Below the pieces are notes generated by a model. It did not search any database and was not told the origin of the DNA. It worked only from the letters and a program-made list of their open reading frames with translations. 64,000 nt of DNA from Cytophagales bacterium (GTDB lineage: Bacteria; Bacteroidota; Bacteroidia; Cytophagales; Cyclobacteriaceae): positions 62,001 to 126,000 of the forward strand of contig JAFLBR010000006.1 in NCBI GenBank assembly GCA_017303795.1, given 5' to 3'. The position numbers and the translations under genes were made by a program. This document shows positions 1 through 64,000 of the stretch, one piece after another (within the stretch, counting starts at the first letter, position 1; every line of letters begins with the position of its first letter).

Positions 1-1124
1 ACGGTTCATCCATCTTTACCCGTGGCGAAACGCAATCATTAAGTACCGTAACCCTGGGAACCAAGTTAGATGAACAAATGATTGATGGCGCCATGTTCGA
101 TGGTACCAACAAGTTTATTCTGCATTATAACTTCCCTGGCTTTTCTACAGGCGAAGTAAAACCTAACCGTGGTCCGGGAAGACGCGAAGTAGGCCATGGT
201 AACTTAGCCATGCGCGCACTTAAGCAAGTATTGCCCGACATGACTACAAGTCCTTATACCATTCGTTTGGTTTCTGATATTCTCGAATCAAATGGTTCGT
301 CATCTATGGCAACTGTTTGTGCGGGTTCACTTGCGCTGATGGATGCGGGTATCAAAATCTCAGCTCCGGTATCGGGTATTGCTATGGGTATGATTTCCGA
401 TAGTGCAACCAAACGCTATGCAATCTTGTCTGATATTCTTGGCGATGAAGATCACCTGGGCGATATGGACTTTAAAGTAACCGGCACCGAAAAAGGTATC
501 ACGGCTTGCCAGATGGATTTGAAAGTGGACGGGTTGACGTATGAAGTGTTGAGTGAAGCGTTGAATCAAGCCAAAGAAGGTCGTCTTCATATTTTGAATG
601 AGATGAAGAAAACCATTACTCAGTCTAATGCTGATCTTAAACCACATGCACCACGTGCCGTTACTATCACTATCGATAAAGAAATGATTGGTGCCGTAAT
701 CGGGCCAGGCGGAAAAGTGGTTCAGGAAATTCAGAAGACAACCGGAGCAACTATTGTAATTGAAGAAGTTGGTAATAAAGGTATAGTGAACATTTTTGCC
801 ACTAACCAGGAAGTAATGGATGCTGCTGTTAAGCGTGTTAAAGCAATTGTAGCCATACCAGAAGTTGATCAGGTGTATGATGGCGTTGTAAAATCAATTA
901 TGCCATTCGGAGCATTTGTGGAGTTTATGCCAGGCAAAGATGGTCTGCTGCATATCTCTGAAATTAAGTGGGAGCGTCTTGAAACGATGGATGGGGTGCT
1001 GGAAGTAGGCGAGCAGCTAAAAGTGAAACTTGTGGAAGTGGACAAGAAAACCGGCAAATTCCGTCTATCCCGTAAGGTATTGATTCCCAGACCTCCCCGT
1101 AAGGAAGAAGCGCCTAGTGCGTAA
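1..1124 (+). CDS. pnp: Polyribonucleotide nucleotidyltransferase (PNPase), C-terminal part
   Basis: Partial gene: the reading frame is open from base 3 and the start lies upstream of the window. PNPase degrades RNA 3'-to-5' using phosphate, in the cytoplasm. The visible part begins inside the second RNase PH domain (FTRGETQSL motif at bases 15-50), then a KH domain with its GPGG loop near base 703, then an S1 domain ([15 protein letters not shown]) near bases 880-1070. It ends with a short basic tail. rpoD follows after 75 bases on the same strand. Family assignment is secure from the domain order and motifs. Confidence 0.97.
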
Positions 1125-1199
1125 CCTCTTTGCGAATAACGGTTTTTGGAACTAAATTTTCGTTTTTACGTGTTTGACATATAACGACCACTAAGTTAG

Positions 1200-2063
1200 A
1201 TGAGACAATTAAAGATCAGTAAACAGATTACCAACCGCGAGAGCCAGTCGCTGGATAAGTACTTGCAGGAAATTGGTAAGGTGGATTTGCTTACTCCCGA
1301 TGAGGAAGTAGAGTTAGCCAAGCGTATTAAAGAAGGCGATCAGATTGCGTTGGAAAAACTTACCAAAGCAAACTTGCGCTTTGTAGTATCGGTGGCGAAG
1401 CAATATCAAAACCAGGGCCTTTCGTTAGGCGATTTGATTAACGAAGGTAACTTAGGTTTGATTAAAGCTGCACAGCGTTTTGATGAAACCCGCGGTTTCA
1501 AATTCATTTCATACGCGGTGTGGTGGATACGTCAATCCATTCTACAAGCGTTGGCCGAACAATCGCGTATTGTTCGCTTGCCGCTGAATCGCGTAGGATC
1601 GCTGAACAAGATTTCCAAAACATTCTCTGAACTGGAACAGAAGTTCGAACGTGAACCATCGCCAGAAGAATTAGCTGAAGTGTTGGAAGTAACAACTGCC
1701 GAAGTGGTAGATACCATGAAGATTTCAGGACGCCATGTGTCCATGGATGCGCCCTTTGTTCAAGGTGAAGAAAACAGTTTGTTGGATGTACTGGAAAACG
1801 ATAGTGAAGAGACCCCGGATTCCGGTCTGATGACAGACTCGCTTCGCAGAGAAGTGCAGCGTGCGCTTTCAACGCTTACGCAGCGCGAATCGGATGTAAT
1901 CACACTCTACTTCGGATTGAATGGCGAGCATGCCATGACACTCGAAGAGATTGGCGAAAAGTTTAACCTGACCCGCGAACGCGTTCGTCAGATTAAGGAG
2001 AAAGCTATTCGCAGATTGCGCCACACCTCCCGAAGCAAGGCTTTGAAGCCTTACCTCGGTTAA
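1200..2063 (+). CDS. rpoD: Primary RNA polymerase sigma factor RpoD/SigA
   Basis: The 287-residue protein has sigma regions 1.2 ([10 protein letters not shown]), 2 ([14 protein letters not shown] and [10 protein letters not shown]), 3 and 4 ([18 protein letters not shown]). It lacks the long region 1.1 and non-conserved insert of E. coli RpoD. This compact form is typical of the Bacteroidetes housekeeping sigma factor, which reads TAnnTTTG promoters, and such promoters recur through this window. The start ATG has no clear Shine-Dalgarno, as is usual for the phylum. A strong terminator follows at 2090. Confidence 0.97.
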
Positions 2064-2089
2064 TAATGTTACAATTTGATTTAATCATA

Positions 2090-2116
2090 GGGTCTCAAGT
2101 TGTTGAGGCCCTTTTT
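2090..2116 (+). terminator. Rho-independent terminator after rpoD
   Basis: A 9-bp stem (one G-T pair) with a four-base loop spans 2090-2111 and is followed by five T residues. It sits 27 bases past the rpoD stop and 24 bases before trxB, so trxB probably has its own promoter. Confidence 0.85.
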
Positions 2117-2139
2117 ATTACGTTTTTAAGATTTGAGTT

Positions 2140-3084
2140 ATGGAAAGAGAGAAAGTGTTGATTATCGGGTCTGGTCCGGCAGGTTATACCGCAGCCATTT
2201 ATGCTGCCCGTGCAGGACTAACCCCAGTGTTGTACACCGGTGGCCAACCGGGTGGCCAGTTAACAACCACCAACGATGTGGAGAATTTTCCGGGTTACCC
2301 TGAAGGAATAAACGGCCCGCAAATGATGATTGATTTGCAGAAGCAAGCCGAACGGTTTGGCACGCGGGTACACTTTGCTTTGGCTACCGCTGTTGACTTT
2401 TCTGCATGGCCTCTGAAGGTCACAATTGATGAATCGAAAGTAGTGGAAGCAGAAAGTGTAATTGTGGCAACGGGTGCATCCGCTAAATATCTGGGACTGC
2501 CATCAGAAGAAACATTTGCCAACAAAGGCGTATCGGCTTGTGCTGTGTGCGATGGATTTTTCTACCGCGGTAAAGAGGTTGCGGTAGTTGGCGCTGGCGA
2601 TTCGGCTGCTGAAGAATCAACTTACTTATCGAAGCTTTGTACCAAAGTGCATTTGATTGTGCGCAGAGACGAAATGCGGGCTTCTAAAATTATGCAACAA
2701 CGGGTATTGAATACACCTAACATCGAAGTACACTGGAATTCAGAAACCGAAGAAGTATTGGGCGATGATAGTGGTGTTACCGGAGTGCGGTTGTTGAACA
2801 ACAAGACCGGTGAGAAGAAAGACATTTCAGTGCAAGGCTTCTTTCTGGCCATTGGGCATAAACCCAATACCGATATTTTTAAGGGACAATTGGACATGGA
2901 CGAATCTGGTTATGTAAAGGTTATTCCGGGCTCAACCAAAACAAATGTAGAAGGTGTGTTTGCGGTGGGCGATGTGGCCGATAGAGTGTATCGTCAAGCC
3001 ATTACAGCTGCAGGAAGTGGTTGTATGGGTGCCTTGGATGCTGAAAAGTTTTTGGCTGCGAAGGAAGGTTTGGTTGCACATTAA
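2140..3084 (+). CDS. trxB: Thioredoxin reductase
   Basis: The 314 residues match low-molecular-weight TrxB. There is an N-terminal FAD dinucleotide fold (IIGSGPAGYTAAIYAA), the redox-active CAVC disulfide near residues 134-137, an NADPH fold (GAGDSAAEE), and the C-terminal FAD motif (GVFAVGDVADRVYRQ). The enzyme uses NADPH to reduce thioredoxin in the cytoplasm. It is followed on the same strand by bshB1, the bacillithiol deacetylase, after an intergenic inverted repeat. The pairing suggests a shared thiol-redox role. Confidence 0.95.
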   Translation: MEREKVLIIGSGPAGYTAAIYAARAGLTPVLYTGGQPGGQLTTTNDVENFPGYPEGINGPQMMIDLQKQAERFGTRVHFALATAVDFSAWPLKVTIDESKVVEAESVIVATGASAKYLGLPSEETFANKGVSACAVCDGFFYRGKEVAVVGAGDSAAEESTYLSKLCTKVHLIVRRDEMRASKIMQQRVLNTPNIEVHWNSETEEVLGDDSGVTGVRLLNNKTGEKKDISVQGFFLAIGHKPNTDIFKGQLDMDESGYVKVIPGSTKTNVEGVFAVGDVADRVYRQAITAAGSGCMGALDAEKFLAAKEGLVAH

Positions 3085-3087
3085 CAT

Positions 3088-3187
3088 AAGTTACCGGTTT
3101 CCGGTTAAGTCATTTATCCATTACCTTAAACTAAATTAACGTATCAGCTATCACTCCCATAGACCGGGAACCGGTAACTGGTAACTT
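3088..3187. repeat. Inverted heptamer-type repeat between trxB and bshB1
   Basis: The left arm (3088-3105) and right arm (3163-3187) are inverted copies of one another: AAGTTACC followed by GGTTTCCGGT, with one mismatch, and a 7-base insertion in the right arm. Read on one strand, each arm is a run of seven-base units of type GTTNCCG. The same unit type recurs at 49398, 52309 and 57325. It could form a long hairpin in a trxB-bshB1 transcript. Confidence 0.7.
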
Positions 3188-3194
3188 TTAAAAA

Positions 3195-3911
3195 ATGAAA
3201 TTAGATATCCTCATACTCGCTGCACACCCCGATGATGCCGAATTAGGTTGTGGCGGTACTATTGCCAAGCACGTGGCGATGGGGCATAAAGTAGGTATTG
3301 TCGATTTTACCCGTGGTGAGTTAGGTACCCGTGGTTCGGTGCCGGAGCGCGATCAGGAAGCTAAAGATGCAGCTAAGATTCTGGGTATTTCGATACGGGA
3401 GAATCTGAATTTCAGAGATGGCTTTTTTCAAAATGATGAAGCCCATCAACGCGAAGTAATCCGGGTAATCAGAAAGTATAAACCTGAGATTGTAATCGCC
3501 AATGCGATTTACGATCGGCATCCTGATCACGGCAAAGGTTCGGGGTTAAGTTTTGATGCTTGTTTTTATTCCGGGCTAACCAAAATTGAAACTACTGATA
3601 ATGGCCTTAAGCAAGAAGCCTGGCGACCAAAATACTTATACCACTTTATACAAAGTCTGTTTATTGTACCCGATTTTGTTGTAGATGTTTCTGAATACTG
3701 GGATGTGAAGATGAATGCGGTGCGGGCATTCAAATCGCAATTCTATAGTGCCGATAGTAACGAACCTGAAACCCTTATTTCAAGTCCGGGCTTTATGAAA
3801 CTTTTAGAAGCGCGAGGGCAGGAGTTAGGCTTTTCAATTGGGGCAACTTATGGTGAAGGATTTACCGTAAGAAGAACAATTGGTGTTAACTCGTTGAATG
3901 ATTTACGATAG
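3195..3911 (+). CDS. bshB1: Bacillithiol biosynthesis deacetylase BshB1
   Basis: The 238-residue protein belongs to the PIG-L/LmbE zinc deacetylase family. The metal-binding AHPDDAELGCGG motif is at the N-terminus, and TRGELGTRG and NAIYDRHPDHG follow; these are typical of BshB1. The enzyme removes the acetyl group from GlcNAc-malate to give GlcN-malate in bacillithiol synthesis. bshA and bshC are not in the window, as is common when bsh genes are scattered. It ends one base before the stop of convergent pdxH. The general LmbE assignment is certain and the BshB1 subgroup very likely. Confidence 0.92.
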   Translation: MKLDILILAAHPDDAELGCGGTIAKHVAMGHKVGIVDFTRGELGTRGSVPERDQEAKDAAKILGISIRENLNFRDGFFQNDEAHQREVIRVIRKYKPEIVIANAIYDRHPDHGKGSGLSFDACFYSGLTKIETTDNGLKQEAWRPKYLYHFIQSLFIVPDFVVDVSEYWDVKMNAVRAFKSQFYSADSNEPETLISSPGFMKLLEARGQELGFSIGATYGEGFTVRRTIGVNSLNDLR

Positions 3912-4553
3912 TTACGGAGCCAGTCGGTGAATTAACCATTTCCCTTCTTTAAAGTAGTAAACAATCCGATCGTGTAAACGACTGGCGCGACCTTGCCAAA
4001 ATTCTATTTCAAAAGGTACAATTTCATAACCACCCCATTGGTGAGGCTTTGGCAGCACATCCTTGCCTTCAAACCGTTTTTCAATTTCTGTAACCCTGTC
4101 CTCTAACAACTCGCGGTTTTTAATAACCGAACTTTGGGGTGAGGCCCAGGCACCTATCTGACTTCCGCGTGGCCGACTTTGAAAATATGCCTCTGCAATT
4201 TTAGCATCAATGCGACCTGCAAGACCGCTCACCCGTACTTGTCTTTCTAATTCAGGCCAGAAAAATGTAAGCGCACAGGCAGGGTTTGCATCCAGTTCTT
4301 TTCCTTTCTGACTTTGATGATTTGTATAAAATAAAAACCGATCGCGTTCAACGCCTTTCAACAAAACAATGCGGGCCGAAGGTTTCCCGTGGCCATCCAC
4401 AGTAGATAATGTCATGGCGTTGGGTTCGGGCACTTCAGCTTTAAGTGCTTCATTAAACCACGCATTAAATTGTTCTACAGGGTTTTGCGCAACACCTTTT
4501 ACATCTAACGAAGCTTTGGTGTACTCTTTGCGGATTTCTGAAATCGATGTCAT
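3912..4553 (-). CDS. pdxH: Pyridoxamine 5'-phosphate oxidase
   Basis: The 213-residue flavoenzyme oxidises pyridoxamine-5'-P or pyridoxine-5'-P to pyridoxal-5'-P with FMN and oxygen. Family signatures are visible: NAMTLSTVDGHGKPSARIVLLK, with the FMN-binding segment near residues 45-70; YTNHQSQKGKEL; SRPRGSQIGAWAS; and the C-terminal EFWQGRASRLHDRI and HRLAP ending. Length is normal for PdxH. It is convergent with bshB1 and divergent from the YqgE gene. Confidence 0.95.
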   Translation of the reverse strand: MTSISEIRKEYTKASLDVKGVAQNPVEQFNAWFNEALKAEVPEPNAMTLSTVDGHGKPSARIVLLKGVERDRFLFYTNHQSQKGKELDANPACALTFFWPELERQVRVSGLAGRIDAKIAEAYFQSRPRGSQIGAWASPQSSVIKNRELLEDRVTEIEKRFEGKDVLPKPHQWGGYEIVPFEIEFWQGRASRLHDRIVYYFKEGKWLIHRLAP

Positions 4554-4671
4554 ACAATTTTTTCAAAAATTAACAATTCGTGTGGTTGCGTAGTATGATT
4601 TCCTTTCTTTTATTAAGATTTATTTTCGATCCTAAACAGAAGCACTTTGGTCTTCGTTATAACGTTTAAGT

Positions 4672-5247
4672 ATGGACTTTTTTAAATACGCCAATAAGAT
4701 TTTACCTCAACGGGGCAGATTGTTGTTATCAGAACCTTATCTGGCCGATCCTAATTTTGAACGTACCACCGTTCTGTTAACCGAACACAACGATGCGGGT
4801 ACAGTTGGCTTTATTCTCAATAAACCATCTGATAGTCGGGTAGGAGAAATTATGGAAGACCTTAAGGGATTGGATTCCCGGATCTTTATTGGCGGACCGG
4901 TGGAACAAGACACCTTGCATTATATTCATAGGATAGCTACACTTTACGATGCGATTGAGATACAACCAGGCTTATTTTGGGGTGGTAATTTCGATCAACT
5001 CATTTCAATGGTAGATACTCATCAGGTCTTAATTACCGATATAAAATTCTTTCTGGGCTATAGTGGCTGGAGTCCGGGCCAGTTAGATGAAGAATTGAAA
5101 ATTGAGTCGTGGATTGTGAGCGATCTTACATCTGAACAATTGGTATTTGAAACCGATCCGGAACAGATGTGGAAACAGGCTATGCGCGATTTGGGCGGTC
5201 GTTTTACCATTTATTCCAATTACCCGGCCGACCCCCGCATGAATTAA
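4672..5247 (+). CDS. YqgE/AlgH family protein
   Basis: The 191 residues match the UPF0301/YqgE-AlgH family: GRLLLSEPYLADPNFERTTVLL near the N-terminus, GFILNKPS, IFIGGPVEQDTLHYIHR, and FFLGYSGWSPGQLDEEL. The family is cytoplasmic and broadly conserved, but its biochemical role is not settled; in Pseudomonas AlgH affects alginate gene expression. The DUF349 gene follows 50 bases later on the same strand and may share its transcript. Confidence 0.9.
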   Translation: MDFFKYANKILPQRGRLLLSEPYLADPNFERTTVLLTEHNDAGTVGFILNKPSDSRVGEIMEDLKGLDSRIFIGGPVEQDTLHYIHRIATLYDAIEIQPGLFWGGNFDQLISMVDTHQVLITDIKFFLGYSGWSPGQLDEELKIESWIVSDLTSEQLVFETDPEQMWKQAMRDLGGRFTIYSNYPADPRMN

Positions 5248-5297
5248 AGGATTTTACTATTTTTACCAGTCCTCGGGTATTTGAAAGAGGAGAGACG

Positions 5298-7115
5298 ATG
5301 ATGGAAAACGATAAAGAGGTGCAGGAGGCAGTGGGGCAGGAGGATTCGCTGTTGGTGCAAACACACCATGAAGAAGACCACGAAGTGGAGGTTGAAGACC
5401 ACCATGAAGTAGACTACTCTGGTTTTACCAAGAGTGAATTGGTGGGTGCTGTTAAAGAACTGGCTAAAGAAGATAACTTCAAAAAAGTTGATCTGGCGCT
5501 GAAGGACATTAAGCCTTTGTTTGATGAAATGCGCGCTGCCGAAAGAAAAGAGGCACTGGATAAATTTAAGGCCGATGGTGGTATTGAAGAAGACTTTGAA
5601 TTCCGGTTGGACGAGTTGGATCACACATTCGATGCTACTACAAAACTGATTCGAGATCGTAGAAACGAATACTTCCGCAATCTTGAAAACCGGAAGAATG
5701 AAAACCTGCGGAAGAAGAATGAGATTTTAGAAAGTCTGCGTACACTGATTGATGGTGAAGATAGTGCCCATTCGTTTCAAACCTTCAAAGAATTACAACA
5801 AGCCTGGAAACAGGTTGGGCCTGTTCCGCCTGCGCATATCAAAACCTTGTGGGCAAATTACAATGCTTTGATCGATCGCTTCTACGATCATCGGAATATC
5901 TATTTCGAATTGAAGGAGCTTGACCGAAAGAAAAATCTGGAAGCCAAGCATGAACTTTGTGTGCGTGCTGAACAATTAACAGCAAAGGAAAAAATAAAGG
6001 ATGCTGTTAAGGAATTGAATGAGTTGCACAATGAGTTTAAGCACATTGGGCCCGTTCCCAAAGATGATCAGGAAACTGTATGGCAGCGCTTTAAGGCTGC
6101 ATCGGATGCCGTATATGCTAAGCGCGATGAGTTTGTAGCTGGACTGCAAACCGAACTAAAAGCAAATTTTGAAGCTAAATCTGCCATAGCTGAAGAAGCC
6201 CAGACCTTTCAGCAGTTTACCACTGATAGGATTAAAGACTGGAATCAAAAAACACAAGATATCCTAGCATTACAAAAGCGTTGGGATGCTGTGGGTGGCA
6301 CGCCACGTGCAAAATCAAAAGAGCTTAACAAAAAATTCTGGTCAGCATTCAAGCAGTTCTTTCATAATAAGAACCAGTTCTTTAAAAAACTGGATGAAGA
6401 ACGTGATGGTAATCTGAAAGCCAAGCAACAATTGGTGGCTCGTGCTATCGAGTTAAAGGCAAGTGATGACTGGAACAAGACTTCGCAAGAGTTGAAACAA
6501 CTGCAACTACAGTGGAAAGACATTGGCCCTGTACCCGAAAAACAACGCGATAAAATCTTTAAAGAGTTTAAAGAAGCATGCGATTTTTTCTTCAATCAGC
6601 GTAGAGGTTCGCAAGTTAAGGCCGATCAGGAACAAGAAGTAAACCTGAAGCAGAAGGAGACAATAATCGATGAGTTGATTTCCGCAACGGTAGCAGGCAA
6701 CACCTCGGTTGAGCAATTAGATGAACTGCAGGCTAAGTTTAACGAGATCGGGTTTGTTCCAAAGAACGCAATCGCCTCAGTTAAACAACGCTTTACTGAT
6801 GCCGTGGCTAAATATGTAAATTCTATTTCGGGATTGAGTGCGGCTGAACGTGAGCAAACGTTGTTGCAATCACAGCTTTCAGGGTTGAAAAACGATCCGC
6901 AAGCCGATCGCAAATTGTACAATAAAGAGCAGACTTTAAGAAAGCAGATTCAGAAGGCGGAGAACGATTTATCTACTTTGCGGAACAACCTGGAGTTCTT
7001 TGGAAGGTCTAAAAACGCTGAAAAATTGAAAGAGGAGTTCAATGGTAAGATTGAAGAAGCCAATCAAAACCTCATTCAACTAAAAAAGCAGCTAAAAATG
7101 CTGAAATCGGTGTGA
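5298..7115 (+). CDS. DUF349 repeat protein
   Basis: From ATG 5298 the protein has 605 residues. It holds about five DUF349 units, each around 75 residues, alpha-helical, and marked by W..VGPVP or W+DIGPVPE followed by an F..FF/R segment. The N-terminal 50 residues are rich in Asp, Glu and His. I chose 5298 because a purine-rich GAAAGAGGAGAG stretch lies just upstream and the acidic leader starts there; an upstream GTG at 5169 would overlap the YqgE gene by 79 bases. The protein is probably cytoplasmic and coiled-coil rich. The function of DUF349 proteins is unknown. Confidence 0.88.
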   Translation: MMENDKEVQEAVGQEDSLLVQTHHEEDHEVEVEDHHEVDYSGFTKSELVGAVKELAKEDNFKKVDLALKDIKPLFDEMRAAERKEALDKFKADGGIEEDFEFRLDELDHTFDATTKLIRDRRNEYFRNLENRKNENLRKKNEILESLRTLIDGEDSAHSFQTFKELQQAWKQVGPVPPAHIKTLWANYNALIDRFYDHRNIYFELKELDRKKNLEAKHELCVRAEQLTAKEKIKDAVKELNELHNEFKHIGPVPKDDQETVWQRFKAASDAVYAKRDEFVAGLQTELKANFEAKSAIAEEAQTFQQFTTDRIKDWNQKTQDILALQKRWDAVGGTPRAKSKELNKKFWSAFKQFFHNKNQFFKKLDEERDGNLKAKQQLVARAIELKASDDWNKTSQELKQLQLQWKDIGPVPEKQRDKIFKEFKEACDFFFNQRRGSQVKADQEQEVNLKQKETIIDELISATVAGNTSVEQLDELQAKFNEIGFVPKNAIASVKQRFTDAVAKYVNSISGLSAAEREQTLLQSQLSGLKNDPQADRKLYNKEQTLRKQIQKAENDLSTLRNNLEFFGRSKNAEKLKEEFNGKIEEANQNLIQLKKQLKMLKSV

Positions 7116-7121
7116 TGCGCC

Positions 7122-7151
7122 TTGCTTAAATCAACCGTTCCGTTATTTTTG
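7122..7151 (+). promoter_or_regulatory. Bacteroidetes-type promoter of tRNA-Thr
   Basis: A TTG -33 element at 7122-7124 and a TAnnTTTG -7 box (TATTTTTG, 7144-7151) are 19 bases apart. This agrees with the spacing known for Bacteroides sigma-ABfr promoters. The tRNA begins 14 bases downstream. Confidence 0.75.
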
Positions 7152-7164
7152 CACCCTCGTTTAA

Positions 7165-7237
<73 letters not shown>

Positions 7238-7250
7238 CTTAAAAATCAAA

Positions 7251-7278
7251 AGCAGTTCAGAAATGGACTGCTTTTTTT
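7251..7278 (+). terminator. Terminator after tRNA-Thr
   Basis: An 8-bp stem (AGCAGTTC with GGACTGCT, one G-T pair) with a six-base loop is followed by seven T residues. Confidence 0.85.
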
Positions 7279-7323
7279 GTTTAATAATTCCCGGCCTACC
7301 GAAGCTTTAGCGTAGGTAGGCTC

Positions 7324-7357
7324 AAAAACCAAATCTATATAGGTTTGGTTTTTTTTA
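7324..7357. terminator. Terminator beside the AraC-type gene, possibly bidirectional
   Basis: AAACCAAA (7326-7333) pairs with TTTGGTTT (7344-7351). A T-tract lies to the right and an A-tract to the left, so it could stop transcription from both sides. It abuts the stop codon of the reverse-strand AraC gene. A second small inverted repeat (CCTACC/GGTAGG) lies at about 7295-7320. Confidence 0.65.
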
Positions 7358-7360
7358 TTT

Positions 7361-8341
7361 TTACACTGCCGCAACACCCTTATTATACTTATTCCGATAA
7401 TCAATAGGTGTAAGCCCTGTGAGTTTCTTAAACACCGATCGAAAGGCTTTGGTATCGGTATAACCTACATCGTACATTACTTCGTTTATATTCTTGCGGG
7501 TAGATTCAAAGCTGCGTTTGGCCGCTTCTATTTTTACGCGCTGCATGTATTCGGTTACCGTATTGCTGGTGGCTTGCTTAAACCTGCGCTCAAAACTTCT
7601 GCGGCTAATGGCTACCATTCCGGCAAGTTGGTCGAGTGTTAACTTCTCCTGATAGTTCGCCTCAATATACTCTTGTACTTTTTTTATGGCTTCATCGGTG
7701 TGCGATTTCTGGCCGCGAAACATAGCAAATGCCGATTGGCTTTCGCGATCTATATCAATGGCAAAATATTTGGCTGCAAGTATGGCCGTATCGCGATCGG
7801 TGTATTTTTCTACCAGGTGCAACAACAAATTCCAATACGAGTTAGCACCACCGCTGGAGTAGATTCTGTTTTCTTCGGTAATAATACTGCCATCTTTTAC
7901 CGTTACTTCCGGAAACATATTTCTAAACTCGTTATAGAATGCCCAATGCGTAGAGCAGGATTTTCCATCTAGCAAACCAGTGGAAGCAAGTAGAAACGCA
8001 CCCACACAAAGTGAAGCTACCTCGGCACCTTGTTCATGTTGTTTCTTAATCCACGGAATAAAACTTTTGTTTTTGTCAATGGCAGATTTCATATCCCCGA
8101 AAAGGGCTGGAATAATAATCAGATCTGTTTGACTAACCTCGCTCCAGACTTTGTCGGCATGCACCGAGAAGGCACCTTCGTGCAAACGTACTTCGGGCGT
8201 ATTGCCTACAAGCTGCACCTGAAACAAAGGTTGCTTACCGGCTGCAACTAAAAATTGATTGGCTGCTGTAAAGGCATAACGCGGATCGGCCACGGCTTCC
8301 ATTACGGCCGACTCAGGAACCAGAATTGAAATGTGCTTCAT
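7361..8341 (-). CDS. GlxA-type AraC family transcriptional regulator with DJ-1/PfpI domain
   Basis: From ATG 8341 the protein has 326 residues. The first 180 or so form a DJ-1/PfpI-like domain (ISILVPESAV; ASLCVGAFLLASTGLLDGK, with the nucleophile-elbow Cys). The last 100 form an AraC double helix-turn-helix (LTLDQLAGMVAISRRSFERRF and INEVMYDVGYTDTKAFRSVFKK). GlxA-type proteins are DNA-binding regulators in which the DJ-1 domain is a likely sensor. A GTG 13 codons upstream (8380) is also open, but the domain starts at MKHISIL. It is divergent from the VOC gene, a possible target. Confidence 0.9.
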   Translation of the reverse strand: MKHISILVPESAVMEAVADPRYAFTAANQFLVAAGKQPLFQVQLVGNTPEVRLHEGAFSVHADKVWSEVSQTDLIIIPALFGDMKSAIDKNKSFIPWIKKQHEQGAEVASLCVGAFLLASTGLLDGKSCSTHWAFYNEFRNMFPEVTVKDGSIITEENRIYSSGGANSYWNLLLHLVEKYTDRDTAILAAKYFAIDIDRESQSAFAMFRGQKSHTDEAIKKVQEYIEANYQEKLTLDQLAGMVAISRRSFERRFKQATSNTVTEYMQRVKIEAAKRSFESTRKNINEVMYDVGYTDTKAFRSVFKKLTGLTPIDYRNKYNKGVAAV

Positions 8342-8439
8342 TGGGTAAATGTAACTGGATTGACTGGCGCAATCAACCACATATTAAGGCGTAACTACAA
8401 CCCGCTTATCAAATTTGTCAATGGCATCTTTGCTGTAAG

Positions 8440-8844
8440 ATGAGTAGAATAATTTCGTACTTAAGCTTTAACGGCAATTGTTTTGATGCGATGAAGTTTT
8501 ATCAGAAGTGTCTGGGTGGGGAGCTACGCATTCAGTTGGTGGGCGACAGTCCAGAGGCATCCACTTTGCCCAATGCATTTCATGCGTATGTACTGCAAGC
8601 GGAATTACGGAACGGAAGTATAGAAATGGTGGCTACGGATTTAGTGGGAGATGAGGGACTGCAAACCGGTAACCGAGTTTCTATGATGATGGTGTGTAAA
8701 ACAAAAAAAGAATTTAACACTTACTTTAAAAAGCTGGCCATGGGCGGCACAATTATGCAACCGGCAAGAAAAAATTTCTGGGGAGTTTGGTTTGGTTCCC
8801 TGCAAGACCGGTACGGAAATTACTGGTTACTGCAATACGCTTAG
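8440..8844 (+). CDS. VOC superfamily (PhnB/glyoxalase-like) protein
   Basis: The 134-residue cytoplasmic protein has two beta-alpha-beta-beta-beta modules of the vicinal oxygen chelate fold. It has the PhnB-like signature: YLSFNGNCFDAMKFYQKCLGG at the start and WGVWFGSLQDRYGNYWLLQYA at the end. The substrate cannot be told. It is divergent from the GlxA-type regulator 98 bases away, and its stop directly abuts the stop of the convergent sensor kinase. Confidence 0.85.
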   Translation: MSRIISYLSFNGNCFDAMKFYQKCLGGELRIQLVGDSPEASTLPNAFHAYVLQAELRNGSIEMVATDLVGDEGLQTGNRVSMMMVCKTKKEFNTYFKKLAMGGTIMQPARKNFWGVWFGSLQDRYGNYWLLQYA

Positions 8845-10824
8845 TTAATGATTACGGGGAAGTTGAATGGTAAATGTGGAGCCTTCGCCCTCTTTACTTG
8901 TAATTTTTATTTTTCCTTTCAATCGATCAACGGATCGCTTAAGAATATATAAACCCAGTCCGCTGCCCGAAGCACTATCGGTAGCACGATAAAACATTTC
9001 AAAAATTTTCGCCTGATGTTCTTCCGGTATGCCCAGGCCGTTGTCTTCAACCTCCAGCAAAACCATTTCATCCTGCTCACGAATGGTTATTCTTACAAAT
9101 GCATCCGCTTCCTGCGAATACTTGATAGCGTTCTCAATCAAGTTCTGTAAAATAGCATTCAACATAACCCACTCAGCTTCGTAGTTGATACCCGTTGCAA
9201 CATCTTTTACAAACCGGATTCTTGGAAATTTACTTAAGCCCTGCAATGAGTTGATGCAGGTATCAACCAGGTTAACAAAGTCAATTTTCTCCCGCGAAAG
9301 ACTAGTGTTATTTAACCGCGTAAGATTAATCAGCCCGCGAATCATCTGGTTAAGTCGATCCACCTGCTCGTGTTGTCGATCCAGGTATTCAATTGCTTTG
9401 GGATCGGTTACTTCAATTTTTGCAAGATGCGATAGACCCAGTAAAGAAGATATGGGGCCTTTTAAATCGTGCGAGATGCGGTAGAAGAATCCATCCAACT
9501 CCGCATTCTTAGCTTCAATAATTTCAGATTGTTTGCTAATGGTAGCGAGGTTGGCCTGAAGTTCGGTATTAACTTTTATCAGATCTTCGGTTCGCTCTTG
9601 AACGCGCTTCTCTAAAATTTCATTTGTGTTTTGCTGAATGCGCAACGCCTGCAATTGAATCTCCTCTTTCTCGCGTTTGTATCTTCTGTATCGATCGCCC
9701 AGCGCAAAAGCGATTATGCTGGTTTCCATGGCGGCACCAATTTCCACAAAGTGTGTAGTCCAGAAATTAAATTCAAAAACACCACTGTTTCGCAGGGTGA
9801 GAAATAATCCGCCAATCAGGTAAATAGTCCACGCGGCTATGTAGTAAGTAGCAATCGCATTTCCTTTTACGCGGCATACAATGCCGGTGGTAATAAACAT
9901 GATGGTGCAAAGCGATATCAGGTTATTACCAGCCGAAGGTAATTCTTTAAGAACAATCAGTAGGATGGCCAATACTGACAATGGAATGAGTGAAAGCAGC
10001 GCATAATACATAACCCGCGAGTACTTGCGCACCTCCAGAAACCGAATGGTGAAAATGGCAAGCACACTGGTTAATACGCCTAACGAGAGGCGGCCTGTGT
10101 AAAAATTTACTTGTGGATTTTCGGGCCATAAAAATTTACTTGCATAGCCGGAGGCTGAAGCGAAAATCAAGAAGGTACACACAATCGTGCCCATGTAGGC
10201 CAGATAGTTGATCTGCTTTAAACTCAGGTAAATGAAAAAATTATAAAAGAACATCACCAGCAGAATGCCAAAAAATATTCCATACCATAAATCGTCTGTA
10301 CGGGTCTTCTGATGAAACACTTCTTTGTCCATGATATAAACCGGAAATGTTTTAGGGCTTAGCCCGGTAATCTGAATATATACTTCGCTGTTGTTTAACG
10401 AATCGAACAGCAAAGGCAGAGCATGATTGGTGTGCGATATTGCCCGTTCACTTTGAGCTAAGTAATAGCCACTGCGGGAGTGTTGCCATGTGGTGTCTGT
10501 CTTCTGATAAAAATCAACATACTCCAGAAAGGGTGCCGGAATTTCCAGATACCATAAGGTATTTTGCCGTAGCGTGTGGGTATTTATCTTTAGCCAGAGT
10601 GGCTTTTTAAGATAACCAAAAGTTAATGCACCATTGTTTTTTGAAAAAGTAAGTTCGCGAACCTCATCAAACGTTAATCTTCCTGCAGAATCAATCAGTA
10701 CTTCAACTTCGCTATCAACCCGATATACGGTGGTAGTATCACTTAGTTCAACTTGTGCGCATGTGTCAGCGCTCTTAACGAGTAACCCCAGACTAATCAA
10801 AAAAACAACGCACGTAACTCGCAT
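8845..10824 (-). CDS. 7TMR-DISM sensor histidine kinase
   Basis: The 659 residues comprise a signal peptide, a 7TMR-DISM extracellular beta-rich domain (about 35-160, with LWLKINTHT..LWYLEIP), seven membrane helices (about 175-385), a coiled coil (about 390-440), a HisKA domain with the phospho-acceptor His near residue 452 (YRISHDLKGPISS), and a HATPase domain (ENAIKYS, DNGLGIP, GSGLGLYI). It probably senses a carbohydrate or other envelope ligand. It starts 6 bases after the tyrS stop, so the two are likely co-transcribed. No response regulator gene is adjacent. Confidence 0.92.
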   Translation of the reverse strand: MRVTCVVFLISLGLLVKSADTCAQVELSDTTTVYRVDSEVEVLIDSAGRLTFDEVRELTFSKNNGALTFGYLKKPLWLKINTHTLRQNTLWYLEIPAPFLEYVDFYQKTDTTWQHSRSGYYLAQSERAISHTNHALPLLFDSLNNSEVYIQITGLSPKTFPVYIMDKEVFHQKTRTDDLWYGIFFGILLVMFFYNFFIYLSLKQINYLAYMGTIVCTFLIFASASGYASKFLWPENPQVNFYTGRLSLGVLTSVLAIFTIRFLEVRKYSRVMYYALLSLIPLSVLAILLIVLKELPSAGNNLISLCTIMFITTGIVCRVKGNAIATYYIAAWTIYLIGGLFLTLRNSGVFEFNFWTTHFVEIGAAMETSIIAFALGDRYRRYKREKEEIQLQALRIQQNTNEILEKRVQERTEDLIKVNTELQANLATISKQSEIIEAKNAELDGFFYRISHDLKGPISSLLGLSHLAKIEVTDPKAIEYLDRQHEQVDRLNQMIRGLINLTRLNNTSLSREKIDFVNLVDTCINSLQGLSKFPRIRFVKDVATGINYEAEWVMLNAILQNLIENAIKYSQEADAFVRITIREQDEMVLLEVEDNGLGIPEEHQAKIFEMFYRATDSASGSGLGLYILKRSVDRLKGKIKITSKEGEGSTFTIQLPRNH

Positions 10825-10830
10825 CCTAAA

Positions 10831-12120
10831 CTATTCAACAATAATGAGGTAATAGTTTTTCTTTCCTTTCTGCGCCAGCAAGTATTTGTTTTGGAGCAAA
10901 CCGAAGCCCGGCTTTGCAGCCACATCGGTAAGTTTAATTTTATTAATGCTCACACCTCCGCCTTGAATCATTTTGCGGGCTTCACCTTTAGAGGGAAATA
11001 TAGTGGCTTGTGTTAAGTCTGAAAGTAAATCGGTTACGGTGTTAGCCGATTCGTATGTTGATTTTGAAATCGTAACCTGTGGCACGCCTTCAAACACCGC
11101 CAGCAAAGTGTCTTCATCTAAGGTAATAAGATCTTCGGTAACGGAATTTCCGAACAGGATAGAAGAAGCTTTGATGGCTTGTTCAAGATCGGCCGGAGAG
11201 TGTACCCGCGCAGTTATATCTTTCGCCAGTGCAGTTTGTAGTATCCGCAAATGTGGAGCCGTTGCGTGTTCAGCCGTGAGCGAATCAATTTCAGCTTTAT
11301 CCTTTAAAGTGAAAATCCGGATAAAGTTGGCCGCATCGTCATCGCTTGTATTAAGCCAGTATTGATAAAACTTGTATGGCGATGTCTTTTTAGGATCGAG
11401 CCAAACATTGCCACCTTCGGTTTTACCAAACTTGGTACCATCGGCTTTCTTAATCAGTTGTGTGGTTAGGGCATAAGCCTCGCCATTATCTTTTCTGCGG
11501 ATGAATTCGGTGCCAGTAACAATGTTGCCCCATTGATCGGAGCCACCCATTTGAAGTTTGCAGTTCTTGTTTTTGAATAACCAATAGAAGTCGTAGCCCT
11601 GCACCAATTGGTAACTGAATTCGGTAAAAGAAAGCCCTGACTCCAACCGCTTTTGTACAGAATCTTTAGCCATCATGTAATTGATGGTAATGTGCTTGCC
11701 TACATCGCGGATAAAATCCAGAAACCGAAATTCTTTAAACCAATCGTAGTTGTTTACCATTTCGGCTGCGTTGGGTGCACCCGATGAGAAGTCGAGGAAT
11801 TTTTCGAGTTGCGCCTTTACACAATTCACATTGTGGGTAAGCACTTCTTCCGATAGCAGGTTGCGTTCAGCCGATTTGCCTGACGGATCGCCCACCATGC
11901 CTGTAGCGCCACCCACCAATACAACAGGTTTATGGCCACAGCACTGAAACTGAAGCAATGTCATAATCTGAACCAAGTGGCCAATGTGCAGCGAATCGGC
12001 TGTAGGATCGAAGCCGATATAACCGGAGGTCATTCCCTTTTTAAGCTCATCTTCGGTACCGGGCATGATATCGTGCAACATGCCGCGCCATTTCAACTCC
12101 TCAACAAAATTCTTTTCCAT
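10831..12120 (-). CDS. tyrS: Tyrosyl-tRNA synthetase
   Basis: The 429-residue class Ic synthetase charges tRNA-Tyr. It has the HIGH-type motif [11 protein letters not shown] near residue 40, the tyrosine pocket [11 protein letters not shown] and [11 protein letters not shown], the KMSKS-type loop [13 protein letters not shown] near residue 230, and a C-terminal S4 RNA-binding domain ([18 protein letters not shown]). It is the first gene of a likely two-gene unit with the sensor kinase. A TAnnTTTG promoter box lies 17 bases upstream of the ATG. Confidence 0.97.
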
Positions 12121-12136
12121 TTTCGAAATCAGGCCT

Positions 12137-12144
12137 CAAATATA
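12137..12144 (-). promoter_or_regulatory. -7 box of the tyrS promoter
   Basis: On the reverse strand this reads TATATTTG, a match to TAnnTTTG, 17 bases before the tyrS ATG. CAAA on the plus strand (TTTG on the reverse strand) at 12161 is a candidate -33 element at 16-base spacing. Confidence 0.55.
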
Positions 12145-12319
12145 AGGTAGCTGGCGCAATCAAAATAATAGAATTCAGTTGAAGTTATAGTTTGTATTAT
12201 TAATTGTAAAATTTTAAAAATCAATTATTTATGTGTTATTAACTAAAGTAATGTGTTTTTAAAATTTCAGGAAATTGATTAGCAAGTAGTATCATTGAAG
12301 TTTAAACTTCGATTCAACT

Positions 12320-12790
12320 ATGCAACAGCCCGATTCACTCAATCTTGTAGCCGAATTTCACACCACCTTTAAACACCCGATATTAAGCGAGCCCACCATT
12401 CCTGCTGAGAACCGGTGCAAACTAAGAGTAGCCCTGTTGGCGGAAGAACTTAAGGAGCTTGAAGTGGCCATTCTGGAAAAAGACATTGTGGGGATTGCCG
12501 ATGCCTTTTGCGATCTGCAATACGTTCTTTCCGGGGCGATACTGGAATTTGGTCTGGGCGATAAGTTTAAAGCCTTGTTTGATGAAGTGCAACGCTCTAA
12601 CATGAGCAAGGCCTGTACTTCGGAAGCTGAAGCAAAAGCCACCGTGGAACATTATCTTAAAAAGGATGGCACCGAATGCTTCTACCAACAAGCAGGCGAT
12701 AAGTGGCTGGTCTATCGCAAGTCTGACAATAAAACGATTAAGTCTGTAGGGTATTCTCCAGCCAACCTGGATGGGATTGTGAACGGCTGA
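12320..12790 (+). CDS. MazG/PRA-PH-like nucleoside triphosphate pyrophosphohydrolase
   Basis: The 156-residue protein has an all-alpha NTP-PPase core with the acidic EELKELEVAI helix near residues 45-54 and DAFCDLQYVLSGA near 72-84. These are the E-x2-E and D-x3-D type metal-binding motifs of PRA-PH/MazG proteins. The C-terminal 50 residues carry a substrate-region tail seen in phage and bacterial Cof-like pyrophosphohydrolases. It probably hydrolyses a nucleoside triphosphate to the monophosphate and pyrophosphate; the exact nucleotide is unknown. It converges with the small gene ending at 12792. Confidence 0.8.
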   Translation: MQQPDSLNLVAEFHTTFKHPILSEPTIPAENRCKLRVALLAEELKELEVAILEKDIVGIADAFCDLQYVLSGAILEFGLGDKFKALFDEVQRSNMSKACTSEAEAKATVEHYLKKDGTECFYQQAGDKWLVYRKSDNKTIKSVGYSPANLDGIVNG

Positions 12791-12791
12791 T

Positions 12792-13019
12792 CTACACGTA
12801 AAATTCTAATTGGAAAACGGCATCCTGGCCCCGGAGCGGCATAGGATGTATGGCAATAATTGTCATCTCATTGTATGCCTTAATAAACTCCTGCCGGCTT
12901 ATGCGAAGCTTGGTAACGCCAGGCCTGATCTTATGGTACTGCATCCTGCCCGAACGGTTTGCCGTTGCAGAATACATGTATTCAAACCGGATAGGAATAG
13001 GAGAGGGGATGTACTTCAT
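12792..13019 (-). CDS. Small protein of unknown function (75 aa)
   Basis: I do not recognise this family. The protein is basic, with no signal peptide or membrane segment and a predicted beta-rich character (FEYMYSATANRSGRMQYHKI near the start; MTIIAIHPM; FQLEFYV at the end). It begins 11 bases after the stop of another small reverse-strand gene, and the pair is probably one transcript. The tight packing between a convergent neighbour and that gene supports coding. The role is unknown. Confidence 0.55.
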   Translation of the reverse strand: MKYIPSPIPIRFEYMYSATANRSGRMQYHKIRPGVTKLRISRQEFIKAYNEMTIIAIHPMPLRGQDAVFQLEFYV

Positions 13020-13030
13020 AGTGAATCACC

Positions 13031-13279
13031 TCATGCATAGGCACGCTTAAAATCGCTGTGCAACAGGCTGTTATGTACCATATTATACTGCGCCAATAAC
13101 GAATAGGCCCATTGTGGTACATAGTTAAACCGGTTTTCGTATTCCGATATCTTGTTACACAACTCGCTAACATAAAACCGGATCTGATCCAGATTGCGGC
13201 AATCTGAAGGGCGCTCAAAGTTTCTGGAAGTGAAATTCCTGAAGTCTGACTCAAGTTTTTTCTTTTCGAATTCGCTCAT
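13031..13279 (-). CDS. Small helical protein of unknown function (82 aa)
   Basis: From ATG 13279 the product is 82 residues, charged and mostly helical (MSEFEKKKLESDFRNF, then VSELCNKISEYENRFNYVP). No known domain is recognised. An alternative ATG at 13291 lies inside a TGTG-N8-CACA palindrome, so I prefer 13279, which leaves that palindrome just upstream. It is first in a two-gene unit with the 75-residue protein. The two palindromes suggest repression by a dimeric regulator, perhaps one of these proteins, though no helix-turn-helix is obvious in either. Confidence 0.6.
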   Translation of the reverse strand: MSEFEKKKLESDFRNFTSRNFERPSDCRNLDQIRFYVSELCNKISEYENRFNYVPQWAYSLLAQYNMVHNSLLHSDFKRAYA

Positions 13280-13283
13280 ATCA

Positions 13284-13353
13284 TTGTGCATTTATACACA
13301 ATGATAAATATAATTTTTACATATATACAAATATTTATGTGCAATATTTCACA
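13284..13353 (-). promoter_or_regulatory. Two TGTG-N8-CACA operator-like palindromes
   Basis: The first site (13285-13300) is TGTG-N8-CACA, extended by one base pair on each side. The second (13338-13353) has the same half-sites and the same 8-base spacer. Their centres are 53 bases apart, about five helical turns, so both would face the same side of the DNA. The region is very AT-rich and lies upstream of the 82-residue gene. Confidence 0.55.
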
Positions 13354-13544
13354 AAATATTTCAAAAGCCTTCATTTTACTGCAAAAACAAGGTTTTACCG
13401 ATTTGAGATTTTACTCTGATCTGTTGATGAAGTAGACTAAAAACCTAATACCAATGCACTTTGTTAAATCGCTACAGTCATCACATTCAAAAGCTTGTTT
13501 TATCGTTATTGTATTACCTTTAGAATCTTAATTTAAACCTTAGT

Positions 13545-14441
13545 ATGGATAATCTGGATGAACTTGCGTTTGTGGATGGCTGGTACAATTTTATGTTGGT
13601 ATCGGCAATTGTATGTGTTGTTATTGCTCTGGTCGTGTTTCTGATTTATCACCTCAAAGTTTCTTTGATTAAAACCTATAAAGAAAAGCATGACTATGTA
13701 AATGCTTCCGAAATCAAGTGGCTTAATTGGGTGTTTGTATTCCTCGGTATTTCCGTTGCTTGCCTTATTAACATGTATGGCAAAGATGAAATAGGAGGTC
13801 CGGGTACGGCCTTCTTCGTGCGGTTATTCTTTTCAGTGGCAGGCGCAACGTTGGTCATGTATATCGCATCGCTTATACTCAGGTTTTATTACCCTACACC
13901 ACTTAATAAGAAACTGCGCAAATTACGGTATGCACCGCGCACCTCTTCGGCTGGTAACAAAATGAAACTGCTTAGCGAAGATGAAGAAGATGTTCACCTG
14001 AATGAAGGTATGCAGGCGGAGGAGAACATCTTTTCAATTGACTACGATGTGTGGGTGGATGAAAAAACACAAGAAGTTCGGATTGAGAAATACCAAGGTC
14101 ATTTGATTTCGCTACAGTGCAATAACTGTAGCTTTTACACCATGCGCGTTCAGCGCGAAGAAATTATCGAGCGTCAGGAAGATGGTTCGCCAAAAGAATT
14201 GCTAAAGCATTACCAATGTTCTTACTGTAAAAATATCCGCGCCACTCAGTTTTCTATCAGTCGCAAAGAGTCTGAAGATTACAAACACGTGAAACCTAAG
14301 TTTAGGAAGAGTTCCAAAAACATTGAGCTTATTAAAATCGACATTCATTCAGCCCTTGGCGGAAAGAAAACATTCGAATTCCAGTCGGTTGAGGAAGTAC
14401 AAAAATTCCTGAATGAGTTCGATTTTGATAAAGTTGCCTGA
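13545..14441 (+). CDS. Membrane protein with cytoplasmic zinc-ribbon-like domain
   Basis: The 298-residue protein has three predicted membrane helices (about 15-38, 62-82 and 92-115). A soluble region follows with two Cys pairs, CNNC (about 191-194) and CSYC (about 228-231), that could hold one zinc ion. An acidic stretch (SEDEEDVHLNE) lies between. I do not recognise a named family. The tail-specific protease gene follows after 54 bases on the same strand, so a shared transcript is possible. The function is unknown. Confidence 0.75.
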   Translation: MDNLDELAFVDGWYNFMLVSAIVCVVIALVVFLIYHLKVSLIKTYKEKHDYVNASEIKWLNWVFVFLGISVACLINMYGKDEIGGPGTAFFVRLFFSVAGATLVMYIASLILRFYYPTPLNKKLRKLRYAPRTSSAGNKMKLLSEDEEDVHLNEGMQAEENIFSIDYDVWVDEKTQEVRIEKYQGHLISLQCNNCSFYTMRVQREEIIERQEDGSPKELLKHYQCSYCKNIRATQFSISRKESEDYKHVKPKFRKSSKNIELIKIDIHSALGGKKTFEFQSVEEVQKFLNEFDFDKVA

Positions 14442-14495
14442 AAAAACGGCATCTTGTTTGTTACCCCTTCCGTTATTAAACAGAAATAATTGATT

Positions 14496-16523
14496 ATGAG
14501 TAAAAGATTTGTTGTTGGAATTGGATTAGTAGTGCTGTTGGCGGTGAAGGTTCAGGCACAAGATACTTTACAGTTTAAATCCAAGCCGGTTTTTGGAAAA
14601 GAAGCCCGTGTTATCTCCTACATCCTGGATAACAATCATTACCGGAAAATAAAACTTAACGATTCGTTGTCGGCTGCTATTTTAACACGCTATGTTAAAG
14701 AACTGGATAACAGTAAAACTTATTTTCTTGCTTCGGATGTAAAGGCTTTCGATCGGTATAAATATTCTATTGATGACTTAACCCGAAATGAAAACGTAAC
14801 GCCAGCATTCGAAATCTATAGAGTGTTTGATAAGCGTTATAAAGAACGTATGGACTACGTGTTAAATACACTGGTGAACCAAAACTATGATTACGCTACA
14901 GATGAATATTACGATACTGATCGTGACAAAGCTAATTGGGCCAACAGCAAAGAAGAACTTAACGACATCTGGCGGAAGATTATCAAAAGCCAGGCATTAA
15001 GCTTAAAGCTGGCAGGTAAAAAGCCCGAAGAAATTACCGAAACACTAAAGACCCGGTATCAACGATTCAGCAAAACTTTTTCGCAATTCAATTCTGAAGA
15101 TGTGTTCAGCATCTACATGAATTCAATTACTGAAGCTTACGATCCGCACACCAACTACATGTCGCCAAAACAATCTGATTTGTTTAAGCAGCAAATGAGT
15201 TTATCGTTGGAAGGTATTGGTGCACAACTGCAATCAGAAAACGATTATGTTAAAATAGTGAAGATATTACCGGGTGGCGATGCGCAGAAATCGGGTAAAG
15301 TAAATGTTAACGATTTGATTACCGCAGTTGCACAAGGCAAGGATGGTGAAATGGTTGATGTAGTGGGCTGGCGCCTGGACGATGTTGTAAAACTGATTAA
15401 AGGTCCGAAGGGAACTGTAGTTCGTTTAATGATTCTTCCTGCAAAGACTGGCGTAAACGGGCCGGCCCAGGAAGTTGTGTTGGTGCGCGATAAAATTAAA
15501 TTAGAAGATCAGGCTGCTAAGAAAGAAGTAATCAATTATCAGCTAAATGGTCGGCAGGCAAAATTGGGTGTTATTTCATTGCCCAGTTTCTATATGGATT
15601 ATGAAGCCTATCAAAAAGGTGATCCCAACTATAAAAGCACCACCCGCGATGTGAAACGCCTGATTGGTGAACTTAAAGCAGAAGGCGTGGAAGGAATTGT
15701 AATGGATTTGAGAAATAACGGGGGTGGCTCTTTACCAGAGGCTGTTGATCTTACCGGATTGTTCATTAAAGATGGGCCTGTGGTGCAAGTGAAAAACTCG
15801 ACCAACAAGATTGATGTACTTCCCGATGACGATAAAGAAATTTTTTATGGCGGACCATTGGTTGTATTAACCAATCGCTTTAGTGCCTCAGCATCAGAAA
15901 TTTTTGCGGGAGCCATACAGGATTATCAACGTGGCGTGGTAGTAGGCGAGTCCACCTTTGGAAAAGGAACGGTACAAACGGTGTTGGATCTGAGTAGATT
16001 TATTAATGATACCGAACCCGTAGGCGAATTAAAACTTACGTTTCAGAAATTCTACCGTGTAACGGGAAGCAGTACGCAACACAAAGGCGTATCGCCCGAT
16101 ATCAATCTGCCTTCCCCATTTGATGCGGAACATTTTGGCGAAAGTTCCAGCCCTAACGCATTACCGTGGGATGTAATTCGGGCGGCAAGTTTCCAGAAAG
16201 TAACTCAGGTAAATCCTCAGGTACTGGCTGGTTTAAATAAAGCTTATTCGGATAGAACCCGTTACGATGCCAACCTTAAAAAGTTTATCACCGAAACAGA
16301 TGAACTTAAAAAGAACCTGAATGAAACGCGCATTTCATTAAATGAAACAAAGCGCAAGCAGGAAATGGCCGAAGCGGAAAAGAAGAAAGCTGCCGAAAAG
16401 TTAGACACCAAGATCACCTCTAAAGAAGGCTTGCCGGTAGATGAACTTCAGAACCTGAAAGATGAATACCTGCGCGAAGGTTTACTTATTCTGGGCGACC
16501 TGATTACAAAACGATTTGGATAA
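14496..16523 (+). CDS. C-terminal processing (tail-specific) protease, S41A family
   Basis: From ATG 14496 the protein has 675 residues with a signal peptide (RFVVGIGLVVLLAVKVQAQ). It has an N-terminal helical domain with DPHTNYMSPKQ, a PDZ domain (about 230-320), and the S41 catalytic core with RNNGGGSLPEAV, Ser near 465 in SASASEIFAGA, and Lys near 489 in FGKGTVQT. A charged helical tail follows. Prc/Tsp proteases act in the periplasm on C-termini of envelope proteins. An upstream TTG (14490) is less likely. It is convergent with the TraB/GumN gene. Confidence 0.93.
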   Translation: MSKRFVVGIGLVVLLAVKVQAQDTLQFKSKPVFGKEARVISYILDNNHYRKIKLNDSLSAAILTRYVKELDNSKTYFLASDVKAFDRYKYSIDDLTRNENVTPAFEIYRVFDKRYKERMDYVLNTLVNQNYDYATDEYYDTDRDKANWANSKEELNDIWRKIIKSQALSLKLAGKKPEEITETLKTRYQRFSKTFSQFNSEDVFSIYMNSITEAYDPHTNYMSPKQSDLFKQQMSLSLEGIGAQLQSENDYVKIVKILPGGDAQKSGKVNVNDLITAVAQGKDGEMVDVVGWRLDDVVKLIKGPKGTVVRLMILPAKTGVNGPAQEVVLVRDKIKLEDQAAKKEVINYQLNGRQAKLGVISLPSFYMDYEAYQKGDPNYKSTTRDVKRLIGELKAEGVEGIVMDLRNNGGGSLPEAVDLTGLFIKDGPVVQVKNSTNKIDVLPDDDKEIFYGGPLVVLTNRFSASASEIFAGAIQDYQRGVVVGESTFGKGTVQTVLDLSRFINDTEPVGELKLTFQKFYRVTGSSTQHKGVSPDINLPSPFDAEHFGESSSPNALPWDVIRAASFQKVTQVNPQVLAGLNKAYSDRTRYDANLKKFITETDELKKNLNETRISLNETKRKQEMAEAEKKKAAEKLDTKITSKEGLPVDELQNLKDEYLREGLLILGDLITKRFG

Positions 16524-16525
16524 TC

Positions 16526-17398
16526 CTATCGGGATACCGTAACGGGAGTGAGCGTGTAACCTTTTGCTTTTAACAAAGTCAATAGACCACGCTCACCCTC
16601 CAGGTGCCCGATGCCTACCGATACAAAAGCTACATCATTCTTCATCATCTTCTCAAGTTTGGGTAGCCACTCTTCATTGCGTTTATAATAAAATTCTTCA
16701 ATGAATTTCTGGTTGTTATCGAGTGGGTGTAAGGTGTATTCAAAAATCTCTTCCAGTTTGCCTTGCGGATAATCGGCCATCAGTTTTTTAAATTCTTCTT
16801 TCTGATCTTTAAAGTAAGTGGCAGCATGAACAAGCGCCAACACTTGCTCGTTAACCGGAAACGAGTTTAAGGCCGCAGCCTCGCGTTCAATTTTTTCAAG
16901 ACTATACGTTTTAACTTTATTGGCTTTGGCAAAGCGCAGTAACTCAATATCATAATATTTTACACCTTCGCCTAAAGCCAGCCGCGTCATCGAAACAGAA
17001 ATAGCCAGTGGTTTTAATCGGGCATACTTAGCTTCGAACGCAACTTTTCCAATACCAAACTCTTTTTCGAACAGTGAAGTTACTTGCTTGTATTGTTCAG
17101 GTGTGGTATGCGTGGCCAGACTTTCTCCTTTTGGAAAATGTAATGCCTTATTCAACTCGTGTTGTGCATGATGATCTACCTGATCCTCAATCACAAACAG
17201 ATTGGCTGCTTTGATTTTATCTTTTGCTTCCTGCGGAAAGTAGAATTCTTTTTCGCCTGTAAACTTCAACGTTCCAAACAAGTACGATGGCTTGGTAATT
17301 CCATTGCCCGAAATCTCCCAAAGGATACTGCTATCCTGTGCTATCGATATCGAAACTGACAAAAAGACTAAACCCAAGACAACCAAACACTTTTTCAT
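16526..17398 (-). CDS. TraB/GumN family protein
   Basis: From ATG 17398 (MKKCLVVLGLVFL) the protein has 290 residues with a clear signal peptide ending near ISIAQ. The family is marked by WEISGNGITKPSYLFGTLKF near the N-terminus, a central helical region, and VAFVSVGIGHLEGERGLLTLLKAKGY at the C-terminus with the conserved GxxH. Distant relatives are metalloproteases such as TIKI, but the bacterial role is unproven. Likely periplasmic or envelope-bound. It converges on the tail-specific protease gene three bases away. Confidence 0.85.
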   Translation of the reverse strand: MKKCLVVLGLVFLSVSISIAQDSSILWEISGNGITKPSYLFGTLKFTGEKEFYFPQEAKDKIKAANLFVIEDQVDHHAQHELNKALHFPKGESLATHTTPEQYKQVTSLFEKEFGIGKVAFEAKYARLKPLAISVSMTRLALGEGVKYYDIELLRFAKANKVKTYSLEKIEREAAALNSFPVNEQVLALVHAATYFKDQKEEFKKLMADYPQGKLEEIFEYTLHPLDNNQKFIEEFYYKRNEEWLPKLEKMMKNDVAFVSVGIGHLEGERGLLTLLKAKGYTLTPVTVSR

Positions 17399-17527
17399 GT
17401 TATAAATTTTGTTGACAAAGAAAGCAGAAATGCCGGAGAAAAGGAAGTTGATAAATTTTAAGGAAACCCAAATTAAGGTACTGGATTGCAACGCTATTCC
17501 TTGTAAATTACGCCTTTTGGTTCGTAC

Positions 17528-20500
17528 ATGAGTGAAGAACTTTTAAAAGCAATCGTACAACTTTTCGCCATTGTGGCTAAGGAGCGGATAACGGACGAGG
17601 AGCGCGCCAACATCAAAGACTTTTTATCGCTGCACCTCAATCAGGAAGCTACCCGCTATTACCTGTCGTTGTTTGATGAGTTCTGCAAAGCCAACAAAAG
17701 AACTGTTGAGCCTAACCTGAACGTAGATGCCGAAACGCTTGAGTTTGTGGATGATTGGTCGCAGATCATGCAGATCGCCAAAAAAGTAAATCAATCGCTA
17801 ACTACGCAGCAAAAGGTAATACTTACGGTAAAGATTATTGAACTGTGTTATGCCGATGGCGAATTGTCTGAGCGACAAAGCAACCTGGTGTATTACATTG
17901 GTGAAGCTTTGAAAATTCCACAACGCGATATCAAAGCCATTCGCACGTTTGTACATGGGCAAGATATTGAAGAACTCTCTTCCAAAAATATTCTGGTTAT
18001 AGATGAAGGCTCCGGTGGCGATGATTTTCCGGGTCCGCGTATAACAGCTAAAGACCTTACGGGATTAATTGCCATTCTTCGGTTAGCCGATATTGAAACT
18101 TACTTGATCAAGTATCTGGGTATAACACCGCTTTATCTCAACAGCATTCCGCTCAAGAGTCGCAAGATAGATGTGTTTGCCACAGGCAGTGCTATTCGTG
18201 GGGCCAAGATCGAACCCATTTACTATTCTGACATTGTAAGTAAGTTTCTGTTTGAAGAAAGCGAAACCGACATTTCGTTTATTGGCGAACACGTTTTCTA
18301 CCATTTTAAAAGTGGCAAGGCTGGTTTACAAAACATAAACATATCCGAAACCGGTGGTAAGTTAATTGGCTTGATGGGTGCCAGTGGTTCGGGTAAATCT
18401 ACTTTACTTAACGTGTTGAATGGTTCCGAAAAACCATCGAGTGGTCGCGTGCTGATTAATGGCATTGATGTTCACAAAGAGCCACACAAAGTAGATGGTG
18501 TAATAGGTTTTATTCCTCAAGATGATTTGCTGATTGAAGATCTTTCTGTTTTTGAAAACCTCTATTACTCGGCCCGGCTTTGTTTTGGAAATTTTTCGGA
18601 TGAAGAGATTGCGGAACGAGTAGAGAAGGTTCTGGTTAACCTGGGCCTTTCTGAAATCCGCGATCTTAAAGTGGGTTCGCCTATGCATAAAACCATTAGT
18701 GGTGGTCAGCGTAAGCGATTAAACATCGGGTTGGAATTATTGCGCGAACCTACCATTCTGTTTGTTGATGAACCTACCTCCGGTTTGTCATCCCGCGATT
18801 CGGAAAACATCATGGACTTGTTGAAAGAGTTGGCGTTGCGGGGTAAAATGATTTTTGTAGTTATTCACCAACCCTCATCCGACATCTTTAAGATGTTCGA
18901 TACACTTATTATTTTGGATGTGGGTGGTTTCCAGATTTATTATGGCAACCCAACGGAATCAGTAAATTATTTTCAGGATATAGTTAATGCGGCTAACAAA
19001 ATTCCAGGTGCTTGTCCGGAATGCGGTAATATTAATCCCGAACAGGTATTTAATATTATCGAAACGCGGGTAGTGAATGAGTTCGGTCGATTTACGCATA
19101 CGCGCAAAGTTTCACCCGGTCAGTGGTATCAGTACTTCAAGCAGAAAATAAAAATTCCAAAGGTTCAGGAGATAAAAGATCCACTACCGGTTGTACAAAA
19201 GATTCCCGGTTGGTTATCGCAATTAAAAGTGTTCATTATTCGCGATGTACTGGCCAAACTTGCCAACAAACAATACTTGATTGTTAACCTTTCGTTGGCA
19301 CCGGTGCTGGCTATTTTCATTGCTTACTTTGTAAAGTATTACGATGCCGTAACCACCGATGCTCCACACTACATATTTTACCATAACAGCAATGTTCCGG
19401 TTTATTTTTTCATGAGCGTGGTGGTGGCCTTGTTTGTAGGTTTGATTGTAAGTGCCGAAGAAATTTTCAGGGACAGAAAAATTCTGAAACGAGAACGATA
19501 CCTGAATCTAAGCAGCAGCAGCTATCTGGTTTCTAAAGTGATTATACTGTTTAGTTTGTCGGCCATTCAAACCATTATGTTTATGGCGCTGGGTAACTGG
19601 ATTTTGGAAATTCCTTTAACCGAAATGCGGTATTGGCTTGTACTGTTTTCGTGCTCGTGCTTTGCCAATATGTTAGGTTTAAATATTTCATCGGCTTTCG
19701 ATTCGGCAGTAACCATTTACATTCTTATTCCGGTACTTATCATTCCACAGTTATTACTAAGCGGAGTAGTAATTAGTTTCGATAAGTTTAATCCGAAAGT
19801 GGGTACACCAAACGGTATTCCGGTTTTGGGCGAGATGATGGCTTCACGCTGGGCTTTCGAAGCATTGATGGTTACCCAATTCAAAGACAACCCCTTTGAA
19901 AAACAGTTTTATAAATACGATCAGCAGGCGGCCAATGCTAATTATAAGCGTTTGTATTTTATCCCTACACTTGAATCGCGGTTAGCCACGGTAATTAATA
20001 ACCGAACGCGTTGGCGCGATAGAAGTGATGATAATCCGGTAAAGAAAGCTCTTGACTTATTGCATACCGAAATAGGTTATGAATTACAGAAGATTGGCAC
20101 AGATCGGTTTCCGGAATTAGATCGCTTGCAGATTGGAAAGTTTGACTCAACAGTTTATGCAAAGACCGATAACTTTCTAAAAGTACTGAAACAATACTAT
20201 GGTATTAAACTAACCAAGGCAAACGAAAAAGTCGATTCGATAAGAGCTCAATTAATTAAAAATGCAGGTGGCGAAGAAGCCTATAATGCTTTTAGGATGA
20301 ACTACACCAACGATGCCGTAAGCGATATGGTACAGAACAATTCTGAGATAAACCGGATTTTGGAGTGGCGCGGAAAACTGGTGCAGAAGTATTACCCTAT
20401 CTATTTCACCGATCATCGCCCCGCCAATCCAGTCGATTTTACAGCTAACTTTTATGTTCCAACCAAACCCATGTTTGGGGCCGTGTTCGATACGCTATAC

Positions 20501-20626
20501 TTCAACATAGCCGTTATCTGGGTGTTTACCATCATTCTGTACATAACACTTTATTATCAGTTGTTACAGAAGGCTATAAGCAGCTTGGAAGTGTATAGAA
20601 AATACCGCAAGAGGGACCGCAATTAG
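17528..20626 (+). CDS. TerB-like domain / ABC-2 (ABCG-type) transporter fusion
   Basis: The 1032-residue protein has an N-terminal helical TerB-like region (about 1-160; LTVKIIELCYADGELSERQ) and a linker domain. An ABC ATPase follows with Walker A GASGSGKST near 284-292, signature ISGGQRKRLNIG, and Walker B ILFVDEPTSGL. A CPEC motif lies near 496-499. ABC-2 membrane helices begin near 590, and a large soluble insert precedes the last helix. The ATPase-then-membrane order resembles ABCG half-transporters. The substrate is unknown. The fused TerB-like domain is the unusual part. Confidence 0.88.
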   Translation: MSEELLKAIVQLFAIVAKERITDEERANIKDFLSLHLNQEATRYYLSLFDEFCKANKRTVEPNLNVDAETLEFVDDWSQIMQIAKKVNQSLTTQQKVILTVKIIELCYADGELSERQSNLVYYIGEALKIPQRDIKAIRTFVHGQDIEELSSKNILVIDEGSGGDDFPGPRITAKDLTGLIAILRLADIETYLIKYLGITPLYLNSIPLKSRKIDVFATGSAIRGAKIEPIYYSDIVSKFLFEESETDISFIGEHVFYHFKSGKAGLQNINISETGGKLIGLMGASGSGKSTLLNVLNGSEKPSSGRVLINGIDVHKEPHKVDGVIGFIPQDDLLIEDLSVFENLYYSARLCFGNFSDEEIAERVEKVLVNLGLSEIRDLKVGSPMHKTISGGQRKRLNIGLELLREPTILFVDEPTSGLSSRDSENIMDLLKELALRGKMIFVVIHQPSSDIFKMFDTLIILDVGGFQIYYGNPTESVNYFQDIVNAANKIPGACPECGNINPEQVFNIIETRVVNEFGRFTHTRKVSPGQWYQYFKQKIKIPKVQEIKDPLPVVQKIPGWLSQLKVFIIRDVLAKLANKQYLIVNLSLAPVLAIFIAYFVKYYDAVTTDAPHYIFYHNSNVPVYFFMSVVVALFVGLIVSAEEIFRDRKILKRERYLNLSSSSYLVSKVIILFSLSAIQTIMFMALGNWILEIPLTEMRYWLVLFSCSCFANMLGLNISSAFDSAVTIYILIPVLIIPQLLLSGVVISFDKFNPKVGTPNGIPVLGEMMASRWAFEALMVTQFKDNPFEKQFYKYDQQAANANYKRLYFIPTLESRLATVINNRTRWRDRSDDNPVKKALDLLHTEIGYELQKIGTDRFPELDRLQIGKFDSTVYAKTDNFLKVLKQYYGIKLTKANEKVDSIRAQLIKNAGGEEAYNAFRMNYTNDAVSDMVQNNSEINRILEWRGKLVQKYYPIYFTDHRPANPVDFTANFYVPTKPMFGAVFDTLYFNIAVIWVFTIILYITLYYQLLQKAISSLEVYRKYRKRDRN

Positions 20627-20637
20627 GCTGACTTTTA

Positions 20638-20645
20638 TAATTTTG
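20638..20645 (+). promoter_or_regulatory. -7 box of the lipoprotein promoter
   Basis: TAATTTTG matches TAnnTTTG and lies 31 bases before the ATG of the lipoprotein gene, just past the stop of the transporter gene. Confidence 0.55.
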
Positions 20646-20675
20646 TACTTTCTAAAATCAAATAAATCAATACAC

Positions 20676-21122
20676 ATGAAGACAAAATTATTCTTAGCAT
20701 TTATCTGGATAGTTGTTTTAGCGGCTTGTTCCAAAAAAGAAGAGCAGGCTGTTGCCGAAGTTGCAACTGAAGAAGTAAACGATTGGGCTGAAATGGATTC
20801 GTTCCACATGATTATGGCCGAAGCATTCCATCCGTTTAAAGATTCAGCTAACCTGGAACCCGTAAAAACCTTAGCTGAAGAAATGGCTGTTGAAGCAGAT
20901 AAGTGGGCTGCCGCTGCATTGCCTGCTAAAGTAGATACCGAAGACGTTAAAAGTCTGTTAGCAAAACTTAAAACCGATACCCGCGCACTTGCCGATAAAG
21001 TAAAAGCCGGTGCTGGTAACGATGAGTTAGGTGCTGATCTTACCGCCCTGCACGACAACTTCCACGGCATAATGGAAGCCTGGCACAAAGGCAAAGGTGA
21101 GAAACATGAACACCAACATTGA
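20676..21122 (+). CDS. Small lipoprotein of unknown function
   Basis: From ATG 20676 the protein has 148 residues with a lipoprotein signal (LAFIWIVVLAAC, lipobox LAAC). The mature part is acidic and helical, with EWDEM-like segments (NDWAEMDSFHMIMAEAFHPF) and a His-rich end (GKGEKHEHQH) that might bind metal. It resembles helical, cytochrome-b562-like envelope proteins, but no haem ligands can be claimed. A terminator follows. The function is unknown. Confidence 0.8.
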   Translation: MKTKLFLAFIWIVVLAACSKKEEQAVAEVATEEVNDWAEMDSFHMIMAEAFHPFKDSANLEPVKTLAEEMAVEADKWAAAALPAKVDTEDVKSLLAKLKTDTRALADKVKAGAGNDELGADLTALHDNFHGIMEAWHKGKGEKHEHQH

Positions 21123-21131
21123 TTAATAAAC

Positions 21132-21157
21132 AAAAGCCACTGAAAGGTGGCTTTTTT
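21132..21157 (+). terminator. Terminator after the lipoprotein gene
   Basis: An 8-bp perfect stem (AAAGCCAC with GTGGCTTT) with a six-base loop runs into a T-tract. Confidence 0.85.
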
Positions 21158-21180
21158 ATTGGAACTACTTTCCATAGATA

Positions 21181-22083
21181 ATGCTAAAGATAGCCTGGTC
21201 GCCAGAATACGTGCTACCTTTACCACCCAATCATCGATTCCCGATGAGTAAGTACGAGGTGTTGCCGCAACAACTTCTGCATGAAGGTACTATTAACGAA
21301 AGTAATTTCTTTGCACCACAACCATTAGAGGATGAGTGGATACTACTTACGCATGATGGCGACTACTGGCACAAACTTCACAACCTGCAACTTACCCCAC
21401 AAGAAATCAGGCGCACTGGCTTTCCGCTTACGCGCGAACTGGTTGAACGAGAAATCCGGATTGCGAATGGAACAGTACAATGTGCCGTGTTCGCCTTGCA
21501 ATACGGTATAGCCATGAACATTGCCGGTGGCACCCATCACGCTTTTACCAATAGGGGTGAAGGATTTTGTTTACTGAACGATATAGCCATTGCAGCCAAT
21601 TACTTGCTCCACCAAAAGTTAGTTTCTAAAATTCTGGTGGTAGATTTAGATGTACATCAGGGCAACGGCACCGCACAGATTTTCCGAAACGATGATCGTG
21701 TGTTTACCTTCAGTATGCATGGTGCCAATAATTACCCGCTTCAAAAAGAACAATCCGATCTCGACATTGGGTTGAAGGATTTTACAACCGATAATTTTTA
21801 CCTCAGCACACTTGATCTTAACCTGAAAAACCTGATCAATACCGTGCAACCCGAATTCATTTTTTACCAATCGGGTGTAGATATTCTGGAGACTGATAAA
21901 CTCGGGCGGTTAAGTGTTTCCCGCGAAGGGTGCAAACAACGCGACCGCCTGGTGTTGGAAGCAGCCAAACACAATCGTATTCCGATTGTAGTTAGTATGG
22001 GTGGTGGCTATTCGCCCAACTTCCGCGATATTATTGAAGCCCATGCCAACACTTACCGGCTGGCCCAACACATTTTCTTTTAA
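21181..22083 (+). CDS. Histone deacetylase superfamily (AcuC-like) protein
   Basis: The 300-residue protein belongs to the arginase/deacetylase fold. The GGTHHAFTNRGEGFCLLND motif carries the catalytic His pair near 115-120. DLDVHQGNGTA carries metal-binding Asp and His near 158-165. YQSGVDILETD and MGGGYSP complete the zinc site. Bacterial members deacetylate small amines or lysine side chains in the cytoplasm; the substrate here is unknown. It has a terminator upstream, so it starts a transcript. The MFS gene follows after 55 bases. Confidence 0.9.
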   Translation: MLKIAWSPEYVLPLPPNHRFPMSKYEVLPQQLLHEGTINESNFFAPQPLEDEWILLTHDGDYWHKLHNLQLTPQEIRRTGFPLTRELVEREIRIANGTVQCAVFALQYGIAMNIAGGTHHAFTNRGEGFCLLNDIAIAANYLLHQKLVSKILVVDLDVHQGNGTAQIFRNDDRVFTFSMHGANNYPLQKEQSDLDIGLKDFTTDNFYLSTLDLNLKNLINTVQPEFIFYQSGVDILETDKLGRLSVSREGCKQRDRLVLEAAKHNRIPIVVSMGGGYSPNFRDIIEAHANTYRLAQHIFF

Positions 22084-22138
22084 CCGGTAGTTTTATCCAA
22101 TTCATTTTAAATTAACTTACCGTGAAACTTATGAGTTC

Positions 22139-23665
22139 ATGTCTTCAACTGCTATAACCAAAGAAGATAAAAGCACCCTTTGGTCTGTTATCACTGCCTC
22201 GTCTGTAGGTACATTAATCGAGTGGTACGATTTCTATATTTTCGGAAGTCTGGCCACCATCCTCGCCAAACAATTCTTTCCGCAAAGCAATCCAACGGTA
22301 GCGTTCTTATCTACGCTGGCAACTTTTGCTGCGGGCTTTGTAGTGCGCCCGTTTGGTGCTATTGTCTTTGGGCGCTTGGGCGATTTGGTTGGGCGCAAGT
22401 ACACCTTTATGGTTACGCTGGTGCTGATGGGTGGTTCCACATTTGCAATCGGCTTAATTCCCGGTTATGCTACCATTGGTATTGCTGCACCCATTCTTGT
22501 TTTAATTCTTCGATTGCTGCAAGGTCTTGCACTGGGTGGTGAATATGGAGGTGCTGCAACGTATGTAGCGGAGCATGCTCCCGCAAACAGACGTGGATTT
22601 TATACCAGCTTTATTCAAACTACCGCTACGCTTGGGTTATTTGTTTCGATAGGCGTCATCCTGGCCGTGCGGCATTCAGTAGGAGTAGATGAATTTTCTT
22701 CATGGGGTTGGCGCATTCCATTTTTGTTGTCGGCATTGCTGGTAGGGGTTTCGGTTTACATCCGCATGCGTATGCAGGAGAGTCCGCTGTTTAAAAAAAT
22801 AAAAGCTGAAGGAAAGATTTCAAAGAACCCGATCAAAGAAAGTTTTGGCAAAAAAGAAAATCTGAAAATGGTTTTGATTGCGTTGTTTGGTGCGGCCGCT
22901 GGGCAAGGTGTGGTGTGGTACACCGGGCAGTTTTATGCCATGACTTTTCTGGAGCAAATCTGCAAAGTTGAGTTTGTACAAACGCGTGACATCATTGCGA
23001 TTGCCTTGTTAATTGGTACTCCGTTCTTTATTGTGTTTGGTGGGTGGAGCGATCGGGTAGGGCGTAAGTATATTATGCTCGGTGGTATGTTGTTGGCAGT
23101 ATTTCTATACAGGCCTATCTACAAAACCATGTTCGCCATTGCCGATGTAAAAACAAAAGTAGAAATGGAGGCGGCCAAATCGCTTACGCGAAACAGCACC
23201 GTACATGCTGCGGGCGATACCACTTTCGTTTATCAAACCAGCCGCATGTACACGGACAATACCATTCAGAACGAGACGCATAAAATGCGAACCGATGGTA
23301 GCATCAACGAAACTAAAACCGAAATAATTCTGCCTAACCGCGATTTCTGGTTGATGATTGCATTGGTGTTTGTGCAGGTTATTATGGTTACTATGGTATA
23401 TGGCCCCATAGCTGCATTTTTGGTCGAGTTGTTCCCAACACGAATAAGATATACCTCTATGTCGTTACCGTATCATATCGGCAATGGAATTTTTGGTGGA
23501 CTAACTCCTTTTATTGCCACCTGGCTATTCGAGAATAGTAAAAACAGTGAGGGTGTTGGCGATCCTGTTTCCGGTTTATGGTATCCCATTGCCATAGCTG
23601 CGGCATGTTTTGTAATTGGTATGATCTTTCTCAGCAACAAAAAACCTGCTGATGTAACAGAGTAA
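22139..23665 (+). CDS. MFS transporter, metabolite:H+ symporter type
   Basis: The 508-residue protein has 12 predicted membrane helices. Family marks are GTLIEWYDFYIFGSLA at the first helix, RPFGAIVFGRLGDLVGRKYTF in loop 2-3, and RLLQGLALGGEYGGAATYVAEHAP in helix 4, as in ProP/MHS (metabolite:H+ symporter) proteins. An unusual hydrophilic insertion of about 75 residues (about 322-398) separates two late helices. The substrate is unknown. Its stop codon overlaps the ligD start by one base (TAATG), which suggests translational coupling. Confidence 0.88.
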   Translation: MSSTAITKEDKSTLWSVITASSVGTLIEWYDFYIFGSLATILAKQFFPQSNPTVAFLSTLATFAAGFVVRPFGAIVFGRLGDLVGRKYTFMVTLVLMGGSTFAIGLIPGYATIGIAAPILVLILRLLQGLALGGEYGGAATYVAEHAPANRRGFYTSFIQTTATLGLFVSIGVILAVRHSVGVDEFSSWGWRIPFLLSALLVGVSVYIRMRMQESPLFKKIKAEGKISKNPIKESFGKKENLKMVLIALFGAAAGQGVVWYTGQFYAMTFLEQICKVEFVQTRDIIAIALLIGTPFFIVFGGWSDRVGRKYIMLGGMLLAVFLYRPIYKTMFAIADVKTKVEMEAAKSLTRNSTVHAAGDTTFVYQTSRMYTDNTIQNETHKMRTDGSINETKTEIILPNRDFWLMIALVFVQVIMVTMVYGPIAAFLVELFPTRIRYTSMSLPYHIGNGIFGGLTPFIATWLFENSKNSEGVGDPVSGLWYPIAIAAACFVIGMIFLSNKKPADVTE

Positions 23666-25989
23666 TGGCTAAGAAGTCGCAATGGACATTAGTAGGCAAA
23701 CGTAAGCTGGAGTTATCCAATCTGGAAAAAGTTTTGTTTCCGGAAGATGGTGTAACTAAAGCCGAGATAATTGAATACTATTTAAAGATTGCGCCCACAT
23801 TATTACAACACATCAAAGGTCGTGCGCTTACGCTGATCCGTTTTCCGGATGGCATTCATGGTGAAAGTTTTTATCAGAAGAACCGGCCGGAGTGGGCACC
23901 TGATTGGCTGGAGTTTGTAAAGCTCGGCAAAGAAGAAAAGAAAGATTACATCATTGCTACCGAACCGGCATCGTTGGTTTGGTTGGCTAACCTGGCATCC
24001 TTAGAGTTACATCAGTTGCACAGTCGCAAGCCGGATTTTGAACATCCTGATTACATGGTGTTCGACCTCGATCCGCCCGAAGGGTATGATTTTCCTAAAA
24101 TAGTTTTGCTGGCGCAAGACCTGCGCACTTTTATCGAATCATTCGGTTATACGTGTTATGTAAAAACTACTGGCGGTAAAGGAATTCACATCTGCTGCCC
24201 GATAGAACCGAAGTGGGATTTTCATACCGTGTTTGAAGCTGCACAATCAATCGCGCTGCCATTCACCGAAAGGTATCCGAAAGAGACAACGCTGCACATC
24301 AAAAAAGAAGCGCGCAAAGGCCGCGTGTTGATAGACATTTTCAGAATCCGATCCGGACAAAGCATTGTATCGCCATACAGTTTGCGCGGTCGCAATGGCG
24401 CACCGGTTTCAATGCCACTTACGTGGGATGAGCTTGCACTTGTAAAATCACCTGTGGAATTTAATATTAACAACGCGGTTGATAAAGTAATACAGGATGG
24501 TGATGCATGGGAAGGAATAGATGCATTTGCTGTGGAGATACACACGCATCGCAAACCAAAGGTGGTGAAGGAAAAAAAGTTGCCACCCAACGCAAAACAC
24601 AAAACACCCGAGCAACTTGAATCGTACGAAAAGAAACGCGACTTCAAAAAAACGCCTGAACCCGAAGCCCGCATTATTGAAGGCAGCGGAACCAGCTTTG
24701 TCATTCACCGGCATCATGCTTCGCACCTGCATTACGATTTGCGTTTAGAGCAAGATGGCGTATTGAAATCGTGGGCGGTGCCAAGGGGTATGCCTCCGCA
24801 TCCGGGTGTAAAACGGTTGGCTGTCCAAACCGAAGATCACCCCATGAAGTATCTGACGTTTGATGGTGAAATCCCGAAAGGTCAATATGGTGCGGGTGAA
24901 ATGTGGATTTATGCATTGGGAAAATATCAGATCACCAAAGACAAGAAAGACGGATTTTATTTTCGCCTGAGTAGCAAAGAAATAAATGGTGAGTACAGGA
25001 TTTATAAAATAAAAAATAAAGAGTGGTTGCTGGAGCGCGTAGATACACCACAGGTAAATTATTTACAGGATGTTATTGAGCCGATGCTTTCGGCTTCAGC
25101 CGAAAAACCGCCTGTGGGCGATAAGTATTTGCATGAAATAAAATGGGATGGCATTCGCGCAATTATTGCTGTGGAAGATGGACAAGTGAGAATACGCACG
25201 CGTAACCATAACGAAGTAACTAAACAGTTTCCGGAACTTACAGTTGCCGATAAAGCTTTTCGTACAACCTGTGGATTGTTTGATGCGGAGATTGTTTGTC
25301 TCGATAAATCTGGAAAAGCAGATTTTAAAAAAGTGATTCACCGGTTGATGAGCACAGGCGAAACGTCCATTCAGAAAGGTGTGAAGAGCAGTCCTGTGCA
25401 TTGTTATGTGTTCGATTGCCTGTATATGGATGGTCGCAATTTGATTAACGAACCACTTGAGAAAAGACGCGAGTGGTTGAAAGATGCCCTTAAGCCCGAA
25501 ACGCCTTATCGCATAAGCGAGGCGGTAGAAGATGGGGCCGCTTTATTTGAAGCTGCAAAGGAGTTTGCATTGGAGGGAATTATCTCAAAAGATAAAACGG
25601 GTAAATACTTTCCGGGCAAACGGTCGGACTATTGGTTGAAAGTGAAAGTACGCAGTACGCGCGAGTGTGTTATTCTTGGTTATAATCCCGGCAAGGGCGA
25701 CCGCAGTGTTACCTTTGGTGGATTACACATTGCCGAACGTGATGGTAGTAATTTTATTTATCGAGGTAAGGTGGGCACCGGTTTTGATGATGCACTGATC
25801 AAGGAAATCTTCAAGCAACTGAAAGCCTTGAAGGAAATTAAGAAGCCTATTCCCGATAAGGTAATGGACGAGAAGATCAGCATTTGGGTAGAACCGAAGT
25901 TGATGGCCGAAATTAGTTTTTCGATGATTACCAAAGATCAACAGTTTCGCGAGCCAGTGTTTGTTCGGCTACGGCCGGATATGAGTTGA
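23665..25989 (+). CDS. ligD: DNA ligase D (Pol-PE-Lig)
   Basis: The 774-residue enzyme joins DNA ends in bacterial non-homologous end joining. Order: a primase-type polymerase domain (about 1-290, catalytic DLDPP near 133); a 3'-phosphoesterase domain (about 340-455, with HRHHASHLHYDLRLE); and an ATP-dependent ligase with nucleotidyl Lys near 493 (EIKWDGIRA), then an OB domain. Pol-first order is as in Mycobacterium; many LigD proteins instead run PE-Lig-Pol. Ku is encoded at 34916, not adjacent. The start overlaps the MFS stop by one base. Confidence 0.96.
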   Translation: MAKKSQWTLVGKRKLELSNLEKVLFPEDGVTKAEIIEYYLKIAPTLLQHIKGRALTLIRFPDGIHGESFYQKNRPEWAPDWLEFVKLGKEEKKDYIIATEPASLVWLANLASLELHQLHSRKPDFEHPDYMVFDLDPPEGYDFPKIVLLAQDLRTFIESFGYTCYVKTTGGKGIHICCPIEPKWDFHTVFEAAQSIALPFTERYPKETTLHIKKEARKGRVLIDIFRIRSGQSIVSPYSLRGRNGAPVSMPLTWDELALVKSPVEFNINNAVDKVIQDGDAWEGIDAFAVEIHTHRKPKVVKEKKLPPNAKHKTPEQLESYEKKRDFKKTPEPEARIIEGSGTSFVIHRHHASHLHYDLRLEQDGVLKSWAVPRGMPPHPGVKRLAVQTEDHPMKYLTFDGEIPKGQYGAGEMWIYALGKYQITKDKKDGFYFRLSSKEINGEYRIYKIKNKEWLLERVDTPQVNYLQDVIEPMLSASAEKPPVGDKYLHEIKWDGIRAIIAVEDGQVRIRTRNHNEVTKQFPELTVADKAFRTTCGLFDAEIVCLDKSGKADFKKVIHRLMSTGETSIQKGVKSSPVHCYVFDCLYMDGRNLINEPLEKRREWLKDALKPETPYRISEAVEDGAALFEAAKEFALEGIISKDKTGKYFPGKRSDYWLKVKVRSTRECVILGYNPGKGDRSVTFGGLHIAERDGSNFIYRGKVGTGFDDALIKEIFKQLKALKEIKKPIPDKVMDEKISIWVEPKLMAEISFSMITKDQQFREPVFVRLRPDMS

Positions 25990-26081
25990 TTAGTTTTTTG
26001 AATTGTGAAGGCGTAATGACGACTCTAAAACTAAAGAAAGACTTACGCCTGATACTGGTTTGTTCGGTTATATCCGATAAG

Positions 26082-26114
26082 AGTTGACAAATAGTCAACT
26101 TTGTAGTACTTTTG
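26082..26114 (+). promoter_or_regulatory. Operator and promoter of the HigBA operon
   Basis: A perfect 7-bp inverted repeat with a five-base spacer (AGTTGAC-N5-GTCAACT, 26082-26100) covers the TTG -33 element at 26084. The -7 box TACTTTTG is at 26107-26114. The ATG follows 7 bases after the box, so the transcript is nearly leaderless. The layout fits autorepression by the HigA antitoxin. Confidence 0.75.
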
Positions 26115-26121
26115 ACGCAGC

Positions 26122-26412
26122 ATGCGAATAATTTCAAAAAAAACGCTTAAGGACTATTGGCTAAAGCATGCTAATTGCCGCAAAGAACTTGAAGAGTGGC
26201 ATGCTGTTGCTTCGCGGGCAGTATGGCGAACACCAAGAGATGTAAAGGATGTTTACCCAAAAGCCAGTATTGTTGGGAACAACCGGATAGTATTTGATAT
26301 GGGAAGTAATTTCAGATTGGTTGTAAAGTTTGCCTATAGAAGCCAGATTGGTTATATCAGATTTATCGGCACTCATTCTGAATATGATAAAATTAATGTT
26401 GAAATAGTTTGA
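26122..26412 (+). CDS. higB: HigB-type toxin (mRNA interferase)
   Basis: The 96-residue protein matches the HigB family of RelE-like ribonucleases: MRIISKKTLKDYW at the start, W+TPRDVK in the middle, then NNRIVFDMGSNFRLVVKF and GYIRFIGTHSEYDKIN at the end. These toxins cleave mRNA on the ribosome. Toxin-first order is typical of higBA, and the antitoxin starts 3 bases after the stop. Expression is probably held down by the upstream palindrome. Confidence 0.92.
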   Translation: MRIISKKTLKDYWLKHANCRKELEEWHAVASRAVWRTPRDVKDVYPKASIVGNNRIVFDMGSNFRLVVKFAYRSQIGYIRFIGTHSEYDKINVEIV

Positions 26413-26415
26413 TTT

Positions 26416-26793
26416 ATGAATAATGTTGAAATCAGGGCAATTAAAAGTAAGAAGCAGTATGATCAATACTTGCGTGTGATTGATGGCCTAATGGATATTG
26501 ATCCTTCCCCTAATTCTGAGGAAGGAAAGCTTCTTGAAACACTAGCCATTCTGGTTGAAGATTACGAGCGCAAACAGGGTTGGGAAATTCCAATGCCGGC
26601 AGATCCCATTAAAGTTATTAAACTAAGAATGGCAGATTTGAATTTGAATCAGGCTGATCTCACGGAAGCTATTGGCGATAAAACAGTTGTATCCAGAATT
26701 TTGGGTGGCTCCAGAAAACTAACCTACTCAATGGTTAAACCACTAAGTGATTTATTAAAAATACCAGCTGAGTTGCTCTTAGAAAAGGCTTAG
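26416..26793 (+). CDS. higA: HigA-type antitoxin with HTH domain
   Basis: The 125-residue protein has an N-terminal helical segment (KQYDQYLRVIDGLMD) and a C-terminal Xre-type helix-turn-helix (about 66-120: LNLNQADLTEAIGDKTVVSRILGG). This is the usual form of HigA partners of HigB. It should bind both the toxin and the operator at 26082. It ends 32 bases before the Rieske oxygenase gene, which might be read from the same transcript. Confidence 0.92.
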   Translation: MNNVEIRAIKSKKQYDQYLRVIDGLMDIDPSPNSEEGKLLETLAILVEDYERKQGWEIPMPADPIKVIKLRMADLNLNQADLTEAIGDKTVVSRILGGSRKLTYSMVKPLSDLLKIPAELLLEKA

Positions 26794-26825
26794 CTTCGAA
26801 CCTTCTCGACTTTAATTGAACCGTA

Positions 26826-27875
26826 ATGACAGACCCTTCACTATACTTAAAAAACCTCTGGTACCTCGCGTTTCATAGTTCTTTTCTCAAGGCTGGCAAA
26901 CTGGTGGGCAAACAAATTTGTGGCGAGAAGATTGTATTCGGGCGCGATAAGCAGGGTAAGCCATTTGCGTTGCGCGATAACTGTGCGCATCGTGGCGTTC
27001 CGTTATCGCAGGGTTGGTTTGAAGATTGCACCTTGCAATGTTGTTACCACGGCTGGAAGTTTGATACCACGGGTAAGTGTGTGGAAATACCCGCGTTACC
27101 ACCCGACAATACCATTGATATCAATAAAATAAAAGTATTTCAATATCCGTGCGAAGAACTTAACGGCACCATTTGGATTTACATTCCTGAAAAGAAATTG
27201 CCGAACCTGGTTCCGAAAGAAGCTCCACCCAATCTGGTATTAAGCGGTGATAAAAAATTTCTACATGTTGAAACGGTAACCTTGCCAGCCGATATCGATC
27301 ATTCTGTAATCGGGTTGATCGATCCCTCGCATGTTACGTTTGTGCACCAATCGTGGTACTGGCGGTCGGCCAAGAAATTAAAAATCAAAGAGAAAAAGTT
27401 TGAACCCACAGCCAAAGGCTTTAAGATGGTGCGCCATGCACCTTCTACCAACTCCAAAGGTTATAGTGTTTTAAAAGGAGGCACCTCAACTGAAATTACT
27501 TTTGAAATACCTGGTATTCGTACGGAACATATTCTGATAGGCGAGAAGCATCAGATTGTTTCCATTACAGCCTTAACTCCGCTCAACGAAAATCAAACTG
27601 AACTCACGCATATTTTCTACAGCTCGTTACCGGCAACTAAATGGTTGTGGTGGCCGCTTAAGCGATTGGGTAAACAATTTATAGGTCAAGATCTGGGTGT
27701 GTTTAATAAACTAAGCGAAGGCTTGAAATCAAAGCCAACCTTAATGCTGATTGGCGAACCCGACATGCAAGCCCGTTGGTATTACGAGATCAAACGACTG
27801 TGGGCATTGGCTCAGCAAAACAATCAACCTTTCGAAAACCCGATACAGCCGCAGACGTTACATTGGGTAACCTGA
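26826..27875 (+). CDS. Rieske (2Fe-2S) aromatic ring-hydroxylating oxygenase, VanA/PaO-like
   Basis: The 349-residue protein has an N-terminal Rieske domain with CAHRG near residue 53 and CCYHGW near 70, which supply the Cys and His ligands of the 2Fe-2S cluster. The C-terminal domain holds a mononuclear iron site; DHSVIGLIDPSHVTFVHQ gives the likely His ligands and bridging Asp. It is closest to single-component oxygenases of the VanA or pheophorbide-a-oxygenase type. The substrate and reductase partner are not evident. A small STAS-like gene follows after 7 bases. Confidence 0.85.
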   Translation: MTDPSLYLKNLWYLAFHSSFLKAGKLVGKQICGEKIVFGRDKQGKPFALRDNCAHRGVPLSQGWFEDCTLQCCYHGWKFDTTGKCVEIPALPPDNTIDINKIKVFQYPCEELNGTIWIYIPEKKLPNLVPKEAPPNLVLSGDKKFLHVETVTLPADIDHSVIGLIDPSHVTFVHQSWYWRSAKKLKIKEKKFEPTAKGFKMVRHAPSTNSKGYSVLKGGTSTEITFEIPGIRTEHILIGEKHQIVSITALTPLNENQTELTHIFYSSLPATKWLWWPLKRLGKQFIGQDLGVFNKLSEGLKSKPTLMLIGEPDMQARWYYEIKRLWALAQQNNQPFENPIQPQTLHWVT

Positions 27876-27882
27876 TTCCTAA

Positions 27883-28263
27883 ATGAGTTTGCCACCCGTT
27901 ACATTCGAGCTTAAAGAACATTACCTGTTGGTAACAGGACATGGTGTGCGCAACTCGCTTAAAGAAATGGTTGATACAGCCAACATGATTATAAAGAAAG
28001 CGCAAGAGACCAACAGCACTAAAATGTTGGTGGACTACCGCCAGTTGGATATTCAGGTTCGCATTACCGATGCGTTTAATATTGTAAAAACCTACGAGCG
28101 CAGTTTACCCGAACTACGAAACATTGTTGTAGCGGGAGTTTTTGAAAAGCACCACCTCGACTTTGCCAGCTACTGGCAGGAGGTAAGCGCAACCCGCGGA
28201 TTTACCATTAAGGTATTTGAAGATTTTAAGGAGGCTGAGAAGTGGTTAGTTGAACAGGCTTGA
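27883..28263 (+). CDS. SpoIIAA/STAS-like small protein
   Basis: The 126-residue cytoplasmic protein alternates beta strands and amphipathic helices as in SpoIIAA-like domains (FELKEHYLLVTGHG; STKMLVDYRQLDIQ; RNIVVAGVFEKHHLDFASYW; GFTIKVFEDFKEAEKWL). The last motif is typical of SpoIIAA-like proteins found in Bacteroidetes. A regulatory or lipid-binding role is possible but unproven. It lies in a probable operon with the Rieske oxygenase and converges on the MBL-fold gene 98 bases away. Confidence 0.7.
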   Translation: MSLPPVTFELKEHYLLVTGHGVRNSLKEMVDTANMIIKKAQETNSTKMLVDYRQLDIQVRITDAFNIVKTYERSLPELRNIVVAGVFEKHHLDFASYWQEVSATRGFTIKVFEDFKEAEKWLVEQA

Positions 28264-28361
28264 AAGATCTTCAATCAAAAACATGAAAATAAAGCCATGC
28301 AAACCACTTACAACACGAAACCTGAGTACTCACAAAAGGCAACTTCAAAACGGATGTAACA

Positions 28362-29270
28362 TTACCTTAGCGACCTCCTTAGTTTAGTTAACTTATAAGG
28401 TTGACCGGGGGCAAGAACATGAATCCGCTCAGGATTAATAATTGCCTTTTTTAATTTTTCAGGATCACCATTGAACGGAGCAAAGTCCGGTGCATCCACT
28501 GACCCCCAATGACAAAGTAATAGTGGTGTGTTGGGGTAAGCGTTTGCAATTTTAACAGCTCCTTCAAATGTGAAGTGCCATTCGCTATCAGAGAAGTCAA
28601 AAAGGATAGCATCTGGTACTGGTAAGATAGTAAGATGCTCAGGCATCAAACGTGAATCACCTTGTGCCCAGATTGTGCCATCGGGAGTTTCGATCATAAA
28701 GCCTGTGCAGTCTTCATTCAGGAAAGTTCTTTTGGCCGCTCCCGGATAAGCATTTTGCCAGGCGTGATCTACCGGAACCATCTTTATTGTTAAAGTTCCA
28801 ACTTTAAACTTTTCATTCGGATCATGACCGAAGGATGGGAAACCTTCGGCCTTCATCAATGAGTCGACATATTTCGTGGAGTGATAAGATTTGGTAACTG
28901 CTTTCAAATCACGATTAGTTGGAATACTGTAGTGATCATTGTCGCTATGTGTAACAAGAATAGCATCGAGCTTAGGAACATCCTCCGTTTTAATTGGGAA
29001 GTCGATCATGACTGGCATATCAAAACCTTTTAGCAGCGGGTCAACCATTAATGTTGTACCGCGACTGTTGATAAGAAATCCACCCATACCCAGCCATCTG
29101 ATCGTTGTCTCTTTCGAGGAATCGAACGCTTCCTTTCCAAACGGTTGGGTTGGTGGCGCTTTGGCCTGATACTTCTTTTGCGTTGGCTGGTCGGCTACTT
29201 GTGCATATCCTTCACTCGCAAACACGACAAGAATTGTAACGGTGATTGGAGTTAAAAGAGACTTTCTCAT
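28362..29270 (-). CDS. Secreted MBL-fold metallo-hydrolase
   Basis: The 302-residue protein has a signal peptide (ending near ASEGYAQ). The metallo-beta-lactamase core resembles UlaG-like enzymes: RWLGMGGFLINSRGTTLMVDPLL near 55-80 and metal motif THSDNDHYS near 108, with later His and Asp ligands (VPVDHAW, AQGDSR, LCHWGS). The usual HxHxDH reads HxDxDH here, a natural variant in some lineages. It is the last gene of a three-gene operon with an ABM-domain protein and an outer-membrane protein. The substrate is unknown. Confidence 0.83.
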   Translation of the reverse strand: MRKSLLTPITVTILVVFASEGYAQVADQPTQKKYQAKAPPTQPFGKEAFDSSKETTIRWLGMGGFLINSRGTTLMVDPLLKGFDMPVMIDFPIKTEDVPKLDAILVTHSDNDHYSIPTNRDLKAVTKSYHSTKYVDSLMKAEGFPSFGHDPNEKFKVGTLTIKMVPVDHAWQNAYPGAAKRTFLNEDCTGFMIETPDGTIWAQGDSRLMPEHLTILPVPDAILFDFSDSEWHFTFEGAVKIANAYPNTPLLLCHWGSVDAPDFAPFNGDPEKLKKAIINPERIHVLAPGQPYKLTKLRRSLR

Positions 29271-29275
29271 GTCGA

Positions 29276-29692
29276 TTAATGTTTACTTTTTTTATTACTC
29301 CTTCTTGTTTGAGAAACTTTTAATTCTGGAAGCAAGGGCACAGTCTCTATCAGTTCAAGAGATTTAACCATGTGAAGCGTACCCTCCTTATACTTGATGA
29401 AGTGCGGTGTTTTTATGTGAGTCTGGTAAGCATCGTCACTCGCATAAGTTTCAAGAATAGTGAAGTGAGTAGGATTTTCCTTTTCCGATAGTGCGTATAT
29501 CGTCAATACACCCGGTTCTACACGCAAAGCGGTTTCAATACCCTCCTTGAGAAACACTTTGTAACTCTCCAGATGTACGGAATCGACTACGAGTTTTGCT
29601 AGCCTCACGATTTGTCCTTTTCCCTGGGCTGCGGCAATTTGAACCGGGAGCTGCATGAGCATCATAGCGAGGATGATTTGGACTGATTTCAT
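29276..29692 (-). CDS. Exported antibiotic-biosynthesis-monooxygenase (ABM) domain protein
   Basis: The 138 residues begin with a signal peptide (ILAMMLMQLPVQIAAAQ). A single ABM-like ferredoxin fold follows: RLAKLVVDSVHLESYKVFL, EPGVLTIYALSEKENPTHFT, and IKYKEGTLHMVKSLELIE. YgiN/ABM proteins include quinol monooxygenases and haem-degrading enzymes. Export to the periplasm is less usual. It is 5 bases before the MBL-fold gene and 10 after the outer-membrane gene. Confidence 0.8.
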   Translation of the reverse strand: MKSVQIILAMMLMQLPVQIAAAQGKGQIVRLAKLVVDSVHLESYKVFLKEGIETALRVEPGVLTIYALSEKENPTHFTILETYASDDAYQTHIKTPHFIKYKEGTLHMVKSLELIETVPLLPELKVSQTRRSNKKSKH

Positions 29693-29702
29693 TTCTCTTC
29701 AG

Positions 29703-30485
29703 TTAGTGACGAATATAATTTTTATCGAACGAGTAAACCACACTCACATTCCAATCAAAGTCTTTCCCGGGAATATCGGTCTGGATTGCTTTATTAATAA
29801 TGTTTGAAATAGAAATTGGGAAATGTCGCATTGCCAGCGTGAGCGTATTGGTTATGTAGACTCCGTCTTTATCATCCGTTTTTAAATAATATACCTGCGG
29901 ATTAAGCTTAAAGAATATTCGTTTGGTAATGTTGAGGTTTGTGATCGTACTTCTTAATCCGGCATAATAAGAATCCTGTATTCCTCCTTTGTCAAAGCCA
30001 TGACCTCGCAAGAGATACATACCTATACTTACATTCTTTGACAGGGTATAATTTGGTACGAGTTCAGCAGCTAAAAAACGCTGCGATACAATGACATCTT
30101 CAGTCGCACCATTCCTGATAACTGTCTGCGTGCTAAATATGAGTGCAGGAATGTGACCGCCAACCTGTAAGGAGAACTTACTTCTGTCAACTAGCCTATA
30201 CTTATAAATAAATATGAATGACCAGGGTTTACCTTCCAGCGCAAACCTGAATTGTGGTTCGAAACTCAACCGCTTATTGCCAATAGATGGTTCAAAAATA
30301 ATGGCCGGCTTACCCAATGAGAATGAAGGAATAAATGAAAATCCATTTTGGGTAATACTTAAAGCGCTCTTGAAAAATAAAGTACTATCGCGCTTTTGAG
30401 CGAAACAGGCTTGAACTGAAATAGACATCAGTATAACCATCAAAGTAATGGCTGATCTTATATCAAATCGAATTATAAAACTCAT
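29703..30485 (-). CDS. Outer-membrane beta-barrel-like protein of unknown function
   Basis: The 260 residues start with a signal peptide (LMVILMSISVQACFAQ). The rest is alternating hydrophobic and polar strands of beta-barrel type (KRLSFEPQFRFALEG; WSFIFIYKYRLVDRSKFSLQVGG; and a C-terminal WNVSVVYSFDKNYIRH). I do not recognise a named family. It is the first gene of the operon with the ABM and MBL-fold genes and is divergent from the AraC regulator, 152 bases away. It may be a surface channel or sensor for this operon. Confidence 0.72.
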   Translation of the reverse strand: MSFIIRFDIRSAITLMVILMSISVQACFAQKRDSTLFFKSALSITQNGFSFIPSFSLGKPAIIFEPSIGNKRLSFEPQFRFALEGKPWSFIFIYKYRLVDRSKFSLQVGGHIPALIFSTQTVIRNGATEDVIVSQRFLAAELVPNYTLSKNVSIGMYLLRGHGFDKGGIQDSYYAGLRSTITNLNITKRIFFKLNPQVYYLKTDDKDGVYITNTLTLAMRHFPISISNIINKAIQTDIPGKDFDWNVSVVYSFDKNYIRH

Positions 30486-30611
30486 CAGGCAACTAGTTTA
30501 TTGTTACACAAATTTCCCTTTATTTCTCTGGCCCCATTTACCCGTTTTACTGTATCACATACCATTTTTACTGATCAACGAAGTATTAATAAATCAGGCT
30601 TTTTTTTCACA

Positions 30612-30619
30612 TATCTTTG
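30612..30619 (+). promoter_or_regulatory. -7 box upstream of the AraC gene
   Basis: TATCTTTG matches TAnnTTTG 18 bases before the ATG at 30638. No clear -33 TTG is seen; the region upstream is T-rich. It lies in the 152-base divergent region shared with the outer-membrane gene operon. Confidence 0.5.
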
Positions 30620-30637
30620 GATTGCAGTAAGGACATC

Positions 30638-31537
30638 ATGGATAAAATCGAAAAACTGACTAGCGTTACTCAATTCAATTCCCGGAGAGGACAAGATACA
30701 CTGCATCCTTTGGTAAACGTGTTGGATCAGTCTAAATCTATTCCTATCAAAGCCTACCGGCAGTTGTCGGAGATCTATGTGATTTTTTTAAAGGATTTGA
30801 GATGCGAGGATTTTCAATATGGCAGAAACCAATACGACTATCAGGAAGAGACTTTATTATTTATTGCACCCGGACAAGTTTTTGGTTTCGATTTACCTGG
30901 GGATGTCCTGGTACAGCCCAGTGGCTGGGCATTGATATTTCATCCGGATTTCATCAAGGGAACATCGCTGGGGCGAAAGATGGATGAATATGGATTCTTC
31001 TCTTACGATGTAAAAGAGGCGTTGCACATCTCGAAGCGTGAAAGGGAAATTGTTCTGGAGTGTTTTAAAAAAATAAAAGAAGAGTTAGAACGTGGCATCG
31101 ACAAACACAGCAAGAATTTAATTGTAAGCAATATTGAGTTGTTTTTTAATTATTGTATTCGATTTTATGACCGTCAGTTTATTACTCGCGAACATATCAA
31201 CAGAGATGTTCTAACAAGTTTCGAGAATTTGTTAAAGGAGTATTTTGAATCAGGCTTGCCACAAACCAACGGTTTGCCTACCGTAGCATATTTTGCTGAG
31301 AAGTTAAATCTTTCCGCCAATTATTTTGGTGACTTGTTGAAGAAGGAAACCGGGAAATCAGCATTAGATTATATTCAAGCCAAAGTAATAGATCTTGCCA
31401 AAGAACGAATTTTCGACAGGAGTAAATCGATTAGTGAGATTGCTTATGAGATGGGATATAAATATCCTCAACATTTTACTAGGTTGTTTAAACAACGTGT
31501 AGGCTTGTCGCCCTTAGAATATAGATTGGCAAATTAA
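30638..31537 (+). CDS. AraC family transcriptional regulator
   Basis: From ATG 30638 the protein has 299 residues. The first 170 form a cupin-like ligand domain (YQEETLLFIAPGQVFGFDLPG and GWALIFHPDFIKGTSLG). The C-terminal AraC domain has two helix-turn-helix units (TVAYFAEKLNLSANYFGDLLKKE and ISEIAYEMGYKYPQHFTRLFKQ). An upstream TTG (30617) overlaps the -7 box and is unlikely. It probably controls the divergent outer-membrane/ABM/MBL operon, judging by position only. Confidence 0.88.
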   Translation: MDKIEKLTSVTQFNSRRGQDTLHPLVNVLDQSKSIPIKAYRQLSEIYVIFLKDLRCEDFQYGRNQYDYQEETLLFIAPGQVFGFDLPGDVLVQPSGWALIFHPDFIKGTSLGRKMDEYGFFSYDVKEALHISKREREIVLECFKKIKEELERGIDKHSKNLIVSNIELFFNYCIRFYDRQFITREHINRDVLTSFENLLKEYFESGLPQTNGLPTVAYFAEKLNLSANYFGDLLKKETGKSALDYIQAKVIDLAKERIFDRSKSISEIAYEMGYKYPQHFTRLFKQRVGLSPLEYRLAN

Positions 31538-31555
31538 AGTCAACCTATACAATCC

Positions 31556-32758
31556 TTACTTACAAATCACCCCCTCAACCTTCCCCAATACCGTTATCCC
31601 AAGCCCTTTCGCTTTCTTCAAATCATTACACGCCTCAACTAATTTCCCTAACCGGTGCCAGGCTTGTGCACGGTTATAGTAGGCAAGTCCATAATCTGGG
31701 TAATAGGTAATCGCTGCTGAATAGTCTTCAATGGCTTCTTTATATTTGTTTAGCTTTACCATTACATTTCCATGACTCAGCCATCCTTTTTCATATTCAG
31801 GTTTTAGTGTAATCACTTTTTGATAATCGGCAAGGGCGCCTGTGTAATCATTTGCACGTTCTTTTATTAACCCGCGATTCAAAAAGTATTCGTAATTGTC
31901 TGGCTCCAGATTAATTGCTTCGTTGTAATCGCTTAGTGCGCCTTTTGTGTTTCCGGAATTTAATCGCAGTAGCCCGCGCTCAGCGTAGGAGTAAGGAAGC
32001 TTTGGATTGGCCGCAATCGCTTCGGTTAACAACTGCTCTGTTTCGGCAGAAGGTTGGTTCGTGCCAAGTAACGCCAGATTATGTCGGGCAAGACTGTTAT
32101 CAGCATCTAACTGTAAAACTTTTTTGAAGTCTGCCCGCGCTTGCACACTATCTCCAACTTGTTGCAAGGCTAGGCCACGGCCCAGGTAAAAATTAAGTTG
32201 TTCGGGAGCCAATTGAATGGCGGAATCAAAACAGACTTTTGCCTGCGCATAATTTTTAAGTTTCAATTCTATCTGACCGAGGTAATCGAAGTATAACGAG
32301 CGCAAATTATTGGCTGCTGAAAATGCCCGACTGGCACCATCATCACCTTTCTGGGTTTGAAAGAAAATAGTATTGGTTTCGCCACCGGCTGGCAGCTGTA
32401 ATAGTTTTATAAAGTCCTCTTTGGCAATTGCCCATTGGTTGTATTCAAAGCGGCTTACCGCACGACTAAACAAAGCCTCTTTGTTCTCAGGGTTTGTTTC
32501 CAGGTAAATGTTGTAGTCCGTTAGCGCGCCCTGTTTATCGCCCAAGGCTTCGCGCACCTGCGCCCGGCTAAAATAGGCTTGCATGAAATAAGGTTCCAGT
32601 CGCAGGCATTCGTTGAGATGCGCCAGTGCTGTTTTATACGAACGCGCAGTGTAGGCACTCTCAGCCTTATCGAAATAGTATTGAGCCGTGCGCTTTTCCT
32701 GCGCCAGCAGCTTGCTGCTAAGCAATAGAAATACAACGGTTACCCGGATTAAAGCCAT
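31556..32758 (-). CDS. Secreted or periplasmic TPR protein
   Basis: From ATG 32758 (MALIRVTVVFLLL) the protein has 400 residues with a signal peptide ending near LLAQ. It carries roughly ten tetratricopeptide repeats of 34 residues (for example ALAHLNECLRLEPYFMQAYF and ALSDYNEAINLEPDNYEYFL). The C-terminus has Cys residues (ACNDLKKAKGLG). The TPR fold mediates protein-protein contacts in the envelope; no enzymatic domain is present. It is divergent from the TetR gene 103 bases away. Confidence 0.85.
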   Translation of the reverse strand: MALIRVTVVFLLLSSKLLAQEKRTAQYYFDKAESAYTARSYKTALAHLNECLRLEPYFMQAYFSRAQVREALGDKQGALTDYNIYLETNPENKEALFSRAVSRFEYNQWAIAKEDFIKLLQLPAGGETNTIFFQTQKGDDGASRAFSAANNLRSLYFDYLGQIELKLKNYAQAKVCFDSAIQLAPEQLNFYLGRGLALQQVGDSVQARADFKKVLQLDADNSLARHNLALLGTNQPSAETEQLLTEAIAANPKLPYSYAERGLLRLNSGNTKGALSDYNEAINLEPDNYEYFLNRGLIKERANDYTGALADYQKVITLKPEYEKGWLSHGNVMVKLNKYKEAIEDYSAAITYYPDYGLAYYNRAQAWHRLGKLVEACNDLKKAKGLGITVLGKVEGVICK

Positions 32759-32861
32759 ACCTAAAATTGGAGATTTATAACCAAATCCAAAAACAGTTAA
32801 CCAGGTGTTAACAATACCCGAAAACTTGGAAACCAAAGTTGAACTAATTTGTTTTATAACT

Positions 32862-33524
32862 ATGGAAAAGACCAAAAAAGCCCGCACCAAGTCGACCTTG
32901 TCGGCTGAGAAAGTTACTGCCGCATACCGTGAGTCTGTATTAACAAGTGGCAAGCCGGCCTCTGTTTTTACATTCTGTAAAACCCTGGGGATAACCGAAG
33001 GAGATTTTTATAAACACTTTGCTTCTTTCGAAGCCGTGGAAAAAGCAATCTGGAAAAATCTGATTGACGAAACCCGTGCCCGCATGGAAGCCGATGCCGA
33101 TTATCAGGGCTTTGGTGCCCGTGAAAAGATCCTCACTTTTTATTTCATGTTGGTTGAAGCAATGAAAGCTGATCGCAGTTTTATGATTCACCAATTAAAA
33201 GGTTGGAAGCAACCGATGATGCCTTCGTTTCTGAAAGGTTTTAAAACAGCCTTCGATGAGTGGATCAATTCAGTGCTCAATGCCGGTAAAGTTTCGGGCG
33301 AAGTAGCCACCCGGCCGTATCTGGATAAGCAGTATGATGTTCTATTCTGGATGCACTTTATGTTTATACTTCAATTCTGGGTGCACGATGAGAGCGCTAA
33401 CTTTGAAAAGACCGATGCGGCAATTGAGAAGTCGGTTAACCTGGCGTTCGATCTGATTGGCAAAGGTATTCTGGACAATGCATTGGATTTCGGAAAGTTC
33501 CTCTATCAGAATTCCAAAAACTAA
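32862..33524 (+). CDS. TetR-like transcriptional regulator
   Basis: From ATG 32862 the protein has 220 residues. The N-terminal helix-turn-helix (SVFTFCKTLGITEGDFYKHFASFEAVEKAIW) follows a basic leader. The C-terminal helical domain is the conserved form found beside ABC1 kinases in Bacteroidetes (FMIHQLKGWKQPMMPSFLKG; FWMHFMFILQFWVHDES). An upstream start at 32805 would add 19 residues of low plausibility. The ABC1 kinase gene begins 6 bases after its stop, so the two are co-transcribed. Confidence 0.82.
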   Translation: MEKTKKARTKSTLSAEKVTAAYRESVLTSGKPASVFTFCKTLGITEGDFYKHFASFEAVEKAIWKNLIDETRARMEADADYQGFGAREKILTFYFMLVEAMKADRSFMIHQLKGWKQPMMPSFLKGFKTAFDEWINSVLNAGKVSGEVATRPYLDKQYDVLFWMHFMFILQFWVHDESANFEKTDAAIEKSVNLAFDLIGKGILDNALDFGKFLYQNSKN

Positions 33525-33530
33525 GGGCCG

Positions 33531-34844
33531 ATGAAGGAGCAAAAGAGTATTCCGGTTGGCAAAGTGCAGCGGGCTTCAAAATTTATATCTACAGGCGCAA
33601 AAATCGGAACCAACTATTTAAAGCACTACGGCAAAAAGTTAGTTAACCCGAATCTATCGAAAGATGAATTACATCAGGACAATGCCACTGATATTTATAA
33701 ATCATTAAGCGAACTTAAAGGCAGTGCGCTTAAAGTAGCGCAGATGTTAAGCATGGATAAAAACCTATTGCCAACGGCCTATCAGCAACAGTTTTCAATG
33801 GCTCAATACAGTGCGCCTCCGCTGTCGTATCCGTTAGTGGTGCGTACGTTCGAGAAATCACTGCAAAAAAAACCAGCCGAAATTTTTGATTCGTTTACTA
33901 CTTCGGCCAGCAATGCTGCATCTATAGGGCAAGTACATCAGGCCACGTTGAAAGGGAAGAAACTGGCCGTTAAAATTCAATACCCCGGTGTGGCCGATAG
34001 CGTGAAGAGCGATCTGGCTATGGTAAAACCAATCGCGTTGCGGATGTTTAATCTTAACCCGGCCGAGTACGATGAATTTATTGGCGAAGTGGAATCGCGC
34101 TTGCTGGAAGAGGCGGATTACAAATTAGAGTTAAAACGCTCTATGGAATTGTCGAAGCAATGTGCGGAAGTTCCTAATCTCGTATTTCCTAAATACTATC
34201 CGGCACAATCTGCCGATCGCATTCTTACCATGGATTGGATTGAGGGCAAACCGCTGGGTGAAATGTTTAAAGCAAACGCCTGGACCCAGCAAGATCGAAA
34301 CCTGATCGGACAAGCGCTTTGGGATTTTTACCATTTTCAGATTCATACGTTGCGGGCACTACATGCCGATCCTCATCCCGGCAACTTCATTATTACGCCT
34401 GATAATAAGTTAGGCATAATTGATTTTGGATGTGTAAAGGTTGTGCCGCCCGCATTTTACAAAGTTTACTTCCAGTTGTTGGATAAAGACATTCTAAACG
34501 ACAAGCCGCGATTAGATACAGTGTTTCGTGATTTACGATTTATCTATCCGGATGATACTGCGAAAGACCGCGCATTCTTCACGGAAGTGTTTACTCAATT
34601 GGTTGAATTATTAGGCCGGCCATTCCGCACACCGCGTTTCGATTTTTCGGAGCAGCAGTATTTTAAATCGCTTTATGCATTTGGCGAAGAGATAGGGCAG
34701 ATGAAGGCTTTCCGCGAATCGAAAAAAGCCCGCGGGGTAAAAGATGCGCTGTATGTAAATCGTACTTATTACGGCTTGTATAACCTGCTGCACGAGCTGC
34801 GGGCTGACGTAAACACCACCTCTTTTGTCGCATTCAACCCCTAA
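33531..34844 (+). CDS. ABC1/UbiB-family atypical kinase
   Basis: The 437-residue protein is of the AarF/ABC1/UbiB family. It has an N-terminal KxGQ-like segment (LKGSALKVAQMLS), an Ala-rich nucleotide loop (SNAASIGQVHQATL near 125-138), VAVKIQYPG with the catalytic Lys, an ALHADPHPGNFI catalytic-loop motif near 280, and GIIDFGCVK as the DFG. Members support ubiquinone or isoprenoid-lipid metabolism in some bacteria. The substrate here is not known. It is co-transcribed with the TetR-like regulator. Confidence 0.9.
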   Translation: MKEQKSIPVGKVQRASKFISTGAKIGTNYLKHYGKKLVNPNLSKDELHQDNATDIYKSLSELKGSALKVAQMLSMDKNLLPTAYQQQFSMAQYSAPPLSYPLVVRTFEKSLQKKPAEIFDSFTTSASNAASIGQVHQATLKGKKLAVKIQYPGVADSVKSDLAMVKPIALRMFNLNPAEYDEFIGEVESRLLEEADYKLELKRSMELSKQCAEVPNLVFPKYYPAQSADRILTMDWIEGKPLGEMFKANAWTQQDRNLIGQALWDFYHFQIHTLRALHADPHPGNFIITPDNKLGIIDFGCVKVVPPAFYKVYFQLLDKDILNDKPRLDTVFRDLRFIYPDDTAKDRAFFTEVFTQLVELLGRPFRTPRFDFSEQQYFKSLYAFGEEIGQMKAFRESKKARGVKDALYVNRTYYGLYNLLHELRADVNTTSFVAFNP

Positions 34845-34915
34845 ATTTTATTTTGAAAAAACATTCATAACCAATAACTTAGTGGCCTCTTCTTAATTTT
34901 TTAAACTAAGATATT

Positions 34916-35764
34916 ATGCGGGCCATCTGGAAAGGACACATTCAGTTTTCGCTGGTTACCATACCGGTAAGAATTTACAATGCAATCGACACGGGGCAAA
35001 CCATCAGCTTTAACCTGTTGAGCAAAGACGGGCACAACCCCGTGAGCTACGAAAAGAAAGACAAGGTTACGGGGCAGCCGTTAAAGACCGAAGACATTGT
35101 GAAGGGCTATCAATATGAACCTGGTCAGTTTGTGATTATTGAACAGGAAGACCTGAACAAAGTAAAACTCAAGAGCGAGAAGATTATTGAAATGGAAGGC
35201 TTTGTAAAAGCCGAAGAGGTACATCATACCTTATTTGAGTCGCCTTATTTCATAGGACCCGATGGCGACATTGCAGCTAAAACCTATGGCCTCTTATGCC
35301 AGACATTGAAAGAAAGCGGAAAGGTGGGCGTGGGTAAAGTTGTGCTACGCGATCGTGAAACTCCGGTTTTGATTTCGCCACACGAGGGTGGCATGCTAAT
35401 GTATCGGCTACGCTACCCTAACGAAGTACGCAACATGGGCGAAGTGCCACAGTTACTCGAAGTAAAAGCCGACAGAGAACAATTGAAACTTGCTAAAACC
35501 CTGGTGGATTCTATGACCACTACCTTTAGCAAAATTGAAATGAAAGATCATTACTACGATGCATTAAAGGCGATTATCGATGCGAAGATTGCCGGTAAGG
35601 AAATTGTAATGGTAGCCGAAGAAGAACCGGTAGTAGTGGATATTATGACCGCCCTGAAAGCGAGTATAGAAGCTGCCAAGAAAAAACCGATGGAGAAAGC
35701 CAAAGGCGCTACCATGAAGGTGGAGAAAGAAACCAAAAAGGTGGTGCGCAGAAAAGCGAGTTGA
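34916..35764 (+). CDS. ku: Ku protein for non-homologous end joining
   Basis: The 282-residue homodimeric ring protein binds broken DNA ends and recruits LigD. The bacterial Ku core runs from MRAIWKGHIQFSLVTIPV through GYQYEPGQFVIIEQEDL and YFIGPDGDIAAKTYGLL to the dimer region near residue 220. A Lys-rich tail (last 40 residues, AAKKKPMEKAKGATM type) is typical of bacterial Ku C-termini. LigD is 9 kb away. The start ATG lies 71 bases after the ABC1 kinase. Confidence 0.96.
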   Translation: MRAIWKGHIQFSLVTIPVRIYNAIDTGQTISFNLLSKDGHNPVSYEKKDKVTGQPLKTEDIVKGYQYEPGQFVIIEQEDLNKVKLKSEKIIEMEGFVKAEEVHHTLFESPYFIGPDGDIAAKTYGLLCQTLKESGKVGVGKVVLRDRETPVLISPHEGGMLMYRLRYPNEVRNMGEVPQLLEVKADREQLKLAKTLVDSMTTTFSKIEMKDHYYDALKAIIDAKIAGKEIVMVAEEEPVVVDIMTALKASIEAAKKKPMEKAKGATMKVEKETKKVVRRKAS

Positions 35765-35792
35765 TGCGCTGACGCCTAAGAGTATTTTTGGT

Positions 35793-35800
35793 TAACTTTG
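35793..35800 (+). promoter_or_regulatory. -7 box of a near-leaderless promoter
   Basis: TAACTTTG matches TAnnTTTG and ends only four bases before the ATG at 35805. Transcription would begin at or near the start codon, so a leaderless mRNA is likely. The same sequence TAACTTTGCG occurs at 38011. Confidence 0.6.
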
Positions 35801-35804
35801 CGCG

Positions 35805-36404
35805 ATGGCCAAAGTAATCCAGTTTCCGGTTCCCAATCCTGAAAAGTTCGGATTCAAACCGGTTCGGAAAAAGAAACCCGATAACGGAACTAACAGGTAT
35901 GGCCAGTTGCATTTGTTTGGCGGAGCCAAAGTTGTAAACCTCAACAACCTTACTCCATTTGAAGAAGCCCTTGTGTTGGATGAGTTAGGCGATGATCGGG
36001 CCGGGCTTCAATATCAAAAAGCAATTGACGCTGGTGATTCTCTGGCTGATGCTTATTGCAACCTCGGTATTATTGAATCCGGTAAAAGACAACACACCAA
36101 GGCTATTGATTGTTTTACACGGGCACTAAAGGCCGACCCACGCCATTTTGAAGCGCACTATAACCTGGCCAATGTTTATGCGGAGATTGGCAACCTGGCT
36201 TTAGCTAAAATTCATTACCAGATTTCTATTGAGATTGAACCGACTTTTCCCAACAGTTATTTTAACCTGGGGATTACATTGGCCATGAACAAAGAGATTG
36301 ATGCAGCCATTCAGAGTTTGTTAACGTACCGTAACCTTGCCGGTGATGAAGATCAAAGTCAGGCCGAAGAGTTGATCGCCAACCTGATGCGCTCGTTGCG
36401 TTGA
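35805..36404 (+). CDS. TPR-repeat cytoplasmic protein
   Basis: The 199 residues contain a basic N-terminal 45 residues and then about four tetratricopeptide repeats (SLADAYCNLGIIESGKRQ; AIDCFTRALKADPRHFEAHY; and ALAKIHYQISIEIEPTFPNSY). There is no signal peptide. It is probably a scaffold or adapter. It is convergent with the DUF3667 gene, with stops side by side. Confidence 0.82.
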   Translation: MAKVIQFPVPNPEKFGFKPVRKKKPDNGTNRYGQLHLFGGAKVVNLNNLTPFEEALVLDELGDDRAGLQYQKAIDAGDSLADAYCNLGIIESGKRQHTKAIDCFTRALKADPRHFEAHYNLANVYAEIGNLALAKIHYQISIEIEPTFPNSYFNLGITLAMNKEIDAAIQSLLTYRNLAGDEDQSQAEELIANLMRSLR

Positions 36405-37220
36405 TTACATCATTAAAATAGTGATGAAGAAGAGTACGCTTCTGTAAATCTCCAGCGCAACTTTCAAAAACAAAATCAGGATTACCGATTTCAACACCAA
36501 TCGCCAGCTTCGCTCGCGGTAAAAAGTATAACTGCTTCGTAATACAAAAGATAGATTGGTAGAAATGAAAATTATGGTGAGAATAGTTTCGTCTAAGTAA
36601 GCGCCCAAACCAAACAACCGAACAATGATGGTGAGTAGGATAGCGTTCAAAAAAAGATTGAAGCTCGCCAGTTCTACGGCATACCCCACATGATCCATAA
36701 AGAACTTATTCTTCTTCCAATACAGAAAATTTAACGGTAGCGAACTGATCACCACAAAAACCATTACCATTAATTTAGCCAGAGTGGCTGTTTTGAGATT
36801 GTAAAGCATGGCAAAAGCATTTACATCTACACCCAGACTTACGGCTTTGGTAGCAATAAGGGTTTTATAAAACTCGCTGAAGGGCGACATAAGTTGCGTA
36901 TTGAGCGAGGCATTAAAAAGCTGAATGAGCGGAAAGAAAAAGTAGATCAGGTTCAATACGAAGAACAACGACATCGGGCTGATGTTTCTAACTCGTTTGC
37001 CTGCGGCAAAATCGCGGGCCACGGTGCCAGGCCTACGCAACACTTGCCACAACGTGCGTATAAACTTACTATCAGCAAACGTGATGGTAAGCATTACCGA
37101 ATTCAGAATGGTCTTGAATGATTTATCAGCAGGCGTAAGAACCTTTTCTCCACATACATTACAAAAGCTCCCGGTAAATTGGTTGCTACAACTTTTACAA
37201 GTGTGGTGAGCCTCTGCCAT
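36405..37220 (-). CDS. DUF3667 membrane protein with N-terminal zinc ribbon
   Basis: The 271-residue protein starts with a zinc-ribbon (CKSC-N-CNVCG) and continues with a conserved segment (FIRTLWQVLRRPGTVARDFAAGKR), then about five membrane helices. This layout is DUF3667, common in Bacteroidetes and of unknown function. I chose ATG 37220 over 37238 because a TAnnTTTG -7 box on the reverse strand lies just upstream at 37225-37232. The HEAT-like gene ends at 37239, almost adjoining. Confidence 0.85.
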   Translation of the reverse strand: MAEAHHTCKSCSNQFTGSFCNVCGEKVLTPADKSFKTILNSVMLTITFADSKFIRTLWQVLRRPGTVARDFAAGKRVRNISPMSLFFVLNLIYFFFPLIQLFNASLNTQLMSPFSEFYKTLIATKAVSLGVDVNAFAMLYNLKTATLAKLMVMVFVVISSLPLNFLYWKKNKFFMDHVGYAVELASFNLFLNAILLTIIVRLFGLGAYLDETILTIIFISTNLSFVLRSSYTFYRERSWRLVLKSVILILFLKVALEIYRSVLFFITILMM

Positions 37221-37224
37221 GCCA

Positions 37225-37232
37225 CAAATGTA
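37225..37232 (-). promoter_or_regulatory. -7 box of the DUF3667 gene promoter
   Basis: On the reverse strand this reads TACATTTG, a TAnnTTTG match, four bases before the chosen ATG at 37220. It supports that start and suggests a leaderless mRNA. Confidence 0.5.
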
Positions 37233-37238
37233 CGGCAA

Positions 37239-37754
37239 CTATCTGAGCTGCCTCAATACCTTTCGCGCCCGCGAGATAAAGCCAGCCGAACCAAAGGGCA
37301 GTTGACTTTCAATGATTGGAATAATTTCGTTTTTGAGTTCATGATTTTCTGCGGCCAGATTGGCCAGCACCGTCATAGCGAACACTTTAATGGCAATAGG
37401 TTCCTTGCCGATTAGAAAAGCAAAACAACAATCGGCAATCCGGCCCTGATACCGGCTGGGGACTTTAACAAACTGAAGGGCTCGCAATAGGTTACGTTTA
37501 ACGGCATCGGTCTGGTTGGGCAATGCCAACAACTTTACAACTGCAGGGTAGTGCGGCTTAAGCAACTGAGGATTATGCTCTACGCAATAACTTATAGGCC
37601 AGGCAGCCCGCTGGGTAATACGAATGGGGCCTTGAACAAACACCTGCATCAATTCATCAAACCTGTGTTGTGTGGTTACATACCTGATAATTCTATCGCG
37701 CTGGACTTTTTTTTTGGGTTGTTCCAGTAATTCTACCAGTTTCATTTTCAGCAA
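37239..37754 (-). CDS. HEAT-like repeat protein of unknown function
   Basis: The 171-residue protein is all helical. It has repeated units of about 33 residues with hydrophobic spacing of HEAT/ARM repeats (FDELMQVFVQGPIRITQRAA; VVKLLALPNQTDAVKRNLL; and AIKVFAMTVLANLAAENHEL). No signal peptide is present. An ATG three codons in (37745) is also possible. It is just upstream of the DUF3667 gene on the same strand. The function is unknown. Confidence 0.75.
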   Translation of the reverse strand: MLKMKLVELLEQPKKKVQRDRIIRYVTTQHRFDELMQVFVQGPIRITQRAAWPISYCVEHNPQLLKPHYPAVVKLLALPNQTDAVKRNLLRALQFVKVPSRYQGRIADCCFAFLIGKEPIAIKVFAMTVLANLAAENHELKNEIIPIIESQLPFGSAGFISRARKVLRQLR

Positions 37755-37839
37755 ATTAACTTAAAATTTAAAATTATAACTATCTGATTTACTGAATATT
37801 CAACTATTTCATATTAACTTTATATTTAATATTAAACTG

Positions 37840-37938
37840 ATGGAGTATATGATGCTCATTTTTACCATCGCAGCTACAGCATTTTTTCAACTGGGTTTGT
37901 GTTTTTTCTGCTTTTACATGAAGCAGCGCACGGCCTGA
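37840..37938 (+). CDS. Possible 32-residue single-helix membrane peptide
   Basis: A short frame from ATG 37840 encodes 32 residues. It is mostly one hydrophobic helix (IFTIAATAFFQLGLCFFCFY) with a short basic end (MKQRTA). It lies between a divergent HEAT gene and the ABC-F gene. No clear ribosome site or promoter was found. This is tentative: a hydrophobic short frame can arise by chance in T-rich DNA. Confidence 0.3.
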   Translation: MEYMMLIFTIAATAFFQLGLCFFCFYMKQRTA

Positions 37939-37987
37939 TCTGAAACTGTTCCTGCACGATTTTATTTTTATAGATATCCGATACCAA

Positions 37988-38018
37988 CTTTCGGGGTGGT
38001 TGTCTTGTGCTAACTTTG
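37988..38018 (+). promoter_or_regulatory. Promoter of the first ABC-F gene
   Basis: A TTTC -33-like element at 37988 and a -7 box TAACTTTG at 38011-38018 are spaced 19 bases apart. The GTG start at 38038 is 19 bases downstream. Confidence 0.55.
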
Positions 38019-38037
38019 CGCCCTAATTTATTAGTTC

Positions 38038-39897
38038 GTGAATTATTTGTCAGCAGAAGGAATCGCCAAGTCGTTTAACGACCGTTGGCTGTTTAAGGAT
38101 ATTACGTTAGGCATTGGGCAAGGCGAAAAGCTTGCACTGGTGGGCGAGAACGGTACGGGTAAATCTACCTTACTGAAATTACTAACAGGCCAACTACCAA
38201 CCGATGCCGGTGTAATCAGTATGCGCGAAGGCATCCGCTTCGGATTTCTGATTCAGCAACCTGATGCCGATGATAACCTTACGGTTAAAGAAATCATCTT
38301 CGATAAGAACAACCGAGTTGCTACTGCAGTAAACGAATACGAATCATGTCTGCATGATCCTGAAGTTTCGCCTGAGCGCATGCAACATGCTTTAGAGCAA
38401 ATGGAAGCGCTTAATGCGTGGGACTACGATGCAAAAGTTCAAACCATTACCGGCAAGTTAGGCATCATCAACCTCGATCAACCTTTCGGTGAGTTATCCG
38501 GAGGTCAGCGTAAGCGGATCTTTCTGGCGCAAATGTTATTGGCTGAGCCCGATCTTATTATTATGGATGAGCCCACCAACCATTTAGACCTGGAGGCTAT
38601 TGAATGGCTGGAAAGTTACCTGAGCGGACAGAACATAACCTTGCTGATGGTAACCCACGATCGCTACTTCTTAGACAATGTGGCCAACCAGATTCTGGAA
38701 CTTGACCGAGGTAAACTTTATCGGTATAAAGGTAATTACGCCTATTTTTTAGAGAAGAAGTCGGAGCGGGAAGAAATGTTGAAAACCGAAGTTGCCAAGG
38801 CCCGCAACCTGATGAAAAAGGAATTGGAGTGGATGCGCAAGCAACCCCGGGCCAGAGGTACCAAAGCCAAATACCGTATTGATGCGTTCTATGATTTACA
38901 GGAAAAAGCCTCGGTAAATCTTAAGAAAGACAAGCTGGAACTGGATATACAGGAAGCGCGGCAAGGTGGTAAAGTAATTGAGTTGCTTAACGTGAACAAA
39001 CGCTTTGGCGAGGCAGTAATGGTAGAGAACTTCTCGTATGTTTTCAAGAAGAAAGATAGAATAGGAATTGTAGGTAAGAACGGTGTGGGCAAGTCAACCT
39101 TTTTGGATTTGCTAACCGGTAAAACCAAACCCGATACAGGCGAAATCATTCCCGGTGTAACAACCAAGATCGGATACTTTACACAAGAAGTTGAAGACCT
39201 TAATCCGGCACACCGTGTTATTGAAGAAGTAAAAGAGATAGCGGAGTTTATAACATTAGCCGATGGATCATCGGTATCCGCTTCTAAATTTTTAGATACG
39301 TTTTTATTCCCACCTGAAAAGCAATACAACTTTATTGAGAAGCTGAGTGGTGGCGAAAAGAAACGCTTGCAACTTTTAAAAGTGTTGGTGCGCAATCCAA
39401 ACTTTTTGGTGTTGGATGAACCCACCAATGATTTTGATATCGACACCTTAAACGTGTTGGAAGAGTTTCTTGAGAAGTTCAACGGATGCCTGGTTCTCGT
39501 TTCGCACGATCGATACTTTATGGATCACCTGGTAGAGCAACTCTTTGTGTTCGAAGGTGAGGGCAAAATCAGGTTGTTTAATGGTAATTATTCAGACTAC
39601 CGCCTGTGGGCCGATGGCCAGACTCCGGAAGAAGAAGATGAAACTCCGGTAATGGTAGAAGCTAAATCCGAAACCGCTAAAAAGCGCCTGAATTTTAAGG
39701 AAAAGCAGGAATTTGATCGCTTGCAGGCCGAAATTCAAAGTCTTGAAAGTCAGAAAACCACGCTTTCTGAACAGCTAAATAGCGGCATTACCGACCACCA
39801 GAAACTTCAGGATTTGGCCAGCCAGATTAAACAGGTTGGCGATGCACTTGACAACAAGACTATGCGGTGGCTGGAACTATCAGAATTTGAGAGTTAA
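38038..39897 (+). CDS. ABC-F family ATPase (translation factor type)
   Basis: The 619-residue protein begins with GTG 38038. It has two ABC domains without membrane helices: Walker A GENGTGKST near 36 and GKNGVGKST near 350, signatures LSGGQRKR and LSGGEKKR, and Walker B MDEPTNHLDL and LDEPTNDFDI. The linker is basic (RKQPRARGTKAKYRID), and a coiled-coil tail starts near 550. It is similar to Uup-type ABC-F proteins, which act on the ribosome or in replication or repair. A second ABC-F gene lies at 57330. Confidence 0.92.
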   Translation: MNYLSAEGIAKSFNDRWLFKDITLGIGQGEKLALVGENGTGKSTLLKLLTGQLPTDAGVISMREGIRFGFLIQQPDADDNLTVKEIIFDKNNRVATAVNEYESCLHDPEVSPERMQHALEQMEALNAWDYDAKVQTITGKLGIINLDQPFGELSGGQRKRIFLAQMLLAEPDLIIMDEPTNHLDLEAIEWLESYLSGQNITLLMVTHDRYFLDNVANQILELDRGKLYRYKGNYAYFLEKKSEREEMLKTEVAKARNLMKKELEWMRKQPRARGTKAKYRIDAFYDLQEKASVNLKKDKLELDIQEARQGGKVIELLNVNKRFGEAVMVENFSYVFKKKDRIGIVGKNGVGKSTFLDLLTGKTKPDTGEIIPGVTTKIGYFTQEVEDLNPAHRVIEEVKEIAEFITLADGSSVSASKFLDTFLFPPEKQYNFIEKLSGGEKKRLQLLKVLVRNPNFLVLDEPTNDFDIDTLNVLEEFLEKFNGCLVLVSHDRYFMDHLVEQLFVFEGEGKIRLFNGNYSDYRLWADGQTPEEEDETPVMVEAKSETAKKRLNFKEKQEFDRLQAEIQSLESQKTTLSEQLNSGITDHQKLQDLASQIKQVGDALDNKTMRWLELSEFES

Positions 39898-39958
39898 CAG
39901 GCTAACAGGTGTTGTTTTACCACTCAAATCAAAACGTTTTTTAAAATGTAATAAGCGT

Positions 39959-39966
39959 TATCTTTG
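39959..39966 (+). promoter_or_regulatory. -7 box of the ECF41-like sigma gene
   Basis: TATCTTTG matches TAnnTTTG 16 bases before the GTG at 39983. It suggests that the sigma gene is read from a housekeeping promoter rather than only by itself. Confidence 0.55.
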
Positions 39967-39982
39967 TGACATTAATTTTATC

Positions 39983-40603
39983 GTGAATCACGCACAAACC
40001 ATAACGCTTTACCAACCCCTGTTGCATCAGATTGCTTACAACATGCTGCGCTGCAAAGCCGATGCGGAAGACATTGTACAGGAAACGTTTGCCCGTTGGC
40101 TTACTATCGATCAAACCAAGATCGAAAATACAAAGGCTTATTTAATGCGGGCTGTAACTAACAATTGTCTTAATCATTTAGAAAGTCTGAAGAAAGCCCG
40201 GTTTATAAATTGGGAACAAGTAAGTGTGAAAGACTGGATGGGTAAGTTTAAAGAGATCGATCTATCGCACATTGATGTGGAGAAAGAACTAGCAGCTGCA
40301 TTTAAAGTTATTCAACATAAGCTTGAGCCACTGGAACGGGCAGCCTATTTGTTACGCGAAGTCTTTGATTTTGATTACCACGAAATTCAGCAAGTGTTAA
40401 ACAAAAAGGCCGATCATTGCCGTCAGTTGTTTAGTCGCGCAAGCAAAAAGATTGCACAGGAAAAAAGCAAAATCCACATCGGTTTACCCGATACCTCGCA
40501 GTTGTTTGAGAGTTTTAAGAAAGCCTGCCACTATGAAGATGCGCAGGAATTTATTCAGCATCTAAAAGCTGATGTTACTCTGGCCTTATCGGCCAAAAAA
40601 TAG
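39983..40603 (+). CDS. ECF41/SigJ-like sigma factor lacking most of the SnoaL domain
   Basis: From GTG 39983 the protein has 206 residues. Region 2 is near the start (YNMLRCKADAEDIVQETFARWL), and region 4 follows (LEPLERAAYLLREVFDFDYH, then CRQLFSRASKKIAQE). These are SigJ/ECF41 signatures. In that family a SnoaL-like domain of about 110 residues follows and acts as an internal regulator. Here only its first helix remains (FESFKKACHYEDAQEFIQHL) before the stop. An upstream frame to 39836 overlaps the ABC-F gene and is implausible. The desaturase gene is 89 bases downstream. Confidence 0.82.
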   Translation: MNHAQTITLYQPLLHQIAYNMLRCKADAEDIVQETFARWLTIDQTKIENTKAYLMRAVTNNCLNHLESLKKARFINWEQVSVKDWMGKFKEIDLSHIDVEKELAAAFKVIQHKLEPLERAAYLLREVFDFDYHEIQQVLNKKADHCRQLFSRASKKIAQEKSKIHIGLPDTSQLFESFKKACHYEDAQEFIQHLKADVTLALSAKK

Positions 40604-40614
40604 TTTAAGTTTTT

Positions 40615-40640
40615 TGTCACAGATCCAATCCTGGCCTGTC
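40615..40640 (+). promoter_or_regulatory. ECF41-type promoter upstream of the desaturase gene
   Basis: TGTCACA at 40615-40621 is identical to the known ECF41 -35 consensus. TGTC at 40637-40640, after 15 bases, is one mismatch and one base of spacing from the CGTC -10 at 16. It lies between the sigma gene and the desaturase gene, whose ATG is at 40693. Confidence 0.55.
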
Positions 40641-40692
40641 TTACAGTCATAACGGGCTAAATTCCGTTTAACCATTTAACCTACCTGTTTCA

Positions 40693-41463
40693 ATGAAGGA
40701 GATTTTGATTTTTTTTGTAGCGCACTGGTATCTGTCGCTGTTTTTCCAAACATTCTTTTTGCACCGCTACGCTTCGCACAAAGCTTTTACGATGAACAAG
40801 TTCACCGAAAGGGTATTTTTTGTGCTCACCTGGATTTTTCAAGGTTCAAATTACCTGAGTCCGTTTGGTTACGGAACTATGCACCGCATGCACCATGCGT
40901 TTGCCGACACCGAAGATGATCCACATTCGCCCATGTACGATGAAACCATCTGGAACATGATGTGGAAAACCAAAACCATTTATTCTGATATCGCCAGTGG
41001 GCGTGTAGTTCCTGATAAACGATTTACAGATGGAGTGCCTAAATGGGATGCATTTGATAAGATTGCCCGCTCATGGCCCTCACGCATTTTCTGGGGTGCG
41101 TTGTACATTGCCTTCTACGCTTATTTTGCTACTGCCTGGTGGATGTGGTTATTGTTACCATTACAGTTCTTAATGAGCCCGATTCATGGCGCTATTATCA
41201 ATTGGTTTGCCCATAAGTATGGCTACACCAATTTTGAGGTGCGCGATACATCCAAAAATTTTCTTCCGGTAGATGTGTTGATGATGGGCGAGAGCTACCA
41301 CAACAACCATCATAAATTTGGCTCAAGGGCAAATTTCGGTGGAATTCGTTGGCACGAAATCGATCCCACTTATCTTATCATTCGTGTATTGGACAAAATA
41401 GGGGTAATTCGTTTGGCGCAGCAAAAAGAAGTAACGCTGGAGCGAATGAAAAAGGCCGCATAA
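40693..41463 (+). CDS. Fatty acid (acyl-CoA) desaturase
   Basis: The 256-residue integral membrane enzyme has three histidine boxes: HRYASH near 24-29, HRMHHAFADTEDDPHSP near 63, and HNNHH near 203-207. It has two pairs of membrane helices. It is of the delta-9 stearoyl-CoA desaturase type, which introduces a cis double bond and adjusts membrane fluidity. A candidate ECF41 promoter upstream ties it to the neighbouring sigma factor. A cold-shock gene follows after 67 bases. Confidence 0.92.
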   Translation: MKEILIFFVAHWYLSLFFQTFFLHRYASHKAFTMNKFTERVFFVLTWIFQGSNYLSPFGYGTMHRMHHAFADTEDDPHSPMYDETIWNMMWKTKTIYSDIASGRVVPDKRFTDGVPKWDAFDKIARSWPSRIFWGALYIAFYAYFATAWWMWLLLPLQFLMSPIHGAIINWFAHKYGYTNFEVRDTSKNFLPVDVLMMGESYHNNHHKFGSRANFGGIRWHEIDPTYLIIRVLDKIGVIRLAQQKEVTLERMKKAA

Positions 41464-41496
41464 ATTTTGTCATACTGTTATTCCGGATATTATCCG

Positions 41497-41504
41497 TATG
41501 TTTG
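41497..41504 (+). promoter_or_regulatory. -7 box of the cold-shock gene
   Basis: TATGTTTG matches TAnnTTTG 26 bases before the ATG at 41531, leaving a short untranslated leader. Confidence 0.55.
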
Positions 41505-41530
41505 CACCCATAATTTTTTAACAAATCACA

Positions 41531-41725
41531 ATGAAAGAAGGAACAGTAAAATTCTTTAACGAAACCAAAGGATTCGGTTTTGTAAAAGAAACATCAACAG
41601 GACAAGAGTACTTTGTACACGTGTCAGGATTAGTGGATCAGATTCGTGAGAATGACACGATCACTTTTGAACTGAAGGAAGGTAAAAAAGGTTTGAATGC
41701 AGTTAACGTTCGCGTAGCTAACTAA
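41531..41725 (+). CDS. Cold-shock domain protein (CspA family)
   Basis: The 64-residue protein is a single cold-shock OB-fold. RNP1-like KGFGFVKE is near residues 13-20 and RNP2-like YFVHVSGL near 27-34. It binds single-stranded RNA or DNA and acts as an RNA chaperone. Length fits the Bacteroidetes CspA form. A strong terminator follows. Confidence 0.95.
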   Translation: MKEGTVKFFNETKGFGFVKETSTGQEYFVHVSGLVDQIRENDTITFELKEGKKGLNAVNVRVAN

Positions 41726-41747
41726 TAACTCTTTTTCAAATTGAAGA

Positions 41748-41775
41748 AAGCCCCGCCCACAAGCGGGGTTTTTTT
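41748..41775 (+). terminator. Terminator after the cold-shock gene
   Basis: A GC-rich stem (CCCCGC with GCGGGG) with a six-base loop and flanking A and T tracts runs into seven T residues. Confidence 0.9.
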
Positions 41776-41871
41776 ATGGCTGCCTGAATGGGTAGGTTCA
41801 AATCCTAAGTGAGATGGAGAGAGTTGTTCTTTCCGAATTTTTGTAACTTTAATCTACTTTAAATCTTGGAT

Positions 41872-42105
41872 ATGGACATCAACGCAGAAAAAGCTTTGTT
41901 GATTCGTGAAATTGAACAACTAAATGACATCTCGCTTGTAAGAGTGCTGAAGTCTATGCTTCATTATGGCTTGAAGAGTGAAGGTAGGATTAGCCAAGAG
42001 CAATACAACCAAGAGTTGGATGAAGCTGATGCTGAAATTGAGCGGGGTGAATTTTTAAACCAGCAACAAGCATTGAAAGAAATCCGCTCATGGCGAGATC
42101 AATAG
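41872..42105 (+). CDS. Antitoxin-like small protein partnered with a ParE/RelE toxin
   Basis: From ATG 41872 the product has 77 residues. It is acidic and helical (EKALLIREIEQLNDISLVRVL; SQEQYNQELDEADAEIERGE). It overlaps the toxin start by 16 bases, as is common in type II toxin-antitoxin operons. The family resembles unnamed antitoxins found beside RelE/ParE toxins in Bacteroidetes. An upstream TTG (41866) would add two residues. The antitoxin role is inferred mainly from its neighbour. Confidence 0.78.
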   Translation: MDINAEKALLIREIEQLNDISLVRVLKSMLHYGLKSEGRISQEQYNQELDEADAEIERGEFLNQQQALKEIRSWRDQ

Positions 42106-42386
42106 TCTGGAATAAACGGCCAATTCGATTTTTGGTTCAGGCACTCAAATGGATCAGCACTGATTCTGTTCTTCAGGCTGAGCGTGTTGAACAAGAAGTT
42201 CTTACTGCTATCAATAGTATTCCAGTCAATCCTGAGTTGCATCCACCCGATAAATTCAAAAGGAACAATGCGGGCAACTTCCGCGCTTTCGAGATTGTTT
42301 CTTTTCGCATCGCATATAAAATCACCGAATCACAAATCAGAATACTGCGCATCCGGCACGTTAAACAAGAGCCCAGGCATTATTGA
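42090..42386 (+). CDS. ParE/RelE superfamily toxin
   Basis: The 98-residue basic protein has the RelE/ParE fold: IVWNKRPIRFLVQALKWI at the start, helix ERVEQEVLTAINSI, PDKFKRNNAGNFRAFEI, and FRIAYKITESQIRILRIRHVKQEPRHY at the end. The terminal RHVKQEPRHY is typical. Members either cleave mRNA or inhibit gyrase; which applies here cannot be told. Its stop overlaps the convergent GH43 stop by seven bases. Confidence 0.88.
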   Translation: MARSIVWNKRPIRFLVQALKWISTDSVLQAERVEQEVLTAINSIPVNPELHPPDKFKRNNAGNFRAFEIVSFRIAYKITESQIRILRIRHVKQEPRHY

Positions 42387-43363
42387 TTTCCTATAGGCGA
42401 TGCCTCAACACCATCGAATGTAATCTTAACGGGTTTGATTTTACCTTCTGAATCAAACTCCATTTTTTCAATACAAACTACGCGCGAATTACGATCGGTC
42501 TGATCTAATGGCCTGCGATGATAAACAATAAACCAATCTTCAGTGCCGGGTCGGTTAATAACGGAATGATGCCCCGCACCCGTGGCTACGCTGGCATCTT
42601 GTTGTAATATCTTTGCCTCACGTTTAAAGGGTCCGAATGGACTGTCAGCAATAGCGTAGGCAACACTATAATCTGGGCCGGTCCAGCCGCCTTCCGACCA
42701 CATGAAATAGTATTTACCATTACGCTTAAACATAAACGGCCCTTCCACATAACCTTCGGGTGTTACCTCGCGAAACAGAACACTATCGGCTTGCGGTATG
42801 AACGTTTTGAAATCGGAACTGAGTTGAGCAATGTTGCAATGGCGCCAGCCACCATAGATAAGATAATACTGACCATCATCATTAAAAACAAACTGATCGA
42901 TAGGTTGAGCACCGTTATAAAACTGACTTACCAATGGTTTGCCAAGGTAATCGCTATATGGCCCTTGTGGATTATCAGAAACACCAATTCCAATTCCACC
43001 ATATTCTTCATTGCTCTGAATATCGTTCGCACCAAAAAACAAAAAGTATTGCTTGTCTTTACGGATAATGGCCGGAGCCCACATGGCGCGCTTTGCCCAT
43101 TTAATGGCAGCGGTGTCGATGATGCGTTCATGCTTTGTCCAGTTCACCAGGTCGGGCGATGAAAACGCATCCATGTAAACCTGTTGTTCATACGGAGCGG
43201 AGTAGGTTGGATAGATCCAGTACGTGTTATCAAACACAATTCCTTCGGGGTCGGCATACCAACCTTCAAATACGGGGTTACCCGATTTTTCTTTCTGTGA
43301 GGTTTCTTTGGTTTGGCAACTAAATAGAATTGCAGCTACAGCAACAACGAATATTTTTTTCAT
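42380..43363 (-). CDS. Glycoside hydrolase family 43-like lipoprotein
   Basis: The 327 residues start with a lipoprotein signal (VVAVAAILFSC). The five-bladed propeller fold of GH43/62/117 is indicated by ADPEGIVFDNTYWIYPT with the catalytic base Asp near 38, RAMWAPAIIRKDKQYFLFF near 95, and TPEGYVEGPFMFKRNGKYYF with the likely acid Glu near 205. It probably removes arabinose or xylose side chains from plant or algal glycans at the cell surface. No SusC/SusD genes are in the window. Confidence 0.87.
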   Translation of the reverse strand: MKKIFVVAVAAILFSCQTKETSQKEKSGNPVFEGWYADPEGIVFDNTYWIYPTYSAPYEQQVYMDAFSSPDLVNWTKHERIIDTAAIKWAKRAMWAPAIIRKDKQYFLFFGANDIQSNEEYGGIGIGVSDNPQGPYSDYLGKPLVSQFYNGAQPIDQFVFNDDGQYYLIYGGWRHCNIAQLSSDFKTFIPQADSVLFREVTPEGYVEGPFMFKRNGKYYFMWSEGGWTGPDYSVAYAIADSPFGPFKREAKILQQDASVATGAGHHSVINRPGTEDWFIVYHRRPLDQTDRNSRVVCIEKMEFDSEGKIKPVKITFDGVEASPIGNQ

Positions 43364-43454
43364 GATAGAATTTGCAGATCAGGTTCAATGATTTGATAAA
43401 TAAACAACAAAATGTTGTTCAATAAAAGTTTGAAGTGTGTGAGTGAAGCCTCAA

Positions 43455-43850
43455 CTACATAAACGGTTCCATCATGCCGGGTTCAATCCGTTTTGGTTTT
43501 AACGTATTTGCATCTAACATACACCAAACCGTGCGGGCTGTGGCCACTGCTTTGCCCGCTGCATTTGTAATCTCTACAAAGCGTATTGATTTAACACCGC
43601 TAGTTTCACCTACCCAGGTTTTGGCCTGCAACGTTTCGCCAGCAAAAGCAGGAGCGAGGTAATCAATCTCATGGCGCAGTACTACCCAAAGTACAGAGGT
43701 TTGAAGTGTTGTATCAGCCCTTGCCTGCCAATGTGCCGTAGCAGCTTCTTGCACGTAGCGCAGGTAAACAACATTGTTGACATGGCCCATTGCATCAATA
43801 TCGGTAGTTGAAACTGTAATCGGATGAATGTAAAAATTCGGGTTGGTCAT
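43455..43850 (-). CDS. Hotdog-fold acyl-CoA thioesterase (YbgC-like)
   Basis: The 131 residues form a single hotdog domain. It has the 4HBT signature TVSTTDIDAMGHVNNVVYLRYVQEAATAHW near 12-42, including the catalytic Asp in place of Glu seen in this family. LRHEIDYLAPAFAGETLQAKT gives the central strands. It hydrolyses acyl-CoA thioesters in the cytoplasm. Its exact chain preference is unknown. It is divergent from the DEAD-box helicase gene. Confidence 0.88.
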   Translation of the reverse strand: MTNPNFYIHPITVSTTDIDAMGHVNNVVYLRYVQEAATAHWQARADTTLQTSVLWVVLRHEIDYLAPAFAGETLQAKTWVGETSGVKSIRFVEITNAAGKAVATARTVWCMLDANTLKPKRIEPGMMEPFM

Positions 43851-43912
43851 GAATTTGAAAGCTGCTGTTAAGATAACTTAATTCGAATGATAATCTTAAT
43901 CAATGTCGTCAG

Positions 43913-43955
43913 CTTCAGGGCACAAGCTTGAAGCCTGCGGCTTGTAACCCTGAAG
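43913..43955. repeat. Strong intergenic hairpin (REP-like palindrome)
   Basis: CTTCAGGG (43913-43920) pairs with CCCTGAAG (43948-43955), and CAAGC (43923-43927) with GCTTG (43940-43944). The 13 paired positions form a stable hairpin between the thioesterase and helicase genes. There is no T-tract, so it is not a plain terminator. Confidence 0.6.
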
Positions 43956-44021
43956 TATCACTCTATAGTTTCCCCAACTTATTGTACCTTGCACCATGTT
44001 TCATTTTTTAAACTCCAACAC

Positions 44022-45272
44022 TTGACATTTCACGAGTTTGGTTTTCATGCCCGATTGCTTGACGGGTTGGATGCCATGGGCTTTTCGAAAGCCACCCCCA
44101 TACAGGAGCAAGCCATTCCGGTTATCCTGAATAAGAAAGACCTGATAGCCTGCGCACAAACCGGCACCGGTAAAACAGCAGCATATGTGCTTCCTATTCT
44201 GCACAATATTGTGAGCAAAGAAAACACAACACTCAACACGGTTATTATTGCACCTACCCGCGAACTCGCGCAGCAAATTGATCAGCAGATTGAGGGCTTC
44301 TCGTACTTTTTGGGTGTGAGTTCCATTCCCATTTATGGGGGTGGCGATGGTGCCACGTGGGATCAACAAAAGCGTGCCATGGAAGGCGGAGTAGATATTA
44401 TCATTGCAACACCCGGCCGTTTGATTGCACAGATGGCGATGGGTACCATTAAGTTCGATCAGGTAGAGCATCTGGTGTTGGATGAAGCGGATCGCATGTT
44501 GGATATGGGTTTCTATGAAGACATCATTCGTATTATTAATGCACTTCCTCAAAAGCGACAAACACTTCTATTCTCGGCAACCATGCCACCAAAAATCCGA
44601 GGGCTAGCCAATCGTATTCTGAACAATCCGGAAGAAATAAACATAGCCATTTCAAAACCTGCAGAAGGAATTTTGCAACAGGCTTATGTGGTGTATAATG
44701 AGCAGAAGGAAAAATTGATTGAATCCTTACTCAAGGATAAAACCTTCAACAGCGTTATCATCTTTGCCTCAACAAAAGAGAATGTAAAGAAGTTGGATCG
44801 TAGCTTGCAGAAGTTGGGCATCCAATCAAAATCTATTCACAGCGATCTGGAACAAATTGAGCGCGAACATATTTTGCGAGAGTTTAAAAACAAACAACTA
44901 AGTGTGTTGATTGGAACCGATGTGTTATCGCGCGGAATTGATGTGGAAGGAATTGATCTTGTAATCAACTTTGATGTGCCGCCCGATCCGGAAGATTACA
45001 TTCACCGCATTGGTCGCACCGCACGGGCTGCTACAACCGGCACAGCTATTACCTTCATTAATGATCTTGATCAACGTAAGTTCTTTCGGATTGAAAGTAT
45101 GATTGGTAAAGAAGTTCCTAAAATCGCTTTACCTGCTGAGCTTGGTGTCGGGCCTGTGTACTCACCTGAAACCCGAAAGCATGAACCGCGAAACAACAAA
45201 AGCGGTGGCGGCAAAAAGAATTTTAAACGCAAACCTTTTCGAGGAAAGCAGGGGGGTAAGCCAGCACAGTAA
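44022..45272 (+). CDS. DEAD-box RNA helicase (RhlE-like)
   Basis: From TTG 44022 the protein has 416 residues; a TTG at 43989 is also open. It has the Q motif (GFSKATPIQEQAIPVI), motif I AQTGTGKTA, DEAD box VLDEADRMLDMGF, motif III SATMP, and motif VI HRIGRTARA. A basic tail (KKNFKRKPFRGKQGG) binds RNA. I prefer TTG 44022 because the family usually begins with TF-x-E-x-G-F. Its role is in RNA unwinding for ribosome assembly or mRNA decay. No ATG start fits in frame before the Q motif. Confidence 0.9.
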   Translation: MTFHEFGFHARLLDGLDAMGFSKATPIQEQAIPVILNKKDLIACAQTGTGKTAAYVLPILHNIVSKENTTLNTVIIAPTRELAQQIDQQIEGFSYFLGVSSIPIYGGGDGATWDQQKRAMEGGVDIIIATPGRLIAQMAMGTIKFDQVEHLVLDEADRMLDMGFYEDIIRIINALPQKRQTLLFSATMPPKIRGLANRILNNPEEINIAISKPAEGILQQAYVVYNEQKEKLIESLLKDKTFNSVIIFASTKENVKKLDRSLQKLGIQSKSIHSDLEQIEREHILREFKNKQLSVLIGTDVLSRGIDVEGIDLVINFDVPPDPEDYIHRIGRTARAATTGTAITFINDLDQRKFFRIESMIGKEVPKIALPAELGVGPVYSPETRKHEPRNNKSGGGKKNFKRKPFRGKQGGKPAQ

Positions 45273-45381
45273 TTTACTGGTAATTCATTGCAACAAAGAA
45301 ATCGCTAACGCACAAAGGTTGCGTTGAATTGATTCATGAAGATTGGTGTCTTTGTGACTTAGTGGCAATAAAATCCCATTT

Positions 45382-46719
45382 CTATTTCTGAATCATCCGC
45401 TTAATCATCTCAGTATAGTATTGACCAAAATGGGGGCCGACCCAATTCATGGTAGTTACTTCTTCGCGTAAGCTGGTTTCGTAATGTTCATCTTCGGTAA
45501 TGTAGCCTGTGTAACCTCCGTTAAAACTGGTTATGATAATCTGTTTGTTGAATTGCTTTGCATAGGCTTCTAAATTTTCATTTACAAAAACTTCGCCCGA
45601 AAAATCGCAGGGTGTTCCGATTAACAAAACATCACCAAGTTGCAAGCAGGTAAGTTCGCCTTGCAACGGTTGAAGCGCTGATGCAAACATCCAATTGCGC
45701 AGTTTATAATCTTTATTCAACCGAAGTTGTGCCGCGCCATATTCAATTGGAACTTGAATGGATTTTATGTCCGTAACACTTAATACTTGTGTCTGAGCTT
45801 CTAATGTTTTGCCCGCAAGAATTTTACCAGCTTGTTCGGCCCGATCAAATTCAGTTTCGGTAATGCCGGCCAACTTATGGCTGCCTACCATACCGGCCAT
45901 AAACATTGCGTAGTTACCTTCAACTTGTTCTATGCTTTGAATTAAAGCTGCTGGATAATCACCCGATAAAGCAGTACTTTTTTTATTGATGCTGGTGGCA
46001 TGTGCACTGAAGGTTATCAGGTACGCATGTGTACTATCAACCCGCGAAAATTTTAGCCCGCGTAACTCGCCATCATAAGGATTACCAGGCTTAAGTCTGT
46101 TAGTTGCATAACTATGCGCATCAGCTTGCCAATACGATATATGCGAAGCTTTCAGATCGTTTCGAATACTTTTTATTCGAGTAGCAATGGCTGCTGCTGT
46201 TGTTTGTATCCAGGTATCATGATAAGCACCCACAGCAAATTGTGCAGCCCAGGCCGGATGCCAACCGCCTAAACCATTATGGGTATGAGTGGCTCCGTAA
46301 AAAATAAACGTAGGTTTATCCGTTTTAGTCAGCTGACTTTCAAGATCTGCCTTTAATGCAGGTGGAAAGATGAGTAGATCGGCACTTAACAAAATAGCTT
46401 CCGAACTTCCATTATCAATAACAATTGCACGCACGAATAATGAATCGTGAACACTTTCAAACTTCGGTCTGGGCCGATAGCCCGCCATAGGCATTGGGTA
46501 ATCGGGTGTAATGTTCACTTTTCCCCAGGCAGTTGAAAATGATTGAGTAGGATAGACGGCTGGCTTGAGTGTATCCAGCTTCGCCATCATGCGAGTATAA
46601 AAGTTCTGATTCTTTAAGGGCGTCCGGTCAATCCGGCCAACGGTACAGAAAAACGCAACACCAAAGATAATTACAAACACTCCTAGCCTGAACAACCATT
46701 TGCGCAGGCCCTTACTCAT
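45382..46719 (-). CDS. Neutral/alkaline ceramidase-like hydrolase
   Basis: The 445-residue protein has an N-terminal membrane anchor (LFRLGVFVIIFGVAFFCTVG). The neutral ceramidase N-domain fold is marked by KVNITPDYPMPMAGYRPRPK near 68, ILLSADLLIFPP, and GATHTHNGLGGWHPAW with metal-binding His residues near 148. Ceramidases split the amide bond of ceramides; Bacteroidetes often make sphingolipids. It is translationally coupled to the OmpA/PD40 gene (stop and start share a base). Confidence 0.83.
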   Translation of the reverse strand: MSKGLRKWLFRLGVFVIIFGVAFFCTVGRIDRTPLKNQNFYTRMMAKLDTLKPAVYPTQSFSTAWGKVNITPDYPMPMAGYRPRPKFESVHDSLFVRAIVIDNGSSEAILLSADLLIFPPALKADLESQLTKTDKPTFIFYGATHTHNGLGGWHPAWAAQFAVGAYHDTWIQTTAAAIATRIKSIRNDLKASHISYWQADAHSYATNRLKPGNPYDGELRGLKFSRVDSTHAYLITFSAHATSINKKSTALSGDYPAALIQSIEQVEGNYAMFMAGMVGSHKLAGITETEFDRAEQAGKILAGKTLEAQTQVLSVTDIKSIQVPIEYGAAQLRLNKDYKLRNWMFASALQPLQGELTCLQLGDVLLIGTPCDFSGEVFVNENLEAYAKQFNKQIIITSFNGGYTGYITEDEHYETSLREEVTTMNWVGPHFGQYYTEMIKRMIQK

Positions 46720-48794
46720 TATTTTTCAATGATGGTAAATTCTGTTCTGCGATTAAGCTGACGATTAGCTCGGGTCTTATTATCTGCAATGGGTTTATCT
46801 GGCCCATAACCGGCTACGATAATGCGGCTCTCTTCAATGCCAGCATTTACAAGATGTTTTTTCACCGCTTGTGCCCGTCTTTGGCTAAGCCCTACGTTGT
46901 ATGCATGCGATCCAAGGTTATCAGTATGACCACTGATCTCTACTTTAATAGATGAAGATGTTTTCATAATCTGTTCGAGGTATAAGATATCCTCGAATGA
47001 TTTGGGCACATCACTATCGTGACCAAAATAAACATTTAATGTACGCTTATAATTAACTGCAATCTTATCCAGATAGATGGTATCGGTTAAGGCGGTGTTC
47101 ATGCCCGGCCCAAACAAATAAGTAGAAGCGTAGGGTATATGCTCCTGACTGGATACTAAAAGTTTGTAGCGTTCTATTCCGGTGGTTTTGTTATTTACCT
47201 GCGCAAAGTAAGTACCGGCTTTTGTTTCGGTAAGGTTAAGATCGGTGCCGGGTGCAGTAAGTTTTGCTTTTACCTGCGAAAGTGGTTTGCGAGTATCGCC
47301 TTCGGCAACATAAATGGTTAAGTCAATGCGTGCCGGAGTAAGCGGTTTCTCTGCAACATCTGGCTTAGTCTCAGGTTTCGTTTCAGGCTTTACTTCAGCT
47401 ATGGGGCGACCACCAAATAAAGGCATCTGGTCTTCCATAGCCAACACGGCATCAGTAAAATCAGGTTGTGTGTAGGCCGGTTCTTTCCAATTGCTGATGT
47501 CAATCTTATAAATGTCTTGTTCACCAATGCCTTCTGGGCGCACGGATGAGATGTAAGCAAAGTCTTCATTGCGCGTAAGAACAATGTAAATGTCATTCTC
47601 TACGGAGTTAATCGGATAACCCATATTGATTGGTTTTTCCCACAGATCTTTTTCGGCATTGTACGCACTGCGATAAATATCCATATCGCCCATACCCGCA
47701 TGGCCATTCGAGCTAAAGTATAAATGTTTGCCGCTGGCCGATACATAAACGCCATCTTCGTCCATCTCGGTGTTTACGCTGCGGCCAAGATTCCGTGGTG
47801 TACCCCAACGGCCTTTTGCATCTTTTACACTTACGTAGATATCGGTACCACCATAACCACCGGGGCGATTGCTGGTAAAAAATAATTGCTTTCCATCTGC
47901 CGTAATGGTACCTGAGTTTTCGATGTACTCACTATTGATTTCAAGAATTTCTTTTGGATCAGTCCAGGAACCATCGGGTTTTAGAAAAGAAGCAAGTATA
48001 TCGCCACCATTGCTATCATGGTATAACAACATCTCTTTGCCATCGGGCGAAAGGTTAATACTGGCATTATGATAACTATTGTTGAGCGGGCCTGAAAGGT
48101 TACGGGCCGGAGTCCACTCGCTATCTACTTTCTTAGTAAAGAAAATTTCCTCGTAATATTCATTGTCTTGTGCTAAGCGATTATTCATGTTCTCTTCGGG
48201 CCTGCGGGTAGTAAACACCATAAACGTTTCATCTGCATTAATGGTGGGCGCATAGTCGGGCCATTCAGAGTTAATGCTATTGCTCAAGTGCGCGATCTTT
48301 ACATCAACTGGTTGGGCAATCATAATCTTGGCATTGTGGCACTCAAAGATTTTTCGGTTTACCTCGTTAATCTTTTTTGATTTTTCATAATCGAGCGAAC
48401 GTGCCAACAAGCGATTAAACCGATCGTACAATACAATGGCACTGTCAAACTTTTCTGAATAATGATAGGCTTGACCCAGGTAGAACAGAATATCCGGATC
48501 GATTTTAGGATCGAGTTGGTACGCTTGTTTAAAATATTGTAACGAAAGCTCTTTACGCACCGTAAGCATGATAGACCGGCCCGCCATAAACTGGGCTTTG
48601 GCATTTTTAGGATTAGCCTGCACGGCCAGCATAAAAAGTTCGGTTGCTACTTTGCGATGTTCATAATCAAAGATTTCCATGCCCTGCGCATAATACTGCT
48701 CTGAAAGGGCAGCAGGATCTTGCTGACTGAATAGGGGAAGTGAAAGGGCAACTGAAATCGTGATGGTAAAAAGGCGCCTGTAAACGTTAGCCAT
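46719..48794 (-). CDS. OmpA-family protein with TPR and PD40 propeller
   Basis: From ATG 48794 the protein has 691 residues with a signal peptide (LFTITISVALSLPLFSQQ). It has TPR repeats (about 25-140), PD40/WD40-like blades (about 175-420; DETFMVFTTRRPEEN, KQLFFTSNRPGGYGGTDIY, KHLYFSSNGHAGMGDMDIY), a beta-sandwich (about 490-570), and a C-terminal OmpA peptidoglycan-binding domain (VEISGHTDNLGSHAYNVGLS; RIIVAGYGPDKPIADN). This order resembles PorE of the type 9 secretion system. The upstream start to 48896 overlaps the previous gene. Confidence 0.87.
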   Translation of the reverse strand: MANVYRRLFTITISVALSLPLFSQQDPAALSEQYYAQGMEIFDYEHRKVATELFMLAVQANPKNAKAQFMAGRSIMLTVRKELSLQYFKQAYQLDPKIDPDILFYLGQAYHYSEKFDSAIVLYDRFNRLLARSLDYEKSKKINEVNRKIFECHNAKIMIAQPVDVKIAHLSNSINSEWPDYAPTINADETFMVFTTRRPEENMNNRLAQDNEYYEEIFFTKKVDSEWTPARNLSGPLNNSYHNASINLSPDGKEMLLYHDSNGGDILASFLKPDGSWTDPKEILEINSEYIENSGTITADGKQLFFTSNRPGGYGGTDIYVSVKDAKGRWGTPRNLGRSVNTEMDEDGVYVSASGKHLYFSSNGHAGMGDMDIYRSAYNAEKDLWEKPINMGYPINSVENDIYIVLTRNEDFAYISSVRPEGIGEQDIYKIDISNWKEPAYTQPDFTDAVLAMEDQMPLFGGRPIAEVKPETKPETKPDVAEKPLTPARIDLTIYVAEGDTRKPLSQVKAKLTAPGTDLNLTETKAGTYFAQVNNKTTGIERYKLLVSSQEHIPYASTYLFGPGMNTALTDTIYLDKIAVNYKRTLNVYFGHDSDVPKSFEDILYLEQIMKTSSSIKVEISGHTDNLGSHAYNVGLSQRRAQAVKKHLVNAGIEESRIIVAGYGPDKPIADNKTRANRQLNRRTEFTIIEK

Positions 48795-48888
48795 AACTCG
48801 GTTTAAGGTTGGGGTTTGGGATTCAACCTTAAAGGTATTGATTTTTTGGCTTTTGCTTCGACCTTGGCCTTGAGTCTCGGATCTTTTT

Positions 48889-49212
48889 TCAGGCACTGTG
48901 GCGGTAGTGTTCGGCCTCCCAGGTGTTCATCTTCTTTACCAAAGCTTCTTCCTGCTTGGTAAGCTCCGAAACTGCTGTAGTTTCTTCGGGAACAGAGAAG
49001 TAAAATTGAAGGCGATACTTAAAGATTAGCTTGCTGCCAATTTCGATTTTAAAATCGCGCAACGCTTTTGTATTGTCAATCCAATATAATAGTAGATCGT
49101 TTTCCGAATCGGCTGAGCCGGGTAAATAAAAGCGACTGTTGTGAGCAAGTTTTTGCATCACTGCTTCTTTAAATCCGGGCCGCCCGTTGATATATAATGT
49201 TGTCCAAGTCAT
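48889..49212 (-). CDS. Conserved small protein of unknown function (107 aa)
   Basis: The 107 residues have no signal peptide. They include RPGFKEAVMQKLAHNSRFYLPG near 11-32, a beta region KLIFKYRLQFYFSVPE, and a C-terminal helix EEALVKKMNTWEAEHYR. I do not recognise a named family. It precedes the OmpA gene on the same strand with a 94-base gap. It could be cytoplasmic. No function can be given. Confidence 0.68.
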   Translation of the reverse strand: MTWTTLYINGRPGFKEAVMQKLAHNSRFYLPGSADSENDLLLYWIDNTKALRDFKIEIGSKLIFKYRLQFYFSVPEETTAVSELTKQEEALVKKMNTWEAEHYRHSA

Positions 49213-49397
49213 AAAATAGATTCCTGTTTTACAAACCTTAAAAAATAAGATTAGGCTTAATAGGCGATAATCAGAACTTTAATTTGCTACCGGAGAAGAT
49301 TAAAAAATAAAATTCAGGTTGGTAGTTTCTGTTGTTTCAGGATACGCGATAGAATACGGAGTGAACGGGAAATGGTTACAATTTAGTAGTGTTATAA

Positions 49398-49613
49398 GTT
49401 ACTGGCTGCTGGTTGCTCGTTGCTGGTTTGTGAGGGAGTAATTCTGAGTGGCAAGTACTGGTAGATAGGTTGACGGATTCGTTTTTTGATTGTTTGATAA
49501 TAGAAGTAAACGATTAAGCCCGAACGAAGAATCCCCTGATTCGAAGTTAACAGACTCTTGAATAAGGAGATCCTTCGCGCCAACGCACCTTGCTAACGCG
49601 GCTCAGGATTTTG
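49398..49613 (+). repeat. Dispersed repeat, copy 1 (heptamer head plus body)
   Basis: Five seven-base units of type GTTRCTG open it (49398-49432). A body follows with GAGTGGCAAGTACTGGTAG, a run around TTTTTTGATTG, GAACGAAGAATCCCC, GAGATCCTTCGCGCC and a GCTCAGGATTTTG end. The inverted copy at 57087-57325 shares most of these words in the same order. It lies in a 782-base non-coding stretch (49213-49994); in 49213-49397 I see nothing recognisable. Confidence 0.75.
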
Positions 49614-49620
49614 TATAATA

Positions 49621-49816
49621 ATACTGAGTGACAAGTACTAGTTGCTAAGTTAATGCATACACTTGTGGCTTTACTGATAAGAGTTGTAAGTCACTAAACC
49701 CTAACGAAGAATCCCCTCAACCAGAGTTTTATAAATTAAGGTTTCTAAACAAACAGACCTTCAAATACGGAGATCCTTCGCGCCACGCGCTAAACCAACT
49801 TTGCTCAGGATTCTTG
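49621..49816 (+). repeat. Dispersed repeat, copy 2 (diverged, tandem to copy 1)
   Basis: It shares ACTGAGTGACAAGTACTAG, AACGAAGAATCCCCT, GGAGATCCTTCGCGCC and TTGCTCAGGATT with copy 1 at similar spacing, but with more differences. It follows copy 1 with an eight-base gap. No reading frame of note is present. Confidence 0.65.
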
Positions 49817-49825
49817 TCAGTGAAC

Positions 49826-49867
49826 CCTTTGCGCCAACGCACTTCCACAGCTTGCTTAGGGATCCGG
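49826..49867 (+). repeat. Partial third piece of the dispersed repeat
   Basis: CTTTGCGCCAACGCA, then GCTTGCTTAGGGATCC, parallels the right end of copy 1 (CTTCGCGCCAACGCA, then GCGGCTCAGGATT). The rest of the stretch to 49994 shows nothing clear. Confidence 0.4.
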
Positions 49868-49994
49868 TCACAACCCAAACCACCAAATCGGGTAGCTCTA
49901 TCCCAAAAAGGGAACAAAAATGGTTAGAATACTTTGAAATTTGGCTAAAGAGCAGGTTTAGCCCAGTGGCATGATTATGCTAGCAAGTGTGGGC

Positions 49995-50375
49995 ATGAAA
50001 AAGAAATTGGTAATTGGTGTATTCGAAAACGACTCGATCAACCGCTTTATCTACAAACGCATGGTTAAGTTGCAACCCAACACAGTGGATGCACACATTT
50101 TTGAAAATCATGACGAAGGTCTTGAGAAAGTACAAGACATTAAACCCGACATCTTGTTTGTGGATTTACACATGCATGGTGAACACTTAGGTGGTATTGA
50201 ATGGCTTAGAACCATGAAGATGGTTTTACCGCACACGCGCTTTGTAGCCATGACAACACTGGTGCAAAAAGATGATCGCGAAACTGCAATCAACGCTGGC
50301 TTTACCTTGTGTGTAGAAAAACCACTTCCATTTTACGATATGGAATTGTTGTTGAAGCAAGTCTCTGACAACTAG
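49995..50375 (+). CDS. Single-domain response regulator (receiver only)
   Basis: From ATG 49995 (MKKKLVIGVFEND) the protein has 126 residues. It is one receiver domain: acidic pocket FENDSIN, phospho-acceptor Asp57 in ILFVDLHMH, switch Thr in VAMTTL, and Lys in CVEKPLPF. There is no output domain. It may pass phosphate within a phosphorelay or bind a partner. An upstream ATG (49971) would add eight residues. A terminator follows. No cognate kinase is adjacent; two orphan kinases lie at 8845 and 54106. Confidence 0.87.
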   Translation: MKKKLVIGVFENDSINRFIYKRMVKLQPNTVDAHIFENHDEGLEKVQDIKPDILFVDLHMHGEHLGGIEWLRTMKMVLPHTRFVAMTTLVQKDDRETAINAGFTLCVEKPLPFYDMELLLKQVSDN

Positions 50376-50403
50376 GTTTTTCCGAAAGCGAGATTGAATA
50401 ACA

Positions 50404-50440
50404 AACCCGACTGCTTACCTCTAAGCAGCGGGTTTTCTTT
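50404..50440 (+). terminator. Terminator after the response regulator
   Basis: AACCCG pairs with CGGGTT, and CTGCTTA with TAAGCAG around a four-base loop (one unpaired A on the left arm). T-rich sequence follows. Confidence 0.85.
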
Positions 50441-50520
50441 TTATCAGGTGTTTGGCTTGCAGATGTAATTAATTCTAAACTATTTTTTGCATCTTCCACG
50501 CCAAACCAACTACAAACCAA

Positions 50521-51474
50521 ATGGCAACCACACTCGACAAACTATTGGGCATTGAATACCCTATTCTGGTTGCACCTATGTTTCTGATTTCCAACACCAA
50601 AATGATAATGGCTGCGTTGGATAGTGGTATTACTGCCGCCTTTCCGGCTCTTAACTACCGCACCGATAAAGAATTACGCGCTGCTATTGCAGAAATAAAA
50701 GCCCACACCAGCAAACCGTTTGGGGTAAACCTGATTGTAAATAAATCCAACTTCAAGTATAAAGATCAACTTAAAACATTGGTAGAACTTAAAGTTGATT
50801 TCATCATTACATCGTTGGGTAGCCCGCAGGAAGTAATTGAACAATGTAAACCAGCCGGTATAAAAGTTTTCTGCGATGTAATTGATCTTGACTATGCCAA
50901 AAAAGTAGAAGCGCTTGGCGCGGACGCATTAATTGCTGTTAACAATCAGGCCGGGGGCCATGCCGGAAAAATTTCACCTAAAGAATTGATTACGCTATTA
51001 ACAACGCATTGTACCATTCCGGTTATCTCGGCTGGTGGTATTGCTTTTGGCAAAGATATTAAAGAAGTAATGAGTTGGGGCGCAGCCGGAGTTTCGGTGG
51101 GTACCATTTTTATGGCCAGTGAAGAAGCACCTATCTCTGCTGACTACAAGCAGGCGTTAATTGATTACGGTGCGAAAGACATTGTGATGACTTCAAAGCT
51201 TTCGGGTTCGCCCTTAACGGTAATCAATACACCGTATGTGCAACAATTAGGCACCGAAGCAAATTGGTTAGAACGATTACTTCAAAAAAATAAAAGTTTA
51301 AAAAAATATGTAAAGCTGTTGATTGCCTGGAAGGGTATGAAACAAATTGAGAAAGCCGCCTTTGGTGCAACGTATCAAACGGTATGGTGTGCCGGCCCAG
51401 CAATTGAACACGTACACAACGTGCGCCCTATGAAAGAAATTGTAAAGCAGTTAACCTTAGATCATCAGCCTTAA
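50521..51474 (+). CDS. Nitronate monooxygenase (2-nitropropane dioxygenase family)
   Basis: The 317-residue FMN TIM barrel starts with LLGIEYPILVAPMFLISNTKM. It carries the family motif AVNNQAGGHAGKI near 140-152, and PVISAGGIAFGKDIKEVMSWGAAGVSVGTIFMAS near 167-200 binds the FMN phosphate. It oxidises alkyl nitronates (such as propionate 3-nitronate) to carbonyl compounds, a detoxification. The next gene is a methyltransferase 83 bases later, with heptamer repeats between them. Confidence 0.88.
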   Translation: MATTLDKLLGIEYPILVAPMFLISNTKMIMAALDSGITAAFPALNYRTDKELRAAIAEIKAHTSKPFGVNLIVNKSNFKYKDQLKTLVELKVDFIITSLGSPQEVIEQCKPAGIKVFCDVIDLDYAKKVEALGADALIAVNNQAGGHAGKISPKELITLLTTHCTIPVISAGGIAFGKDIKEVMSWGAAGVSVGTIFMASEEAPISADYKQALIDYGAKDIVMTSKLSGSPLTVINTPYVQQLGTEANWLERLLQKNKSLKKYVKLLIAWKGMKQIEKAAFGATYQTVWCAGPAIEHVHNVRPMKEIVKQLTLDHQP

Positions 51475-51480
51475 TCTAAC

Positions 51481-51557
51481 CACCAGCACCAATAACTAAA
51501 GTTTAACCACTAAGTACTAATGACTAACTACTAACGACTAAGTACTAACTACTAACC
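51481..51557. repeat. Heptanucleotide tandem repeat before the methyltransferase
   Basis: Eleven consecutive seven-base units fill 51481-51557. The last seven are all ACTAANN (51509-51557) and stop exactly at the ATG of the methyltransferase gene. Similar runs of ACTAANN units occur at 59323. The repeat takes up nearly the whole intergenic space. Confidence 0.8.
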
Positions 51558-52304
51558 ATGAACGAAAAAGCCCATTGGGAAAAACTGGCTCCCGAATACA
51601 ACACTGAAATCTTTGATGTATATGCCAGCGATAAATTCAAAAAGCTTCCACGCTACATAAAAAAACATACATCGTTAACCAAAACGGCTATCGACTTTGG
51701 TTGTGGTAACGGTAAATCATTTCCATATCTCGCACCAACCTTTAAAAGCGTGTTGGGTGTTGACATCTCCAAAGGCTTGCTAAAACAAGCTGCTGCGCGT
51801 AACTATAAAAATGTAACGGTAAAACCACATGATGTAACGCGCCCGCTTAAAGCACCAAAGGCCGACTTTGCTTTTTGTTGCAACGTAATCATGTTTCCTG
51901 ATCTGAAAAAAAATACGCTAGCGTTCAAAAACGTTGCCCGCTCATTAAAATCCGGTGGCACAGCTTTGTTTGTTTTACCTGCATTGGATTCGGCCCTTTT
52001 CTCATCGTGGCAACTGATACAACTGTATGCGCAAGAAGGAGTGAAGGCCACGGATATTCCATTGCATGAGTTTCATTACTTCAAAGGCAACAAACGCGAT
52101 CTGATACAAGGCATTGTTTATATCGACAAAGTACCCACCAAGCATTACTCCGCCAGTGAGTTAGAAGTTATCTTACCACAAGCCGGTTTCACCATTACCA
52201 AACTTGAAAAATTGGAATACGATTGGAGTACCGAGTTAGCAGCACCACCTAAAAATCTGGGGGCACCGTATCCGTGGGATTGGTTGGTGGAAGTGAAGGT
52301 ATGA
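51558..52304 (+). CDS. Class I SAM-dependent methyltransferase
   Basis: The 248-residue protein has the Rossmann SAM site AIDFGCGNGKSFPYLAPTF near 45-63. The acidic end of strand 2 (VLGVDISKGLL) and strand 4 (ADFAFCCNVIMFPDL) follow. YDWSTELAAPPKNLGAPYPWDW closes the protein. The substrate (small molecule or protein) is unknown. The start codon directly abuts the heptamer tract, so translation signals must lie within the repeat. Confidence 0.88.
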   Translation: MNEKAHWEKLAPEYNTEIFDVYASDKFKKLPRYIKKHTSLTKTAIDFGCGNGKSFPYLAPTFKSVLGVDISKGLLKQAAARNYKNVTVKPHDVTRPLKAPKADFAFCCNVIMFPDLKKNTLAFKNVARSLKSGGTALFVLPALDSALFSSWQLIQLYAQEGVKATDIPLHEFHYFKGNKRDLIQGIVYIDKVPTKHYSASELEVILPQAGFTITKLEKLEYDWSTELAAPPKNLGAPYPWDWLVEVKV

Positions 52305-52308
52305 ATAA

Positions 52309-52421
52309 GTTGCTGGCTTGTTGTTGCTGATTGCAAGAAGTAAGTTACAGGTTTCCAGTTGCCAGTGCCTTCTTAATCAAAACAAATTCAGAGTGGCAAG
52401 TCGCCCTTGTTTATTGATTAG
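52309..52421 (+). repeat. Partial dispersed repeat upstream of rhuM
   Basis: Nine seven-base units of GTTGCTG/GTTACAG/GTTTCCA type (52309-52371) are followed after 19 bases by GAGTGGCAAGTCGCCCTTG and TTATTGATTAG (52391-52421). This mirrors the start of copy 1. The last 31 bases recur at 53542-53572 with one mismatch, on the far side of rhuM. Confidence 0.7.
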
Positions 52422-52523
52422 CAATGATGACCTATGCAAGCAACTAGACCAGGAAGCCAGCAATAAATACTAAGCTCATTTGAAAACTCAACCGCGAAAG
52501 CGTACTTTACACCGTAGGCAAAA

Positions 52524-53525
52524 ATGACCGGAGAAATCATTCTATACCAAAATTCAGAGGGCAATATAAAGCTCGATGTACTCCTGGAGGCGGAAACCGT
52601 GTGGTTAACACAGGCTCAGATTTGTGAATTGTTTCAAAAATCAAAAGCCACTGTCAGTGAGCATATTACAAACATCTTTACAGAAGGTGAGCTGATTGAA
52701 AATTCAGTTGTTCGGAAATTCCGAACAACTGCCGCAGATGGAAAAGCCTATGAAACACTGCATTATAATCTTGATGTCATCATCTCCGTGGGCTATCGCG
52801 TAAAATCTCCGCAAGGCACACAGTTCCGCATCTGGGCCACGCAACGCTTAAAAGAATACATCATCAAAGGCTTTACCTTGAATGATGAGCGATTCAAAAC
52901 CGGTGGTTCTATGAACTACTTCACCGAACTGCAGGAACGTATCCGTGAGATACGCCTATCAGAACGGTTCTTCTATCAAAAGGTGAAAGATATTTATACT
53001 ACCAGTATCGACTATGATCGCAACGATCAGAAAACAGTTGAATTCTTTAAGATCGTACAGAACAAATTGCTCTGGGCTATCAGCCAGCAAACTGCTGCCG
53101 AATTAATCTATCGTAGGGTAGATGCCACTTTACCACTGATGGGGATGCAATCGCTCGATAAGAAAAATCCAACAAACCTTCGCAAGAGCGATGTAAGCGT
53201 TGCCAAAAATTATTTAACTGAAGATGAAATAAAACTATTGGGCTTACTGGTAGAACAATACCTGGCCTTTGCCGAGACCATGGCACAGCAGCGCACTCCC
53301 ATGTACATGAAAGATTGGATTAACAGGCTCGACTCAATCCTTCAATTGAACGGTCGCGAGTTACTTACCCATGCTGGTGCCATTAGTCATGATCATGCAT
53401 TACAAAAATCAGAGCAGGAATATGAAAGGTATAAACAAACGCAACGGCAACTAGAGAAAGAACACAGTCTGAAAGAAATTGAAGCAGATATTAAGAAATT
53501 GAGCAAACATACCCAATCGGGTTAA
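52524..53525 (+). CDS. RhuM family protein
   Basis: The 333-residue protein matches the RhuM family. It starts with an HTH-bearing segment (ETVWLTQAQICELFQKSKATVSEHI near 23-50). VGYRVKSPQGTQFRIWATQRLKEYI gives the family core near 92-116, and NYFTELQERIREIRLSERFFYQKVKDIY follows. A coiled-coil tail ends it. RhuM genes often sit in genomic islands or next to mobile elements; the molecular function is unclear. Here it is flanked by 31-bp direct repeats, which suggests a mobile cassette. Confidence 0.88.
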   Translation: MTGEIILYQNSEGNIKLDVLLEAETVWLTQAQICELFQKSKATVSEHITNIFTEGELIENSVVRKFRTTAADGKAYETLHYNLDVIISVGYRVKSPQGTQFRIWATQRLKEYIIKGFTLNDERFKTGGSMNYFTELQERIREIRLSERFFYQKVKDIYTTSIDYDRNDQKTVEFFKIVQNKLLWAISQQTAAELIYRRVDATLPLMGMQSLDKKNPTNLRKSDVSVAKNYLTEDEIKLLGLLVEQYLAFAETMAQQRTPMYMKDWINRLDSILQLNGRELLTHAGAISHDHALQKSEQEYERYKQTQRQLEKEHSLKEIEADIKKLSKHTQSG

Positions 53526-53541
53526 ACTTAACCACCATTTT

Positions 53542-53572
53542 GAGTGGCAAGTCGCACTTGTTTATTGATTAG
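53542..53572 (+). repeat. 31-bp direct repeat on the right of rhuM
   Basis: This copy matches 52391-52421 at 30 of 31 positions. The 1,120 bases between the copies hold rhuM and little else. Weak similarity continues beyond the repeat (GATGAYC..ATGCAA). Confidence 0.75.
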
Positions 53573-53852
53573 TATTTGTGATGATAACCGATGCAATAAG
53601 TGAAGTTGCAATAGCCCGCGCAATCATATCCTGCAAGCGCGAATCTTTCGGATTAATAGCATATGCCTTTTCACCATACTCCAGGCATTGCTCCAGATCA
53701 CCCTTATCAAATCGCCAGGCACCCAGATTGCCATAATAGATATAGCTTATCTCCTTCAGGATTTTTTCATTCACCAGATTCAATTGCAAAATGCTAAACG
53801 CCTGATGGATTAATGAGTCATTTCCTTCCTTGTACAGCTTTACATCAATCAT
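53562..53852 (-). CDS. Small TPR-like protein, probably truncated
   Basis: The 96 residues are helical and start MIDVKLYKEGNDSLIHQAF. A TPR-like unit (LEQCLEYGEKAYAINPKDSRLQD) lies near 54-76, then a hydrophobic end (IARAIATSLIASVIITNTNQ). The final codons and the stop lie inside the 31-bp repeat at 53542-53572, so the original C-terminus may have been replaced. It may be a decayed remnant of a longer TPR protein. There is no signal peptide. Confidence 0.5.
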   Translation of the reverse strand: MIDVKLYKEGNDSLIHQAFSILQLNLVNEKILKEISYIYYGNLGAWRFDKGDLEQCLEYGEKAYAINPKDSRLQDMIARAIATSLIASVIITNTNQ

Positions 53853-53961
53853 TGATTCGAATGTGCCAAATACAAATTTTTGCTGCCGAGGTTAAAGGGA
53901 TGATAAAGGTTGGTGTCTACATATGTGCAAAAAAAGACTTTCTTAAGTCAATTTCTCCCAA

Positions 53962-54020
53962 GGATAAAAATTCGCTTGTTTGTTTTGAGAGGACGGAATG
54001 GTACTTAAAAATTTTTATCC
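53962..54020. repeat. 11-bp inverted repeat with 37-base loop
   Basis: GGATAAAAATT at 53962-53972 is a perfect inverted match of AATTTTTATCC at 54010-54020. It sits in a 253-base gap between the TPR-like gene and the convergent-side sensor kinase. No gene can be supported in 53853-54105. Confidence 0.5.
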
Positions 54021-54105
54021 TGTTCTCACTGTGCCCATATTGCTAATTGGCCTAACAGAATAAATGATGCTCAAACTAATGTCCGAAATACAAATTTTTA
54101 AAAAT

Positions 54106-55416
54106 TTACATTTCACTGATTGCGTTCGGTAAGGTAATTACAAAAGTAGTACCTGCAGCATATTTCGATTCAACCCGAATCGTTCCTTGTATTTTCTCCA
54201 GCGTTTCTTTTACAATATACAAACCCAACCCTGAACCTTCCACCTTATCATTTGCCTGAAAGAACATATCGAAAATCATAGGTAGGTATTCTTCGTGAAT
54301 CCCGATACCATTATCCTGAATGGATAATTCTAGCTGAGCTGGAGTAGGGTGCGCAGTTATTTTTATATACGAATTATCGATTGTCGGATTTGCATACTTA
54401 AAGGCGTTGGATAGTAAGTTGGTTAATACAACGCGTAGTCGGGTAGGGTCACTTACTAGTGTAAGCGCTTCCGGTATTTCAAGTTGGATATGAATTTTAT
54501 CCGTACCGGGATATTGAAGACTCATCAAACATTCATCAATCAGTTCCTTCAGGTTAATGGTTTCGGTTTTTACGGTAATCCTTGTGTTCCGGGAATAAAG
54601 CACAATGTCTTCAATAAATTTATTGAGGCTCATAAGCTTATGATCCATTAAATCCATGTATGTTTTCGTTTCTGCGGGTATAGCAGTAAGTTTCACCAGG
54701 CTTATTAAACCCCTAACCGAACTTATAGGAGATCTTAAATCGTGTGAAGCACTATATACAAACCGGTCGAGCTCTTTATTTACTTTTACCAGCTCTTCAT
54801 TCTTTTTGTGCAGGTTCTTTTCATTCTCGCGCAGTGCTTTCTCTGAATGATAGTTGAGGTTAAGCAGAAAATAGAAAATCAGCGTGGCCGCTACGAAGGT
54901 AGCCAGGAAGTTAATAATCATACTGATGCGTACATATTCATCATCGAATGTATTACGCTTAAATAGTTCAAGGTCAATTGCGCTTGAAAAAATAAACAAC
55001 ACCAGGGGAAGTAGAATAAAGAGGATGGCAAGTTTTGGTTGTTCGATGCCAAGTGTGGCCATGGCTCCTAATGCACAAACAATAAATAAAAACGAAAGAC
55101 CGGTTTCGGTGGGCTCAACGGACGAAAAGAAAAAAATTGTAAGATTGGTAGATATGCCCAAGGTTAACTTGGCAGGAAAGTAATAGCCAAGCCGGTTAAG
55201 GATCATGCTGCCACACGCCATTAGCGCGGCAATGGAGAGAATCAACCACGAGTGGTAAAAACCAGAGTATAAGTCAAATAGAATATAGCCGGTGGTCATC
55301 AAAAAGGTAAGCAAACTTAGTTGCCCGGTAAGCATGGCTAGCTTATAGGCTGAATAACCCAGGTGGCTACCTTTTTCTCCCAGCAACAGTTTGCGAAATG
55401 AAAAGTGACTGCTCAT
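54106..55416 (-). CDS. Membrane-bound sensor histidine kinase
   Basis: The 436 residues have about six membrane helices (about 20-195). A coiled coil with ENEKNLHKKNEELVKV follows, then a HisKA domain with the phospho-acceptor His near 230 (YSASHDLRSPISSVRGL), and a HATPase domain (NLLSNAFKYAN, IQDNGIGIHEE, GSGLGLYIVKETL). The input domain is unrecognised. It is an orphan kinase; the receiver-only gene at 49995 is a possible partner. A lipoprotein gene lies upstream on the same strand, 32 bases away. Confidence 0.9.
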   Translation of the reverse strand: MSSHFSFRKLLLGEKGSHLGYSAYKLAMLTGQLSLLTFLMTTGYILFDLYSGFYHSWLILSIAALMACGSMILNRLGYYFPAKLTLGISTNLTIFFFSSVEPTETGLSFLFIVCALGAMATLGIEQPKLAILFILLPLVLFIFSSAIDLELFKRNTFDDEYVRISMIINFLATFVAATLIFYFLLNLNYHSEKALRENEKNLHKKNEELVKVNKELDRFVYSASHDLRSPISSVRGLISLVKLTAIPAETKTYMDLMDHKLMSLNKFIEDIVLYSRNTRITVKTETINLKELIDECLMSLQYPGTDKIHIQLEIPEALTLVSDPTRLRVVLTNLLSNAFKYANPTIDNSYIKITAHPTPAQLELSIQDNGIGIHEEYLPMIFDMFFQANDKVEGSGLGLYIVKETLEKIQGTIRVESKYAAGTTFVITLPNAISEM

Positions 55417-55448
55417 GGTAGGATTGAGTTTGTATCTTTTTATAAATT

Positions 55449-56114
55449 TTAGATACCACAGCCGCGAGTGTCAATCGCGGCAATAAAAAATTTCTGGTTA
55501 ACCTGCGCGAGGTGTATCTCCAGCGTAATGAAGTCACCGGTTTTGTCGGAGAGGTTTACGGTCCCCACCCACGTGCGGGAAGAATCCAGAGCTGCGAGCT
55601 TTGCTTTCAAGTCATCCGTTAATACTTCATTGGAAGCTGCAAGGTTTGATACGAATGTATCGAGCAGCAGCGTATTGTTTTCAATCATGTTAAAGTAAAT
55701 GCCTTCGGCTGGAAGATTACAACGATCTATAGCGGGCGTGTTAACATAATAAATACGAGCCGGAAAAGATGCATTCATAAAACGGATAAACTCCGAATTG
55801 CCCAGAAGGTCTTCCAATGTTGTTACCTCGGTAATAACCGGATAAACTCCTGCGCCTTCCTCCAACAGGTAACATCCGCGTTCCGAATCAATATATGATT
55901 TTAGTTTGTCCACATCGCGTAGCGAATACATAAATGTTTGTAACGCTATGGGAATTTCTTCGATGGCTAAGGCCGAGAGAGTCGTTTCAGCAAGGGCAAG
56001 AGTGGTGGTTGTATCGTTGGGTTCTGAAACACTTTCGTCAACGGCCACTTCCGACTTGGGTGACTGACACATGGTAACCCCGACCAATAGAACGACTGCG
56101 TACAAACGTTTCAT
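55449..56114 (-). CDS. Lipoprotein of unknown function
   Basis: The 221 residues start with a lipoprotein signal (LYAVVLLVGVTMC). A low-complexity acidic linker (VDESVSEPNDTTTTL) precedes a compact domain with LKSYIDSERGCYLLEEGAGVYP and a C-terminal FFIAAIDTRGCGI. Two Cys in the mature domain, plus the last, could form disulfides. No family recognised. It is upstream of the sensor kinase on the same strand and might feed it a signal. Confidence 0.75.
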   Translation of the reverse strand: MKRLYAVVLLVGVTMCQSPKSEVAVDESVSEPNDTTTTLALAETTLSALAIEEIPIALQTFMYSLRDVDKLKSYIDSERGCYLLEEGAGVYPVITEVTTLEDLLGNSEFIRFMNASFPARIYYVNTPAIDRCNLPAEGIYFNMIENNTLLLDTFVSNLAASNEVLTDDLKAKLAALDSSRTWVGTVNLSDKTGDFITLEIHLAQVNQKFFIAAIDTRGCGI

Positions 56115-56210
56115 TCAATATTGTTTAAAAGTTGGGGAAGGTAGAAAATTTTTCAATGAGGTAGCTAATGCACCAGATTTTGTATCTTCGTTAAGGCTAA
56201 AACTATTTTT

Positions 56211-56699
56211 ATGAAATTGTTCCTCACCATGTTGATGCTAAGTTATTCTGTTTCACAAGTGGCACAGCCTTGCGCCTGTTGTACACCTGAACATCGGCAA
56301 TTCGATTTCTGGATAGGAAAGTGGGAAGTATTTAATCCTGCCGGAAAGAAAGTAGGCGAAAACACCATCACGCAAGTACAAGGAAAATGCGCTTTGCAGG
56401 AAGAGTGGGTGAGTACCCAAACCGGTACAAGTTATAATTATTACGATCCTACTGATAGCACCTGGAACCAGTTATACCTGGACAATCAGGGAACGAAACT
56501 AAAACTAAAAGGCAGATTGGAAAATAATAAAATGATCTTGTGGAGCGATAAAGTTAAAGGTCAGAATGGTGAATACCGCAATCGCATTACATGGCAAACA
56601 TTACCCGATGGCAGCGTTTCACAAAAGTGGGATATCGTAATTGCAAACGGCACCGTGGTGAGCGTGGCCTTTGATGGTGTTTATAAAAAGAAAAATTGA
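56211..56699 (+). CDS. Secreted DUF1579-like protein
   Basis: The 162 residues have a short signal peptide (LFLTMLMLSYSVSQVAQ). A Cys-rich start (PCACCTPEHRQFDFWIGKWEVF) precedes a lipocalin-like beta barrel (NTITQVQGKCALQEEWV; TSYNYYDPTDSTWNQLYLDN; and SQKWDIVIANGTVVSVAFDG). FDFWIGKW is typical of DUF1579-like small barrels. Ligand unknown. Its stop adjoins that of the convergent PhnA-like gene. Confidence 0.78.
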   Translation: MKLFLTMLMLSYSVSQVAQPCACCTPEHRQFDFWIGKWEVFNPAGKKVGENTITQVQGKCALQEEWVSTQTGTSYNYYDPTDSTWNQLYLDNQGTKLKLKGRLENNKMILWSDKVKGQNGEYRNRITWQTLPDGSVSQKWDIVIANGTVVSVAFDGVYKKKN

Positions 56700-56700
56700 T

Positions 56701-57051
56701 TTATCCTTTGCGCACGAACTGCGACTTCAAACCCATCGCACCATAGCCATCCACTTTGCAGTCAATGTTGTGATCGCCCGTAGTTAGTTTAATGTTCTTG
56801 ACTTTGGTTCCGGCTTTAATGGGTTTACTCGCACCTTTCACGGGCAAGTCTTTAATGATAACTACCGTGTCGCCATTCTGCAAAACCGTGCCGTTCGCAT
56901 CTTTCACTACCTCTTCTGTAGTTGCTTCTTCCGTGGGTGCAGGCGTTTCAGATGGATTCCATTCGTGGCCACACTCAGGGCACATCATAGAAGAACCAGT
57001 AGGGTAGCCATAAGGTGATTGGCAATTGGGGCAGATAGTTGATTCGGGCAT
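56701..57051 (-). CDS. PhnA/YjdM-like zinc-ribbon protein
   Basis: The 116 residues have an N-terminal zinc ribbon ([10 protein letters not shown], then CPECGHEW) and a C-terminal PhnA domain ([39 protein letters not shown]; and [16 protein letters not shown]). An Ala/Glu/Thr-rich linker of about 15 residues is inserted between them. Despite the name, YjdM does not take part in C-P bond cleavage, and its function is unknown. The dispersed repeat lies upstream. Confidence 0.9.
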
Positions 57052-57086
57052 TTTATTAAGGGGAATATTTAGTCAATCCATACAAC

Positions 57087-57325
57087 CAAAATCCTGAGCA
57101 GCGTAAGCAAGTGGCGTTGGCGCGAAGGATCTCCTCATTGGAAGGTCTGGTATCTCAAAGGGGATTCTTCGTTCGGGCTTAACACTTCACTTCTATTATC
57201 AAACAATCAAAAAACGAATCCGTTAACTTATCTACCAGTACTTGCCACTCAGAATTACTCCAAACCAACCAGCCACCAGAAACTAGCAACCAGTAACTGG
57301 CAACAGGAAACTGGTAACCTGCAAC
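57087..57325 (-). repeat. Dispersed repeat, copy 3 (inverted)
   Basis: Read on the reverse strand it starts with about nine seven-base units of type GTTNCNG. It then runs through GGAGTAATTCTGAGTGGCAA, TTTTTTGATTG, CCCGAACGAAGAATCCCC, GGAGATCCTTCGCGCC and GCTCAGGATTTTG, in the same order as copy 1 at 49398. It fills the whole gap between the PhnA-like gene and the second ABC-F gene. Confidence 0.8.
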
Positions 57326-57329
57326 CCTA

Positions 57330-58967
57330 TCACGCCTTCCTCTCTATCTCCTTCAAGTTCTCCATCTTCTTATTGCGCAAGAAGCCGTTAATGTCTTCAA
57401 AGTGTTCGCGCACGCGCTTGTTACCAAACTCAAATACTTTTTTTGCAAGACCATCTAAGAAATCACGATCGTGCGAAACGAGAATCAGCGTACCATCAAA
57501 AGCCAGCAACGCATCTTTCAGAATGTCTTTGGTTTTTATGTCGAGATGGTTGGTCGGTTCATCCAGAATTAACAGGTTAACCGGTTGCAGTAACAACTTC
57601 AACATCGCCAACCGGGTTTTTTCACCACCCGAAAGTACTTTCACTTTCTTGTCGATGTTCTCACCACTAAACATAAACGCACCCAGCATGTCTTTGATTT
57701 TCGTGCGGATGTCGCCCTGCGCAACCTGATCTATGGTTTCGAACACCGTAAGTTCACCATCCAACAGGGCCGCCTGATTCTGCGCAAAGTAGCCGATCAT
57801 ACTATTGTGACCTACCTGCAAGCGACCGTCAAAATCAATCTCGCCCATAATAGCTTTTATCATGGTCGATTTACCCTCACCATTCTTACCTACAAAGGCT
57901 ATCTTCTCGCCACGCGCAATGGTGAATGTTGCATCTTTAAACACCAGGTGGTCGCCATAGGTTTTGGTAAGACCATCGGCTATAACCGGATAGTTACCCG
58001 AACGTGGTGCGGGTGGAAACTTCAGGTTTAGTGCTGAAGTATCCATCTCATCTACCTGCACAATCTCAATCTTCTCCAACATCTTTACGCGCGATTGCAC
58101 TTGCAGCGTTTTGGAATACGTTCCTTTAAATCGATCAATAAATCCCTGAATGTCGGCTATCTCTTTCTGCTGATCTTCAAAATGTTTCTGCTGTTGCTCG
58201 CGTCTTTCTTTGCGCAATTGCAGGTAATGCGAGTAGTTGGTTTTGTAATCGTAAATGCGGCCCATCGTTACTTCAATGGTACGATTGGTCAGGTTATCCA
58301 CAAACATTTTATCGTGACTGATTACAATCACCGCCTTGGCGCTCGTCTTCAAAAATTCTTCCAACCATTGCACCGATTCAATGTCCAGGTGGTTGGTAGG
58401 CTCATCCAACAAAATCAGATCGGGTTTCTGCAACAGAATTTTCGCTAACTCAATGCGCATGCGCCAGCCACCGCTAAACTCTGTGGTAGGCCGCGTAAAG
58501 TCGCTGCGCACAAAACCTAATCCCATTAATGTTTTTTCTATTTCAGCATCGTAGTTTATCTCTTCAATCGAATAAAACTTTTCGCTCAACTCCGATACTT
58601 CTTCAATAATCTTCGCATACTCATCCGATTCATAATCGGTACGGACTTCTAATTGATGATTCAACTCATCAATGCGTGTTTTCATACCATGCACTTTCGA
58701 GAAAGCCTTGCTGGTTTCATCAAACACCGAGCAATCGTCTTCGGTTAACAAGTGCTGCGGCAGGTAGGCGATAATGGCATCCTTAGGTGCCGATACTTTG
58801 CCGCGTGTGGCTTTGCTTTTGCCCGCAATAATCTTGAGCAGGGTGGACTTGCCCGCCCCGTTTTTGCCCATCAGGGCTATGCGATCGTTTTCGTTGATGT
58901 TAAAAGTGATGTCACTAAAAAGAGCCGAACCATTAAATTCTACTGTTACTGCGTCAACCGAAATCAT
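57330..58967 (-). CDS. ABC-F family ATPase (second copy in window)
   Basis: The 545 residues hold two ABC domains: Walker A GKNGAGKST near 35 and GKNGEGKST near 350, signatures FSGGWRMR and LSGGEKTR, and Walker B LDEPTNHLD twice. A short arm domain and a basic linker (LQLRKERREQQQKHF) lie between. It resembles the YbiT/EttA-like side of ABC-F more than the gene at 38038. These proteins act at the ribosomal E site. A good promoter lies upstream at 58987. Confidence 0.92.
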   Translation of the reverse strand: MISVDAVTVEFNGSALFSDITFNINENDRIALMGKNGAGKSTLLKIIAGKSKATRGKVSAPKDAIIAYLPQHLLTEDDCSVFDETSKAFSKVHGMKTRIDELNHQLEVRTDYESDEYAKIIEEVSELSEKFYSIEEINYDAEIEKTLMGLGFVRSDFTRPTTEFSGGWRMRIELAKILLQKPDLILLDEPTNHLDIESVQWLEEFLKTSAKAVIVISHDKMFVDNLTNRTIEVTMGRIYDYKTNYSHYLQLRKERREQQQKHFEDQQKEIADIQGFIDRFKGTYSKTLQVQSRVKMLEKIEIVQVDEMDTSALNLKFPPAPRSGNYPVIADGLTKTYGDHLVFKDATFTIARGEKIAFVGKNGEGKSTMIKAIMGEIDFDGRLQVGHNSMIGYFAQNQAALLDGELTVFETIDQVAQGDIRTKIKDMLGAFMFSGENIDKKVKVLSGGEKTRLAMLKLLLQPVNLLILDEPTNHLDIKTKDILKDALLAFDGTLILVSHDRDFLDGLAKKVFEFGNKRVREHFEDINGFLRNKKMENLKEIERKA

Positions 58968-58986
58968 AAGTCGTTAAAATTGGCCG

Positions 58987-59016
58987 CAAAGATATTAGAT
59001 TCCGTGGCGTGCTCAA
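58987..59016 (-). promoter_or_regulatory. Promoter of the second ABC-F gene
   Basis: On the reverse strand a TATCTTTG -7 box (58987-58994) and a TTG -33 element (59014-59016) are spaced 19 bases apart. The ATG at 58967 is 20 bases downstream. Confidence 0.65.
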
Positions 59017-59049
59017 TACTTTGGTAATATTAAAAGGCTGTGTTAGAAG

Positions 59050-59200
59050 TTTTGGGGCATGGCCAATCCCGCATAAGGCGGAAAGGCCACCGGGCTTTTC
59101 GTTTCAAGCTCCCGCGCTCACGCTGTTATCCACCCACTTGCGGCAGGCTTTCCACTTCAATCCCTTGCCCGCTTACGCATAAGTTAGGAGTGCAGCTTAT
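59050..59200. repeat. Folded repeat resembling an integron attC site
   Basis: A long imperfect hairpin forms: GCATAAG-CGG near 59071 pairs with the CCGCTTACGC region near 59170, with a bulge. GGGCTTTTCGTTTCAAGCTC (59092-59111) and GGCTTTCCACTTCAATCC form internal direct repeats. GTTAGGAGTGCAGC near the right end resembles the right core of Bacteroidetes attC-like sites. No integrase is in the window. It lies in a 427-base gap (58968-59394) that also holds the ABC-F promoter and the heptamer repeat. Confidence 0.4.
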
Positions 59201-59322
59201 ACTCGCTGTGGTAATCATTCAAAAGTAGTTAGCAAGCTGTAAGCAGGGGTGAGTCTGATTTGATTAAGTTTACAATTATGAATGCCTTAAGGATCCGTTA
59301 GCCTTATTTTTATGCTCACCAA

Positions 59323-59392
59323 ACTAAATTACTAAATACTACTACTCAAGACTAAGGACTAAGGACTAACTACTAAAGACTAAAGACTTACC
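59323..59392. repeat. Heptanucleotide tandem repeat before the PLD-like gene
   Basis: About ten ACTAANN-type units run from 59323 to 59392, ending two bases before the ATG at 59395. Phase slips once near 59330 and once near 59345. The five units from 59351 to 59385 are uninterrupted. Confidence 0.78.
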
Positions 59393-59394
59393 CA

Positions 59395-60078
59395 ATGCAA
59401 CCCATTCTAGATTTTCTCAAACTCAGTATCGAAGACCAATACTTTTCGAAGTCGGAGCGTAAATCGTTACGCGAAATAATTGATGACGTAAAACCCAACG
59501 AAAGTCAGTTGGCATTTTTGCGCAGTCAGATTTTTGAACTCGCCAATCAGAAAGCCACACCTGAAAATTATCGGTTTATTGTAGAATGGATTCGCGATGC
59601 CACCAGCGCGTTAATGAATACCATCCCCAACACACCCGGTTCCGATGCTTACTTTAGTCCGGGTGAAACGTGCCGCAATATCATCATGCAACAGATCCGG
59701 CAGGCCACGCAACATCTTCAGATTTGTGTGTTTACCATCAGCGATGATATTATTACCAATTCCATCATCGAATCGCACAAGCGGGGAGTGCCGGTAAAAA
59801 TTATTACCGATAACGATAAGATGCTGGACGAAGGTTCGGACATTGATCAACTGGCTAATGCCGGAATTCCCGTTCGCATCGATCGTACCGCCAACCACAT
59901 GCATCATAAGTTTATGATTACCGATAACAAAGCGTTGCTAACCGGTAGCTATAACTGGACGCGCAGTGCAGCAAAGTTTAACCATGAAAATATTTTGCTT
60001 ACCCGCGATGGTGGCGTGATTAAATCATTTGCCAAAGAGTTTGATCAATTATGGAATACACTGGCGGAGTATGAATAA
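59395..60078 (+). CDS. Phospholipase D-like / nuclease family protein
   Basis: The 227 residues have a helical N-terminal region of about 85 residues. A single PLD-like domain then carries one HKD motif (HHKFMITDNKALLTGSYNWT; His, Lys and Asp near 168-175) and CVFTISDDIITNSIIESHKR. One HKD per chain fits the nuclease/Zucchini-type, which dimerises to build the active site. It may cleave nucleic acid or phospholipid. There is no signal peptide. An ABC ATPase gene follows after a 54-base gap with a hairpin. Confidence 0.88.
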   Translation: MQPILDFLKLSIEDQYFSKSERKSLREIIDDVKPNESQLAFLRSQIFELANQKATPENYRFIVEWIRDATSALMNTIPNTPGSDAYFSPGETCRNIIMQQIRQATQHLQICVFTISDDIITNSIIESHKRGVPVKIITDNDKMLDEGSDIDQLANAGIPVRIDRTANHMHHKFMITDNKALLTGSYNWTRSAAKFNHENILLTRDGGVIKSFAKEFDQLWNTLAEYE

Positions 60079-60083
60079 AACTT

Positions 60084-60117
60084 AGGCGTCAGGACGCTTC
60101 TAAAGCGTCAGACGCCT
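60084..60117. repeat. Strong hairpin between PLD-like and ABC genes
   Basis: AGGCGTC pairs with GACGCCT, and GACGCTT with AAGCGTC, around a three-base loop. A small AG/A internal loop separates the two 7-bp stems. No T-tract follows, so it may slow or stabilise the transcript rather than end it. Confidence 0.65.
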
Positions 60118-60132
60118 TATCAAAATAAAACA

Positions 60133-61083
60133 ATGACAACCAAAATTCTTTTAAAAGTTAACCAACTCACCAAGACCACCGAATTCGGTAAAGTACTGAG
60201 CAAGGTTAGCCTGGAAATAAAGCAAAACGAAAACGTAGTAATTGCCGGAGAAACCGGCTCTGGCAAAAGTACATTGCTCAGAATCATGGCCGGCCTCGAA
60301 CAACCCGACAGTGGTACCGTTACATTGAACGATGAACTGGTAAAAGGTCCAGCCGATAACTTAGTACCTGGCCATCCGGAAATTGCTTACTTATCGCAAC
60401 ACTTTGAGTTACCTAAATTTTTGCGCGTAGAACAAGTTTTAGAATATGCCAGTAATGTAACCGATGCGTACCGGCAACGCATCATTACCATTTGCAAAAT
60501 CAAACACTTGCTTGCGCGCAAGACAGACCAACTCTCTGGTGGCGAGAAGCAACGGATTGCTATTGCCCGTTTGCTGATGACGCATCCACAAGTATTGTTG
60601 CTAGATGAACCTTATTCACATCTTGATACCGGCCTTAAAGCAACATTGAAAGAAGTAGTGGCGCAGATCAGTGCTAAGTTGGGCGTTACGTGCGTGTTGG
60701 TTTCGCACCACCCGGAAGATACCTTGCCTTGGGCGCATCGGGTAATAGTATTGAAGAAAGGCGTGCTGGTACAACAAGGCACTCCACATGAAGTTTATCA
60801 CCAACCTAAGAATGAATATGTAGCGCGTTTGTTTGGCGAATACAATCTTATTGATGCCAGCCTTGCGCGGTTGCTGGGCAAATCAAACCTGAAAGGAAAA
60901 TTTCTCCGTCCCGAACAACTACAACTCACCAAAAAGAAAACCGGCAAGTGGGTAATAAAACAGGTAGCATATTTTGGAAGTTATTACCTGATTACGGTTG
61001 AGTATAAACAGAAAGAGGTGAAGGTGTTTTCGGTTAGAGCGTGGGAGGTGGGAGAGAAAGTGGATTTAGGTTTAGGTAAATGA
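60133..61083 (+). CDS. ABC transporter ATP-binding protein
   Basis: The 316 residues form one ABC domain with Walker A GETGSGKST near 37-45, signature LSGGEKQRIAIARLL near 138, Walker B LLLDEPYSHLD, and H-loop VSHHPED. A C-terminal beta-rich extension of about 90 residues (FLRPEQLQLTKKKTGKWVIK) resembles a TOBE-type domain. No permease gene is adjacent, so the transport partner is encoded elsewhere or the protein has another role. The substrate is unknown. Confidence 0.87.
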   Translation: MTTKILLKVNQLTKTTEFGKVLSKVSLEIKQNENVVIAGETGSGKSTLLRIMAGLEQPDSGTVTLNDELVKGPADNLVPGHPEIAYLSQHFELPKFLRVEQVLEYASNVTDAYRQRIITICKIKHLLARKTDQLSGGEKQRIAIARLLMTHPQVLLLDEPYSHLDTGLKATLKEVVAQISAKLGVTCVLVSHHPEDTLPWAHRVIVLKKGVLVQQGTPHEVYHQPKNEYVARLFGEYNLIDASLARLLGKSNLKGKFLRPEQLQLTKKKTGKWVIKQVAYFGSYYLITVEYKQKEVKVFSVRAWEVGEKVDLGLGK

Positions 61084-61206
61084 GAATAAAGGCAAGTGTT
61101 GCAGAGCAGCGTTCTGTTTTTGTACCGCGAAGTTTGCAGTAAGTGGAAGTATCAAGTATTTACTTTACCCAAACTACCAGCGATGGAACAACATCTCATA
61201 TAAAAC

Positions 61207-61225
61207 AGGCTGTCTCAAAAGTCGA
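61207..61225 (+). other. Possible insertion-sequence end remnant
   Basis: GGCTGTCTCAAAAGTCG resembles terminal inverted repeats of some insertion sequences common in Bacteroidetes. No second end or transposase reading frame is visible in 61084-61307. Confidence 0.25.
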
Positions 61226-61307
61226 ACTAAACGTGGAATGTCATTGAAGCTAAGAAGCTTCATAAGAGATTTTCACATAGTTGCGCTACAGGCTTTTGTA
61301 TGATTTT

Positions 61308-62093
61308 TCAAAATATCTCCACAACAAACTGAAAGCTTTCATTATTCCTATTTCGCATCATAGGCATGGGGCGATCAAACTTTATTTCGGGCGAAGTCTC
61401 TATAATTTTGAATACCTGGCCACCGATAGGTGGATTCTTAGGATCAAAAGAAATTCCTTCGGTATCGGTAATAACTTCCTGCGGGAAAAAATAAACCCTG
61501 GCTCCTATAGCCGGATCTGACATTGAAATCTGGTCAGTATAGCGCACAATAATCTGCGTAATCGTTCCATTGTGTTCGGGCGTAAAGGCACTCGGGTTAC
61601 CGCCATTTCTGGCAGCTACCACGGGCGCAGCAATCGGCTGACTGCCATTTATATTAATCATCGCCCACTGCGCACTCCACCAACCTAAGTCAATCGGGCC
61701 AGCTTCCAGCAAACCGGATTGGTTATGAATAGCAACTTCAGGCTTCCAGCGGTTGCGGATGCGTACATGCGTTGTTCCGGCCACAGGTTCCAACGCCCAC
61801 TGTGCACTCCACCAGCCAGGTTGAATGTCACCACAATCCAGCGTACCGTTTTGAATATGTAAGTACTGGTTTCGCCACTTATTCCGGATCTTGTAATATC
61901 CAGCCTCAGAAGGCTCTACTATCCACTGGGCACTCAGCCATCCCGGAGCAATAGTTCCTGATGCCGGTTGCGGTTGCTCTACGTGAATAAATTCAGTTGA
62001 TTTCCAACGGTTTTGAAATTGGTAAGTCTCCTGAGCCATTGCAGGAACACAGATCAACATCAACAAGACAACAAAGGGTAAAATGGTGCGCAT
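61308..62093 (-). CDS. Secreted ricin-like repeat protein
   Basis: The 261 residues start with a signal peptide (LPFVVLLMLICVPAMAQ). Three repeats of about 43 residues follow (about 20-150). Each has NRW/NKW, then GxIxPGWxSAQW; examples are GWLSAQWIVEP, GWWSAQWALEP and GWWSAQWAMIN. They resemble RICIN-type lectin subdomains. A separate C-terminal beta domain (TPEHNGTITQIIVRY) follows. It probably binds sugar at the cell surface. It is next to a GH29 fucosidase on the same strand. Confidence 0.75.
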   Translation of the reverse strand: MRTILPFVVLLMLICVPAMAQETYQFQNRWKSTEFIHVEQPQPASGTIAPGWLSAQWIVEPSEAGYYKIRNKWRNQYLHIQNGTLDCGDIQPGWWSAQWALEPVAGTTHVRIRNRWKPEVAIHNQSGLLEAGPIDLGWWSAQWAMININGSQPIAAPVVAARNGGNPSAFTPEHNGTITQIIVRYTDQISMSDPAIGARVYFFPQEVITDTEGISFDPKNPPIGGQVFKIIETSPEIKFDRPMPMMRNRNNESFQFVVEIF

Positions 62094-62186
62094 AAGTTTT
62101 GGTTTGAGCTATTCGTAAACTTACACTGTTTTTTCTGATTGCGAAGTGGTAGAAATCTTCAGACTACTTAAGGGGTAAAGCCTGCA

Positions 62187-63641
62187 TCAAGGCAACGCAT
62201 TCTTAAGTTTAATAACCAGTACTCCGGAAGGTGAAAAGTCACCGGGTAGGATGGATGCTAAATCCACTTCCAGGTTGGCGCCTTGCTTTTTCAACGGACA
62301 TACTTTTGCCGAGCCCAGCAACGATGCTTGCATGTTACTATTCCACGTCATGTTCTTCAACGTGAACTTCTTTGAGTAGGCGGGAAGAATGCAATACAGG
62401 TCTTTACCTTTTCGGGTAAAGAAACATTCCACATACGCGGCATCCTGGGTTGGAATAACCATTTTCGAAATGGAATAGTCAGCCATGTAGTTAGCGTCTT
62501 TCTTGTCCGGTCTTTTGCCAGCGCTCCATTGATAAGGCTCTTTCAATCCCTCCGTTTCATAAATCGCTTCGCCATTCACAGCCAACCAATCGCCCATGTC
62601 ACGCAACCGTTGTTGCATGATTACCGGAATGCGACCATCTGCCGTAGGGCCGACATCCAGTAACAGATTACCTCCGCGGGCAACAATATCGCATAACATT
62701 AAAATCAGACTCTTGCTGGTTTTATAATCACTGAGTTGTTCGTTGCGATTGTAACCATAGGAGTGACCAATGCCCTGGTTCTCTTCCCACACCATGCTGG
62801 CATCCATACCGCTCCCGTATTCGGAAGTAGTATAAGTGCTTCCGGTGTTTTTTCCACGCGTGTTTCCGCCCCAGCGATCGTTGACCACGACTTCATTTTT
62901 CACGGGCGAATCGTTGTACAGCCACGCGAGTAATTCAGCACTTTTCCAAAGCGAATCGGGCAGGTCCCATTCTCCATCCGAGAAAATAACGGAGGGCTTG
63001 TATTTTGTTACCAGATCTTTGAACTGCGGTGTCATGTGTTCGGCCACGTATTTCTTTTTGTCGGTGAGCCAAAGGGGATTGTACCATTCATATAGCGAGT
63101 AATAGTATCCCATCTTCATTCCTTTTTCGCGCACTGCGTTTGTCAGGTCACCTAATAAATCTCTCTTCGGTGTTCCGGTCACGGCATTCCAGGGGCGCTG
63201 CCAACTGCGGTCAGCTTCGGCACTGTTCCAAAGAGTATACCCTTCATGATGCTTGGAGGTAAGCACAACATACCGTGCACCCGACTGCTTAAACACATCC
63301 GCCCATTGGTGGGGATCGAACAGCTCGGCTTTGAACATCGATTCAAACTGCGGATATGTGAAGGAGGCACCATAATTCTTTTCATGGAACGCCAGAAAGT
63401 CTTTCTGTTTTTCAGGCAGGCGATACCAATACCATTCTGCATAACTGTAGCCACTGTTGGGAATCACCGGTGCCCAGGCGGGTACGGCATATACACCCCA
63501 ATGAATAAAGATGCCAAACTTATCGCGGTGAAACCACTCGGGTATTTTTCGTTTGTTCAGGGAAGCCCAGTTGCTTTCGTAACGTTGCGCTTCCACGTGC
63601 CAGGAAAATAAAAAGAGGGAAAGGATGATCAGGGATCTCAT
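62187..63641 (-). CDS. Alpha-L-fucosidase, glycoside hydrolase family 29
   Basis: From ATG 63641 the protein has 484 residues with a signal peptide (RSLIILSLFLFSWHVEAQ). The GH29 TIM barrel is marked by KFGIFIHWGVYAVPAWAPV near 42-60, RYVVLTSKHHEGYTLWNS near 130-147, and VIFSDGEWDLP with the catalytic Asp near 222. A beta-sandwich C-domain ends it. It releases alpha-L-fucose from glycans in the periplasm or outside the cell. It is upstream of the ricin-like gene on the same strand. Confidence 0.92.
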   Translation of the reverse strand: MRSLIILSLFLFSWHVEAQRYESNWASLNKRKIPEWFHRDKFGIFIHWGVYAVPAWAPVIPNSGYSYAEWYWYRLPEKQKDFLAFHEKNYGASFTYPQFESMFKAELFDPHQWADVFKQSGARYVVLTSKHHEGYTLWNSAEADRSWQRPWNAVTGTPKRDLLGDLTNAVREKGMKMGYYYSLYEWYNPLWLTDKKKYVAEHMTPQFKDLVTKYKPSVIFSDGEWDLPDSLWKSAELLAWLYNDSPVKNEVVVNDRWGGNTRGKNTGSTYTTSEYGSGMDASMVWEENQGIGHSYGYNRNEQLSDYKTSKSLILMLCDIVARGGNLLLDVGPTADGRIPVIMQQRLRDMGDWLAVNGEAIYETEGLKEPYQWSAGKRPDKKDANYMADYSISKMVIPTQDAAYVECFFTRKGKDLYCILPAYSKKFTLKNMTWNSNMQASLLGSAKVCPLKKQGANLEVDLASILPGDFSPSGVLVIKLKNALP

Positions 63642-63743
63642 AGGTTGTTCAGGCACATCAAGATATACAAATAGCCAAATGGAACTGTTAAGCTTATTGG
63701 AATTTTTCTAGAAAGTTTTTTTAGCGAGGGTCTTCAATAACTT

Positions 63744-63967
63744 AATCTTCATCATTCACAACGGGCTGGGGCAGCGACACTCTTTGGACAGGCTTTGGTT
63801 TTGCGTTGGCATGTGTGGCCTGCACAATGTGTGTTGCTGCTGCGTAGGAAAATGCAATAGGGATAGAAGCAGAAAGCACGAGGAGTGTTGGCAGGAGCGA
63901 GACAGGACTTGCAGCGTATAGCCTGGGGCGAAGACATTGCCAGATTATTCAACTCATGTTTGTTCAC
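63744..63967 (-). pseudogene. Possible frameshifted small membrane protein
   Basis: On the reverse strand one frame opens with GTG 63967 (NKHELNNLAMSSPQA) and then becomes Cys-rich and implausible. A neighbouring frame carries a good membrane helix (LLPTLLVLSASIPIAFSYAA) and an acidic end (VSLPQPVVNDED) to a stop at 63744. Joining the two by one frameshift near 63915 gives a plausible small membrane protein. It may be a real frameshift or a sequencing error. The rest of 63642-64000 shows nothing recognisable. Confidence 0.3.
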
Positions 63968-64000
63968 TTGGTTTGACCGACAATCTCTGGCCTTGTGGTT

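Follow-up and report, generated by a model that had tools for sequence, protein, structure and literature searches.

Degenerate repeats with a strict period of seven bases are dispersed through the intergenic DNA of this member of the Cytophagales, as a preliminary description had proposed, and both the scans of self-match by lag and the counts of gene spacers bear this out. The repeats are polarized with respect to the genes, given that the units of one strand tend to follow stop codons while those of the complementary strand tend to precede start codons, and where both occur in the same spacer, they are never found in the reverse order. The best explanation, which is tentative and falls somewhat short of an even chance, is that heptads grown by slippage may be kept as hairpins downstream from stop codons or between cistrons, a function that we infer. 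This reading is supported by the polarity, the anchoring of the arrays in the stop codon, and the persistence of the hairpin at three of five orthologous junctions.

Seven-Base Tracts in the Window

The repeats belong to two families, ACT/AGT and AAC/GTT, each of which has an RGT strand and a complementary ACY strand. The RGT heptads (TTAGTNN, TGAGTNN, and GTTNCNG) form the left arm of a tract, and the ACY heptads (ACTAANN and CNGNAAC) form the right arm. The ACTAANN and GTTNCNG types are related, as had been suspected, in that both families follow the same strand rule and sometimes pair in a single spacer. The pairing of the arms is mostly within a family, although mixed spacers exist, for example, at L209 12720–12956.

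In the window (the whole 64-kb stretch of DNA that was analyzed), period-7 units are present in all six of the places where they had been described. At 3088–3187, the units were confirmed, but the supposed single tract resolves into two opposed arms, which are complementary to each other and separated by 57 nt. The tracts of the window are the following:

51495–51557, + strand: the focal tract, 63 bases of ACTAANK-type units that form a lone ACY arm on the coding strand
59324–59392, + strand: lone ACY (ACTAANN) arm in a divergent spacer, preceding the start codon of a gene with a PLDc_2 domain
3089–3105, + strand: RGT arm of the GTT family, on the left side of an intercistronic hairpin located past the stop codon of the Pyr_redox_2 gene 2140–3084
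3163–3179, + strand: right ACY (AAC-family) arm, the hairpin partner of 3089–3105, upstream of the PIG-L deacetylase-family gene 3195–3911
49398–49428, + strand: GTT-family tract adjoining a dispersed repeat, within a long divergent spacer
52309–52365, + strand: GTT-family tract, in the RGT orientation, just 3' of the stop codon that ends the methyltransferase gene
57268–57326, − strand: GTT-family tract that reads AAC on the + strand and immediately follows the stop codon of the ABC_tran gene 57330–58967

Two tracts had been placed at or close to a start codon, which proved correct: the focal tract abuts the ATG at 51558 of the methyltransferase gene 51558–52304 (Methyltransf_11), and 59324–59392 ends two bases short of the ATG at 59395. 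Units of the GTT type were likewise found in the last three tracts of the list, in the form of CNGNAAC on the + strand at 57268–57326, where the RGT units follow the stop codon on the coding strand of the ABC_tran gene, that is, the − strand. The arms 3089–3105 and 3163–3179 fold into a hairpin with a dG of −29.8 (z −4.7), and the focal tract is unfolded (dG −3.6, z 0.4). The Pyr_redox_2 gene is presumably thioredoxin-reductase-like. A dispersed repeat of 192 bases is present on opposite strands at 49422–49613 and 57087–57273, with 86% identity, and each copy has a GTT-family tract at the corresponding end. Contig C2 of this genome contains weaker partial matches to the repeat.

Period and Distribution in the Genome

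When the window was scanned at lags 2–24, a 56-base stretch with a self-match of at least 60% was recorded only at lags 7, 14, and 21. In a 464-kb sample, composed of the window and 20 evenly spaced 20-kb stretches, 11 lag-7 segments reached a score of at least 12, in comparison with none in one shuffled copy, which is more than chance would give. At a score of at least 15, eight lag-7 segments remained, and the shuffled copy again had none at this lag. The other lags between 2 and 30 returned 0–2 segments each, except for 14, 21, 24, and 30, with 4, 3, 4, and 6, respectively, and period 7 is the single clear short-period excess in this sample. Across the 4.87-Mb genome, three consecutive ACTAANN units occur 76 times (58 + 18), versus six (1 + 5) occurrences of the pattern in reverse, and three consecutive GTTNCNG units occur three times, versus none for the control.

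The position of the repeats in relation to the genes was surveyed in 1.264 Mb (the window and 60 further stretches), with genes called by a simple ORF caller. Twenty of these stretches are evenly spaced, and the other 40 were picked after the genome-wide ACTAANN search had located tracts, which makes the density of tracts in the genome as a whole uncertain. The survey returned 47 merged lag-7/14 tracts, 42 of them in called spacers and five elsewhere, two of the latter inside called genes. The contrast between spacers and genes is sharper for the ACT runs of at least five units at period 7, which number 20 in intergenic DNA and zero in 1.05 Mb of called genes. When a run is defined as at least four RGT or ACY units, with one missing unit tolerated, runs are present in 38 of the 844 called spacers, that is, 5, 16, and 12 spacers in three samples of 400 kb each (the evenly spaced set being that with five), and five spacers in the window.

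Arm Order and Gene Orientation

Both arms are present in 16 of the 38 run-bearing spacers, with the RGT arm preceding the ACY arm in 15 of them and the two arms overlapping in the other, whereas the reverse order was never observed. Twelve of these 16 spacers are codirectional, four are convergent, and none are divergent. The same polarity is found in the arms that lie on the coding strand no more than 15 nt from the edge of a gene, where ACY arms predominate 12:2 before start codons, and RGT arms 26:5 after stop codons (Fisher p 1.4e-5, with units and related species being non-independent events). Seven of these 45 arm-edge counts are exceptions. Two of them are ACT-type arms that fill their spacers (51475–51557 and L222 10813), and the other five are spacers of the GTT family, where both cores are read in one stretch.

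A number of simpler sources of this pattern were rejected. The polarity does not derive from the base composition of gene edges, given that the 40 nt beside ordinary genes have no matching bias, nor is it a trait of all intergenic inverted repeats, which are ordered 24 versus 20 of 77 when they lack period 7, and 13 versus 0 of 17 when they possess it, in the same spacers. The faithful inverted duplication of one arm was also rejected, with a complementarity of unit order of 43.8, in comparison with 43.9 for shuffled units, as was the sharing of units specific to a tract, since the likeness between its two arms is no higher than that found across tracts (eight tracts, p 0.40).

The orientation of the genes has a bearing on transcription termination. 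The hairpins need at least one gene end, given the absence of divergent spacers among those with both arms, as would suit unusual terminators that lack a T-run, and a classical terminator was identified in none of the 36 codirectional or convergent heptad spacers of at least 40 nt, versus 60 of the 437 others. Some of the both-arm spacers are nevertheless found inside likely operons, between ABC ATPase and ABC-2 permease genes (L216) or YjgF/RidA-like and alanine-racemase-family genes (L237), which speaks against plain termination, and the scan for a stem followed by a T-run returned none in the heptad spacers. A role of this type is quite unlikely.

A mobile origin, in which REP-like palindromes are spread by an IS200-type (RAYT) transposase, would be in keeping with tracts that are palindromic, extragenic, and dispersed, in a genome that has four Y1_Tnp matches above the cut-off. 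This origin is highly improbable, however, given that no heptad runs were found within about 1.5 kb of any of the four Y1_Tnp loci examined (of five matches), and that the arms consist of tandem heptads whose content changes, and not of a conserved unit.

Stop Codons and the Grammar of the Units

An AGT array was assigned to the upstream gene when it had at least three units and began no more than 14 nt from the stop codon. Eleven of the 16 genes with a downstream array of this type end in TAG, in comparison with 212 of the 1,058 called genes (binomial p 3e-5), and ten of the 16 have an array in which the stop codon serves as the first unit (TAG-T). In none of these ten TAG-anchored genes does an AGT occupy the preceding slot, inside the gene. 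The density of stops downstream from stop codons is 0.095 per nt in the heptad spacers, and 0.062 in the others.

The units of the ACT[AC] family also conform to a rule at positions 4 and 5, which are AA in 90 of 174 units, CA in 52, AT in 24, AC in four, TA in two, and AG and GA in one each. Read in the AGT direction, a stop triplet is present in 173 of the 174 units, versus 164.0 expected if the two positions were independent, although these units were taken from runs with A or C at position 4 in no less than 70% of the units (with the last unit dropped in runs longer than four), so that the better test is the conditional count, in which position 5 is A in all 55 of the units with a base other than A at position 4. 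The sixth position is free, with A in 65, G in 60, C in 57, and T in 40 of 222 units. The rule is kept equally in the ACT arms that precede start codons, on a strand that is not read by ribosomes, and it does not apply to the GTT and ACTGATN families or to other phyla. We treat it purely as a grammar of the unit.

Part of this evidence might be interpreted in terms of translation, with the ACY arms before start codons recruiting ribosomes or an RNA-binding protein, and the arms after stop codons blocking readthrough in all frames. The recruitment component parallels the proposal made for the TAACTGA heptamer by MacGregor (PMC4679880), and TAACTGA permutes to ACTGATA. The excess of ACY arms before start codons, the near-universal stop triplet, the TAG anchoring, and the raised density of stops all agree with such a role. 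The stop rule is nonetheless maintained just as well where the strand is not translated, the distance to the start codon does not appear fixed when assessed by eye, and runs are restricted to the 38 spacers mentioned above, all of which makes translational elements an unlikely explanation.

Orthologous Junctions and Turnover

The persistence of the hairpins was evaluated in species of the same genus at five junctions, chosen because they hold tracts, together with the L216 junction. A z of −4 or below was obtained at the convergent MatE junction in seven of the nine relatives with the gene pair, at the racemase-family junction in four of the eight folded (in two more relatives, the spacer does not exceed 13 nt), and at the argS junction in three of the four folded. 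By the same measure, no hairpin was recovered in the five relatives folded for the 3085–3194 junction, nor in the eight folded for the focal junction, and the single close orthologue of the L216 junction (G018) has an 11-nt spacer without a tract. Among ordinary spacers of 50–150 nt in three relatives, this z was reached in four of 35 codirectional, two of eight convergent, and zero of nine divergent spacers, and in the genome itself, in 13 of 100, five of 17, and zero of 36 spacers without runs, respectively. The proportion in its own both-arm spacers is only six of 11 codirectional and two of four convergent.

In five other relatives, the argS junction has spacers of 456–744 nt (L268, L269, L271, L272, and L274). 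One of these, L268 1045–1500 (in G009, upstream of argS), contains a 125-aa ORF at 1088–1465, the product of which may be GxxExxY-like. The long spacers of L268, L269, and L272 have TTAACCGC / GCGGTTAA-like inverted ends at both borders.

Period-7 runs of GT and AC units occur together in ten of 23 orthologous spacers, with GT first in all ten, where shuffles lead to an expectation of 0.01. These 23 spacers represent four junctions, after the exclusion of the focal junction, spacers of less than 25 nt, the five argS spacers of more than 400 nt, L275, L314, and L282. In an alignment of the five MatE-junction relatives (of nine) that are similar in length, the covariation score was 0.195, versus 0.095 for shuffled alignments (none of 500 as high) and no more than 0.057 for slid controls, although related rows can surpass shuffles in the absence of any structure. 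Four pairs are changed on both sides, a number that was equaled in 34 of the 500 shuffles. At some orthologous junctions, then, the hairpin and the grammar persist while the bases change, which is not the case at others. Different species can have different unit families at a given junction, and the relatives of the focal junction (L054–L064) have heptads of a different make-up, with a lag-7 score of at least 9 in three of 11, and a 14-base period visible by eye in L054.

Some of the tracts also have features that would suit growth by whole units. The spacer of the orthologous argS junction measures 81 nt in one species and 74 nt in another, a difference of seven bases, and long runs in which ACTAATT and ACTCAAT are repeated almost perfectly are found at G000:C12:250842–250951 and L217 8441–8648, although the units are usually mixed. 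Both observations fit slippage. Adjacent units are identical in 27 of 191 cases, versus 8.7 expected, an excess that comes largely from the single run of more than 14 units, without which the count is 12 of 166, versus 7.1. At L212 3624–3696, a tandem 14-base unit is followed by its inverted copy, in a separate sequence family with a palindromic habit.

The main rival to the kept hairpin is a neutral heptad microsatellite, which would expand by slippage wherever coding permits, with fold-back template switching making and repairing the palindromes, and nothing being selected. Near-perfect runs (as in C12 and L217) and the absence of ACT runs from called genes would be expected of such a sequence, as would the uncorrelated order of the units in the two arms, the replacement of unit families at the same junction in different species, and the lack of a kept hairpin at two of the five junctions. 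Random insertion or fold-back predicts both polarities, however, and the order of ACY followed by RGT was found in none of the 16 both-arm spacers in this genome, none of the four from other taxa, and none of the ten orthologues. In addition to this one-way order, which it leaves unexplained, neutral slippage with fold-back repair does not predict TAG anchoring without extension into the gene, nor the persistence of the hairpin at three of the five junctions. It is a credible explanation, although the chances are that it is not the correct one.

In the case of the kept hairpin, the arrays would grow, shrink, and be scrambled by slippage in steps of seven bases, mostly downstream from the stop codon, because duplication there would be harmless to the protein. 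They may be kept at many junctions because a hairpin transcribed right after the stop codon would act as an intercistronic or 3'-end element, which might separate neighboring cistrons and shield the upstream message from 3' decay, while the arrays would supply stops in all three frames. The single ACY arms, including the focal tract, would then be low-structure leaders derived from the same units. This reading is favored by the restriction of opposed arms to spacers in which a gene ends, the anchoring in the stop codon, the hairpins kept at three of the five junctions, the lack of classical terminators in the heptad spacers, and the location of some of these spacers inside likely operons. It is opposed by the two of the five junctions without a kept hairpin, the uncorrelated order of the units in the arms, the stop rule in the arms before start codons, the limited share of both-arm spacers of this genome with a z of −4 or below, the arm-edge counts that break the polarity, and the mixed orientation of the TAACTGA sets in Microcystis.

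Occurrence in Other Genomes

The likeness to the heptanucleotide repeats of cyanobacteria, which had been pointed out from the window alone, extends to the sequence, with five consecutive ACTAANK units being present in records of Nostoc, Anabaena, Tychonema, and Microcoleus. At least 120 stretches with this pattern exist in GTDB genomes, and among the 80 matches listed, the record titles indicate 50 cyanobacteria and 15 Bacteroidota, with the other loci including Methylococcales. A nearby AGT run of at least four units accompanies the ACT run in four of the 80 matches listed, and precedes it in all four. Opposed arms are thus rarer in these listed loci than in the spacers with runs here (16 of 38), the selection of the two sets being different.

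Closer to the present genome, three consecutive ACTAANN units were found in 21 of 58 related genomes, its own included. In two members of the same order, G054 and G055, the reversed control heptad is as common or commoner, with 277 and 89 matches, which indicates that other heptad families are abundant there. Small samples of the relatives returned two lag-7 segments at threshold 12 in G008, none in G009, two in G024, none in G031, and one in G055. A strict palindrome, TTAGT three times followed by ACTAA three times, was recovered from four of 395 genomes of the phylum, and since it misses the genome in which the tracts were found, this pattern is too strict for the measurement of their spread. 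Heptad hairpins of the TTAGT/ACTAA type are present in another family of the phylum, at L325, L326, and L327 (genomes G223, G087, and G099), the first and third being perfect and identical, and the second having different inner units.

Comparison with Known Repeats

The short tandemly repeated repetitive sequences (STRR) of cyanobacteria are tandem heptanucleotide repeats, a feature that they share with the tracts described here. Three heptanucleotides in Calothrix are also mentioned by Rehm et al. (2015, PMC4692102). REPs are extragenic palindromes of 20–40 bp, tagged at one end, for which roles in mRNA stability and termination have been proposed (PMC3733652), and the REP/BIME elements resemble the present tracts in being extragenic and palindromic, but differ from them in that the latter are tandem heptads of variable content. 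No known RNA family was recognized, given that an Rfam search at the gathering threshold (window, L240, L228, L237, and L225) returned a single match, a tRNA at 7165–7237. Among the literature matches listed, from which subscription journals are largely absent, none deals with palindromic heptads in Bacteroidetes or TAG-anchored arrays.

The initial impression that there is no described equivalent in the Bacteroidetes has to be abandoned, given that direct repeats of the TAACTGA heptamer have been reported from Beggiatoaceae, Cyanobacteria, and five Bacteroidetes (MacGregor 2015, PMC4679880). In the Beggiatoaceae genome, according to this source, these repeats lie immediately upstream of start codons, predominantly in a single orientation, and contain stops in all three frames, and translational control was suggested, while in Microcystis, eight of 22 sampled intergenic sets are reversed relative to the start codon (PMC4679880). 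They are similar to the present repeats in being intergenic and seven bases long, and in the permutation of TAACTGA to ACTGATA, which is an ACT heptad. The TAACTGA unit is nevertheless nearly exact and, in the account of the main genome, almost always in direct repeats, with one inverted case (PMC4679880), whereas the genome studied here has mixed units and opposed arms. The exact TAACTGA direct repeat was not seen by eye in the listed tracts, in which the units are a mixture of ACT[AC][AT]NK, ACYGGNA, and ACTGATN.

The GGGAATC and GGGGA(C/T)T heptameric repeats of Xanthomonas and Nostoc, which are degenerate and mostly intergenic (Rehm et al. 2015, PMC4692102), provide the closest match in terms of placement. 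In Xanthomonas, GGGAATC is described as lying on the sense strand up to 50 bp after stop codons, and on the antisense strand up to 50 bp before start codons, and as being under-represented between divergent genes, and the convergent inverted pairs number 70 and 75 in two genomes (PMC4692102). In the Xanthomonas and Nostoc heptamers, the gene neighbors are kept across related species while the length and sequence vary, and some of the repeats overlap the stop codon (PMC4692102). Units of the GGGAATC type have G-tracts, which were discussed as possible G-quadruplexes, with the function left open (PMC4692102). The present genome obeys the same placement rule, but without any quadruplex-capable run (four G-tracts) in its 38 spacers with runs, which makes G-quadruplexes less likely as a shared cause. 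The conserved folding, the TAG anchoring, and the stop-triplet rule are additions of the present analysis, made in this genome and its relatives.

The tracts have exact seven-base units, a bias towards non-coding DNA, and a strand rule at gene ends, and are heptameric intergenic repeats that belong to neither the GGGAATC nor the TAACTGA set. A broader, more doubtful proposal is that the heptameric intergenic repeats of several phyla may represent one kind of self-renewing junction element, anchored in the stop codon, in which the arms would form a transcribed hairpin, with structure, polarity, and period kept during turnover by 7-nt slippage, and the quadruplexes of Xanthomonas being incidental. 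A TAGT about every seven bases would, in such an element, rotate stops through the three frames. The polarity found here makes the function of the known period-7 repeats testable, and a placement rule that is shared in the absence of quadruplexes points towards hairpins anchored in the stop codon.
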